From positions 1 through 39,112 of the forward strand of contig DAHVUT010000013.1 in the NCBI GenBank assembly GCA_027328425.1: a DNA stretch of 39,112 nt. The letters are read 5' to 3'. The notes under the pieces were generated by a model. The model had not been told where the DNA came from. It searched no databases and saw only the letters and a program-made list of their open reading frames with translations. The position numbers and the translations under genes are program-made. Source of the DNA: Microcaldota archaeon (lineage in GTDB: Archaea; Micrarchaeota; Micrarchaeia; Micrarchaeales; CABMGC01). Positions 1-39,112 of the stretch are shown here, piece after piece (position 1 is the first letter of the stretch; each line of letters starts with the position of its first letter).

Positions 1-8
1 GCTTGAAC

Positions 9-1313
9 TCACTGCTTGGGCATGAACCTGGACATCTGCTTCCTCAAGTTCCTATCATTCTGCATCTTGCCGTAAAGGCGTTTCATTTTGTTGAAGTCGC
101 TCACCAGGCCTTTCACCTCCTTCTCGCTGCAGCCGCTGCCCTTGGCGATGCGCCTTATCCTGCTCCCTGCGCTTAGCAGGCTGCCGCTGGTACGCTCCTC
201 CGGTGTCATGGAATCTATTATCGCCTTGTACTTGGCCAGCTTGGCCTCGCTCTGTTCGAATGTTTCCTTGGGCACGTCGGACATGCCCATCATGCTCATC
301 ACGTTCTTCAAGGGCCCCATCTTGTTCAGCGCCTTGAGCTGTGTGTAGAAAGTGCTGTAGTTCAGCTCCTCGGTTACCAGCTGCTCCGGCTTAATTTCAG
401 CCTCTTTTATGGCATTCTGGACGTTGCTCACAAGCGATTCCAGGTCGGGTATGCCCAGCAGCCTGCCCACAAACTTCTTTGAGTCGTAGAGCTCCAGCGC
501 GTTGAGCTTCTCCCCCGTGCCTGTGAACTCGATGCCCACCTTGGCCTCTGCCACTGCGCTCAGCGCGCCGCCACCCTTGCCCGAGCCGTCGAGCTTGGTT
601 ATTATCACGCCTGTCAGCTTCACTGCCTCGTTGAATTCCCTGGCTTGCCTGCCTGCAACCTGGCCAGTGTCGGCGTTTATCACGAGCAGCTTCTCGTCTG
701 GCTTAAACTCATCCACTATCGTCTTCAGCTCCTTTATCAGGTCGGTGTCCAACGCGTTCCTGCCGCTTGTGTCGCAGAGCAGCACCTTCTTGTCCTTCAG
801 CGCCGCCGACGCACCCTCCACTATCTTCCTCACGTCCTTCTCGTGATTTATGCCGAAGAAGCCCACGCCCGCTTGCTTCGCCAGCGTCTCCAGCTGCTCA
901 TAAGCTGCCGGCCTCGACACGTCGCAGGCTATCAGAGCGCTGCTGAGGCCACGGTCCTGGTAAAACTTGGCCAGCTTGGCGCACGTTGTTGTCTTGCCCG
1001 AGCCGTAGAGGCCGAGCAGAAGCACGCGTTTTTGTTTCAGCACGGGCTCAAAGCCCGATCCCATCATGCCTGCCAGGTTCTCATAGAGCATGTTAGTTAT
1101 GTAGTCCCTGAGAGACACGCCATCAGGCAACTTCTCCTTCAGCGCAGCGTGCTCTAGCTCCTGCGTGAGCTTGAGCACCAGCTCCACGTTCACATCCGCT
1201 GATATTAGCGCGCGCTGGAGCTCCTTGTTGAACTCCCTTATCGCCTTCGCGTCTATTATCGTCGCTCCAGTAAGCCTTGCTACTGCTTTGCGCAGGCCTT
1301 CGCCTAGGTCCAT
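9..1313 (-). CDS. srp54: Signal recognition particle 54 kDa protein
   Basis: This is the SRP GTPase, which binds 7S RNA and signal sequences and docks with FtsY at the membrane. The 434-residue length is normal for archaeal SRP54. An N-terminal four-helix N domain (about 1-95) precedes the G domain, with the P-loop GLYGSGKTTT at 101-110, DVSRPAA at 131, DTSGRN at 181 and TKLDGSGKGGG at 239. A methionine-rich M domain follows from about residue 300 (MMGMSD, SRFMPKQ at the end). The gene is complete. Its ATG lies only 35 bp from the end of a mobile element, and no convincing TATA box is visible in those 35 bp, so its promoter may have been displaced or supplied by the element. Confidence 0.98.
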   Translation of the reverse strand: MDLGEGLRKAVARLTGATIIDAKAIREFNKELQRALISADVNVELVLKLTQELEHAALKEKLPDGVSLRDYITNMLYENLAGMMGSGFEPVLKQKRVLLLGLYGSGKTTTCAKLAKFYQDRGLSSALIACDVSRPAAYEQLETLAKQAGVGFFGINHEKDVRKIVEGASAALKDKKVLLCDTSGRNALDTDLIKELKTIVDEFKPDEKLLVINADTGQVAGRQAREFNEAVKLTGVIITKLDGSGKGGGALSAVAEAKVGIEFTGTGEKLNALELYDSKKFVGRLLGIPDLESLVSNVQNAIKEAEIKPEQLVTEELNYSTFYTQLKALNKMGPLKNVMSMMGMSDVPKETFEQSEAKLAKYKAIIDSMTPEERTSGSLLSAGSRIRRIAKGSGCSEKEVKGLVSDFNKMKRLYGKMQNDRNLRKQMSRFMPKQ

Positions 1314-1348
1314 GTAAGCACTTCCATATCACTTGCCATGTCAGGGAT

Positions 1349-1674
1349 GTGACACGCTCCCACCCCTGAGGGGCGTGGGCTTCCTGCTTCAAAGAATACC
1401 TGATGGATTCTCGGACAGGCTTGCATTCGGGAGTGCCCCTCCCTATTCCACATCCGCACTCAGCCAATTCGGCTTTACATTTACTGGCACATGCGGACAT
1501 TCGTTTATACGAGGTTTCATGGAGCCTATCAGGTTTGTGGTAGTTACTTCTATCAATATCAATATTTATATCCCTTTTGTCGTCGTTATATGACATCGTG
1601 TTCATCTGCCTTTTCGCCCTTCGCTCTCATCCCACCGCTGAAGCGTGTGGGATTTCCCGCTCATCAAAGTTAAA
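1349..1674 (-). mobile_element. IS605-type mini-element (PATE-like), copy 1
   Basis: This is a 326-bp non-autonomous element, 7 mismatches and no gaps from the copy at 4193-4518. Read on the minus strand it starts after TTTAAC, a target motif known for IS605. It carries a left-end hairpin (arms ATCCCA/TGGGAT with apical CGCT/AGCG), keeps an open frame ending in a TnpB-like C-terminal tail (IGRGTPECKPVRES, then SLKQEAHAP), and ends in a right-end hairpin (CCCAC/GTGGG around CCCC-TGA-GGGG). No tnpA or full tnpB is present. The body of TnpB seems to have been deleted, leaving ends plus tail, so movement would need transposase in trans. The right end is also where an omega RNA scaffold would be encoded. 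Confidence 0.85.
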
Positions 1675-1692
1675 AAGATAAACATACATGAC

Positions 1693-1714
1693 GCCCACAT
1701 CACTTGGCGTGGGC
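1693..1714 (-). repeat. Right-end-like hairpin, possible transposon relic
   Basis: A perfect 6-bp inverted repeat (GCCCAC at 1693-1698, GTGGGC at 1709-1714) lies 18 bp beyond the left end of the first mini-element. The string GGCGTGGGCT is shared with the right-end hairpin of that element. It may be a leftover right end of another copy. It could also simply act as a transcript-end hairpin after the abiEi gene, which stops 25 bp away. Confidence 0.35.
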
Positions 1715-1738
1715 TGGACGCCGAGTCCAAAACTTCTC

Positions 1739-2374
1739 TTAGTAGGGGCTACTTAGTTTGCCAGACTTCGCCAGTGGGCCATAAGTCCGGACAAACTTCA
1801 TTACCATCTTTTTTGTACGCTTGTTATATGGTCTTAGGTATTTTCTGAGGGTCCCGATCTTGATACTCTTCAGAACCTCCGTGTAATCTTGCAGAGACAG
1901 CCTTTCCTTGTAATAGAAAAGGTCTATCAGCGTCTTCTCGGGACTCGATACTGGAACGGTAATGTTGCCGTACCGCATGTCGTTGAACCCAAAATAGTAT
2001 TTTTTCGGAAGGTGGTGCACAACCACCATACTAACCCCATTATACACGCCCACAAAGGATCTCTTCACCCTGCGCGTCGTCATTATCTCCATCCTTACCT
2101 GGTCGTCAATCATGTCCCTTATCATCAAGGCAGCCAGCCCTCCATAGTAGAACGGAGTGAAAGCGAACCCGGCTATGTCGTCCCTTCGCTCAAGGCTAAA
2201 GACTCCCTTGATTATGGGGTATATCCGCTTCCTCCTTGCCATTCTTGAGAGAGTGACTTGGATCGTTTTGTCAGATATCCTTTTGTGCTTCTCTGCCAGT
2301 ACCATATGCACATCTTTGAAGGTGAACGCCCTGAAGGTCCTGAAAGAGTCCGTTATCTCATCTGCCAACGTCAT
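1739..2374 (-). CDS. abiEi: AbiEi-type antitoxin / transcriptional repressor
   Basis: The product is the antitoxin of a type IV toxin-antitoxin pair; in this family it also binds its own promoter. The 211-residue protein has an N-terminal winged helix (about residues 1-65, including KTIQVTLSRMARRKRI and IIKGVFSL) followed by the AbiEi core, with VPVSSPEKTLIDLFYY near residue 140. I chose ATG at 2374 because GGTGG lies just upstream; an in-frame TTG at 2389 is the alternative. The start overlaps the end of the toxin gene by 17 nt, so the two are translationally coupled. The toxin gene comes first here, whereas classical abiE operons put the antitoxin first. Confidence 0.85.
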   Translation of the reverse strand: MTLADEITDSFRTFRAFTFKDVHMVLAEKHKRISDKTIQVTLSRMARRKRIYPIIKGVFSLERRDDIAGFAFTPFYYGGLAALMIRDMIDDQVRMEIMTTRRVKRSFVGVYNGVSMVVVHHLPKKYYFGFNDMRYGNITVPVSSPEKTLIDLFYYKERLSLQDYTEVLKSIKIGTLRKYLRPYNKRTKKMVMKFVRTYGPLAKSGKLSSPY

Positions 2375-3035
2375 CCAACCACCTTTCAAGAATCCCGATT
2401 ATGCTACTAAAGTCAGGGGCTACGCCACTGATTACTAACTGCTTAAGCACCCTCTCGTCTTTCGGTGCGTTGCCTTTTACCTTAGACAGGAACGCCGAGA
2501 GCCTCTTGCATGTCTCCTCCGAAGGTTTATCAATCCTGTTCTTAAGAATCGCCATGTCATAGAGGTCTTGTATCTCATGCCCCTGTTTTTCGTATTTATT
2601 AGAGTACGCATCTATCTTCTCGTTGAGCAAAGCTTCAGGGCTAAGTGCGCGTATTATCCTCTTTGCGCCGTCGACCCGCATGTACTCGACCGCGCCACCC
2701 CTGGCTTTTGCGAAGGTTATATCCAACTTCCCTGTTGTGCCCTCCCCTTTGAAAATCACATGTAGCGTCTTCGTCTTGTTGTTGTATTTCTCTTCTCTTA
2801 TTGGATAGCCATGGTCAACCAATAGTTTGTGGAGCTGCTTCTGGAATGGGCTTTCTCCAGAGGGGTCAAGGTTGCTATAAAAATCAATATCTCGTGAGAA
2901 CCTGTTTCCGCCGTAGCATCGCCATACGGCCGTACCTCCATGCATTACGAAGTTGCCATAGCGCTTTAAGATGAGGTCGACGACCTCGTCCTCTATTATC
3001 GCTCTCCTTAGCTGGGTCTCGTTCGTGATGTCCAC
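2358..3035 (-). CDS. abiEii: AbiEii-type nucleotidyltransferase toxin
   Basis: This 225-residue protein belongs to the AbiEii/MNT-like nucleotidyltransferases. The diagnostic motif HGGTAVWR at 32-39 is followed by RFSRDIDFY at 45-53, giving the two metal-binding aspartates (D49, D51). LDITF near residue 105 supplies the third acidic position, and ALLNEKIDAYSNK plus HEIQDLYDM give the later conserved Lys and Asp. Relatives block growth by transferring nucleotides, for example onto tRNA 3' ends; the substrate here cannot be read from sequence. It is the first gene of the operon, directly behind a palindrome and TATA box. It sits between two copies of a mobile element, which fits a horizontally moving defence module. 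Confidence 0.9.
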   Translation of the reverse strand: MDITNETQLRRAIIEDEVVDLILKRYGNFVMHGGTAVWRCYGGNRFSRDIDFYSNLDPSGESPFQKQLHKLLVDHGYPIREEKYNNKTKTLHVIFKGEGTTGKLDITFAKARGGAVEYMRVDGAKRIIRALSPEALLNEKIDAYSNKYEKQGHEIQDLYDMAILKNRIDKPSEETCKRLSAFLSKVKGNAPKDERVLKQLVISGVAPDFSSIIGILERWLDDVGR

Positions 3036-3045
3036 TGTTATAACA

Positions 3046-3077
3046 CCTTATCACTAACAATAATGTTATTAATAAGG
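3046..3077 (-). promoter_or_regulatory. Palindromic operator of the abiE operon
   Basis: A 32-bp palindrome (outer arms CCTTAT and ATAAGG) pairs at 13 of 16 positions. It lies between the TATA-like box (GATATAAAAAT on the minus strand, about 3078-3088) and the AbiEii start codon at 3035, so the expected transcription start falls inside it. AbiEi antitoxins are known to bind inverted repeats in their own promoter, which makes this the likely autorepression site. Confidence 0.7.
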
Positions 3078-3180
3078 ATTTTTATATCTTTGCATTAAGT
3101 GGAGGGCCGCTGGTACGACCCGCGCCAAGTCCATGCATGCTACCGGGCCGGCGTGCTCGGCGACGCTTTCCGTTTGCGGC

Positions 3181-4149
3181 TCAAACAATGCTGCACAGCC
3201 CCGATTCCAGCTCCACACCCCACACCACGCCGAACTCCGACAAGGCGGTCAGGAGCTGGCCGCCCCTGGCATCCTTCGCGCATGCATCGACGCTTGACAT
3301 GCCCATCCTCTTGAGAGAATACCGGGCATCATCCACAGGAAGCTCCAACGGCTCAAACCCGTCCTCCCCTTTCCTGAACAGCACGGCAGAGTGTATGCTT
3401 GGAAACATGAGGAACATGCTCCCCTCCCGTATCGCTTCCTTGCTGAGTATCGTATGCAGCAGGCGCTGCGACCCGAGTACCGGAATCCACTCCGAAACGT
3501 CAGGCATTACCACAGAGTCGTCTATTTTTACTGGCAGGTAAAGGGCGTTGCTAAGGTACATGAACCTTACGCTGGGCCTGCTGTCGTCCAGATTGCGCAC
3601 GTACGAGGCCAGATCCGTATTGTGGAGCAGCACCTCTGTGCCCGCCTCCAGCCCTGGTTTTGCAACCTCATACCACTTCGAATTGCCCTCCTCGAAGCTA
3701 AGCGCGCCGTAGGCATCGACGCTGTCGCGCCTGATGCGCATGAACTCAGCCTCTATTTCCGCGTCCACCCTGTAGCTAGGATCTGAAGTGTCGCTGTTAT
3801 ACCCCTTTACCAGGCGCTCCACATGCATCAGCTGCTGACCGTCGCGCTCCACCATATTGAGGCGCTTCACGCCTGTAGCCTTCTGAACTGCACTAAAAAC
3901 ACGCAGGGGCGCGGTGAAGCTTCCGACCGCATCCATCGCCTCAACTCTCGCGTTCCCGCACATGGCGCCTATCGCGCTCAGAGTCTCACTGCTCAGGGTG
4001 TCGTTGGAGATGTCGTACAAGTGCCGCGTATTCTGGGTTAAACTCACTGGATTCGCGCCTATCCACGCGGTACGCAGTTCGGGATACTGTTTTGTTGTGG
4101 CCGTTCCAACACCATCGACTCCTGCTAGCGCAATTGTGCATTCCGGCAT
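3181..4149 (-). CDS. Conserved-looking hypothetical protein, 322 aa
   Basis: I do not recognise this protein. It starts with a hydrophobic, glycine-rich strand-like segment (IALAGVDGVGTATT), followed by mixed alpha/beta sequence with no signal peptide or membrane segment. The string VRFMYLSNALYLP near residue 195 resembles the strand-loop seen in some SAM-dependent methyltransferases, but no glycine-rich SAM loop is clear. Codon use is like the core genes, unlike the AbiE pair next to it. ATG at 4149 is chosen because it opens the frame and lies about 30 nt from a TTAAAC box. The gene shares the block between the two mini-elements with AbiE, from which it is separated by 145 bp. Confidence 0.7.
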   Translation of the reverse strand: MPECTIALAGVDGVGTATTKQYPELRTAWIGANPVSLTQNTRHLYDISNDTLSSETLSAIGAMCGNARVEAMDAVGSFTAPLRVFSAVQKATGVKRLNMVERDGQQLMHVERLVKGYNSDTSDPSYRVDAEIEAEFMRIRRDSVDAYGALSFEEGNSKWYEVAKPGLEAGTEVLLHNTDLASYVRNLDDSRPSVRFMYLSNALYLPVKIDDSVVMPDVSEWIPVLGSQRLLHTILSKEAIREGSMFLMFPSIHSAVLFRKGEDGFEPLELPVDDARYSLKRMGMSSVDACAKDARGGQLLTALSEFGVVWGVELESGLCSIV

Positions 4150-4192
4150 TAATAAGCATTGACGATAATTACAGGTTTAACCCATAGCGCTG

Positions 4193-4518
4193 GTGACACG
4201 CTCCCACCCCTGAGGGGCGTGGGCTTCCTGCTTTAAAGAATACCTGATGGATTCTCGGACAGGCTTGCATTCGGGAGTGCCCCTCCCTATTCCACATCCG
4301 CACTCAGCCAATTCGGCTTTACGTTTACTGGCACATGCAGACATTCGTTTATACGAGGTTTCATAGAGCCTATCAGATTTGTGGCAGTTACTTCTATCAA
4401 TATCAAGATTTATATCCCTTTTGTCGTCGTTATATGACATCGTGTTCATCTGCCTTTTCGCCCTTCGCTCTCATCCCACCGCTGAAGCGTGTGGGATTTC
4501 CCGCTCATCAAAGTTAAA
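4193..4518 (-). mobile_element. IS605-type mini-element (PATE-like), copy 2
   Basis: This is the second 326-bp copy, in the same orientation as copy 1, with 7 substitutions. Both ends, both hairpins and the TTTAAC flank on the left-end side are kept. The open frame through the TnpB-like tail survives, but most of the differences change amino acids (for example Ile/Leu, Tyr/Cys, Pro/Ser, His/Tyr, Cys/Arg), so it is not behaving like a selected protein. With copy 1 it brackets a segment of about 2.5 kb. Confidence 0.85.
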
Positions 4519-5002
4519 GGCATGGAGCACAGTGAAGGACGCTAGCATTACAGGCAGCAGGCATACGCTGCAAATGCCTCACACACCAAAAGGGATATTG
4601 ATGTTGCCGAGTATAAAGTTAGCATATTTAGTATACGGTGGAAATGGACGATCGTGAGATACGTATAAAAAAAGCGAAGTTAAGGTGACCTATAAACAAG
4701 ACTACAAGACGGGCTACGACTGCTTCGGCTCACGCAGCCGCAGCCAAGACACAGGTGCCTAGTAACATAGTTCCCCCCAGAAGCGTGGTTGCCCGCAATC
4801 AACGTATTTTTATCAATAAACGAAGATACTTCAGGTTGAAAAGAATTGGCGTATGTTCGTAGTTTAGTATCATTTGAAGAAGGCACAGACTATGTCGGTA
4901 TATGATAAACCCTCAATTACAGATGCCGTTTGTGGTACAAGGAGGGCTGCCAAATCAACTCAAGATATTATTAAAGATTACAGGTATATAAAAGTGCAAA
5001 AT
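4519..5002. other. Gene-poor stretch between mini-element and tRNA-Ile
   Basis: No convincing gene is seen here. TATA-like strings occur at about 4663-4672, 4689-4696 and 4985-4993; the last is only 10 bp before the tRNA, closer than the usual distance. A short open frame on the minus strand (4680-4886) has unnatural composition and no family resemblance. A small GC-rich hairpin (GGCT/AGCC at about 4728-4740) is present. I cannot assign an RNA to it. Confidence 0.5.
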
Positions 5003-5077
5003 GGGCTCGTAGCTCAGCCTGGTTAGAGCGGCGGTCTTATAAGCCGTAGGTCAGGAGTTCAAATCTCCTCGGGCCCA
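5003..5077 (+). tRNA. tRNA-Ile (UAU anticodon)
   Basis: The cloverleaf is complete. The acceptor GGGCTCG pairs with CGGGCCC, the D stem is GCTC/GAGC, the anticodon stem GCGGT/GCCGT closes with G-U pairs, and the T stem AGGAG/CTCCT holds a TTCAAAT loop. The discriminator is A. The loop CTTATAA gives anticodon UAU, which reads AUA. Most archaea read AUA with a CAU-anticodon tRNA carrying agmatidine; a UAU tRNA is known only from a few lineages such as Nanoarchaeum and Korarchaeum. No intron is seen. The CCA is not encoded. Confidence 0.93.
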
Positions 5078-5083
5078 TCGCAT

Positions 5084-5358
5084 TTAGCGGCGGCGATTCT
5101 CCTTCAGGATAGCGCGTTCGGCTTCGGCTATCCTCTCCATCTCTGCGTCGGCCATGCTGCTGGCGCGCTTGATGCTGCTTGAATCGCGCCCGTCACTGGA
5201 GATGAAATCCCAAACGTTCAGTTCCCCTATGCGAATGTGGAATATGGTGCCGTAAGGCATTTCATAGACCCTTTCAAACTGTCTGGTCTCTTGTCCTTTG
5301 CCATCTCATTGCGCACTTCTGCCACGAGTTGCTTGTCGCTCGCTTCCGCTGTCTTCAT
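5084..5358 (-). pseudogene. Small frameshifted gene (function unknown)
   Basis: Two overlapping minus-strand frames look like halves of one small protein. The first (ATG at 5358, stop at 5227) starts MKTAEASDKQLVAEVRNEMA and turns compositionally odd after KDKRPD. The second frame (stop at 5084) continues with QFERVYEMPYGTIFHIRIGE and ends in a charged helix ILKENRRR. Joining them near 5275-5285 would give a protein of roughly 90-100 residues. It may be a true pseudogene, a sequencing error or a programmed frameshift. The 3' half alone (ATG at 5260, 58 residues) could also be translated. It ends 7 bp from tRNA-Ile, convergent with it. Confidence 0.45.
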
Positions 5359-5473
5359 TTTTATCGCAAACAGAATTCGGCCCCGGGCCTTATTAAACTT
5401 CTGCAGTTTTGTTCAATGCGGTTTGGGCGCAAAACAAGATAAATTGGACATTGTCATATCTGCAGAGGAGATC

Positions 5474-5818
5474 ATGAAGAAGCCGCAGATCGTAGAGAAG
5501 ACAGCTGCAGATAGGATGCGCAGGCTGCTAGGCATGGCGGAGGAACGTGCCAAGGAGGGCACGGCCGCCTCCATGGCGCTGGAGAAGCGCTACGTGACCA
5601 TAGCCAGGCGCATAAGCACGCACTATAAGGTGCGCATACCGGACGGGCTCAAGCACAGGATCTGCAAGAACTGCGGCAGCTTCCTTGTTCCCGGAGTCAA
5701 TTGCAAAGTGCGGCTCTCAAGCTCACATGGCTACCTCGTTTATCTTTGCGAGTGCGGGGCTGAGACGCATTCATTCTACAAACCCGCTAGGGGCAAATCC
5801 TCTAAGGGGAGGGCTTGA
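5474..5818 (+). CDS. rnp4: Ribonuclease P protein component 4 (Rpp21/Rpr2)
   Basis: This is the zinc-ribbon subunit of archaeal RNase P, which works with Rnp1 to help the RNA process tRNA 5' ends. The 114-residue product begins with a basic helical part (AADRMRRLLGMAEERAKEG, then LEKRYVTIARRIS) and has the ribbon CKNC (about residues 57-60), LVPGVNCKVRL and a distal CEC pair. I start it at ATG 5474, where GAGGAG lies 3 bp upstream; the frame is open further 5' but that part has no family resemblance. It shows that RNase P is present in this organism, which matters because some small archaea lost it. Confidence 0.92.
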   Translation: MKKPQIVEKTAADRMRRLLGMAEERAKEGTAASMALEKRYVTIARRISTHYKVRIPDGLKHRICKNCGSFLVPGVNCKVRLSSSHGYLVYLCECGAETHSFYKPARGKSSKGRA

Positions 5819-5845
5819 AGCCGATCATAATAGCGTAACTCCTAA

Positions 5846-5909
5846 TTCATCTGCCTTTTTGCCCTCTGCTCACATCCCACCCATAAATGGTGTGGGGTTT
5901 CTCGCTAAT
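5846..5909 (-). repeat. Diverged left end of an IS605-type element
   Basis: About 64 bp match the left end of the two mini-elements (shared TTCATCTGCCTTTT, GCCCT, CATCCCACC, TGTGG, CTCGCT-like strings). The hairpin persists, but its apical stem is CCAT-AA-ATGG instead of CGCT-GA-AGCG, so pairing is kept although the bases changed. No matching right end is found next to it, and the TTTAAC flank is absent. I read it as a solo end of a related but distinct element. Confidence 0.65.
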
Positions 5910-6042
5910 CTTAGCTAGCAGCCACATATAACGAATCATAGGCACTGAGCTTGTTAGCCGTTACTGCGCTGATTGCTTGTTGCGACAATGCAAATGTTTA
6001 CTTTTAGCTATACAAGCGCGTATACACTATCGATGGTTGCGG

Positions 6043-6561
6043 CTAGGCCTCCTCAGGATCCGAGAGCATAGCAGAAACGAGCTCGGGTATGTCATCGTTG
6101 CTCGACGCTGTTATTATGCCGCCGTCACGCACCACATGCTCCTCCGTGGGCTTGCCTCTGTAGAGCTCGACCAGCTTCTTGGTCTCGGCATCTGCCTCCG
6201 CTATCTTCATGTCCTTGATTATGTTGGCCCTTGCCACCACCTTGATGCCGTTGCCTATTCCGACCACTGCCTTGTTGGCTTCCTTGAAGAGCTTGATTAG
6301 ATCCAGCAGGGGCCTGTGGTCGAACATCTTGAGCGAGTCCACACCTGGCCCATCGGCAACTACGACGGCATCAAAGTCCAGCGGATTCATAGCATCTATT
6401 TCGAGCTCTGACTTGGCAACGGCCCCATGGGCGCCAAAACACTTGCCCAGCGTGGTGCTGGCCAACTTGGTCTCTACATCCTTCTTGCTGAAATAGAGCT
6501 TGAGCTGCGAAAGAGTCTCGTCCCTGAAGTCCCTGGGCGCCAATATTACTGCAACTTTCAT
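6043..6561 (-). CDS. DJ-1/PfpI family protein lacking the nucleophile cysteine
   Basis: The 172-residue protein has the class I glutamine-amidotransferase-like fold of DJ-1/PfpI. It opens with the strand MKVAVILAP and has the conserved acidic residue in DFRDETL (E15), the FDAVVVADGPG segment at 63-73 and KAVVGIGNGIKVVA at 97-110. In active members the turn at 101-105 is C-H-G (as in AICHG); here it reads GIGNG, so the nucleophile is missing. Deglycase or peptidase chemistry is therefore unlikely, and a binding or structural role is more plausible. The only Cys is C41, elsewhere in the fold. The gene stands alone, 34 bp after the stop of the surface protein gene. Confidence 0.85.
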   Translation of the reverse strand: MKVAVILAPRDFRDETLSQLKLYFSKKDVETKLASTTLGKCFGAHGAVAKSELEIDAMNPLDFDAVVVADGPGVDSLKMFDHRPLLDLIKLFKEANKAVVGIGNGIKVVARANIIKDMKIAEADAETKKLVELYRGKPTEEHVVRDGGIITASSNDDIPELVSAMLSDPEEA

Positions 6562-6595
6562 AGTACCAACGCTACACTAATCTGCAACCAAAAAG

Positions 6596-8386
6596 TTAAA
6601 GCTTGCTGTCACGGCCCTGACCCGTGCCCCCGGAATCCCTGCCGCGCCTCAGCACCAGGAATATCACAGCTATCGCAGCCGAGAGCACGGCTGCTATGGA
6701 CAGTATGTCTATCGGGGAGATGAAAGATGCCCCCACCAGCTCGCCGCCCTTCGCTATCATGTGCTGGGTCTGGCCGAAGTAACTGAGCGTGACGTTAGCG
6801 TAACCATACGGCACATCGGTGGCGTTCACCGCGCCCGAAGCGCCTCCGTACGCCACCTCGCTGCCGCCGCCCTCGAACTGCATTATCGCAGTCGCGTTGA
6901 CAGGCAAGCCGAATACATCGGTTGCCCTTACGTAGACGTTATAGACGGGCAGCCCAACGCTCACCGTGGGCGTGGAGTTCTGCGTTATGTTCTGCGAAAC
7001 TGCGAGCAGCAGACCTTTGTAGTACACTCCAGTGAGCCTGGAGACCACACCGACCCTCAGGAATGGAGTGGAGTTGACCACGCTGCCGTTGATGATGGCC
7101 GAACTTATCGCTATGCTTTTCCCGTAGGCATCCGTGCCCACGAGCACCTGCCTGTACTGCCAATCAGCCGTTATATTTGCCGAATCTGCCATCCTCTGCA
7201 CGCCGGTGTAGTTGGCGTTCCCGTTGCTCCAGCCCGAGAACCTGAAGAGTTTCCCACTCTTCACGAAGCTAGTGTTTGTTATCCCGTAAGCTGCGGTTGC
7301 ACCGTTCTTGTACCAGCCCGAGCCGCTCGTGGTTCCGTACTGCGACGATGCGTTGAGGAAGTATTCCACCTGCCAGTTCGCAATCTCTGTTATATTTGAT
7401 GACATGAACAGTTGCTGCGACTGCGACGTGCCCGTATATGCTCCTCTGCCCGAGCCCGTCCAGCCAACAAACACGGCCCTTGCACCTGGGCCTATGGCAG
7501 CAAGGCCAGGTGCCGAGAGCGTGGGCGTACTGTATGCGATATACGAAGCTTTGCTCGCTATGTTGCCGTACTGCGATACTACAGTTAGCCTATAGCCGAG
7601 GTTCCACATTTGCGTGCCGTTCGTGGAGCGTGGCAGGCCCGAGCCCACGGCGAAATAGTTCACTCTATTGTCGAGCTCCTCCACCCCATAAGGATTCGCC
7701 AGCCGCGTCTCGCTGCCTGTACCGTAGCCCACTATCCCGTATGCGTCCTGCACGGGCAGGAAGGTCCCATACTTGTATGCTGAAAGGTTCGCGAATACCA
7801 CAGAAAGCATGTATGTGCTTGCTGTTGATGTGTTGGCGATCTCGGCGAGTGCGGTGGGTGTGTAGGGGCCGGATGCGCCAGTACCCAGGTCGGCGCTTCC
7901 CACGACTGTTCCGTTGACCTCGAAGTACCAGACGTTGCCCTGCGAATAGAACGAGTAGTTCATGAATGTACCATTCACACCTGCCGAACCATCAGGGCCT
8001 ATGGAACCGAAAAACGACGAGTTGTCCCCGGCGGGGAAATACTCGTAGAACCACTCTGCATTGCCCGCAGTGACTGGCTGCCTGCCCGTGCAGCCTGTGG
8101 GCGTGCAGTTGTTGGGCACGCTGCCCGTCCTGTTGAACACAGTATAGCCAATCTGCAGGAATGCGCCGTTCGCCAGGTTTTCACCGACCCAGAAGGCCAT
8201 GGAGCCGGAACTTATGTTCTGCGGCTGTATCGTTTGTATCTGCACGCTGGCCCCGCTATTCTGGCTCGCGGACACTGAAGCGGCCCTTGCACCGCTCTGG
8301 AACCAATACTGGGCGCCCGCGGGGTAGGCCGTGAGCAGCAGTAGCAGCACAGCCGCAAGGTAGAGCCTATGCCCTCTCATAGTCAA
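6596..8386 (-). CDS. Secreted, membrane-anchored surface glycoprotein candidate
   Basis: A 596-residue protein with a clear signal peptide (LYLAAVLLLLLTAYPAGA at about 8-25), a long extracytoplasmic part, and a C-terminal membrane anchor (SIAAVLSAAIAVIFLVL at about 565-582) ending in the basic tail RRGRDS. The ectodomain is rich in Ser, Thr, Gly, Tyr and N-x-S/T sequons (NGT, NYS, NTS, NIT and many others), so heavy N-glycosylation is likely. Residues 40-230 look like a beta-sandwich (MAFWVGENL, WYFEVNG). The middle has repeats of W-rich strands (GSGWYKNGATAAY, FRFSGWSNG) and there is an Ig-like part near 500-550. The start overlaps dtdA by 20 nt; ATG at 8380 is an alternative. The role is not evident; cell envelope or adhesion is inferred. 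Confidence 0.8.
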   Translation of the reverse strand: MTMRGHRLYLAAVLLLLLTAYPAGAQYWFQSGARAASVSASQNSGASVQIQTIQPQNISSGSMAFWVGENLANGAFLQIGYTVFNRTGSVPNNCTPTGCTGRQPVTAGNAEWFYEYFPAGDNSSFFGSIGPDGSAGVNGTFMNYSFYSQGNVWYFEVNGTVVGSADLGTGASGPYTPTALAEIANTSTASTYMLSVVFANLSAYKYGTFLPVQDAYGIVGYGTGSETRLANPYGVEELDNRVNYFAVGSGLPRSTNGTQMWNLGYRLTVVSQYGNIASKASYIAYSTPTLSAPGLAAIGPGARAVFVGWTGSGRGAYTGTSQSQQLFMSSNITEIANWQVEYFLNASSQYGTTSGSGWYKNGATAAYGITNTSFVKSGKLFRFSGWSNGNANYTGVQRMADSANITADWQYRQVLVGTDAYGKSIAISSAIINGSVVNSTPFLRVGVVSRLTGVYYKGLLLAVSQNITQNSTPTVSVGLPVYNVYVRATDVFGLPVNATAIMQFEGGGSEVAYGGASGAVNATDVPYGYANVTLSYFGQTQHMIAKGGELVGASFISPIDILSIAAVLSAAIAVIFLVLRRGRDSGGTGQGRDSKL

Positions 8387-9176
8387 GCCCTACCTCATTC
8401 AGCTTCTTAATTGTTTCCGCCTTCGCAGTTGCATTGAGGCTCTTCCAGTCAAGCACCGCAACCTCTGGCCTTACCTGGCTTCTCTCGAGAGCCTGGGGGA
8501 GCATGCCAAGGTTGTCAGTGCCGTCGCTGTTCATTACGGAGTGCTTGGGCATTATGTGCGAGAACGCGTAGCCCTTGCCCAGCGCAAGCCGGGTGAACTT
8601 GCCCGAATAATGCGTGCCGCCTATGCCGAGCACCGCCTTAGCGTACTCGGGCTCGCCGTCCAGGAACTGCGTCACCGCTGCGAACACGGCATCAGCCACC
8701 TCGCCAAGCGCCTCCTCGTTGTTCATTATGCTCTCGTTTCCGCCCAGCTCTGCGAAGAGGCACGGTGTCTTCAGCAACGGGCCGTGATGCGTTGCCTCGT
8801 ATGTCTTCTCAGCATATGCTTCCTTGCCCGCGAAGTTGCGTAGCACCTGCAGCATGAGGAGCGGCGAGGCTGTGGAAAGCTCACGAGGCTGCCCTCCAAA
8901 CTTGGCCTCGCTGCACCAGTTACCCAGTGAGTGCGTGGTGAACGATGCGACGCCTGCCTGGCTGGCATGCTTGCTCAAGAAGACAATGGCACCGCACCCG
9001 AAAGAATCGGGCGTCTTCGTATCGAGTGCAGGCTCAGCCAGCTCATACATGGCTATGCGGTCACCCTTGTACTTCATCGACCCTTCGGTTGTCTCTTCCA
9101 GGCCGTTTGCAATGGCCATGCGCCTCGCCATGCGCACAGAGGTACTGTCCCGTAAGGAGTAGACTATGCCTATCAA
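8367..9176 (-). CDS. dtdA: D-aminoacyl-tRNA deacylase (archaeal DTD2 type)
   Basis: This enzyme removes D-amino acids wrongly attached to tRNA. The 269-residue length and the motifs FLSKHAS (near 67), THHGP (near 128), CLFAELGGNE, and GIGGTHYSGKFT (near 183) are those of the archaeal/plant DTD2 family, including the histidines that bind zinc. Translation probably starts at TTG 9176 (IGIVYSLRDS), as no upstream ATG fits. It overlaps the surface protein gene by 20 nt and runs divergently from pcn, 119 bp away. Confidence 0.93.
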   Translation of the reverse strand: MIGIVYSLRDSTSVRMARRMAIANGLEETTEGSMKYKGDRIAMYELAEPALDTKTPDSFGCGAIVFLSKHASQAGVASFTTHSLGNWCSEAKFGGQPRELSTASPLLMLQVLRNFAGKEAYAEKTYEATHHGPLLKTPCLFAELGGNESIMNNEEALGEVADAVFAAVTQFLDGEPEYAKAVLGIGGTHYSGKFTRLALGKGYAFSHIMPKHSVMNSDGTDNLGMLPQALERSQVRPEVAVLDWKSLNATAKAETIKKLNEVGLDYERA

Positions 9177-9247
9177 TCCAGCGCCTTAATCTTCATGTGT
9201 ATCAGGCTTAATACGCTTTCCAAGCGATATGCTATACGGCGCCGAGC

Positions 9248-9290
9248 AAACTATATATTAATACCTTTCGACAATAGTGTAGCAAGGGGG
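9248..9290 (+). promoter_or_regulatory. TATA box and ribosome binding site of pcn
   Basis: The box CTATATATTAATA sits at about 9249-9261, placing the transcript start near 9280. AAGGGGG at 9284-9290 lies just before the ATG at 9296. pcn thus has a short leader with a strong Shine-Dalgarno site, unlike most genes in this window. Confidence 0.6.
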
Positions 9291-9295
9291 CTTAG

Positions 9296-10042
9296 ATGTT
9301 CGAGCTTAAGCTTGACAATGCGAAGTATTGGAGGGACTGCGTAGAGGCCATAGTGAGCCTAGTTGACGAGGGCATATTTGCAGTGGGCGAGGATGGCATA
9401 GGCCTGCACGCCATGGACCCTAGCGGAATAAGTATGATCTCATTCTTCATACCAAGCAATGCGTTCTCCAAGTACGAGATAGATAAGCCTGTGGATCTCG
9501 GGCTGAACATGGACAATCTCAACAAAGTCATGTCCAGGACCAGGGACAACGAGGCGCTCATGATGAAGGAGAATGATGGCAGGCTGCTCATGGAGTTCAT
9601 CGGCGAGAAGAGCAGAAGGAGGTACAGGCTGCACCTCATAGACATGAGGAAGAAAGAGGACAAGGAGCCAAAGGTGGAGTTCGACGCCAACGTAGAGATG
9701 GACGGCGAGCACCTGAAGAACGTGCTCAAGGACGCCTCACTCATATCATCATACATAGCGTTCAAGGCAGCCAAGGACCAGTTCGCCATAAACGCCAAGG
9801 GAGACAGCAGCGACCTTGAGGAGATGAACGAGGTCGATGGCGTTTCGGTGAAGAAGCTGGATGTGTCGAAGGATGCTGCAGCTACGTTCAACCTGGAGTT
9901 CCTGGAGAACATGGTGCGCTCCAATCCCGTAGGCAACGCGCTCACGCTCTCGCTGAAGTCGGACCAGCCCCTCAGAGTGTCCTACAAGATAGGCGAGGCC
10001 ACGGTCACTTATTATCTTGCGCCCTACGTGGAAGAAAGCTAG
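9296..10042 (+). CDS. pcn: DNA polymerase sliding clamp PCNA
   Basis: This is the trimeric ring that holds DNA polymerase, FEN1 and ligase on DNA. The 248-residue length is standard. It shows the two-fold clamp pattern, with GIGLHAMDPSGISMISF near residue 35, the interdomain connector region around KEPKVEFD near 125, and the C-terminal signature GEATVTYYLAPYVEES. The hydrophobic IDCL pocket where PIP-box partners bind is intact as far as I can judge. It is followed on the same strand by a primase subunit gene after a 376-bp gap. Confidence 0.97.
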   Translation: MFELKLDNAKYWRDCVEAIVSLVDEGIFAVGEDGIGLHAMDPSGISMISFFIPSNAFSKYEIDKPVDLGLNMDNLNKVMSRTRDNEALMMKENDGRLLMEFIGEKSRRRYRLHLIDMRKKEDKEPKVEFDANVEMDGEHLKNVLKDASLISSYIAFKAAKDQFAINAKGDSSDLEEMNEVDGVSVKKLDVSKDAAATFNLEFLENMVRSNPVGNALTLSLKSDQPLRVSYKIGEATVTYYLAPYVEES

Positions 10043-10131
10043 TCGTGGCCTGCAGCAAGCCCTATACATTTTGATTGCGCGTTAGCACTGCTTATGATGC
10101 GGTCGCTTGCGCAGTGCGTGGGAAAGGTACG

Positions 10132-10404
10132 TTAAGAAAAGATCGCGCCGGCCTTCTTCGTGGCTCTGTCAATTTCACTCTTGGTGGCGATGTTCAATGC
10201 CTTCAGCTTCGAGCTGCGCTGCGGCACGGGCTCTTCGGCAGTGACCTTCGCCTTCGTGCTCTTCAGGATAGACGCATACAACACGCTGGTGGTGGCTGTC
10301 GCTATGATGATACTGCTCGTCCTGCGCACCCCGGCGACTGGCCGTGCATCGGGGAGACGGAGGGAAGGGACGCAGGCGCTGAAGCACACATATAAACCAC
10401 ACAC
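10132..10404 (-). CDS. Possible small protein, low support
   Basis: An open minus-strand frame of up to 90 residues (GTG start) fills the pcn-priL gap. It has one apolar stretch (SIIIATATTSVLYASIL, about residues 31-47) and a charged C-terminal half (SKLKALNIATKSEIDRATKK). No family is recognised. The N-terminal 25 residues overlap the priL promoter and are unlikely, so a later start may apply. The opposite strand is also open across most of this gap. I cannot decide between a small membrane protein and noise. Confidence 0.3.
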   Translation of the reverse strand: MCGLYVCFSACVPSLRLPDARPVAGVRRTSSIIIATATTSVLYASILKSTKAKVTAEEPVPQRSSKLKALNIATKSEIDRATKKAGAIFS

Positions 10405-10418
10405 AGGACAATAATATC

Positions 10419-11354
10419 ATGCAGCACAACGCAGAAGCAAAGCTCGATTTTGCCTACAAGTACCCGTTCTCCAGCGAGGCCAAAGAGGTAATAGCTGGCC
10501 TGGAGGGGAAGGGGATAGACACTAGGCAGCTGCAGGTCGGCTTCTCAAGACTCGAGAACGAACTGCGGAGCGGTGCAGCCCCTGGTAGCAGGATAAGAGG
10601 ACTGAGCTCTGTCAAGCGCGAGCATGTGGCGGGCTACGTCTACGCCAGGATGCTGGTGAGCGCAATGGACAGCGAGTACGCAATAGGGAGGTTTGCGGAG
10701 GCCGAGGCTAAGGCTGCCAAGGAGGCGCTGGACCTCGACACCAACGACAGCATACTCGCTATAGCAAGGGAGCTGGGCCTCGGGGCCTCTATGGGCAATG
10801 GCACCTACTCGATGAGGGTGGAGAAGTATGTGTCCGTGCCGAAGAAGACCGATAGCATGAAGTTGGTCAACCAAAGGCTGACCAATGGCATAGTGCTGCT
10901 CGGCAGGAAGGATATGCTGCTGCTGATGGAGAGCGCGATAGGGCAGGAGATACGGGGCAGGCTACCGATAGAGAGGCTCAAGCTGCCGAGGCAGGTGGTG
11001 GAGATGGCGAAGGCGTTGAAGAAGTACGAGCCGGGCAGAGAGCTGAAGGGAACAGGCAAGGGCACGTATGCCTGGATAGAGAAGCTACTAGCCACGCCCA
11101 TATCCGACGTGAGGCACAGGTCCGTCAACCTCATCTTCGCCCCGTACCTGATGAACGTGAGAGGCCTGGACGAGAACCAGGCGGTCAATATAATAATTGA
11201 CTACATAGACAAGTGCAAGCAGATCAATCCGAACACCAAGATCAACGAGCCATACATAAGGTACCAGTGCAGGTACGCTAAGAGGAAGGGCAGCAGGCCT
11301 ATGTCGCTCTCGAGGGCGAGGGAGCTGCTGGCCGAGACGCTTGACATAAGCTGA
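10419..11354 (+). CDS. priL: DNA primase large-subunit-like protein (PriL, Fe-S cysteines absent)
   Basis: The N-terminal half matches the PriL pattern: YPFSSEAKEVIAGLEGKGI at 15-33, then HVAGYVYARMLVSAMDSEYA near 69-88 and RFAEAEAKAAKEAL. The C-terminal part (VRHRSVNLIFAPYLMNVRGL near 221-240, then AVNIIIDYIDKCK) resembles PriX, the Fe-S-free relative of the PriL C-terminal domain. Only two cysteines occur (about C266 and C284), so the four-Cys 4Fe-4S cluster of ordinary PriL cannot form. The 311-residue protein would partner PriS encoded at 31557-32717. A TATA-like box (CATATAAACC, about 10389-10398) 25 nt before the ATG suggests a leaderless message. The PriX-like assignment rests on remembered motifs. 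Confidence 0.8.
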   Translation: MQHNAEAKLDFAYKYPFSSEAKEVIAGLEGKGIDTRQLQVGFSRLENELRSGAAPGSRIRGLSSVKREHVAGYVYARMLVSAMDSEYAIGRFAEAEAKAAKEALDLDTNDSILAIARELGLGASMGNGTYSMRVEKYVSVPKKTDSMKLVNQRLTNGIVLLGRKDMLLLMESAIGQEIRGRLPIERLKLPRQVVEMAKALKKYEPGRELKGTGKGTYAWIEKLLATPISDVRHRSVNLIFAPYLMNVRGLDENQAVNIIIDYIDKCKQINPNTKINEPYIRYQCRYAKRKGSRPMSLSRARELLAETLDIS

Positions 11355-11359
11355 CGCCA

Positions 11360-11509
11360 ATGAATGTTTACGGAATATGCCACATCTGCGGCGCGATAGC
11401 GGGCAAGAGCTGCAAGCTCTGCGGCATGCTTACGTGCGGCAAGGACATTGATCCCAAAACGGGCATATGCGCCACGTGCAGGCGCGGAAAGATGGCGAGC
11501 GGCAGCTAG
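11360..11509 (+). CDS. Zinc-finger microprotein, 49 aa
   Basis: This gene starts 5 bp after priL (ATG at 11360). Its 49 residues contain eight cysteines in four pairs: CHIC, CKLC, a single Cys in MLTCGKD and CATC, with a histidine in the first knuckle. The pattern resembles small archaeal HIT- or B-box-type zinc fingers (CKLCG, then DPKTGICATC). It binds zinc by inference; its partner is unknown. Being tightly linked to priL, it may be co-expressed with replication genes. Its stop shares the palindrome CTAG with the stop of the convergent gene. Confidence 0.8.
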   Translation: MNVYGICHICGAIAGKSCKLCGMLTCGKDIDPKTGICATCRRGKMASGS

Positions 11510-11772
11510 CCCTTAGTAAAATCTGCTGCGCCGGTGCCTTTGGGAAAGGCCCTGCCCGAGGGACACTCCACTGGCAGGCCCGTTTCTTCGGCTATCCTCA
11601 TCAAGTCAGGCATCTCGATGAGCCTGTTTGTGAAGAGCTCGTTGTATTCTATGCTGCCTAGCTTCGCAGTCTTCACAGTGAATGTGATCCGCTGATACAT
11701 GCCGCTCCTCCTCACCCTTATTTTGGCGCTGCCAGCCACCAATATCTCTTTCGCCCTGTCGGATAGCTGCAT
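11506..11772 (-). CDS. Hypothetical protein, 88 aa
   Basis: I do not recognise this small protein. It begins MQLSDRAKEILVAGSAKIRV, has a beta-rich middle (YQRITFTVKTAKLGSIEYN), then the helix MPDLMRIAEETG and a Gly/Pro-rich end (CPSGRAFPKGTGAADFTKG). ATG at 11772 is preferred over an upstream in-frame ATG at 11796 because a TATA-like box centred near 11798 lies 26 nt before it. The gene is divergent from the nuo operon and seems to share that box with nuoA. Confidence 0.65.
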   Translation of the reverse strand: MQLSDRAKEILVAGSAKIRVRRSGMYQRITFTVKTAKLGSIEYNELFTNRLIEMPDLMRIAEETGLPVECPSGRAFPKGTGAADFTKG

Positions 11773-11794
11773 CTGCTCACTGCTGAAACAACAC

Positions 11795-11802
11795 AATATT
11801 AA
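11795..11802. promoter_or_regulatory. Shared TATA-like box, hypothetical gene / nuo operon
   Basis: The palindromic string AATATTAA lies 26-27 nt from the ATG at 11772 on the minus strand and 28-29 nt from the nuoA ATG at 11827 on the plus strand. Both distances fit leaderless archaeal promoters, so one box may serve both directions. A second candidate (ATTAATAAG at 11811-11819) is too near nuoA to act as its TATA box. Confidence 0.45.
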
Positions 11803-11826
11803 CGATTTTCATTAATAAGTAGATGC

Positions 11827-12180
11827 ATGGTTTACCAGTACCTCCAGATTCTAGTTTTCGCAATAGTGGCGCTGCTTATACCTGCGCTGCTGCTTGCAGC
11901 ATCTAAGCTCGTAAGGAAGAGCGGCAGGGGCAACGCTGTTACAGGCAAGCCCTATGAGAGCGCCGAGGAGACCGTTGGCGAACGCGTGGGCATGATGAGC
12001 GAGTACCTGCACTACCTTGTGATGTTCCTGGCTTTCGATATAATAGCAGCGATCGTGATAGTATGGTCCGTGTTTCCAAGGCCCATGCAGATCGCGAATG
12101 GGGCATACGTTATCCTCTTCGTGGCTGTGGGCCTTGCATTCGAAGCGCTGCTCATCGTGCTGAGCAGGAGGGCGACATGA
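11827..12180 (+). CDS. nuoA: Complex I subunit NuoA
   Basis: This is the small three-helix membrane subunit at the junction of the two arms. The 117 residues show TM1 (about 6-25), the loop with KPYESAEETVGERVG (41-55), TM2 (about 62-82) and TM3 (about 92-111) with E106. In TM2 the usual FDVE reads FDII (70-73), so the conserved glutamate is lost while the aspartate remains. nuoA opens an operon of ten tightly spaced or overlapping genes; its TGA overlaps the nuoB ATG. Confidence 0.93.
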   Translation: MVYQYLQILVFAIVALLIPALLLAASKLVRKSGRGNAVTGKPYESAEETVGERVGMMSEYLHYLVMFLAFDIIAAIVIVWSVFPRPMQIANGAYVILFVAVGLAFEALLIVLSRRAT

Positions 12181-12752
12181 TGACAGGCGAACCTCCTTAC
12201 AGTGGGGAGAGATTCCTGAATGCGGAGCAGGAGATGAGCAAGCTAGTCGCCGAGTCGCTGCAGAAGTATGAGGCAAAGCCAAACGTGCTATTCGCAAAGC
12301 TCTCCGAGGCCACAAAGGCGATATCCAAGGGCATGGTGGACTGGGCGAGGATAAGGAGCCTCTGGCCTCTGCAGTTCGGCCTCTCGTGCTGCGCCATGGA
12401 GATGATGAATTTCGGCTCTGCGCGCATAGATGCGGAGAGGCGCGGGTATCTCTTCTTCAGGGGCACGCCGAGGCAGGCCGATGTCATGATAGTGGCGGGC
12501 TGGGTCACCAAGTCGATGGCGCCAGAGATAAAAAGACTCTATGAACAGATGATGGAGCCCAAGTACGTCATCGCTTTCGGGGAGTGCGCCACCTCAGGCG
12601 GCCCGTGGTGGGAGAGCTACAACATAATACAGGGCATCGAGCAGGTGCTTCCGGTTGATGTGTATGCGGTGGGCTGCCCTCCGAAGCCCGAAAACCTCTA
12701 TGCCGCTTTCATGAAGCTGCAGGAGAAGATAGGTGGTAAGATTGAAGACTGA
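12177..12752 (+). CDS. nuoB: Complex I subunit NuoB (cluster N2)
   Basis: NuoB carries the terminal 4Fe-4S cluster N2 that hands electrons to quinone. The ligands are visible as FGLSCCAMEMM (adjacent Cys pair), GECATSGGPWW and VGCPPKPE. The 191-residue protein has a slightly long N-terminal part (EQEMSKLVAESLQKYE) before the core. ATG at 12177 forms an ATGA overlap with nuoA, and AGGAGG lies a few bases upstream. Confidence 0.97.
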   Translation: MMTGEPPYSGERFLNAEQEMSKLVAESLQKYEAKPNVLFAKLSEATKAISKGMVDWARIRSLWPLQFGLSCCAMEMMNFGSARIDAERRGYLFFRGTPRQADVMIVAGWVTKSMAPEIKRLYEQMMEPKYVIAFGECATSGGPWWESYNIIQGIEQVLPVDVYAVGCPPKPENLYAAFMKLQEKIGGKIED

Positions 12753-13110
12753 GCGAAAAGAGCTTCTGGACAGCCTCAGGGGCCTTTACTCGAAGGGTTA
12801 CACCTATCTGGTAAAGATATACGCAATAGACTACGTCAAGACGCTGAACGCAATCTACGTTGTACGGAACCTGGAAGAAATGAAAGAAGAGGCACTTGAG
12901 GTAGAGCTGGATCCAGCCGATGCATGGGTGCCGAGCGTGATGCGCATCTACAAGGCCGCAGACTGGTACGAGCGCGAGATGCAGGAGATGTTCGCCATCG
13001 TGATAAGGGACAGGGACGCGGAGCGCCTGCTGCTCGAGAAATGGAACGGCACGGCAGCCCCGCTGCGCAAGAACTTCGCTTGGAGCGAACCTTACGAGAA
13101 GATGGGATGA
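12733..13110 (+). CDS. nuoC: Complex I subunit NuoC
   Basis: This is the 30-kDa-type subunit that binds NuoD. At 125 residues it is short compared with bacterial NuoC, holding the core YLVKIYAIDYVKTLNAIYVV and the signature ADWYEREMQEMF near residues 76-87. It lacks the usual long C-terminal tail and ends at NFAWSEPYEKMG. Translation likely starts at GTG 12733, 7 nt after AGGAG; TTG at 12742 is the alternative. It overlaps nuoB by 20 nt and nuoD by 4. Confidence 0.9.
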   Translation: MVRLKTERKELLDSLRGLYSKGYTYLVKIYAIDYVKTLNAIYVVRNLEEMKEEALEVELDPADAWVPSVMRIYKAADWYEREMQEMFAIVIRDRDAERLLLEKWNGTAAPLRKNFAWSEPYEKMG

Positions 13111-14198
13111 ACACACGAATCAACATAGGGCCTGTGCACCCCAGCACGCATGGAGTGCTGCGCCTAGTCGCGGACATAGACGGAGACACTGTGCTCAACG
13201 TGGAACCGCACATAGGCTTCTTGCACAGGGGGGTGGAGAAGCTTGTGGAGAACAGGATGTACATGCAGAGCCCCACGTACATGGAGAAGCTTGACTATGC
13301 GGCACCCATGTCATACGACGAGCTGTACGTGGCCACAGTAGAGAAGGCCATGGGTGTGGAGATCAAGGAAAGGGCGCAGTGGGTGCGTGTCGTGCTGCTA
13401 GAGCTGCAACGCATCGCCAGCCACCTGCTCTGGCTTGGCACTACTGCTAACGACCTCGGCCAGTTCTTCACGCTTTTCATGTGGACCATGAAGGACAGGG
13501 ACATAATACTGCGCCTGCTCGAGAGGGCGTCGGGGGCGAGGATGTTCTACATGAACATGCGCATAGGCGGTCTTGTGCAGGACCTGCCGCCCGGATTCGG
13601 AGAGAGCGCGCAGGAGGTGCTCGACTATCTCGAGAAGCGCGTGAAGAAGTACGAGGCGTACTTGGAGAGAAACCCGGTATTCGTAGGGAGGACCAGGGGC
13701 GTTGGCATCCTGAACAGGGAGGACGCCATAAGCCTCGGCGTAACGGGTCCGGTGCTGCGCGCGTCGGGCGTGGACTACGACACACGGAAGTACAACGCGT
13801 ACTACGTTTATGGCAAGCTCTCGTTCAGACCCCAGACTAGGAGCGAGGGGGACGTCTTCGCCAGGTACAAGGTCAGGATGCTAGAGATGGGGGAGAGCAT
13901 AAGATTGGTACGGGAGGCACTGGACAGGATGCCCGATGGCGATGCTGTCGGCATGCCCGTAAGGCTCATAACGCCAGGTGCTAAGAACAGGGAAGCCAGA
14001 GCAAGCAGGGAAACGCCCAGGGGCGAGGGGATAATGTATATGATTGCAGACCCGCAGAAGCCGTACAGGCTCGCGATAAGGTCGCCCACATTCGTGAACC
14101 TTGCTGCGCTGCAGCACATAGCGAAGGACTGCAGGATGGCAGACGTATTCGCCATACTGGGAAGCCTGGATATAGTGATGGGAGATGCCGATAAGTAG
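13107..14198 (+). CDS. nuoD: Complex I subunit NuoD (quinone-site subunit)
   Basis: This 363-residue subunit forms the quinone cavity with NuoB and descends from the Ni-Fe hydrogenase large subunit. It starts with INIGPVHPSTHGVLRL, which keeps the quinone-loop histidine, followed by EPHIGFLHRGVEKL, the tyrosine segment PTYMEKLDYAAPMS and DLPPGF. It ends correctly with LDIVMGDADK. The hydrogenase cysteines are absent, as expected for complex I. The start at 13107 is an ATGA overlap with nuoC; its end overlaps nuoH by 14 nt. Confidence 0.97.
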   Translation: MNTRINIGPVHPSTHGVLRLVADIDGDTVLNVEPHIGFLHRGVEKLVENRMYMQSPTYMEKLDYAAPMSYDELYVATVEKAMGVEIKERAQWVRVVLLELQRIASHLLWLGTTANDLGQFFTLFMWTMKDRDIILRLLERASGARMFYMNMRIGGLVQDLPPGFGESAQEVLDYLEKRVKKYEAYLERNPVFVGRTRGVGILNREDAISLGVTGPVLRASGVDYDTRKYNAYYVYGKLSFRPQTRSEGDVFARYKVRMLEMGESIRLVREALDRMPDGDAVGMPVRLITPGAKNREARASRETPRGEGIMYMIADPQKPYRLAIRSPTFVNLAALQHIAKDCRMADVFAILGSLDIVMGDADK

Positions 14199-15198
14199 CC
14201 TGCTCGCGATTGCGCCGCTTCTTCCGGCTTCCATCAGCCCCGGCTCTCTGACCGGCGAGCTCATAGGCATTGCCGAGTATGCCATAGCGATTGCCATGGT
14301 CATAATCGTGTTCGACTACGTCTTCGGCTGGCTGGAGCGCAAGGTGGTGGCGAAGATACAGAAGAGGCACGGCCCCACGTATGCGGGCAAGTATGGATTG
14401 CTGCAGAACATGGCAGACATACTCAAGCTCATGTCGAAGCAGCACGTCGCCCCTGCAAACTCCGACAGACCGATGTTCCTGGCAACGCTGCCCGCCATGC
14501 TTGCTCTCACGCTGTTCCTCGTGATGCTCATTCCGTTCTCGCCCACGTTCTCGGGCTCCAGCTCCGGCTTTGTGCTACTGATTGTGCTCGTTCTAGTATC
14601 GTTCATGCCGCTCGTGATATTCATGAACGGGTTTGCGAGCGGGAACAAGTTTTCAGCGATAAGCGCCGAGCGCTCCGTAGTGATGCTGCTCAGCTACGAA
14701 ATACCGCTCGTGCTTGTCGTAGCGACGACAGCTGCACTAACAGGCAGCTACAGCCTGAATGGAATAGTGGGCGCGCAGTCGCAGCTCTGGTACGTAGTGC
14801 TCATGCCCATAGGCTTCGTGATATTCTTCATAGCTATGCTCGCAGAGCTCGAAAGGCCGCCGTTCGACATGCGCGAAGCAGATTCGGAGCTCATCGCCGG
14901 ATGGCTGACCGATGTAAGCCCGCCGTACTACATGCTCGCGCTCTTCCTGGACTACTCGCGGATGCTGCTAGGCAGCATGCTGATAGCCATACTCTTCTTC
15001 GGCGGATGGAACGGGCCTGTGCTGCCGCCCATAGTCTGGCTGCTGATAAAGGTATTCGCGATTGCATTCTTCATAATGATAGTGAGGGTCACGATGGTAA
15101 GGATGAGGATAGACAGGCTACTGCGCTTCGGCTGGCTTATACTGCTGCCGCTCGCGTTCGTTAATTTAATTGTTACATACGTATTGCTGATTGGGTGA
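14185..15198 (+). CDS. nuoH: Complex I subunit NuoH
   Basis: NuoH links the quinone pocket to the proton pumps. The 337 residues have eight or nine membrane segments. Family marks are GWLERKVVAKIQKRHGPTYA near 49-68 (the first cytoplasmic loop) and AELERPPFDMREADSELIAGW near 221-241 (the acidic quinone-facing loop), both intact. The gene overlaps nuoD at the start and is followed 4 bp later by nuoI. Confidence 0.96.
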   Translation: MPISSLLAIAPLLPASISPGSLTGELIGIAEYAIAIAMVIIVFDYVFGWLERKVVAKIQKRHGPTYAGKYGLLQNMADILKLMSKQHVAPANSDRPMFLATLPAMLALTLFLVMLIPFSPTFSGSSSGFVLLIVLVLVSFMPLVIFMNGFASGNKFSAISAERSVVMLLSYEIPLVLVVATTAALTGSYSLNGIVGAQSQLWYVVLMPIGFVIFFIAMLAELERPPFDMREADSELIAGWLTDVSPPYYMLALFLDYSRMLLGSMLIAILFFGGWNGPVLPPIVWLLIKVFAIAFFIMIVRVTMVRMRIDRLLRFGWLILLPLAFVNLIVTYVLLIG

Positions 15199-15202
15199 CC
15201 AA

Positions 15203-15565
15203 ATGCTGAGACCGCTGCTGGAAAGCGTGAAAGAGCTGGGTGGAGAGCGCTTCACTGTGGAGTTTCCCGAGGAGCGGGAATCGCTGGACGACAGGGAGCG
15301 CTACATGTTCAGACTGGACATGGAGACGTGCGTAAGCTGCGCCGCCTGCGAACGCATCTGCCCGAACAAGACGATAACGATGGTGGAGGTGCTCACCGAC
15401 AGGGGACCCAAGGACATGCCGCAGATAGGCCTGGACCGTTGCCTCTTCTGCGCCCTCTGCGAGGAGGTGTGCCCGACCAAGTGCCTCACACTGACCAAGG
15501 ACTACGGGCTTGAGGCCTACGACAAGCGCTGGTTCGTGAAGAGGCCGGAGGAACTTCAGGGATGA
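15203..15565 (+). CDS. nuoI: Complex I subunit NuoI (two 4Fe-4S clusters)
   Basis: This 120-residue ferredoxin-like subunit carries clusters N6a and N6b. The two motifs are CVSCAACERICP and CLFCALCEEVCP, with all eight cysteines present. I start it at ATG 15203, just after the nuoH stop; an in-frame TTG at 15191 would overlap nuoH. With NuoB it forms the whole Fe-S chain encoded here, since NuoE, F and G are absent. Electrons therefore probably enter directly at NuoI from ferredoxin or another carrier. Confidence 0.95.
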   Translation: MLRPLLESVKELGGERFTVEFPEERESLDDRERYMFRLDMETCVSCAACERICPNKTITMVEVLTDRGPKDMPQIGLDRCLFCALCEEVCPTKCLTLTKDYGLEAYDKRWFVKRPEELQG

Positions 15566-16041
15566 GCATGCTACCGGATCTCCTCCCTGCGCTGCTCGGT
15601 GCGATGCTCGTGACCGCAGGCATATTTGTGTTCGTGCAGCGCAAGCTGCTGCACGCAGTAACAGCATTGGCCGCTGCGGCGGCGGTGAGCGCACTCGTGT
15701 TCCTGTACCTTAACCAGGCGCTCGTTGCACTGCTCCAGCTCCTCATATTCGTGGGCGGCCTGTCTACGTACCTGATGGTGGCGGTGGCTGCCGAGGAGAA
15801 GTTCGTCAACATGCGCAGCGCCGCTTCGTTTGCTGCAGCATCCATACTGCTGGGCGCGGTACTCATCGCATCTGTCTACGGGCTGCCGGCGCGGGCGCCC
15901 AGCGGCACGAACTTCGTGCAGCTCGCCGAATCTGCCATCGGACAGTATTATGGCTTAATGCTCGCTTCCATATTCCTGCTGTTCGCAGTTGCAATCGCGA
16001 GTGTGCTTGTGATAAGGAGGTTTGCGAGACTGGTGAATTGA
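15562..16041 (+). CDS. nuoJ: Complex I subunit NuoJ
   Basis: A 159-residue membrane subunit with five hydrophobic segments (about 7-25, 32-50, 54-76, 86-105 and 131-151). The TM3 glycine-rich stretch QLLIFVGGLSTYLMVAVA is the family's bulged helix, in which an EGI-like Tyr is expected; here a Tyr follows the Gly pair. The gene starts in an ATGA overlap with nuoI and ends in a TGATG overlap with nuoK. Confidence 0.93.
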   Translation: MSMLPDLLPALLGAMLVTAGIFVFVQRKLLHAVTALAAAAAVSALVFLYLNQALVALLQLLIFVGGLSTYLMVAVAAEEKFVNMRSAASFAAASILLGAVLIASVYGLPARAPSGTNFVQLAESAIGQYYGLMLASIFLLFAVAIASVLVIRRFARLVN

Positions 16042-16343
16042 TGCTGGACTACGTTTTCTTTGGCGCTGTGCTGCTTGTGGCGGTAGCGCTCGCGGGGCTC
16101 ATATCCGAGCGCCATTTCGTTTCTATGGTCCTCGCTGTCGAGCTTGTGTTCATAGCCAGCACAGTACTGCTCGCGTACTTCATAACCTATGGCAGCTCGC
16201 CGGGTCCTTCGGCAGTGCCCATGCTGATAGCGATATGGGCGGCTGCCACTGTAGAGGTGATAGCGCTGGTGACGCTTTACATATACATGAAAGCGCACGG
16301 TTCGCAGTTCGACATTAGCAAGCTAGCGAAGCTTAAGTGGTAG
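16041..16343 (+). CDS. nuoK: Complex I subunit NuoK
   Basis: A 100-residue three-helix subunit related to MrpC. The TM2 glutamate that carries protons is present in MVLAVELVFIAS (near residue 35). The TM3 segment TVEVIALVTLYIYMK also has its conserved glutamate. ATG 16041 overlaps the nuoJ stop by one base; TTG at 16038 is also possible but less likely. Confidence 0.94.
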   Translation: MLDYVFFGAVLLVAVALAGLISERHFVSMVLAVELVFIASTVLLAYFITYGSSPGPSAVPMLIAIWAAATVEVIALVTLYIYMKAHGSQFDISKLAKLKW

Positions 16344-16350
16344 TGATAGC

Positions 16351-18120
16351 TTGAACCCGTTGTTTCTTTTGTTGCCTTTGCTTGCCGCCCTGGTAGCGGT
16401 GGCGGCAGACAGGAATGGCTCCAGGGTCAAGTATTACGCGCTCCTAGGCTCAGTCGTTGGGCTCGCGATGCTTCCGCTCGTCGGCTTCGGCACGGATTCG
16501 CTGACGTGGTTCTCAGTAGGCGGCACCGCGATACAGATAACGACCAGCATAACGCCGCTGAGCCTCATGCTGCTGTTTCTGGTGCTTGCGATGGGCAGCC
16601 TGGTGATCGCATACTCTTTCGGCTTCATGGACCTGCCAAGCGAGCAGAAGAGATTCTACGTTGAGATGCTGGGCTTCGAGACAGCGATGCTCGCGTTCGC
16701 GATGTCAGGAGGCTTCATACTGCTCTTCATCGCCTGGGAGTTCCTCAGTCTCACCAGCTACCTGCTGATAGGCTTCTGGCACAACAGGGAGAATGCCATA
16801 GCCGCTGCACGGAAGGCGATAACAATAGTGCTCATAAGCGACATCGCACTGCTTGCAGCAATAGTGATGTTCCTGAACATCTACGGCACGCTCAGCTTTT
16901 CCTCGATACTTGCGGCAGGCGCAAGCGGCAGCCTCCAACTCGCTGCAATGGCACTGCTGCTTGCAGCCGTGATAACCAAATCCGCCCAGTTCCCGGTGCA
17001 AGAATGGCTGACCGACGCGATGGCGGGCCCCACGCCCGTTTCGGCCTATCTCCATAGCACCACTATGGTGAAGGCGGGCGTATTTGTGGTGCTCGTGTTG
17101 CTCCCGCTCTTCTCGGAGGCGGGTATGATGCCTGCACTTCTCGCGATAGCATCGATAACTATAGCTGTGGCTATCACAGGCGCCATGCGTGAGCATAATG
17201 TAAAGCGCGCAATAGCATACTCCACTGTGGAGGAACTCGGGCTCATACTGCTCGCTGCCTCCGTGGGCGCCGTGTTTGCTGCCATCTACTTCTTCTTCGC
17301 ACAGAGTTTCTACAAATCGCTGCTCTTTTTCGGCGCAGGTAGCTCTATAAAGGCGACGGGCTCAGAAGATTTGGGCGTTATAACAGGCCTCGGCAGGAGC
17401 AGACTGGTGAAGTACACCGTGCTTTTCGGGGCGCTCTCCCTGGCCGGATTCATACCTTTCGACGGGTTCTTCGCCAACTTCGGCATAGCGTCAGCGTTTG
17501 CGACGAACCTCGTTGCCTACGCGCTCATAAGCGCGGCCAGCCTCGCTACGAGCTTCTATATATTCAGATGGTTCATGCTGCAGAGCGGGAAGCCAGTCAG
17601 CACAGCTGTGTCGGCAGGTTTTCTAGGACTGCCAAAGAGCATGTCGTACTCCATGGCAGTGCTCGCCGTTTCCACAGTGGCCGCAAGCGGAGCCTTCTTT
17701 GCGTTCCCCAGCGTGTTTGGGATGCAGGGCATAAACCTGCAGGGGCACGCAGGCATGCTCACTGCAGCCATTGAGACACTCGTAGCGGCGGCGGGAGCCA
17801 CGGCCGCCCTCCTGTTCTACAGAAGGAAGGCGACGGTGAAGACTCTCGCAGCCAGGGCCGTGGCTGAACCCGCGCACAGCGCCGGAGTGGCTACAGTAAC
17901 CAATGCAGCATATGCACACCTGGCCGCGTTCGTAGAGGCCGTTGCGACGGGCTTCGCGTTCTTCGATGACAGACTCATATCCGCATACGATATTGTCGGG
18001 CATGTGGCCGTAGCCGCAGGTTCGCACTCGCGAAAGATCGCATCGGGCAGCACGAACACATACATGCTCGTGTTTGCAGCCGGGGTGGCGTTGCTTGCCA
18101 TAGTGGTCGTGGTGGCATAA
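16351..18120 (+). CDS. nuoL: Complex I antiporter-like subunit NuoL
   Basis: This is the largest pump subunit, 589 residues with about 14-16 membrane helices. The TM5 Glu is E130 (IAWEFLSL), the TM7 Lys is K210 (VITKSAQFPVQEWL), and SAYLHSTTMVKAG gives K241 in TM8. At the TM12 position, where the family reads GFFSKD, this protein reads DGFFANFG (371-378), so that lysine is missing. The long lateral-helix region is shorter than in bacteria but present at the C-terminus. Translation starts at TTG 16351; no nearby ATG is available. The last base is shared with the nuoN start. Confidence 0.94.
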   Translation: MNPLFLLLPLLAALVAVAADRNGSRVKYYALLGSVVGLAMLPLVGFGTDSLTWFSVGGTAIQITTSITPLSLMLLFLVLAMGSLVIAYSFGFMDLPSEQKRFYVEMLGFETAMLAFAMSGGFILLFIAWEFLSLTSYLLIGFWHNRENAIAAARKAITIVLISDIALLAAIVMFLNIYGTLSFSSILAAGASGSLQLAAMALLLAAVITKSAQFPVQEWLTDAMAGPTPVSAYLHSTTMVKAGVFVVLVLLPLFSEAGMMPALLAIASITIAVAITGAMREHNVKRAIAYSTVEELGLILLAASVGAVFAAIYFFFAQSFYKSLLFFGAGSSIKATGSEDLGVITGLGRSRLVKYTVLFGALSLAGFIPFDGFFANFGIASAFATNLVAYALISAASLATSFYIFRWFMLQSGKPVSTAVSAGFLGLPKSMSYSMAVLAVSTVAASGAFFAFPSVFGMQGINLQGHAGMLTAAIETLVAAAGATAALLFYRRKATVKTLAARAVAEPAHSAGVATVTNAAYAHLAAFVEAVATGFAFFDDRLISAYDIVGHVAVAAGSHSRKIASGSTNTYMLVFAAGVALLAIVVVVA

Positions 18121-19496
18121 TGCTCCTTGATTACGCTTTTATAGCTTCCATCGCGGTGCTCGTGTTCGGCAGTTTGGCGCTCAGGCTCACTTCCAGCAGG
18201 AGGGCAACGTTTGCCTTCAGCAGCACTATGCTGGCTCTGATACTTGCACTCGCTCTCATGCTCCTGCCCCTCGGCGGCAGCGCCACATACATGGGCGTTT
18301 TGTCGTTCAACCCGTTCTCGTTGTTCTTCGCGGTGCTATTCACTGCCGGCATTATGCTCGTCAATGCGCTCGCGTATGCAAGGTCACGGGATTACGGCAA
18401 CTTCGCCGCCCTTGCCGCTCTCGCGCTGTCGGGCATGTACCTAGTCGCATTCGCGAATTCGCTCGTGTCCGTATTCATAGGACTTGAGCTAATGAGCTTG
18501 CCAAGCGTCTTCGTGGTGCTGCTCTCTAAGCGCGACTCGATGGAGGCTACGGTCAAGCTGTTCATAATGGCGGCGCTCTCCGTTGCTGTGCTTTCACTGG
18601 CAATAGTGCTGGTCTATGGAGCTGCAGGAACGCTGTCGCTGCAGCGGGCTAACGCCGGCGCGTTGATGGGCTTCGCCTTCGTGCTTTTCGTGGCGGCGCT
18701 TGGTTTCGAGGCGTCCGTATTCCCATTCAACGTGCTGCTGCCCGACGTGTACCAGGGTTCGGGCGCATACGCGACGGCCATGCTGGGAGGCGTGAACAAG
18801 AAAGTGGGCTTCGCTGCGCTCCTTCAAGTGCTGATCCTGCTGTTCATAACGTCGAGGGCGGACTTCATGGTCGTGGCGGTGCTGGCGGTGGCGGCCATGT
18901 TCTACGGCAACCTGGTCGCGCTGCTCCAGACGGACCTCAAGCGCCTCCTTGCCTATTCGTCGATATCACAGGCGGGCTACATACTCATAGGCATATCGGT
19001 GGCGAACCAGGCTGGCATTAGCGGCAGCCTCGTGCAGATATTCGCGCACACATTCCTGTTCATAGGCGCCATGAGCATAGTCGCTTGGCTCGAGAGCAGG
19101 GGGAGGAGCGGAATAGATGACACCCTAGGGCTGTACAAAGACAACAGGTTCATGGCGATAGCGCTGAGCGTGTTCCTGCTCTCCATGGTGGGGCTTCCAT
19201 TCACCACAGGCTTTGTGGGCAAATTCCTCATATTCCTTAGCGCAGTCAACAGCGGGCTCGCCATCCTTGCGATACTAGGAATAGTTAACAGCGTCATATC
19301 GGTGTTCTATTATGCGAAGGTGCTCACTTCAGTGTACACGGCGAAGGCAGGAGGCTACAGAGTCGGTGTAGACGCGCCTACACTTGCAGTGGTGGGCGCT
19401 TGTCTTGCGCTCACTGTGTTTTTGGGAGTGTACCCGCAGCCGCTGGTGCACATCGCTGGCAGCGCCTCCTCCTATCTATTCACCGCAGGCGTGTGA
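18120..19496 (+). CDS. nuoN: Complex I antiporter-like subunit NuoN, key Lys replaced
   Basis: The 458-residue protein is NuoN-like by LLPDVYQGSG, LLAYSSISQAGYILIGI and GFVGKFLIFLSA. The TM5 Glu (E123 in FIGLELMSLPS), a TM8-side Lys (K227/K228) and the TM12 Lys (GFVGKF) are kept. In TM7 the family motif GFKxSxxPFH reads GFEASVFPFN, which changes the proton-relay Lys (E. coli K217) to Glu 197 and the following His to Asn 204. It ends the operon; the convergent ATPase gene ends 7 bp further on. nuoM is missing from the operon and lies at 23277-24692. Confidence 0.92.
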   Translation: MLLDYAFIASIAVLVFGSLALRLTSSRRATFAFSSTMLALILALALMLLPLGGSATYMGVLSFNPFSLFFAVLFTAGIMLVNALAYARSRDYGNFAALAALALSGMYLVAFANSLVSVFIGLELMSLPSVFVVLLSKRDSMEATVKLFIMAALSVAVLSLAIVLVYGAAGTLSLQRANAGALMGFAFVLFVAALGFEASVFPFNVLLPDVYQGSGAYATAMLGGVNKKVGFAALLQVLILLFITSRADFMVVAVLAVAAMFYGNLVALLQTDLKRLLAYSSISQAGYILIGISVANQAGISGSLVQIFAHTFLFIGAMSIVAWLESRGRSGIDDTLGLYKDNRFMAIALSVFLLSMVGLPFTTGFVGKFLIFLSAVNSGLAILAILGIVNSVISVFYYAKVLTSVYTAKAGGYRVGVDAPTLAVVGACLALTVFLGVYPQPLVHIAGSASSYLFTAGV

Positions 19497-19503
19497 ACAG
19501 GCA

Positions 19504-22227
19504 CTAGCGCTTGCCGTACCTGCTGTAGAACGTAAGGTATCTTCCGAGCACTGTCGCAGGTGCGGAAGGCCTCGCCTTCTGTATGAGCGCGTATATGCTA
19601 TCTTCGTTTATCTCGATCTCCTTGCCTGCTTCCAGGCTCGCCTCGAGCGTGTTGAGCTTCACCTGCCTGCAGACGTTGGCTATGTCGGCCCCGGTGTAAC
19701 CTTCGGTCTCTTCGGCCAGCTTGTCGAAGTTCGTATCGCTGACGAGGGGTGCCTTCTCCAGGTACTGTCGAAACAGCTCGGCCCTACTCTTCTTGTCCGG
19801 AGGCGGGGCGTATACGAGCCTATCGAAGCGGCCCGGCCTGAGCATCGCCGGGTCGAGCACGTCGGGCCTGTTGGTCGACGCCACGACCACCACGTCAGGA
19901 ACGTCCTTGAGCTTGTCGAACTCCTCGAGAAGCTCTCCCGTCAGCTGCAGACCGTACTGCGATGCTGTGTCGCGCGACGGCACGAGCGCGTCTACCTCAT
20001 CTACGAACACTATTGACGGCGAGCTCTCCTTGGCCCTGTCGAATATGCCCTTGACCGTGATGCTCGCCTTATCCTGTCCGTATTTGGCTATGTCGTAGCC
20101 CGATATTGAGAACACCTTCACCCCGCCGAGCTCGTTCGCCACCGCTTGTATGAGCATCGTCTTGCCCGTCCCCGGCGGCCCGAAGAGCAGTATGCCCTTA
20201 ATGTTGCCTATGTCGTACTTCTTGAGCAGAGACGGGTGCATTATAGGTATCTCCACCGCCTCGTGGAGAGCCTTCTTGGCCTCATCTAGGCCCACCACAT
20301 CATCCAGCGTTATCTTCTTGCCCTCCTCCACCTGCGTCTCGGGATGCATGCGCCTCTCGTAGTCCACCTTGAATGTGTTGTATTCCTCGAGCTGCGCCAA
20401 TGACGTGGACGGCTTGGTGCTCTTTATGCCCCTCACCACGTCCAGCATCTTTATTGCGAGCACCTCATGCTTCGAAATCGCCCTTTCTCCCACCTCCCTG
20501 CCTACATTCTCGCAAACGTTCTTTATGTCCGCTGGCGAATATCTGTTTGTTATGCTTGCGAGCTTGGCAAAGTCCATCTCCTTGCTGACAGGCAGTTTCT
20601 CCAGGTAGTGCTCGAACAACTTTGCCCTGGCGGACTGGTCGGGGAGCTGCATGTAAAGTATCTTGTCGAAACGGCCGGGGCGCATGACAGCAGGATCGAG
20701 GAGCTGCGGCACATTGGTGGCGCCCACTATGACCACGTCTGATATAGTCTTGAAGCCGTCCATCTCGCTGAGCAGCGTTGTTATGAGCTCCCTGCCGCTC
20801 TGGCTCTCCTGCATCTCCCTCTTACCCGCTATGCTGTCTATCTCGTCGAAGAAGAGTATGCACGGAGTGTGCTTCTTCGCAGTGGCGAATATCTTAGCCA
20901 GCGTGCTCGCACTCTCCCCAGGATATGGCGATATCAGCGACGATGTTGAGACGTAGTAGAAGGCTGCACGGATGTCGTTTGCCAGCGCCCTCATTATGAG
21001 CGTCTTGCCTGTTCCAGGCGGCCCGAATAGAAGCAACCCCTTGGCCGGGCTCACGTTATACGCCCCTGCTATCTCCCTGTGCTCTATAGGAGCCAGTATC
21101 GCCTCCTTGAGCTCGCGCTTGGTGCCTTCATAGTTCACCACATCGTCCAGCGTCTCTGAAGTGCCTCTGGTAAGGTCCTCGAACGCGACGCCGAACTTGC
21201 CGAGTATATCCTGTTTCATCACATCCAGGGCCTGCACCACGTCCACGTCCGATGCCTCAAGCACGAACAGGAATATTGGCGTTGCTATGAAGCTCACCAG
21301 CACCATGAAGTTCACGCTCGATTGGTTCAGGAAGGAGCAGAACAGGTACGAAAGCACGAGCAGAGCGCCGAGCAGGCTGGAGAGCGTGCCCTTGTATGCG
21401 TGCCTGCTCCTTACTGCATAGCTGCTCATCGTGAAGGCTACGAAGAGCCAAACGAGCAGCTGCAGCACCGTGTACTGCGCCTTGTATGCAAGCGCCACGG
21501 CGGCGTAGTAGAATGCATTGAAGAGATTGCCGGCCGCCTCGCCGCTGAAGAACGCCGAGAATGCGTTGCTCCATGCGCTGCCGAAATTGCTCAACGTCGT
21601 GGGTGGGCTCGTGGCGGTAAGATCGTTAGTGAATGGAAGACCGCTGAGCAGCGTGTGTCCCTGCAGCGAGCTGAACACGAACGGGCCCGATACGGGCAGA
21701 TTCGCCATTGTCGCCACTATGGCCATGACCGCGATTGCCACCGCGCCTATCCCCGCGCTTCTCTTGAAGCCTAGCACGAGCACCGCGAACACAAGGGCGG
21801 GTAGCTCAAGATACGCGCCCAGATACGACAGCGGCAACACGCTGAGGGCAACGCCGTACGATATCGTCCTGTAGTTCTTGTATCCGAGGAACAGCGACGC
21901 GCTTATAGCCAGCGTGGCTATCCATGCGAGGAGCGGGGCCTGGTATATTATCATGGGCAGAGCGAGCAGCAGGAGTGCCATGAGGCCCAGCAGTGGCTGG
22001 AGGAAAGTGAAAGCGAAGACCACTGCGAGGAGCACTATGAATAAGGGCAAGGGATAGAACTGGAAGGCAATGCCTATGCTTATGAATGCAAAGCTCGTTG
22101 CGAGCGAATCATGGAAATTGCGGTTGCTGACCAGCTGCTTCGCATAATCCTTGAGCGCATACAGCGGAAGCGGCGTTATACTGCGCCCGAACCCCGCTAT
22201 TCCAAACATTTTCCTCGGCAAAACCAA
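19504..22227 (-). CDS. Membrane-embedded tandem AAA+ ATPase, CDC48-like
   Basis: A 907-residue protein with two complete AAA+ modules of the CDC48/p97 type behind a membrane domain. Residues about 40-335 hold roughly eight to ten hydrophobic helices, with one larger polar loop at about 180-225 (HTLLSGLPFTNDLTATSPP). D1 has GPPGTGKT at 402-409, FFDEID at 459-464, sensor N505 and RPGR at 516-519. D2 has GPPGTGKT at 683-690, FVDEVD at 741-746, N786 and RPGR at 797-800. D1's pore loop is PYPGES and D2's is KYGQDK. The usual N-domain for cofactors is absent, as is an FtsH-type HExxH. I infer an ATP-driven extractase or unfoldase acting at the membrane. The start is TTG 22227 or ATG 22209. Confidence 0.88.
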   Translation of the reverse strand: MVLPRKMFGIAGFGRSITPLPLYALKDYAKQLVSNRNFHDSLATSFAFISIGIAFQFYPLPLFIVLLAVVFAFTFLQPLLGLMALLLLALPMIIYQAPLLAWIATLAISASLFLGYKNYRTISYGVALSVLPLSYLGAYLELPALVFAVLVLGFKRSAGIGAVAIAVMAIVATMANLPVSGPFVFSSLQGHTLLSGLPFTNDLTATSPPTTLSNFGSAWSNAFSAFFSGEAAGNLFNAFYYAAVALAYKAQYTVLQLLVWLFVAFTMSSYAVRSRHAYKGTLSSLLGALLVLSYLFCSFLNQSSVNFMVLVSFIATPIFLFVLEASDVDVVQALDVMKQDILGKFGVAFEDLTRGTSETLDDVVNYEGTKRELKEAILAPIEHREIAGAYNVSPAKGLLLFGPPGTGKTLIMRALANDIRAAFYYVSTSSLISPYPGESASTLAKIFATAKKHTPCILFFDEIDSIAGKREMQESQSGRELITTLLSEMDGFKTISDVVIVGATNVPQLLDPAVMRPGRFDKILYMQLPDQSARAKLFEHYLEKLPVSKEMDFAKLASITNRYSPADIKNVCENVGREVGERAISKHEVLAIKMLDVVRGIKSTKPSTSLAQLEEYNTFKVDYERRMHPETQVEEGKKITLDDVVGLDEAKKALHEAVEIPIMHPSLLKKYDIGNIKGILLFGPPGTGKTMLIQAVANELGGVKVFSISGYDIAKYGQDKASITVKGIFDRAKESSPSIVFVDEVDALVPSRDTASQYGLQLTGELLEEFDKLKDVPDVVVVASTNRPDVLDPAMLRPGRFDRLVYAPPPDKKSRAELFRQYLEKAPLVSDTNFDKLAEETEGYTGADIANVCRQVKLNTLEASLEAGKEIEINEDSIYALIQKARPSAPATVLGRYLTFYSRYGKR

Positions 22228-22325
22228 TACACCCGCAGAGCAGGCCCAGGCTCGCGTCCCGGCCGTCGCCTACAGTTAACTAAACCCAATATCTATTAAT
22301 ATTCCTAACAGGTATGATAATGGCT

Positions 22326-22422
22326 CCCGCAGTAGCTCAATGGTAGAGCGCTCGCCTGTAGTTTGGTCCTGACGCGCAAGTCAGAAAGCGAGATGTTGCT
22401 GGTTCGACTCCGGCCTGCGGGA
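22326..22422 (+). tRNA. tRNA-Tyr (GUA) with a 25-nt intron
   Basis: The acceptor CCCGCAG pairs with CTGCGGG, with discriminator A; the C1-G72 pair is typical of archaeal tRNA-Tyr. The D stem is GCTC/GAGC, the anticodon stem CTCGC/GCGAG and the T stem GCTGG/CCGGC. The mature loop would be CTGTAGA if 22362-22386 is removed, the canonical 37/38 position. A relaxed bulge-helix-bulge can be drawn: CTG of the loop pairs with CAG in the intron, and AAA forms the 3' bulge. Confidence 0.93.
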
Positions 22423-22456
22423 AACTAATTTAAGCTGCAGGTAGAAAATACATTGT

Positions 22457-22529
22457 GCCTTGGTAGTGTAGCGGTCTAGCATACAGCCCTGTCACGGCTG
22501 GAACCCGGGTTCGAATCCCGGCCAAGGCG
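22457..22529 (+). tRNA. tRNA-Asp (GUC)
   Basis: The acceptor GCCTTGG pairs with CCAAGGC and the discriminator is G. The anticodon stem CAGCC/GGCTG encloses CTGTCAC, giving GUC for aspartate. The T arm is CCCGG-GTTCGAAT-CCCGG-like and complete. It follows tRNA-Tyr by 34 nt on the same strand, so both may come from one transcript. No CCA is encoded. Confidence 0.96.
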
Positions 22530-22562
22530 CTTGCGATCGCACAGTGAGAACGGGATGCTTTG

Positions 22563-22675
22563 GTTGGCCGGATAAAACTGCACGAGCCAACGATAACGGC
22601 CTGCAATCGCATCGTTTGGCCTATGTAAAACAGGCGCCATCGAATGCGCTCATTACTCTCTTTCCCTCTTTTTTT
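22563..22675 (+). ncRNA. Possible structured RNA after tRNA-Asp, T-run end
   Basis: Two stem-loops lie in the gap between tRNA-Asp and the CBS gene. The first has arms GTTGGC (22563-22568) and GCCAAC (22586-22591). The second is long, with GCATCG (22609-22614) pairing with CGAATGC (22641-22647, one bulge) and TGGC pairing with GCCA inside. A run of seven T (22669-22675) follows, as in archaeal termination signals. It may be a small RNA or just the tRNA transcript's 3' trailer. No RNA family is recognised. Confidence 0.3.
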
Positions 22676-22745
22676 ATGCAGGTAAACCCACAATTCACAT
22701 CGCTTTAAAAGAATTTGATTTTAAATCGGTTTGAGGGTGGTTGGG

Positions 22746-23267
22746 ATGCCTGACAAAACATACAAGGGAAGCGGATCGGGCAGGAGGGCATACGCTGATT
22801 TCGTCTCTTTGAACGGGCGCATGTCTCTCACGGTAAAGGACATAATGAACGCCCCTGCGGTCTCTGTAACCGAGAAGACCAACGTGCGCGCGGTGGCTAG
22901 GCTGATGAAGAAGCACAACGTTGACTCTGTGATTGTTGTGAATAAGCAAGAGATGCCTATAGGCATAATCACGGAAGGCGACATAGTGCACAGGCTTGTA
23001 CCCAGCTGGCAGAGCCGGTGGTTCATAAAGGCAAAGCACATAATGAGCAAACCGGTGGTCACTGTCCTGGCAGACATAACGCTGGCCGAGGCCGTGAAGA
23101 AGATGAACGACCACGAGGTAAGGAAGCTCTGCGTGGTAGACAGCGAAAACAAGACCATAGGCTTGCTGTCCGCGGGTGACATAACCGAGAACGCGGGTCA
23201 CATGATAAACATGCTTCAGGAAGTGATACGCACTATCGACGCGGAAGGCATTGCGCAGCAGTTCTGA
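22746..23267 (+). CDS. CBS-domain pair protein
   Basis: A soluble 173-residue protein with a short basic N-terminus and two CBS motifs. The first begins VKDIMNAPAVSVTEKTNVRA and has NVDSVIVVNKQEMPIGIITE. The second begins AKHIMSKPVVTVLADITLAE and has EVRKLCVVDSENKTIGLLSA. Paired CBS motifs bind adenine nucleotides or SAM and usually regulate a partner; the ligand here is unknown. ATG 22746 is chosen, with GGTGG upstream and a TTTTAAAT box about 26 nt away. It faces nuoM tail to tail with a 9-bp gap. Confidence 0.9.
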   Translation: MPDKTYKGSGSGRRAYADFVSLNGRMSLTVKDIMNAPAVSVTEKTNVRAVARLMKKHNVDSVIVVNKQEMPIGIITEGDIVHRLVPSWQSRWFIKAKHIMSKPVVTVLADITLAEAVKKMNDHEVRKLCVVDSENKTIGLLSAGDITENAGHMINMLQEVIRTIDAEGIAQQF

Positions 23268-23276
23268 GTTCTTGGC

Positions 23277-24692
23277 CTAGGCCGCGAATGGCGACAGAAG
23301 CATTCCAGGAAGCACGCCCAGCACTATTGTTGACACCGCGAGTAGCAATATCGAGACCAATATCGACCTGCCGGGGTATGCAAAAGGCAATATTCCCTTC
23401 GATGAGTTCATTATCGAGCGCTCTATCACCCAGAAGAACACCGCACCAATTATCAACACAGCTGCAAGCGGAGCGACCCCGAACCTCCCAAATGCGTGCA
23501 CGGCCCCAGAGAACACGAGCAGCTCGCCAACGAAACCAGCGGTGAGCGGCAGGCCTATTGTCGCGAACGAGCCAAAGATGAACGAGTAGGCCAGCATCGG
23601 CGTGTTCTTTACCACACTCTTTAGTTTGGATACCAGCAGCGTGCCGTACGCTTCGTCAATCGCACCTGCAACAAGGAAGAGCAGCGATATCGCTATTCCG
23701 TGGCTCAGCATCAGGTACAGACCGCCCTGAACCCCAAGCGTGCCTATCATAGCTATGCCGAGCGAGGCTATGCCCATGTCTAGCATGCTCGCGTATGCTA
23801 TTGTGCGCTTGATATGTATCTGCTTTACTGCGACGAGCGCGCTGTACAGCGCCGAGAAGCCGAGCAATGCCGCTATATACATGGAGTACGCGGATGCTAA
23901 GGGCAGCATAAGGAACGCCAGGAGCAGGCCGTAGCCCCCGAACTTGGGCAGTATGCCTGCGAGCACCATGCTGCCTGTTGCCGGCGCCTCGGTGTACGCG
24001 TCTGCCATCCAGCCGTGGAACGGGAACGAAGGCAGCTTTATCATGAAGGCCAGGAGCAGCAGGGCCAGCGCTAGCGTCTGCGTGGCCGCAGGTATGGATT
24101 GTGACTGTGAGATTATGCCGGCTATGCTGAACGTATTGGGCGCGGTGCCCGAGTACACCACCATGATACCTATCAGCATCACAAGGCTGGCCGCTATGGA
24201 GTAGACGAGGAACTTCATGGCCGCGTAGCGCCTGTCATAGCCGCCGAATATGTAGATGACGAAGAACATCGCTACTTCGCTGAGCTCGAAGAACAGATAA
24301 AAGAAGACAAGGTTGCCGGACAGGAACAGGCCAAAGGCCGAGCCCGAGACAAGCAGGAAGAGTGTGTTGTAGATCCTGAACGACTCCTTTATGAAATGCT
24401 TCGCCACGATTGCTGAGGCGAGCAGCACTATCGCAGTCATTACGACGAATATGGCGCCATACTGGGTCAGCGAGAAAACCAAACTTATGCCGAGGCTGCT
24501 TATGTACGGCAGCGTGAACGAGAGCTGCGCGAACCCCTGGCTCAGGCCCGAACCCACGGCGGCAATCGCAAGTGCTGACGCAAGCAGTGTTGCAGCCAGC
24601 GCAACTTCAAAAGAGCGTTTCTCCGGAATCAGGAAGAGCGCTATTGCCGAAAGGAACGGTATGAATACGACAAGCGCCAGGAGAGGAAGCAC
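23277..24692 (-). CDS. nuoM: Complex I antiporter-like subunit NuoM (detached from operon)
   Basis: A 471-residue membrane protein with about 13-14 helices. NuoM identity rests on MIKLPSFPFHGWMADAYTEA, GSMVLAGILPKFGGYGLL and LTAGFVGELLVF, where the TM12 position is Glu as in other NuoM. The TM5 Glu is in LFFELSEVAMF and the TM7 Lys in FMIKLP; TM8 carries K in LPKFGGYG. All pump residues are therefore standard, unlike in NuoL and NuoN here. GTG 24692 is the likely start, about 36 nt after a TTTAAATAAG box. It lies 3.8 kb past nuoN, on the other strand, behind the ribosomal operon. Confidence 0.94.
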   Translation of the reverse strand: MLPLLALVVFIPFLSAIALFLIPEKRSFEVALAATLLASALAIAAVGSGLSQGFAQLSFTLPYISSLGISLVFSLTQYGAIFVVMTAIVLLASAIVAKHFIKESFRIYNTLFLLVSGSAFGLFLSGNLVFFYLFFELSEVAMFFVIYIFGGYDRRYAAMKFLVYSIAASLVMLIGIMVVYSGTAPNTFSIAGIISQSQSIPAATQTLALALLLLAFMIKLPSFPFHGWMADAYTEAPATGSMVLAGILPKFGGYGLLLAFLMLPLASAYSMYIAALLGFSALYSALVAVKQIHIKRTIAYASMLDMGIASLGIAMIGTLGVQGGLYLMLSHGIAISLLFLVAGAIDEAYGTLLVSKLKSVVKNTPMLAYSFIFGSFATIGLPLTAGFVGELLVFSGAVHAFGRFGVAPLAAVLIIGAVFFWVIERSIMNSSKGILPFAYPGRSILVSILLLAVSTIVLGVLPGMLLSPFAA

Positions 24693-24756
24693 CCGCTCAA
24701 CTCGAGCAGGAATAGAGTTAGCACTTATTTAAAGTGTGCTGCGCCGCGGTTGCGGC

Positions 24757-25065
24757 TCAGTAGACTATGTCGATGCTGTCGGCCGGAAAGCCGAGCGTGA
24801 CCAGTTCCTTCTTCGCCGCATCGAGATGGTCACCCTGCAGCTCTATCACGCCATTCTTGTAGGAGCCGCCGCAGGCAAGCTTGTTCTTGAGGTCCTTGGC
24901 GGTGCGCTCGAGCTCGTCGCTCCCCAGGCCCTCAACTATCGTTATGAACTTCCTGAACTTTGCCTTCGCCTTGTATATTTTTATGTGGCCCGCGGACTCC
25001 CTGTCCAGTATGTCGCATACGCAGAGTTCCTTCGGCAGACCGCACTTTGGGCACATCTCGGGCAT
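24757..25065 (-). CDS. sui1: Translation initiation factor aIF1 (SUI1)
   Basis: A 102-residue SUI1-fold protein that checks start-codon pairing on the small ribosomal subunit. It has an N-terminal zinc knuckle (CPKCGLPKELCVC at about 5-17), then FRKFITIVEGL and the core LKNKLACGGSYKNGVIELQGDH, which are the family signature. Its ATG overlaps the uL29 stop by one base. It is the last gene of the S10-type cluster here; Rnp1, uS17 and uL14, which usually follow, are not in the window. Confidence 0.96.
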   Translation of the reverse strand: MPEMCPKCGLPKELCVCDILDRESAGHIKIYKAKAKFRKFITIVEGLGSDELERTAKDLKNKLACGGSYKNGVIELQGDHLDAAKKELVTLGFPADSIDIVY

Positions 25066-25262
25066 TAGTTGCTGACACCCTTCTCCTTCAGGAGAGTAAG
25101 AATCTGCGCCACAGTCCTGCGCATCTCCTTCACCTTCACCTTTTTGCCCTGCACTCCCGTGGCCGCCACTTTCCTCTTTTCCACGTTGAGATCGAACTGC
25201 AGCTGCTGGAGTCTGCTCTTCAGCACATCTGCACTCATGCTCCTTAGGTCTTTGATACGCAT
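25065..25262 (-). CDS. rpl29: Ribosomal protein uL29
   Basis: A 65-residue two-helix protein of the large subunit at the exit tunnel. MRIKDLRSMSADVLKSRLQQ and the C-terminal MRRTVAQILTLLKEKG are typical. ATG 25262 with GGTG upstream is preferred over an upstream in-frame ATG at 25286. It lies 31 nt after uS3. Confidence 0.95.
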   Translation of the reverse strand: MRIKDLRSMSADVLKSRLQQLQFDLNVEKRKVAATGVQGKKVKVKEMRRTVAQILTLLKEKGVSN

Positions 25263-25293
25263 TATAACACCATTTGACAGTTCCATATATTTA

Positions 25294-26004
25294 TTACTTT
25301 GCAGCCTCGGATTCCTTCGGCGCATCTGCCTTCTGCGCCTCCTGCTCGGGCGCTTCGGGCACTACAATTTCCTCTGCCTCCACCTTGGTCTCCGCTCCCT
25401 TCGGCACGCCATTCGCCTTGGGCTTGGGACTCGGGAACACGGTGCCCGGTTGCACTATCCTCACTACAATACCAATAGCGCCGTACTTGGGATACGATGC
25501 CACGTGCGCCTCGTCGACAAGCTTGACCACGTCGCCAGCCTTCGGTATGTAGCCTGACCTTACCTTGATCTGCTTTGCCTTGGCCCCTTTCGCTGCAAGC
25601 TTGCCTGTAGCTATTATTTCGGCACCCATGGCGCCGTTCTCCAGTATCGACCTGAGCGTCGAATGCATTAGCCCCCTGGCGTTCGCACCCCTCTCGAGTG
25701 CGTCTGCGATGTGCCTGGCAACGAGCCTGGGCTCAAGCAGCTCGTTCCTCACCTCGGCTACGCTTATCTGCGGATTGTCAACGTGGAACTTGCTCTTTAT
25801 GTCCTGTGTTATCGCATCTATGGTCTGGCCGCCCCTGCCTATGACCCTGCCCGGGTTGAGCACGTAGACCGTTATCCTAGTTATCACCGGGGTCTTCTGT
25901 ATGTCTATCCTAGAGAAGCCTGCCCTGATCAGCGCCTTCTCCAGATATTTTGATATCTCGTGCTTCACAAGCGCGTCTTCTATGAACTTCTTCTCCACTA
26001 CCAT
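25294..26004 (-). CDS. rps3: Ribosomal protein uS3
   Basis: A 236-residue small-subunit protein with a KH domain (LNPGRVIGRGGQTIDAIT near 48-65) and the C-terminal S3 domain (ALERGANARGLMHSTLRSIL, then GAEIIATGKLAAKGAKAKQI). The last 35 or so residues form an Ala/Glu/Pro-rich acidic tail (TKVEAEEIVVPEAPEQ). ATG 26004 opens the family-like sequence; it is 4 nt after uL22. Confidence 0.97.
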   Translation of the reverse strand: MVVEKKFIEDALVKHEISKYLEKALIRAGFSRIDIQKTPVITRITVYVLNPGRVIGRGGQTIDAITQDIKSKFHVDNPQISVAEVRNELLEPRLVARHIADALERGANARGLMHSTLRSILENGAMGAEIIATGKLAAKGAKAKQIKVRSGYIPKAGDVVKLVDEAHVASYPKYGAIGIVVRIVQPGTVFPSPKPKANGVPKGAETKVEAEEIVVPEAPEQEAQKADAPKESEAAK

Positions 26005-26008
26005 GCAT

Positions 26009-26668
26009 TCACTTCGTTTGCTTCTGCGCCTCCTTCGTCTTCGGCTCTTCCTTCTTCGTCTCTTGCTTCTTCTCCTGCCTCTTCTCCGGAGCCTTCGCTT
26101 TGGCAACTGGCTTCTTCACAGATTCCTTTGCAGCCATCCTCTCCTTAAACATTATGCCGCTGCGCATGTTCTCAGTGAGCTGCTCCAGTTCCTTGCTGGC
26201 CACGCCTATCTCTATCTTTGCGTACTCAATGTCGCTGTGCACCCTCGACGGGAGACCATACCTGCCCCTGCCCCACGAGAGCGCCCCCTTCGACGGACCG
26301 CGCCTCTCTATGTGCGTCTTGTTGGCGGATGCGTGCACCACATAGAGCGCATCCGTATCCAGGCCCTTGTTCGCGGCGTTGGCCATGGCGTTGAGCAGCA
26401 CCTTCTCAGTCTCCTTAGCCGCCTTAACAGGGTACGCGCCCTTCCTGCCGCCCAGCTCGTGCCTCGAGCCGAGCCTCTTGTTGAACCTCTTGAAGGGTAT
26501 GGCGGCGCGCATGTCGACCACGCGCTCTAGCAGCGCCACTGCATCGCTGACCCTCATGTAGCGTATCTCCTCACACACCTGTGTGAGGTCTTTGAAGCTG
26601 GCGTCTATGTCCTTGCCGTACGCCAGCGCCATATCGCTCCTGTCTATGTTTATCGAGTACCTGAGCAT
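26009..26668 (-). CDS. rpl22: Ribosomal protein uL22
   Basis: A 219-residue large-subunit protein whose hairpin lines the exit tunnel. The core runs from MALAYGKDIDASFKDLTQVC to RGRYGLPSRVHSDIEYAKIE. Beyond residue 165 there is a long Lys/Glu tail (KKPVAKAKAPEKRQEKK). ATG 26668 is chosen because it overlaps the uS19 stop by one base and fits the family start; the frame is open much further upstream but that part is uS19 in another frame. Confidence 0.96.
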   Translation of the reverse strand: MLRYSINIDRSDMALAYGKDIDASFKDLTQVCEEIRYMRVSDAVALLERVVDMRAAIPFKRFNKRLGSRHELGGRKGAYPVKAAKETEKVLLNAMANAANKGLDTDALYVVHASANKTHIERRGPSKGALSWGRGRYGLPSRVHSDIEYAKIEIGVASKELEQLTENMRSGIMFKERMAAKESVKKPVAKAKAPEKRQEKKQETKKEEPKTKEAQKQTK

Positions 26669-27060
26669 CACTTCACCGCGAGGAACTTGCTTCCTTTGGT
26701 CGCCCTTATTCCGGGCGCGGAGTGCAGCACGCGCTTTGTCGTGTACGCGAACTCGCCGAGCCTGTGGCCCAGCATCTCTGGCGTTATGAGCATCTCCTTG
26801 AACTCTTTCCCATTGTGAACAGCGAACTTCATGCCGACCCATGCGGGCAGCACTACAGCTTGGCGCGCATGTGTCTTTATGGTCTTGCCTGCGCCCTGCA
26901 CCTTTGCCTTCTCTATCTTCTTGAGCAGCAGTCTGTAGCTTAGCCCCATGCGCCTTATCGCTCGTCTCTGTCTCGACGTAACTAGCTTCGCAAAGTCATC
27001 GACGCTGAGCTTCTGGAGCTCCTCTACAGTCTTGCCCCTGAACGTGAATACCCTAGGCAT
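26668..27060 (-). CDS. rps19: Ribosomal protein uS19
   Basis: A 130-residue small-subunit head protein. It begins with the archaeal/eukaryotic-type extension FTFRGKTVEELQKLSVDDF and has the family core PAWVGMKFAVHNGKEFKEM, then MLGHRLGEFAYTTKRVLHSA. It sits 1 nt after uL2 and overlaps uL22 by one base. Confidence 0.97.
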   Translation of the reverse strand: MPRVFTFRGKTVEELQKLSVDDFAKLVTSRQRRAIRRMGLSYRLLLKKIEKAKVQGAGKTIKTHARQAVVLPAWVGMKFAVHNGKEFKEMLITPEMLGHRLGEFAYTTKRVLHSAPGIRATKGSKFLAVK

Positions 27061-27061
27061 G

Positions 27062-27781
27062 CTAACCCCTCTTCTTCCTCCCCACGCGCCTGGCCGCTAT
27101 GTGGCCTACCTTCCTGCCCGGTGGCGCGTTGCGCGACACCATGCTCGACTTCCCTTTATGGTGCTGCTTGCCTCCAAACGGATGATCCACAGGATTCGAC
27201 TTCACGCCCCTTATCTTGGGCCACATCGCATTTATCGCGTGATGAATGTAATGGCTCTTGCCGGCCTTCATTATGGGCTGCGACTGGGCGCCGCCTCCTG
27301 CCACCACGCCTATCTGGGCCCTGCACCCGGGATTGAAGTCCGCCACCTTCTTGGAAGGCAGAAGCACGGAAACGGATCCGGGCGAGTGCGCCACCACCGT
27401 GGCGTAGTTGCCTGCCGCCCGGGCGAGTTTGCCGCCATCGCCGGGCCTGACCTCAACATTGTATACGAGCATGCCATCCGGTATGTCGCTCAGGTGGAGT
27501 ATGCTGCCTATGCTGAGCGTCTGAGCGTTGCCCTCCTGTATCCTGGAGCCTACCCTTATGCCCTCGCTTGCCAGCAGGTAAGATTCAGTGTTGTTCTCGT
27601 AAAGTATCTTCATAAGCGGCGCGCTGTGGCCGGGGTCGTGCAGCAGCTCCACAACCTCTCCGGTGAGCCTCTCGCCCTGCTTCCTGTTTGCAAACATCAC
27701 GTCGGCCTTGAATGTGTTCGGGGGCTTCCTGAATGCGTTTGTGCCCCTTCCCCTCCTTTGCTGACGCAGGTTCTTTCCCAT
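27062..27781 (-). CDS. rpl2: Ribosomal protein uL2
   Basis: A 239-residue protein at the peptidyl transferase centre. GKNLRQQRRGRGTNAFRKP opens the protein, and the conserved C-terminal part GGKQHHKGKSSMVSRNAPPG carries the key histidine region. It lies 12 nt after uL23. Confidence 0.98.
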   Translation of the reverse strand: MGKNLRQQRRGRGTNAFRKPPNTFKADVMFANRKQGERLTGEVVELLHDPGHSAPLMKILYENNTESYLLASEGIRVGSRIQEGNAQTLSIGSILHLSDIPDGMLVYNVEVRPGDGGKLARAAGNYATVVAHSPGSVSVLLPSKKVADFNPGCRAQIGVVAGGGAQSQPIMKAGKSHYIHHAINAMWPKIRGVKSNPVDHPFGGKQHHKGKSSMVSRNAPPGRKVGHIAARRVGRKKRG

Positions 27782-27793
27782 TCTATTACCCTA

Positions 27794-28045
27794 TCACACC
27801 AACTTCAGCTTCAGCGCTATATCGCTGGCCTTGAACTGCTTACTGAGTGTTATGTACGCCCTCTTCCTGTTCTTAGGCTCGTTCATCACGTTGACTTTGT
27901 CCACTTTTACCTTGAACACTTCCTCGAACTCCTTCTTCACCTGGCTCCTTGTTGCACGCGTATCCACTATGTATGTTATAACGTTGTTCCTCTCGATCAT
28001 ATTTATCGCTTTCTCGGTAGCCAGGGGGAACATCAGCGTTTTCAT
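27794..28045 (-). CDS. rpl23: Ribosomal protein uL23
   Basis: An 83-residue exit-tunnel protein that docks SRP. The sequence MFPLATEKAINMIERNNVIT and RSQVKKEFEEVFKVKVDKVN are characteristic. ATG 28045 overlaps the uL4 stop by 4 nt (ATGA). The longer open frame upstream is a shadow of uL4. Confidence 0.97.
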   Translation of the reverse strand: MKTLMFPLATEKAINMIERNNVITYIVDTRATRSQVKKEFEEVFKVKVDKVNVMNEPKNRKRAYITLSKQFKASDIALKLKLV

Positions 28046-28857
28046 GACATCGCCTTGAACGAGCGGACGCTGCTGATTATGCCGTCCTCCACCGCTCCGA
28101 GGGCCGCCTCCGACCAGAGCGCGAGCCTGGGCCTTGCGCCGGGCGCTATGGAAGCTATGCGCAGCCTGTCCACTCCGAGTGCCTCCACGCCGGGTATGTT
28201 CCTGCACGCCTTCGATACCTTGCTTGCGTCCTTAGCCAGTATGACTACGCTGTTCCTGAAGTATCTCCTCTGCACCTTCCTCCTGCTGCCAACTGCAAGC
28301 CTTGGGTCGTGCGACCTCTCCAGGTCGTCCGCCAGGCCGAGCGACTTCAGCACCTTCAACAGTTCCCTTGTCTTTGATATATTCTCTATATCTGAGGACA
28401 CCACTAGCGGCAGTTGCGCATCAGCAATCACGTACTGCTGCTTCACGAGCTGAATGTCGGCAGTGGCGGCCACTGCGCTCTCCAGCGCCCTCCCGTACTC
28501 CTTCCTGTTTATACGCTCGATTATGATCTTTTCCACGTGATGAGGGTGCGCCCTCCTTCCCTTGACAGACGAAGGTATGCGTCTCACGGCTCCCATCGCC
28601 CCTTTTGCGAGCCTCTGCCTAGGCCTTGGAGGCCGGCCTATGTGTCTCTGCGTCCTGTAGTTGCCGAGCCTGCCTGTATAAGAGGCAGATGTCTCCATTC
28701 CAGCTCCCACATAGTGGCCCTGCGGCTGATAGCCTAGGCTCTGCTCGGCGAGCAGCGCCCGCCTGACTATGTCTGCGTTGTACTTGGTATCAAAGACGCT
28801 GGGCAAAGCGAGCTTCCTGCCCGCGCTTCCGTTGGTTTGATGCACCTGCGCCTCCAT
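28042..28857 (-). CDS. rpl4: Ribosomal protein uL4
   Basis: A 271-residue protein with a long internal loop into the tunnel. LALPSVFDTKYNADIVRRAL and GRPPRPRQRLAKGAMGAVRR are archaeal/eukaryotic uL4 features. ATG 28857 starts one base after the uL3 stop and gives the expected N-terminus MEAQVHQTNGSAGRK. Codon use matches the operon. Confidence 0.97.
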   Translation of the reverse strand: MEAQVHQTNGSAGRKLALPSVFDTKYNADIVRRALLAEQSLGYQPQGHYVGAGMETSASYTGRLGNYRTQRHIGRPPRPRQRLAKGAMGAVRRIPSSVKGRRAHPHHVEKIIIERINRKEYGRALESAVAATADIQLVKQQYVIADAQLPLVVSSDIENISKTRELLKVLKSLGLADDLERSHDPRLAVGSRRKVQRRYFRNSVVILAKDASKVSKACRNIPGVEALGVDRLRIASIAPGARPRLALWSEAALGAVEDGIISSVRSFKAMS

Positions 28858-28858
28858 A

Positions 28859-29824
28859 CTATGCACCCTGCTTCGACATCCTCGAAACATAAAGGACGTT
28901 TGGCGCCTGCACCTTCCCCGCGTGCCTTATCGCCTTCCTTATGCGCATCAGTCTCTTCGCCGTTCCAGGCAGGGAACCGTCTAGTAGCAGGTATTCGTTG
29001 CGCAGCAGGCCGTAATTCAGTATGCCGCCCGAAGGCATTACATCCACTGCGTCCTGCTCCGCACCCACTTTGAGCACGCGCTTGTTGAGCTCGGTGCGGT
29101 AGTTGAAGCCAAGGTGGCCCGCCTGGGGAACGCCAAACATTACTTTGGCCGGGTGCCACGGGCCGAGCGTGCCCACGTGCCTTATCTTACCCGTCGCCTT
29201 GTGGTACTGCCTCGCTACGCCGAACCTCTTGATCGGGCCTTCCCAACCCTTGCCCTTGCTTATACTTATGACATCAACGAACTCACCAGGCTTCAATATA
29301 TCCTTCGCCTTGAGCTCGTTGCCGAGCAGCTTCTCTGCGAACGAGAAGCCTGTTTGCACATCCTTGCCGCCGAGGCGGATTTCGAACCTGACAAGCTTCT
29401 TGTTGCCCATGCCAAGCGTAGAAGCATCGGCGTACGCAAGGAGCGCGACTGCCTCGCACTCAGCTACATGCTTCTTCGCCTCCTCGATGCTAACGTTCTT
29501 AGTTTCCTTTATTCCGAGCCTCTGAGCGGAATTCTTGTCGTAGACCTCGTAGGCCGGCTGCCTATACAGGTACTTCTTCTTGTAGAGCCTCACGCCGTAC
29601 ACGAATGTCTTCGGTACAGCCACCAGCGTGGCTGCCCTTGATATCTCCTGCCCTTTCGTAGGCGACAATGAGTCGTCTACCATCGACACGTGGGTCATGC
29701 CTGCCTTGAATGCGAGCAGGGACGTTATCTCAGGCTCCTTCGTCTCGGGCCAATTGCGCATCCTTGGCAGTGGCCTTTGGGCACGTCTATGGTGCCAGAA
29801 CTCCATTGAACCTCTACGAGGCAT
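28859..29824 (-). CDS. rpl3: Ribosomal protein uL3
   Basis: A 321-residue protein and the first gene of the operon. The start MPRRGSMEFWHHRRAQR is typical of archaeal uL3, and GKGWEGPIKRFGVARQYHKA with GTLGPWHPAKVMFGVPQAGH gives the tip region. A TATA-like string (CTATTTTTAAG on the minus strand, about 29834-29844) lies close to the start, and CTTATTTGC (29850-29858) is at a more normal distance. Confidence 0.97.
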   Translation of the reverse strand: MPRRGSMEFWHHRRAQRPLPRMRNWPETKEPEITSLLAFKAGMTHVSMVDDSLSPTKGQEISRAATLVAVPKTFVYGVRLYKKKYLYRQPAYEVYDKNSAQRLGIKETKNVSIEEAKKHVAECEAVALLAYADASTLGMGNKKLVRFEIRLGGKDVQTGFSFAEKLLGNELKAKDILKPGEFVDVISISKGKGWEGPIKRFGVARQYHKATGKIRHVGTLGPWHPAKVMFGVPQAGHLGFNYRTELNKRVLKVGAEQDAVDVMPSGGILNYGLLRNEYLLLDGSLPGTAKRLMRIRKAIRHAGKVQAPNVLYVSRMSKQGA

Positions 29825-29881
29825 GCTTGCACACTTAAAAATAGCCTATGCAAATAAGGCTTTGACACCTGAAATGACAGA

Positions 29882-29905
29882 GCTAATGCACCTTTTGGCA
29901 TTAGC
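29882..29905. promoter_or_regulatory. Perfect inverted repeat upstream of uL3
   Basis: GCTAATGC (29882-29889) and GCATTAGC (29898-29905) form an exact 8-bp inverted repeat with an 8-nt spacer. A TATA-like box (TTTATAAG, 29909-29916) touches it. It lies in the 194-bp gap between divergent uL3 and the gene at 30019, so it could be an operator or a leader hairpin for the ribosomal operon. Confidence 0.4.
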
Positions 29906-30018
29906 AGATTTATAAGCGTTGGCGTTTTGTGGAAGCGAGCAAAACCACCAGGCAAGAAGGACTGAAAGATGCGCGCCCTTTCATAGGGAATGCTTAAATA
30001 CGCAGAAAAGGAACCAGA

Positions 30019-30660
30019 ATGGATGATTTTGTGATTTCAGATAACTACAGGCATTTTACCGAAGACCTTAAGAACAATGCAAAAAACGGAGAGCCTGTCC
30101 TCGCCCAGCTAATGCGCAGCGAGGAGAAGAAAGTATCATGCACTGTAGGAGACTGGCACGGTACACAGACAATATACTATCCGGAGGTTACCGTAGTAAT
30201 TGGAAGGGTCGCAAACAACATGCACGACACGCGCAGGGTGCGGCTGGGCGGCGAATACAACATTGTGTTTGCGGAATGCGTTTTTGACTTGGAGAGCGGG
30301 GAGGAATATAACAACTACCGGCTCAGACAGATGATGCCAGAGAGCACATTTTCATCCCAAAAAGCAGAACTGGGGGTCGTTAGGGTAGCCGATTACATGG
30401 AACTGGCCCGGCACATCGAAATGAATAATGAAGAATTCAGAGCTCGCTTCACTAAGAAGGGCGGTTATCGCCTGAACTGGGAGATGCCAGGGTGGAAAGT
30501 ACCAGCCATGATACTGTACCTGAACACAGATGCTATCTCACAATACGCACTGAACAGGTATGGCGCGGCAAACATCCACCCTATTTTCAGGGAGCTGAAA
30601 ATGGAATTGCCGAGAAACAAGCACACGACAGCCGTGCGCGACACTGCAGAGACAGTATGA
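30019..30660 (+). CDS. Hypothetical protein, 213 aa
   Basis: I do not recognise this protein. It is soluble and acidic-to-neutral, beginning MDDFVISDNYRHFTEDLKNN. A beta-rich middle (TQTIYYPEVTVVIGRVANN, YNIVFAECVFDLESG) is followed by an alpha/beta part with YRLNWEMPGWKVPAMILYLN. No signal peptide, membrane segment or metal motif is seen. A CTTAAATAC box about 23 nt upstream suggests leaderless transcription. Base use is somewhat richer in A and T than in the flanking ribosomal genes, so acquisition is possible. Confidence 0.75.
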   Translation: MDDFVISDNYRHFTEDLKNNAKNGEPVLAQLMRSEEKKVSCTVGDWHGTQTIYYPEVTVVIGRVANNMHDTRRVRLGGEYNIVFAECVFDLESGEEYNNYRLRQMMPESTFSSQKAELGVVRVADYMELARHIEMNNEEFRARFTKKGGYRLNWEMPGWKVPAMILYLNTDAISQYALNRYGAANIHPIFRELKMELPRNKHTTAVRDTAETV

Positions 30661-30669
30661 CCGCACAAG

Positions 30670-30960
30670 CTAATCCTGCGTTGCGGTATGTTTAGATTGA
30701 TGAAACTGTTTTGCTCTGAGTTTGCCGCCCTGCAGCGATCCTACGCTCGCCACAATCCCTATGCTTTTTATGGCACTGCTGAGCGATGTGAGAAGCGCAA
30801 CCACATCGCGCGCCTCTACGCTCACCCTTAACGTGTTACCATCGGCATCGAATGAGACGCTGCCTCTCTTGTACTTGGTGCCTGTTCCGATGACCTTTAT
30901 ATACGCCTTCGCAGGCCTGTCAATTTTTATATCTAGGATTGCACTCTGCATGCGCATCAT
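30670..30960 (-). CDS. pcc1: KEOPS complex subunit Pcc1
   Basis: A 96-residue protein of the CTAG/Pcc1 family, the dimerising subunit of KEOPS, which makes t6A37 on tRNAs that read ANN codons. The pattern VSFDADGNTLRVSVEARDVVALLTSLSSAIKS is characteristic. Its ATG overlaps the eL15 stop (ATGA). This modification includes the AUA-reading tRNA found at 5003. Confidence 0.82.
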   Translation of the reverse strand: MMRMQSAILDIKIDRPAKAYIKVIGTGTKYKRGSVSFDADGNTLRVSVEARDVVALLTSLSSAIKSIGIVASVGSLQGGKLRAKQFHQSKHTATQD

Positions 30961-31538
30961 GCGTTCCTGCTCTGGCCAGATGCCACGCTTGGTCTGTTCC
31001 AGCTTGTGCCGAAGCCCTTGTTCACGAGCCCCCTGTGCTTCCTGCCGGAGCTTGTAAGCCCGCGCGATACCCTGCCCCTCTGCGCCACTATGCCAGCATA
31101 GTTCCTGTCGCTGAGCACGCTGGGATGCGTGGCATCCAGAAGAACAACCTCGAAGAACTTGTAGTCGCCGTCCTCGCCCACATAATAGGAATTGAGAACT
31201 TCGCAGTTTGTGAACTTAGCCGCGGCGCGCTCCTCTGCTACCGACTGGAGCGACTTCCTGAAAGCATAATAGCGCCCTTCCTTGGAGGGCTTTCTCCCTG
31301 CTGTTATCTTCCCTCTGTGGCTCAGGCCCCTCCTGACGCGCACACGCACGACTACGACGCCCTGCTTGGCCTTGTAGCCGAGCTCCCTGGCCCTGGCCAC
31401 GTTCATTGGTTTCGCAACGCGCTCCACAGGCGACTGCCTTCGCCAGGCAGCTATGTGCTGCTTCAGCTCCTGGCTCCTCTCCTTGTACTCGTGCCTGAAT
31501 GTCTTGTTTATGTATTTGTACGAATTCATCCTTAGCAT
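30957..31538 (-). CDS. rpl15e: Ribosomal protein eL15
   Basis: A 193-residue archaeal/eukaryotic large-subunit protein. KTFRHEYKERSQELKQHIAA, VVVRVRVRRGLSHRGKITAG and RGLTSSGRKHRGLVNKGFG are clear family marks. ATG 31538 or ATG 31529 (MNSYKYI, the more usual beginning) may be the start. It lies 18 nt after priS, so priS, rpl15e and pcc1 form one transcription unit. Confidence 0.96.
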   Translation of the reverse strand: MLRMNSYKYINKTFRHEYKERSQELKQHIAAWRRQSPVERVAKPMNVARARELGYKAKQGVVVVRVRVRRGLSHRGKITAGRKPSKEGRYYAFRKSLQSVAEERAAAKFTNCEVLNSYYVGEDGDYKFFEVVLLDATHPSVLSDRNYAGIVAQRGRVSRGLTSSGRKHRGLVNKGFGTSWNRPSVASGQSRNA

Positions 31539-31556
31539 CTCAAGGACAAGATTGCC

Positions 31557-32717
31557 TCAATGCGCAGTAAGCACATCTGCTAGTCCTTTAAGGTATAAAT
31601 AGGTTGCTGCGTATGTTGGCAGCGTGAGCGTCTCGTCTTTGTACGGACCGAACGTTTGGTTGTTGAGCAGCAGTGCGTAGTTGGACCCGACCCGCACCTT
31701 CACCTCACCCCTGTCGAACGCGATGGCGTCCCTGAGCGGCTCGAATGCATCGAGGGCGGCCATCGATGGCAGCTTTCTCGCAACGAGGCCAGTGCCGCCA
31801 TGTATTGTGTTGGGCAGGCGCATCAGGTGGCTCGGTTCGTTGGTCACGCCCCTGTCTATCCTGTTGCCCTGATTTATCACCTGCCTGTTCAGCAGGTTCT
31901 CAAAGACGCTTTTCCTGTTCGGTATGCTGTAGAAGTCCCAGTTGCCCACCTCGATCTGCTTCCTGACAGTAGCTATCTCGTTGAATATCTTAGTTGCCAC
32001 TGACTTCTCTATTCCTAGTGACGTGAGATCCTCCTTGCTGCGCGCTGCGCCGAGGAAGGCGTTGGCCACTTTGCCCCTCCAGCCGCCGTCGTCGGGCCTC
32101 GGCCCCATTTGCCTCTCGTGCCTCGCATCGACGCGCACTGTGTAGAAGAACGAATCGTAATCGAGACCCTGCCCGAAGATGTAGTTGCTTATCTCCTCTC
32201 TGGCGGGTTTGCCTAAGGAGAGCACGCTCTGGTTCCTCACGCGCACGTGGTAGCCCCTGTTCCCGCTGAAGTTTACCTCGAGCTCCTTCTCGGAGAAGCC
32301 GAAGTCAGGAATGAGGAAATTCTCCACCAGCTTTATCACTTCGTCCTTCGCGGAATCAAGGCACCTGTCGCAGACCCATTCCTTGCCGTGGTCGAGCCTG
32401 CAGGGCAACTTCACTATGTCTCCTGCATCTATGTCGAACCTCAGCTCGGAACCCAGCCACTCCTTCTTCTCCATTGGTCTGGCATCTGGCAGTCTGTAAT
32501 AGGCGGCCGAATAGTCTACGAAAGGAGGCCCGTTGTCGACGAGATACTTGTCCAGGTCTGCAGGCCTCTTGAACGCCATGTGCCTGAAGGCAATCTTGGA
32601 TTCGAATGAGCCGAAGGCGAACTCACGCTGCTCCACCTTGTCTGGAGACAGGCCACGGTGGAACTTGTAATAGCCCTTTATCAACTCTGTTACTAGCTTG
32701 TTTCCGGCCTCTGACAC
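31557..32717 (-). CDS. priS: DNA primase catalytic small subunit PriS
   Basis: This 386-residue subunit makes RNA/DNA primers. The catalytic aspartates are in LRFDIDAGD (about residues 92-100), followed by a zinc site (CRLDHGKEWVCDRC), SGNRGYHVRV near 152 and the third motif RLPNTIHGGTGL near 307. All catalytic motifs are intact. It probably starts at GTG 32717, exactly 26 nt from a TATA box shared with pth2. Its partner would be the PriL-like protein at 10419, which is not adjacent. Confidence 0.95.
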   Translation of the reverse strand: MSEAGNKLVTELIKGYYKFHRGLSPDKVEQREFAFGSFESKIAFRHMAFKRPADLDKYLVDNGPPFVDYSAAYYRLPDARPMEKKEWLGSELRFDIDAGDIVKLPCRLDHGKEWVCDRCLDSAKDEVIKLVENFLIPDFGFSEKELEVNFSGNRGYHVRVRNQSVLSLGKPAREEISNYIFGQGLDYDSFFYTVRVDARHERQMGPRPDDGGWRGKVANAFLGAARSKEDLTSLGIEKSVATKIFNEIATVRKQIEVGNWDFYSIPNRKSVFENLLNRQVINQGNRIDRGVTNEPSHLMRLPNTIHGGTGLVARKLPSMAALDAFEPLRDAIAFDRGEVKVRVGSNYALLLNNQTFGPYKDETLTLPTYAATYLYLKGLADVLTAH

Positions 32718-32738
32718 GTTTACAGTAAGCCGCTCGGG

Positions 32739-32747
32739 TTATAAATA
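32739..32747. promoter_or_regulatory. Bidirectional TATA box of priS and pth2
   Basis: TTATAAATA, centred near 32743, reads as a TATA box on both strands. It lies about 26 nt from the priS GTG (32717) and about 26 nt from the pth2 GTG (32769). Both transcripts would be leaderless and start at GTG. No second TATA-like string is visible in this gap. Confidence 0.65.
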
Positions 32748-32768
32748 GATTAAACACGAAGCACTCTC

Positions 32769-33125
32769 GTGGAAGATATCAAGCAGGTAATAATAATCAG
32801 GAAGGACCTCGGCATGGGGACGGGCAAGACTGCTGCCCAAGCAGCCCATGCATCGATGCTCAGTTACGCCGAAGCCATGAAGAAGGACCCTGAGATCGCA
32901 AGGACGTGGCTCGCTACAGGCCAAAAGAAGATAGTGCTTAAGGTGGACGACGAGGCAGCACTGGAGAAGCTCTACAAGGCGTTCAAGTATGAGAAGGTGC
33001 CGTGCGCGATTGTTGATGACGCCGGGCTTACGCAGCTGCCTCCAGGTACCACAACAGCACTGGGCATAGGGCCCGATTTGGCAAACAGGATAGACAAGTT
33101 CACCAAGCCGCTCAAACTGCTGTAG
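32769..33125 (+). CDS. pth2: Peptidyl-tRNA hydrolase (Pth2)
   Basis: A 118-residue enzyme that frees tRNA from stalled peptides. The Pth2 motif is complete: IIIRKDLGMGTGKTAAQAAH, then LKVDDEAALEKL, VPCAIVDDAGLTQLPPGT and TALGIGP. GTG 32769 is the start because it sits at the expected distance from the TATA box and gives the usual length. Confidence 0.96.
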   Translation: MEDIKQVIIIRKDLGMGTGKTAAQAAHASMLSYAEAMKKDPEIARTWLATGQKKIVLKVDDEAALEKLYKAFKYEKVPCAIVDDAGLTQLPPGTTTALGIGPDLANRIDKFTKPLKLL

Positions 33126-33219
33126 AAAACTGCCTGAGTCAATGGCTGTAACGAGCTGAAGAACAAAAACACACACGGATGCGATACGCGGAGGCAGTAG
33201 TGCGTGCGGCGTCTAATAA

Positions 33220-34128
33220 TCACACATATGTAAGCCAATCTGAGAATTCTTCGTTGCTGCCTGTGATTATGTTGTCATAGGCATCAAGAAGCATTCTTGT
33301 CATAGGGCCTATCTTTCCCTTGCCTATCCTGCGCGAGTCAACGGAAACTATTGGCGTAAGTTCTGCTGCCGTACCCGCGAAGAAGAGTTCATCGCTTGTG
33401 TAGAGCTCCTCCTTGTGCACGCCTCTCTCCTCCACCACAAGGCCCTCGGCTTCGGCTATCTTAATTATAGTGTCCCTTGTTACGCCGAGCAATATATCCG
33501 CTTCCTTCGGCGGAGTAATGAGCCTGCCGTCCTGCACCAGAAATATGTTCTCACCAGGGCCTTCCGCCACATAGCCTTCATGCGAGAGCAGTATCGCCTC
33601 GTCCGCTCCTGATTTCTTCGCCTCCATGGAGGCGAGTATGGAGTTGAGGTAGTTGCCGCTCCCCTTCGCCTCCGGAGGCATTATCAACGAGTTGATTCTC
33701 TGCCACGAAGACACACTGCACCTTATCCCCTTCTCCTTATTTGTGAAGTAGTTGCCGAAAGGGACTGCAGCAACTACCACACTAACCTTCTTGCCGATAG
33801 GGTTTAGCCCTATGCGCTGGTCGTTGTAGAAGCCAAATGGCCTTATGTAACAGGCGTCGAGCTTGTTCTTTGCTACTGTTTTGATTATTGCGTCGGTCAG
33901 CGTCTTCCTGTCTACCGGAAGCCGCATGTCATAGATTTCTGCCGTGTTGAAGAAGCGCCTGACGTGGTCCTGCAGCCTGAATATCGCCGTGCCTTTCTTT
34001 GCTTTGTATGCCCTTATGCCCTCAAAGATGCCGCTGCCGTACTGCAGCGAGTGTGTGAGCACAGACACCACTGCCTTCGCAGAGGGCACGAACCTGCCGT
34101 CAAACCAGACGTGTTGCTTGGACACCAT
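33220..34128 (-). CDS. ilvE: Branched-chain amino acid aminotransferase
   Basis: A PLP enzyme that interconverts Leu/Ile/Val and their keto acids. The 302-residue protein has FEGIRAYKAKKGTAIFRLQDH near 35, IRPFGFYND, the PLP-lysine region PPEAKGSGNYLNSILASMEA, GADEAILL and EGPGENIFLV, and FFAGTAAELTPI. ATG 34128 (MVSKQHVWFDG) is chosen over the in-frame upstream ATG at 34146 because a GATTTTAAC box lies 25 nt before it. It is the only amino acid biosynthesis gene in the window. Confidence 0.95.
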   Translation of the reverse strand: MVSKQHVWFDGRFVPSAKAVVSVLTHSLQYGSGIFEGIRAYKAKKGTAIFRLQDHVRRFFNTAEIYDMRLPVDRKTLTDAIIKTVAKNKLDACYIRPFGFYNDQRIGLNPIGKKVSVVVAAVPFGNYFTNKEKGIRCSVSSWQRINSLIMPPEAKGSGNYLNSILASMEAKKSGADEAILLSHEGYVAEGPGENIFLVQDGRLITPPKEADILLGVTRDTIIKIAEAEGLVVEERGVHKEELYTSDELFFAGTAAELTPIVSVDSRRIGKGKIGPMTRMLLDAYDNIITGSNEEFSDWLTYV

Positions 34129-34157
34129 GAGTAGATATGCAGCCAAAGGTTAAAATC

Positions 34158-34246
34158 AGTATCAACGCTGCGCACAAAACGCAAAGCGCAGCTAATCAAA
34201 GTGCGCACGCAGAATATCGCGCGGGCGCTCATTCTTTGTTGATACT
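34158..34246. ncRNA. Possible three-way-junction RNA element
   Basis: A 9-bp perfect outer stem (AGTATCAAC at 34158-34166 with GTTGATACT at 34238-34246) closes a segment holding two inner hairpins. The first is a perfect 7-bp stem, GCTGCGC (34167-34173) with GCGCAGC (34186-34192). The second is GTGCGC (34201-34206) with GCGCTC (34225-34230), one mismatch. It lies between the winged-helix gene and ilvE, ending at the ilvE TATA box. No promoter of its own is obvious. It may be a small RNA, a leader-type regulator or a terminator. Confidence 0.35.
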
Positions 34247-34328
34247 ATTGGCAAAGCCAAGTTTCGGCGCATCGCGCTGGACTGAGGACAGCTCAGGGTC
34301 CGCGGCGTGCCTGCTCTCCTGCTTCAGT

Positions 34329-34667
34329 TCAAACAGGAACCGCTGCACTATAGCGCCTCTGTTGTATTTGTTCGTGCTTTCTCACCTCGTGCATATAAGC
34401 CCGGAAAGCCTCCAGTCCCTCTTCGGTCATCCTGAGAGGCTTGTGCCCTTCCCCTTTCTCAGTGAATTCCACCACACCCTCCTTTTGAAGCTTCTTCAAG
34501 TAGTACCAAGCTCCGCTGCGCGATATGTCGTAGCGCTCAGAGATGTAGTCAACGAAGCTCGTGGCCGTCGAGCCCCAGTCCATGCCTATCTCGGCCAGCA
34601 GCCAGGCCTCCTTGCCACTGAGCCTGAACACCTCAAGAGCATAGCTAATTTGTTTACCCACTTGCAT
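34329..34667 (-). CDS. Winged-helix transcriptional regulator, 112 aa
   Basis: A small DNA-binding protein. The helix-turn-helix runs through WGSTATSFVDYISERYDISR and SGAWYYLKKLQKEGVVEFTE (about 30-70), followed by the wing GHKPLRMTEEGLEAFRAY. The layout resembles PadR/MarR-like archaeal regulators. The tail is short and has no effector domain. ATG 34667 lies about 24 nt from the box CATAAAG, fitting leaderless transcription. The target is unknown; ilvE is downstream. Confidence 0.8.
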   Translation of the reverse strand: MQVGKQISYALEVFRLSGKEAWLLAEIGMDWGSTATSFVDYISERYDISRSGAWYYLKKLQKEGVVEFTEKGEGHKPLRMTEEGLEAFRAYMHEVRKHEQIQQRRYSAAVPV

Positions 34668-34699
34668 AAGAGCACCAGGAAAAAGAACTTTATGCGCCC

Positions 34700-34804
34700 T
34701 TAAGCAGTGGGCCTGTCCTTATTCACATAGCATGTCAGGGACATGCTGCCGGCTATCGCGAAGAAAGAGCACGCCAGCTGCCATCGTCCTTGACCGCTCT
34801 GCAT
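34700..34804 (-). CDS. Possible small membrane protein, 34-40 aa
   Basis: A short open frame reads MQSGQGRWQLACSFFAIAGS, then MSLTCYVNKDRPTA, stopping at 34700. It has one apolar stretch (WQLACSFFAIAGSMSL) flanked by polar ends, as in single-pass microproteins. ATG 34822 would add six residues (MNASVF). A TATTTAAA box near 34838-34845 could serve it as well as the divergent peptidase gene. An 8-bp perfect inverted repeat (34729-34747, AGCATGTC/GACATGCT) lies inside it. No family is recognised. Confidence 0.35.
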   Translation of the reverse strand: MQSGQGRWQLACSFFAIAGSMSLTCYVNKDRPTA

Positions 34805-34863
34805 AAATACACTTGCATTCATATCTATCGTCAGCAGTATTTAAAACTTTTGTACAAAGTGGT

Positions 34864-35721
34864 GTGTGCTTGCTCTTGGAAACCGAAGTACCATTGCTCT
34901 GTCTTGCAGCGGTTACGGTACTGTATGCAGCCTTCGACCTATTCAACAAGCGTAACGTGCCCGACATATTCGCATACGCGAGCGTGGTGCTCGGAGTCAT
35001 CGTCACACTTGTTTACGACTCGAGCATTCTTTTGGAGAGCCTGCTCATAGCCGCGGTGATAGCGGCCATAGGCTACGTCGTGTACAGACGCGGACTGTGG
35101 GGCGCCGGAGATTACTTCGAACTCGTTGCGGTCAGCCTGCTCCTGCCTGTGCAGCCGCTCCCGTTCCTCGTGCTGGCCAACCAGTTCGCGCTGCCCTTCA
35201 TACTCTCTGTATTCATAGCCACGGGCTTTGCGGCGCTGTGGACGGTGCCCACATACTACTTCCTCGTCGTAAGGAGAAAATGGAGCAGGAAGATGAGCGA
35301 GAAGCAGCTGAGCTATGGCCTGCTTCTTTTCTTCCTGTACATATCACTGCTCGTATTCGTCTACGCCACCGTGGGCCTTACGCTGGGCAGGGTGCTCCTA
35401 ATACTCGCAATCGCGATACCCTCATCAGTCACCATGATGTTCGGCGACGAAATAACGGCGAGGATGGTGGAACGCGTGCATGCCAAAGAGCTGGAGGAGG
35501 GCGACATAATAGCAATCAACATGATGGGCGCCAAGGAACGCAAACTATTCGCGGCGCGCGCTGCTTCGGGCAGGCTTGTGACGAAAAAGCTAATACACAG
35601 TCTTGAGGGAGCGCGCTATACACTGCCGGTCTACAAAAACGCAGCCCCGCTCGCCGTATTCATACTGATGGGAGTGGTGGTGTCGCTGCTTGTGGGCAAC
35701 GTGGTCCTGTTCATAATATGA
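34864..35721 (+). CDS. Archaeal prepilin/archaellin peptidase (A24 family)
   Basis: A 285-residue membrane aspartic peptidase that trims class III signal peptides of pilins or archaellins. The first catalytic Asp is in the family motif FDLFNKRNVPDIF, and the second is the GxGD motif GLWGAGDYFELV. About seven membrane segments are seen, including the C-terminal AVFILMGVVVSLLVGNVVLF. A soluble-looking insert (MVERVHAKELEEGDIIAINM) precedes the last helix. The start is GTG 34864 or TTG 34870, both at fitting distance from TATTTAAA at 34838-34845. No pilin gene is in this window. Confidence 0.88.
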   Translation: MCLLLETEVPLLCLAAVTVLYAAFDLFNKRNVPDIFAYASVVLGVIVTLVYDSSILLESLLIAAVIAAIGYVVYRRGLWGAGDYFELVAVSLLLPVQPLPFLVLANQFALPFILSVFIATGFAALWTVPTYYFLVVRRKWSRKMSEKQLSYGLLLFFLYISLLVFVYATVGLTLGRVLLILAIAIPSSVTMMFGDEITARMVERVHAKELEEGDIIAINMMGAKERKLFAARAASGRLVTKKLIHSLEGARYTLPVYKNAAPLAVFILMGVVVSLLVGNVVLFII

Positions 35722-35722
35722 G

Positions 35723-36601
35723 CTAGGAGTAGAGCAGGTCAAGAAGCCCGCTCTCGGATTCCTGCATCATAAGCTCGCGCCTCCTGACTACAGGCACGCC
35801 GCGGACCCTGCCGCTCTTCTTTTCGCTTACAAAAAACGGATAGTTGTTGTCGAACGTATCGTGTATCGCACTGAAGAGCTCTGCGCGCTTGACCATTGTG
35901 CGCTCGTTTGCGTCGAAACTGACTTCGTAGAGGTTCCTGGATTTCGCGACCATGTTGAATGGTGCGAAGCGCAGCCTGAGAGTTTGCATCTTCATGTTGG
36001 CGAACCGCGACTGGCGCAAACACTGCTTTGCTTCCTGCTGCGGCTCTTCCTCAGGCCTTATGCTGCCGTGCAGCGTGGATTCGAGCTTAGCCACAATGGT
36101 GCTGGACGCGTAGAGGTAACCGTGCTCGTGCTTGTACAACATCGATTTTGACACATTCACCTTCCTGGACAATTCGGGCACGCCTATGTCCATGAGCTTG
36201 ATCAGTCTCGACAGCTTGGCGCCATCTATTGCTACCTTTAAGCCCAGGGACTTCGACGCGACAAGACCCGGCCGATTGGATGCAATCTTGGGCAGCATGT
36301 CTAGAGGTATGCACTTCAGCGAGAAGCGATTGTAGCTTGCGCTGCCATTCAGCACGCCATTCTTGGAGCAGACGCCGAGTATGATAGGCTCAGCGCCCAG
36401 GAACCGAGCGAGCTTCTCAAGCTCTTTCGCCTCTTCCTGCGTCACCGAATCTATGTTCGTCACAGCCTTGATGGCAAGCTTCCTGCCGCGCCGCTCTGCA
36501 AGCACATCAACAAGCGTGTGCATGTTTCCCGCGAACACTGTTGCGAAGCCGCCGCTGCTGAGCTCTCCCGCCGCCTTCTTGACCAGCTCCGATTTCTTCA
36601 T
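35723..36601 (-). CDS. Archaeal HTH regulator with nuclease-like N-terminal domain (COG1395 type)
   Basis: A 292-residue cytosolic protein. The N-terminal 110 residues (FATVFAGNMHTLVDVLAERR, then IKAVTNIDSVTQEEAKELEK) look like the restriction-nuclease-fold domain of this archaeal family. An XRE-type helix-turn-helix follows near residues 130-155 (MDIGVPELSRKVNVSKSMLY). The C-terminal part is alpha/beta (RLRFAPFNMVAKSRNLYEVS) with an RRRELMMQ end. A CTTAAAATAG box lies 27 nt before the ATG. Target genes are unknown. Its stop is 1 bp from the convergent peptidase stop. Confidence 0.85.
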   Translation of the reverse strand: MKKSELVKKAAGELSSGGFATVFAGNMHTLVDVLAERRGRKLAIKAVTNIDSVTQEEAKELEKLARFLGAEPIILGVCSKNGVLNGSASYNRFSLKCIPLDMLPKIASNRPGLVASKSLGLKVAIDGAKLSRLIKLMDIGVPELSRKVNVSKSMLYKHEHGYLYASSTIVAKLESTLHGSIRPEEEPQQEAKQCLRQSRFANMKMQTLRLRFAPFNMVAKSRNLYEVSFDANERTMVKRAELFSAIHDTFDNNYPFFVSEKKSGRVRGVPVVRRRELMMQESESGLLDLLYS

Positions 36602-36665
36602 AGGTTACGATTGGCTCTGCGCCTATTTTAAGCTGCCTCGGGCAGCGGCTCGGCCTGCGGGGCGC

Positions 36666-37190
36666 CTACTTGCCCAGCAGCTTCTCCCCTTCCTGCCAAT
36701 TGACGGGGCAGAGGCCTCCGGTCTGCAGCGCAGACAGCACCCTGTACGTCTCCTCGGTGCTCCTGCCTACGTTATCCTGGGTCACCACTAGGTACTTCAC
36801 CACGCCCTCAGGGTCTATTATGAACAGCCCTCTTGACGAATTGCCGGTCTTGCTCTCGAAAACGTCGTACGCGCGGGATACTTCACTGTTCCTGTCCGAT
36901 GCCATGTAGTATTTTATGCCCTTCAAGCGCGGATCCGCAGCAATCCATGCCTTGTGCGTGAATACAGTATCTGTGCTCACAGATATTATCTCACAATTCT
37001 TCTTCTGGAACTTCTCGTATTCCTTGGCGAAGCCTTCAAGCTCCGTAGGGCACACGAATGTGAAGTCAGCCGGGTAGAAGAACAGTATCATCCATTTGCC
37101 CTTGAAGTCGCTCAACTTTATCTTAGTGAAGTCAGATTCTTTGAATGCGTCGGCCTCAAAATCAGGTGCTTTCTTGTCTATAAGACTCAT
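36666..37190 (-). CDS. 2-Cys peroxiredoxin (AhpC/Prx type)
   Basis: A 174-residue thiol peroxidase that reduces peroxides. The peroxidatic Cys is in FTFVCPTELE (near 47) and the resolving Cys in TGGLCPVNWQ (near 162). The conserved Arg is in SSRGLFIID. ATG 37190 (MSLIDKKAPDFEADAF) gives the normal N-terminus; the frame is open 20 codons upstream, without similarity. No reductase (AhpF/thioredoxin) gene is nearby. Confidence 0.95.
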   Translation of the reverse strand: MSLIDKKAPDFEADAFKESDFTKIKLSDFKGKWMILFFYPADFTFVCPTELEGFAKEYEKFQKKNCEIISVSTDTVFTHKAWIAADPRLKGIKYYMASDRNSEVSRAYDVFESKTGNSSRGLFIIDPEGVVKYLVVTQDNVGRSTEETYRVLSALQTGGLCPVNWQEGEKLLGK

Positions 37191-37286
37191 TCCACTCACC
37201 ACTAGCACCATATTATGCGCAGTCGAGAATAAAAAGCTTACATGGCGCACGCTACCCTATGCCTGAGAAACGTGTAGACAATGAAA

Positions 37287-37448
37287 TTACTTCCCAGCCC
37301 AGAGCCACACGAGCGAGAGTACGAATATGATCACACCCAGTGCTTCGGGCGTCGCGGCCCCGGCGCTGAACGCGATGTACGTCCAGTATAGATCGAGCAT
37401 CACCACAAGGATACCCGAGATCCAGCTCATCTTATGTTTGTTGTCCAT
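37287..37448 (-). CDS. Small two-helix membrane protein, 53 aa
   Basis: The preferred start is ATG 37448 (MDNKHKMSW), because a TTTTTAAGG box lies about 37 nt upstream and would place the transcript start near 37459. Two apolar segments follow: ISGILVVMLDLYWTYIAFSA and ALGVIIFVLSLVWLWAG. It may span the membrane twice as a hairpin. An upstream start at 37562 is open but lacks a good promoter. No family is recognised. Confidence 0.6.
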   Translation of the reverse strand: MDNKHKMSWISGILVVMLDLYWTYIAFSAGAATPEALGVIIFVLSLVWLWAGK

Positions 37449-37567
37449 CCACTCTACCTGCTTTATCGCAGGCGACGCAACCTTAAAAACATTGCTCCAA
37501 TCAGGATGTAGCATTCCAGTTAAGTGCCCGCCGTATATCGTTATGTATCGGGCGCCATACAACGATA

Positions 37568-38155
37568 TTATCTTTCATTGTAAACTTGTTTTTTTACTTT
37601 GTTGTAGATGTACAGTAGCTCTGGGATTGTTATTCTCCTAGCTGCAGTTTCGAAGAATTCTTCAACATCAATATCTTTCTTGATATGTTTGTGGTACGGA
37701 ATAAGTTGGAGTATATAATCTAATTTGTCCGCTTGATCAACTAACTGGGCTTCTTTGCTTTTTCTCGTCTTTAATTCTGCCAATATTTTTCTCAGGTGAG
37801 ACTCGCTTGACTTATCCAAGTAGCCAAGCATCTTAAGTGTATTATTATGCTCAATTTTAGATTTATCAGCGTTGTTGACTTTCTGGAGACGCTCTTTCGC
37901 CCTAGTTGCAATGTCTCCAGTAATGACCTCATTAATGTCGTGTGTAAGTGCCATAATAATGCATTTATTGGCGTTGAGGCCTAACTTCTTCGCCAGTATG
38001 TAAGATAAGAGGGCGGTGCTATAAGAGTGGTCAGCAACATGCTCTGGTTTATGTACTTTCCTAATCACCCAGCCCCTTCTATCCACTGCCTTTAGCTTGT
38101 CTGCTTCCAGCATAAATTTAGTAATCTTATCGAGTTCCGGTTTTGATATCTTCAT
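37568..38155 (-). CDS. HD-domain hydrolase, YfbR/HDDC2-like
   Basis: A 195-residue protein of the HD superfamily, most like 5'-deoxynucleotidases. The metal-binding pattern is H in KPEHVADHSYSTALLSYIL, HD in ALTHDINEVITGD (near 72-80) and a late Asp in QLVDQADKLDYILQ. Substrate is inferred as deoxynucleoside monophosphates, not proven. ATG 38155 is chosen; GTG 38161 is an alternative. The gene is clearly richer in A and T than the rest of the window and lies in the segment next to tRNA-Glu. Confidence 0.85.
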   Translation of the reverse strand: MKISKPELDKITKFMLEADKLKAVDRRGWVIRKVHKPEHVADHSYSTALLSYILAKKLGLNANKCIIMALTHDINEVITGDIATRAKERLQKVNNADKSKIEHNNTLKMLGYLDKSSESHLRKILAELKTRKSKEAQLVDQADKLDYILQLIPYHKHIKKDIDVEEFFETAARRITIPELLYIYNKVKKQVYNER

Positions 38156-38166
38156 ATGCACACTTC

Positions 38167-38185
38167 AAAATCTGGTTTGCTCCCA
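38167..38185. repeat. Near-copy of the tRNA-Glu 3' end (att-like, distal)
   Basis: AAAATCTGGTTTGCTCCCA here matches AAAATCTGACTTGCTCCCA at 38960-38978 in 17 of 19 bases. The latter spans the tRNA-Glu discriminator, part of its acceptor stem (GCTCCCA) and 11 bp of flank. Such duplication is what tRNA-targeted integration leaves behind. The two repeats bracket the gene at 38255-38947. Confidence 0.6.
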
Positions 38186-38254
38186 TAGAGAAACGACATT
38201 CCGGTTAAGTTTCCAACAGATACACAACGGTATACAATAACACACAACTCTTAA

Positions 38255-38947
38255 TCATGTTTTAATCCTGTTTGGAGAGCTAGGACGCATATTAGGGTAA
38301 TCTTTAACAAGTTCTATTCCCTGCTTGATATAATAATCGAAATCCTTTCTCTTTATACTCTCCAAAAATATTGGTTTAAGATCATTTTGCAATTTTACAA
38401 TATGTGGATAGTTGTGATTGGTGTAGTATTCGGTGTTCTGCCAAAAGTTTTTCACTTCGCTGGTCAAAGAAGTAAGCGCAAAAGCAGCTATTTCGGCCAG
38501 CGCCCAGATCTGCCCATCTTTCAGTTTTTCTTCACTGTAGTGTCTTCTGTAAATCTCGAAATAATGCGACAAAATCAGTTCGTGCGCAGTAATTCGTCGC
38601 ATCTCATAAGGATCCTTATCATAACTCCTTACTATTTTAGGTGCACGCCCCCAGTTGGATGCTCCTCTAATTGCAACAGATAAGACACACTCGTATCTGG
38701 GGTAAAACCATCCATAACCAGTAGTTATTTCCACGTAATCGGAAAACAGTTCGCCTATCTCGTCCCATGAAACCTGATATTCTTTTTGTTTTATTTTCAT
38801 GTCTGGCAGTTCTTTCCTGTACCGTTCTTCTAGTGATGCATGAGTTATTTCTCTATATTCTGGGTATCCTGTTTCTTTACGCTGCAAAGTCATTTTGATA
38901 TCATATTCTTTATCTATAATGAAATCAAGTTTCATTCGAATCACCAT
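38255..38947 (-). CDS. Hypothetical protein, 230 aa, in AT-rich att-like segment
   Basis: I do not recognise this protein. The N-terminus is rich in Lys/Glu (IKMTLQRKETGYPEYREIT), then come SDYVEITTGYGWFYPRYECV and the helix RRITAHELILSHYFEIYRRH, followed by GQIWALAEIAAFALTSLTSE. The AHE string recalls metalloproteases, but the spacing (H122-E123 and H128) does not fit HExxH. No signal peptide or membrane segment is seen. ATG 38947 is used; ATG 38935 is possible. It is the only gene between the two 19-bp repeats and is markedly AT-rich. Confidence 0.75.
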   Translation of the reverse strand: MVIRMKLDFIIDKEYDIKMTLQRKETGYPEYREITHASLEERYRKELPDMKIKQKEYQVSWDEIGELFSDYVEITTGYGWFYPRYECVLSVAIRGASNWGRAPKIVRSYDKDPYEMRRITAHELILSHYFEIYRRHYSEEKLKDGQIWALAEIAAFALTSLTSEVKNFWQNTEYYTNHNYPHIVKLQNDLKPIFLESIKRKDFDYYIKQGIELVKDYPNMRPSSPNRIKT

Positions 38948-38959
38948 ATTTTGTCGTCT

Positions 38960-38978
38960 AAAATCTGACTTGCTCCCA
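38960..38978. repeat. tRNA-Glu 3' end repeat (att-like, proximal)
   Basis: This is the tRNA-side copy of the 19-bp near-repeat. It covers bases 38971-38978 of tRNA-Glu and its 3' flank. An intact acceptor stem stays with the tRNA, as expected when an element integrates into a tRNA 3' end. Confidence 0.6.
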
Positions 38979-39045
38979 CCGGGATTTGAACCCGGGTTGC
39001 AGGGTTGAAAGCCCTACGTCCTTGGCCGGACTAGACGATGGGAGC
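38971..39045 (-). tRNA. tRNA-Glu (UUC)
   Basis: On the minus strand the acceptor GCTCCCA pairs with TGGGAGC and the discriminator is A. The anticodon stem AGGG/CCCT encloses CTTTCAA, giving UUC for glutamate. The T stem CCGGG/CCCGG with TTCAAAT loop is complete. The 3' end points towards the AT-rich gene at 38255-38947. The last 67 bases of the window, beyond the tRNA, show nothing I can identify. Confidence 0.95.
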
Positions 39046-39112
39046 CGAAACTAATTCTCTTCTCGCTTATTTATTGCTTGCCATTTTGTTCCATGCCGTT
39101 TTACAGGCGGAA

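Follow-up and report, generated by a model that had tools for sequence, protein, structure and literature searches.

A gene on the minus strand of the window (the whole 39,112-nucleotide stretch of Micrarchaeota DNA analysed here) encodes a membrane-embedded tandem AAA+ ATPase, and this protein belongs to a family that is conserved in most Micrarchaeota families. We propose, with a probability of roughly one half, that it acts as a stand-alone, protease-free, membrane-embedded double-ring unfoldase/dislocase, which would take hold of polypeptides on the membrane side and draw them into the cytosol; the hexamer, the substrate and the direction of pulling are what we infer in this proposal. The gene is placed as follows.

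19504-22227, minus strand: entire gene for the membrane-embedded tandem AAA+ ATPase; 907 aa if the TTG at 22227 is the start, 901 aa from the alternative ATG at 22209 (ORF, and one open frame in about 200 relatives)

Two tRNA genes lie upstream on the opposite strand and a complex I operon lies downstream in convergent orientation, so that the tandem AAA+ gene stands alone. A tRNA of 97 bases (22326-22422, plus strand), adjoining tRNA-Asp, was found by Rfam and missed by ARAGORN, and probably carries an intron. The complex I operon of this Micrarchaeota genome is of the nuo/Fpo type (12924-19496, plus strand), and a gene for a further antiporter-like subunit flanks the AAA gene on its far side (23277-24692, minus strand). 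This position between complex I genes and another antiporter-like subunit, seen in the window and in the genus, would suit an assembly or quality-control factor for membrane complexes such as complex I, similar to Bcs1 or the m-AAA protease. We consider such a function very unlikely, as the linkage is confined to the genus and one looser case (L058), is absent in nearly all other families, and involves a gene that is convergent with the nuo operon and outside it; a complex I role deduced from the neighbourhood was rejected because of this restriction to the genus. Comparison across families showed that conservation of the gene neighbourhood stops at the genus and revealed no conserved operon partner, a lack that fits a self-contained machine.

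The occurrence search covered Micrarchaeota genomes only. Using a profile built from just the membrane domain (A1) against 301 of these genomes, we detected the domain in 209, including 78 of the 96 best genomes, nearly always inside a single stop-free open frame of 900-990 aa; frames shorter than this lay mostly at contig ends. A broader profile (A3), run on 59 genomes in which the A1 search had found no member or a distant one, recovered the domain in almost every genome sampled from families f3-f21 (G010 and G106 being the exceptions), and with both profiles together nearly all tested members of families f1-f21 carry the membrane domain. Profile A3 found it in 0 of 14 sampled genomes of families f22-f28, which live without it, so that some lineages can dispense with the function. 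The earlier note had asked whether other archaeal genomes share the domain order and whether a missed frameshift might have joined a separate gene to the N-terminal part; the same order recurs in a single open frame across about 200 genomes, which rules out a missed frameshift, a fusion artefact or a local fusion and argues against chance. Close relatives in named assemblies are all MAGs, labelled Candidatus Micrarchaeota or archaeon, with 92% to 62% identity, and viral contigs contained no relative. One genome (G270) has two divergent full-length copies (L065, L066) about 30 kb apart. Compared with its closest relative, the membrane part has a dN/dS ratio of 0.06; comparisons with others, in which dS approaches saturation, give about 0.20-0.25. 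These values indicate that this part is under purifying selection. Distances of the N-domain correlate with those of D1 (r = 0.91) and D2 (r = 0.83), and the first of these correlations in particular suggests that the parts evolved together.

The motor part of the protein consists of two AAA+ modules with the following elements.

20428-21159, minus strand: AAA+ module D1, residues 357-600 (Pfam AAA at 398-527; catalytic residues invariant in 23 members)
21001-21024, minus strand: D1 Walker A, GPPGTGKT, residues 402-409 (motif)
20914-20931, minus strand: D1 pore loop 1, SPYPGE, residues 433-438 (aromatic in 19/23 and 51/55 relatives; intein site in six deep-branching members)
20836-20859, minus strand: D1 Walker B, ILFFDEID, residues 457-464 (motif)
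20665-20682, minus strand: D1 arginine-finger motif, RPGRFD, residues 516-521 (motif; R516 and R519 invariant)
19588-20325, minus strand: AAA+ module D2, residues 635-880 (Pfam; catalytic residues invariant in 23 members)
20158-20181, minus strand: D2 Walker A, GPPGTGKT, residues 683-690 (motif)
19990-20013, minus strand: D2 Walker B, IVFVDEVD, residues 739-746 (motif)
19822-19839, minus strand: D2 arginine-finger motif, RPGRFD, residues 797-802 (motif)

Pfam recognises two AAA domains plus AAA_lid_3, and the two intact modules described in the earlier note were recovered exactly, with Walker A at 402 and 683, Walker B at 457-464 and 739-746, and RPGR motifs at 516 and 797. Among 23 diverse members, K408, T409, D461, E462, N505, R516 and R519 are invariant in D1, as are K689, D743, E744, N786, R797 and R800 in D2. 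As the Walker A, Walker B, sensor-1 and arginine-finger residues of both rings are invariant, D1 and D2 are both predicted to be catalytically active and should hydrolyse ATP. The D1 pore loop has an aromatic residue in 70 of 78 members (19/23 plus 51/55), reading SPYPGES near the window's protein and QWYGES in deep branches. Aromatic pore loops of AAA+ rings are a mark of threading (PMC7226402, PMC5447069), pointing to D1 as a threading ring. D2 has such an aromatic in just about 5 of the 23 members, judged on aligned segments, and may therefore work differently from D1. In the CDC48 of the same genome, pore-loop aromatics are found in both rings. The family keeps the aromatic in D1 rather than D2, the reverse of eukaryotic Cdc48, where aromatic pore loops occur only in D2 (PMC7226402).

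The claim that the protein lacks a zinc protease held as well: the motif search found no HExxH, and Pfam and motif searches found no protease domain. Only about 30 residues follow D2, with no Lon S16 protease domain. The C-termini of the family are mostly YGxR and never HbYX, while the CDC48 proteins of carrier genomes, including this one, end in MYR. Lacking both a protease domain and HbYX, the protein is expected neither to degrade substrates nor to dock to the 20S core by that route, and a direct proteasome ATPase was ruled out by the missing HbYX.

The N-terminal part of the protein comprises the membrane domain and the segment joining it to D1.

21253-22116, minus strand: membrane domain, residues 38-325, ten predicted TM helices, N-in/C-in, orphan domain (averaged hydropathy and charge of 79 members; AF2 helices, low confidence; without Pfam, PHROG or PDB sequence match)
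21475-21705, minus strand: predicted extracytoplasmic loop between TM7 and TM8, residues ~175-251, most variable part (hydropathy gap; pN above the rest of the N-domain)
21160-21252, minus strand: conserved linker helix between TM10 and D1 (ALDVMKQDILGKFG..), residues 326-356 (conservation in 23 members; AF2 helix 331-343)

Eight to ten hydrophobic helices in about 300 residues had been proposed, and ten fits best. Hydropathy averaged over 79 relatives gave ten TM maxima within residues 41-323, located at 41-57, 57-73, 79-95, 99-115 and 124-140 for the first five and at 136-152, 158-174, 252-268, 285-301 and 307-323 for the others. Basic residues are found in the N-terminal segment and at 117/120, 155/156 and 273/275/279, giving positive-inside loops at R120, K155/R156 and R275, and the long loop 174-252 has a negative net charge. 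This positive-inside pattern indicates that both ends and both AAA rings lie in the cytosol, and the topology predicted from it, N-in/C-in, places the AAA part inside the cell. In the linker, K338 and F345 are invariant and D340 is near-invariant among 23 members.

Searches of the membrane domain against Pfam, PHROGs and PDB sequences returned no credible match. The absence of a soluble N-domain, likewise noted before, was confirmed: CDC48_N and CDC48_2 (PF02359, PF02933) gave no match in the N-domain of any of 23 members, and the canonical CDC48 of the same genome, used as positive control, matched both. AF2 gave a mean pLDDT of 39.5 for the membrane domain alone (six-sequence alignment) and 56.8 for the full-length protein, with values below 50 over most of the membrane domain. 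The full-length model shows ten helices at the places predicted by hydropathy, together with the linker helix 331-343; as the arrangement of the helices is not trustworthy, we used the model only for placing helices and AAA folds and make no fold claim for the membrane domain.

The best-conserved residues of the membrane part are P59, G81, Y95-Q96-x-P98, W102, G153, K155/R156, Q256, S284 and E324. One could suppose that the membrane domain is itself a transporter or an enzyme and that the AAA rings are a regulatory or gating motor without protein threading, given that ten TM helices are a transporter-like number, that the position of Q256, where TM8 begins, holds a polar residue (Q/E/D) in 99% of members, and that Q96 is 97% conserved. 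The earlier note had proposed a search for conserved residues inside the membrane helices; the 79-member profile shows no conserved charged residues deep within them. No transporter or enzyme family matches the domain, and the conserved pore-loop aromatics argue for threading, so we regard a transporter or enzyme as quite unlikely.

We then compared the protein with known AAA families. Its scores fall below the cut-offs of the CDC48 model TIGR01243 (436.7 bits, cut-off 802.65), the PAN model TIGR01242 (392.3 bits, cut-off 500) and the FtsH model TIGR01241 (377.6 bits, cut-off 600). Taken alone, D1 has its highest scores with PAN (214 bits) and with the D2 portion of the CDC48 model. For D2 the highest score is with that D2 portion of CDC48 (236 bits), and FtsH_fam gives 197 bits. 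The best PDB matches, by sequence and by model (Foldseek), are p97/Cdc48. Trees of AAA modules, which left out PAN, NSF and CdvC, place family D1 as one group and family D2 as one group, suggesting that the tandem is older than the radiation of the family. In the tree of 55 AAA modules both family modules stand apart from CDC48 D1 (100/100) and group with a TPR-AAA protein (98/92), whereas in a smaller tree without long branches the group positions shifted and the TPR-AAA grouping proved unstable; internal duplication as the origin of the tandem is suggested by the first tree and not settled by the second. The free trees paired neither family D1 with CDC48 D1 nor D2 with CDC48 D2, and in AU tests on the smaller tree the D1 pairing was not rejected (p = 0.17) and the D2 pairing was marginally rejected (p = 0.036). 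The earlier description as CDC48-like is weak as a statement of ancestry, given the low score and module trees that do not recover D1-D1 and D2-D2. A CDC48 with a swapped N-domain was rejected on the score, the missing HbYX and the unpaired modules; by the trees, the tandem may be either a rebuilt CDC48 or an independent one.

The TPR plus single-AAA protein (about 480-560 aa; L004 on C15 of this genome, L134-L137, L108) is conserved and has a hydrophobic tail and a terminal F. It is present in sampled carriers, and six sampled f22-f28 genomes gave no similar AAA match. Its grouping with family D1 in one tree, and the resemblance to NSF of a tandem AAA with a conserved aromatic pore loop in one ring, might suggest membrane remodelling or fusion of the NSF or Vps4 kind. 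We find this improbable: no adaptor or SNARE-like partner was seen, the grouping does not hold in the second tree, and a fixed place in one membrane is more in keeping with extraction. In G144, a 606-aa double AAA (L107, contig C15), considered as a relative without the N-domain, proved to be a different protein; it has no membrane domain and an aberrant D1 with DNID in place of the Walker B DExD.

With CDC48/p97/VAT the family shares two tandem AAA+ modules, both with complete catalytic residues, but it has ten TM helices in place of CDC48_N/CDC48_2, lacks HbYX, conserves the aromatic pore loop in D1 only and occurs beside a separate true CDC48 in the same genome. Like the FtsH, m-AAA and i-AAA proteases it has an N-terminal membrane part followed by AAA, but with two AAA modules, with ten TM helices where those proteases have one or two, and with no M41 metalloprotease. 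Archaeal LonB is also a membrane-bound archaeal AAA+ protein; the family differs in having no Lon protease domain, and LonB is encoded separately. PAN has a single AAA module and HbYX, in contrast to two modules without HbYX here. Some AAA proteins of Sulfolobus were reportedly found to be membrane-bound (MBA) by Serek-Heuberger et al. in 2009. The open-access literature searched, which covers few subscription papers, gave no account of the family; leaving aside the Sulfolobus MBA proteins, the family appears, within that literature, to be undescribed.

The earlier suggestion that the protein replaces FtsH, to be checked by the absence of FtsH or LonB, did not survive. LonB scored over the cut-off in 266 of 301 Micrarchaeota genomes and in 5 of 6 same-genus relatives, and is essentially universal in the phylum as judged by these matches. 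Our own genome gave no LonB match, a gap that fits its 72% completeness. The 20S proteasome was found in 15 of 15 tested genomes, and CDC48 in 12 of 12 sampled genomes, carriers and non-carriers, with open frames of 713-800 aa (G286 excepted). Replacement of LonB was ruled out by this coexistence, and the presence of LonB, CDC48 and 20S beside the membrane AAA leaves extraction rather than degradation as the likely niche. Contig C9 of the genome also encodes a 600-aa secreted or membrane protein (L045) with a Lon S16 protease domain and no AAA module.

Each chain has a ten-helix membrane domain with both ends inside the cell, a short conserved linker helix and two catalytically complete AAA+ modules in the cytosol, an order kept across most of the phylum. 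In the unfoldase/dislocase that we propose, six chains, as AAA biology would lead one to expect, would assemble into a double ring suspended beneath about 60 TM helices that are themselves arranged in a ring. The aromatic pore loops of D1, facing the membrane, would grip a polypeptide arriving from or through the membrane, and ATP hydrolysis in D1 and D2 would pull it through D1, then D2, into the cytosol, the direction (membrane face to D1 to D2) being that of other N-terminally anchored AAA motors. Substrates would presumably be membrane proteins, and an extracted polypeptide could refold in the cytosol or pass to CDC48-20S or LonB. The machine would act like Msp1, like p97-driven extraction or like FtsH minus its protease, the membrane part being integral to the motor, and would work alongside the usual membrane protease, not in its place. 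Msp1/ATAD1, the protease-free membrane AAA+ extraction motors to which this action is likened, have one TM helix and one AAA module as against ten and two. Known dislocases such as Msp1 and FtsH need only one or two TM helices, which suggests an extra role for the large membrane part of the family.

A rival reading is a protein-conducting translocase, in which the membrane domain, as a hexamer, would itself serve as the channel, with the AAA rings pulling polypeptides across the membrane or releasing them. An anchor would need far fewer than ten TM helices per chain, conserved residues are found along the loops of both faces (YQxP 95-98 outside; R120, KR155/156 and R275 inside) and both ATPase rings are intact. 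A precedent would be Ycf2-FtsHi of chloroplasts, a protease-dead membrane AAA assembly proposed to pull preproteins across the membrane, so that protease-free membrane AAA import motors have been proposed elsewhere (PMC7054747). AF2, however, gives no trustworthy fold or pore for the membrane domain, and the neighbourhood comparison showed no linked signal-peptide or receptor genes. To our knowledge no import substrates are known in archaea, and we hold translocation to be rather doubtful. Ycf2-FtsHi also differs from the family in being a heteromer derived from FtsH, without a tandem AAA and a ten-helix domain in a single chain. Equally speculative, if perhaps a shade less so, is a hexameric protein-conducting channel made by the ten-helix domain and fused with a double-ring motor of its own. 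Such a one-gene retrotranslocon or import machine would have arisen with its own tandem AAA in Micrarchaeota; other organisms assemble the equivalent from a separate channel and CDC48/FtsH components.

As a rule, AAA+ unfoldases gain access to membrane proteins by way of separate adaptors, or else have one or two TM helices as anchors. A conserved family with ten TM helices fused to a tandem AAA motor in each chain would join channel, receptor and motor in one polypeptide, offering a compact model for pulling proteins out of or across membranes. The membrane AAA is a near phylum-wide gene in archaea with reduced genomes, and its retention there suggests that it is likely to matter.

Inteins were observed in the D1 pore loop of six members (L110 in G098, L111 in G043, L112 in G040, L113 in G014, L114 in G060 and L094 in G050), inserted between WYGE (WFGE in L094) and SEKN. 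They comprise forms of about 500 aa, most with DOD-like endonuclease motifs, and one mini-intein of 177 aa; L110 may contain a second intein. In a non-carrier genome, CDC48 has an open frame of 1392 aa (L109, G286:C5), apparently with an intein near the corresponding D1 GES site.
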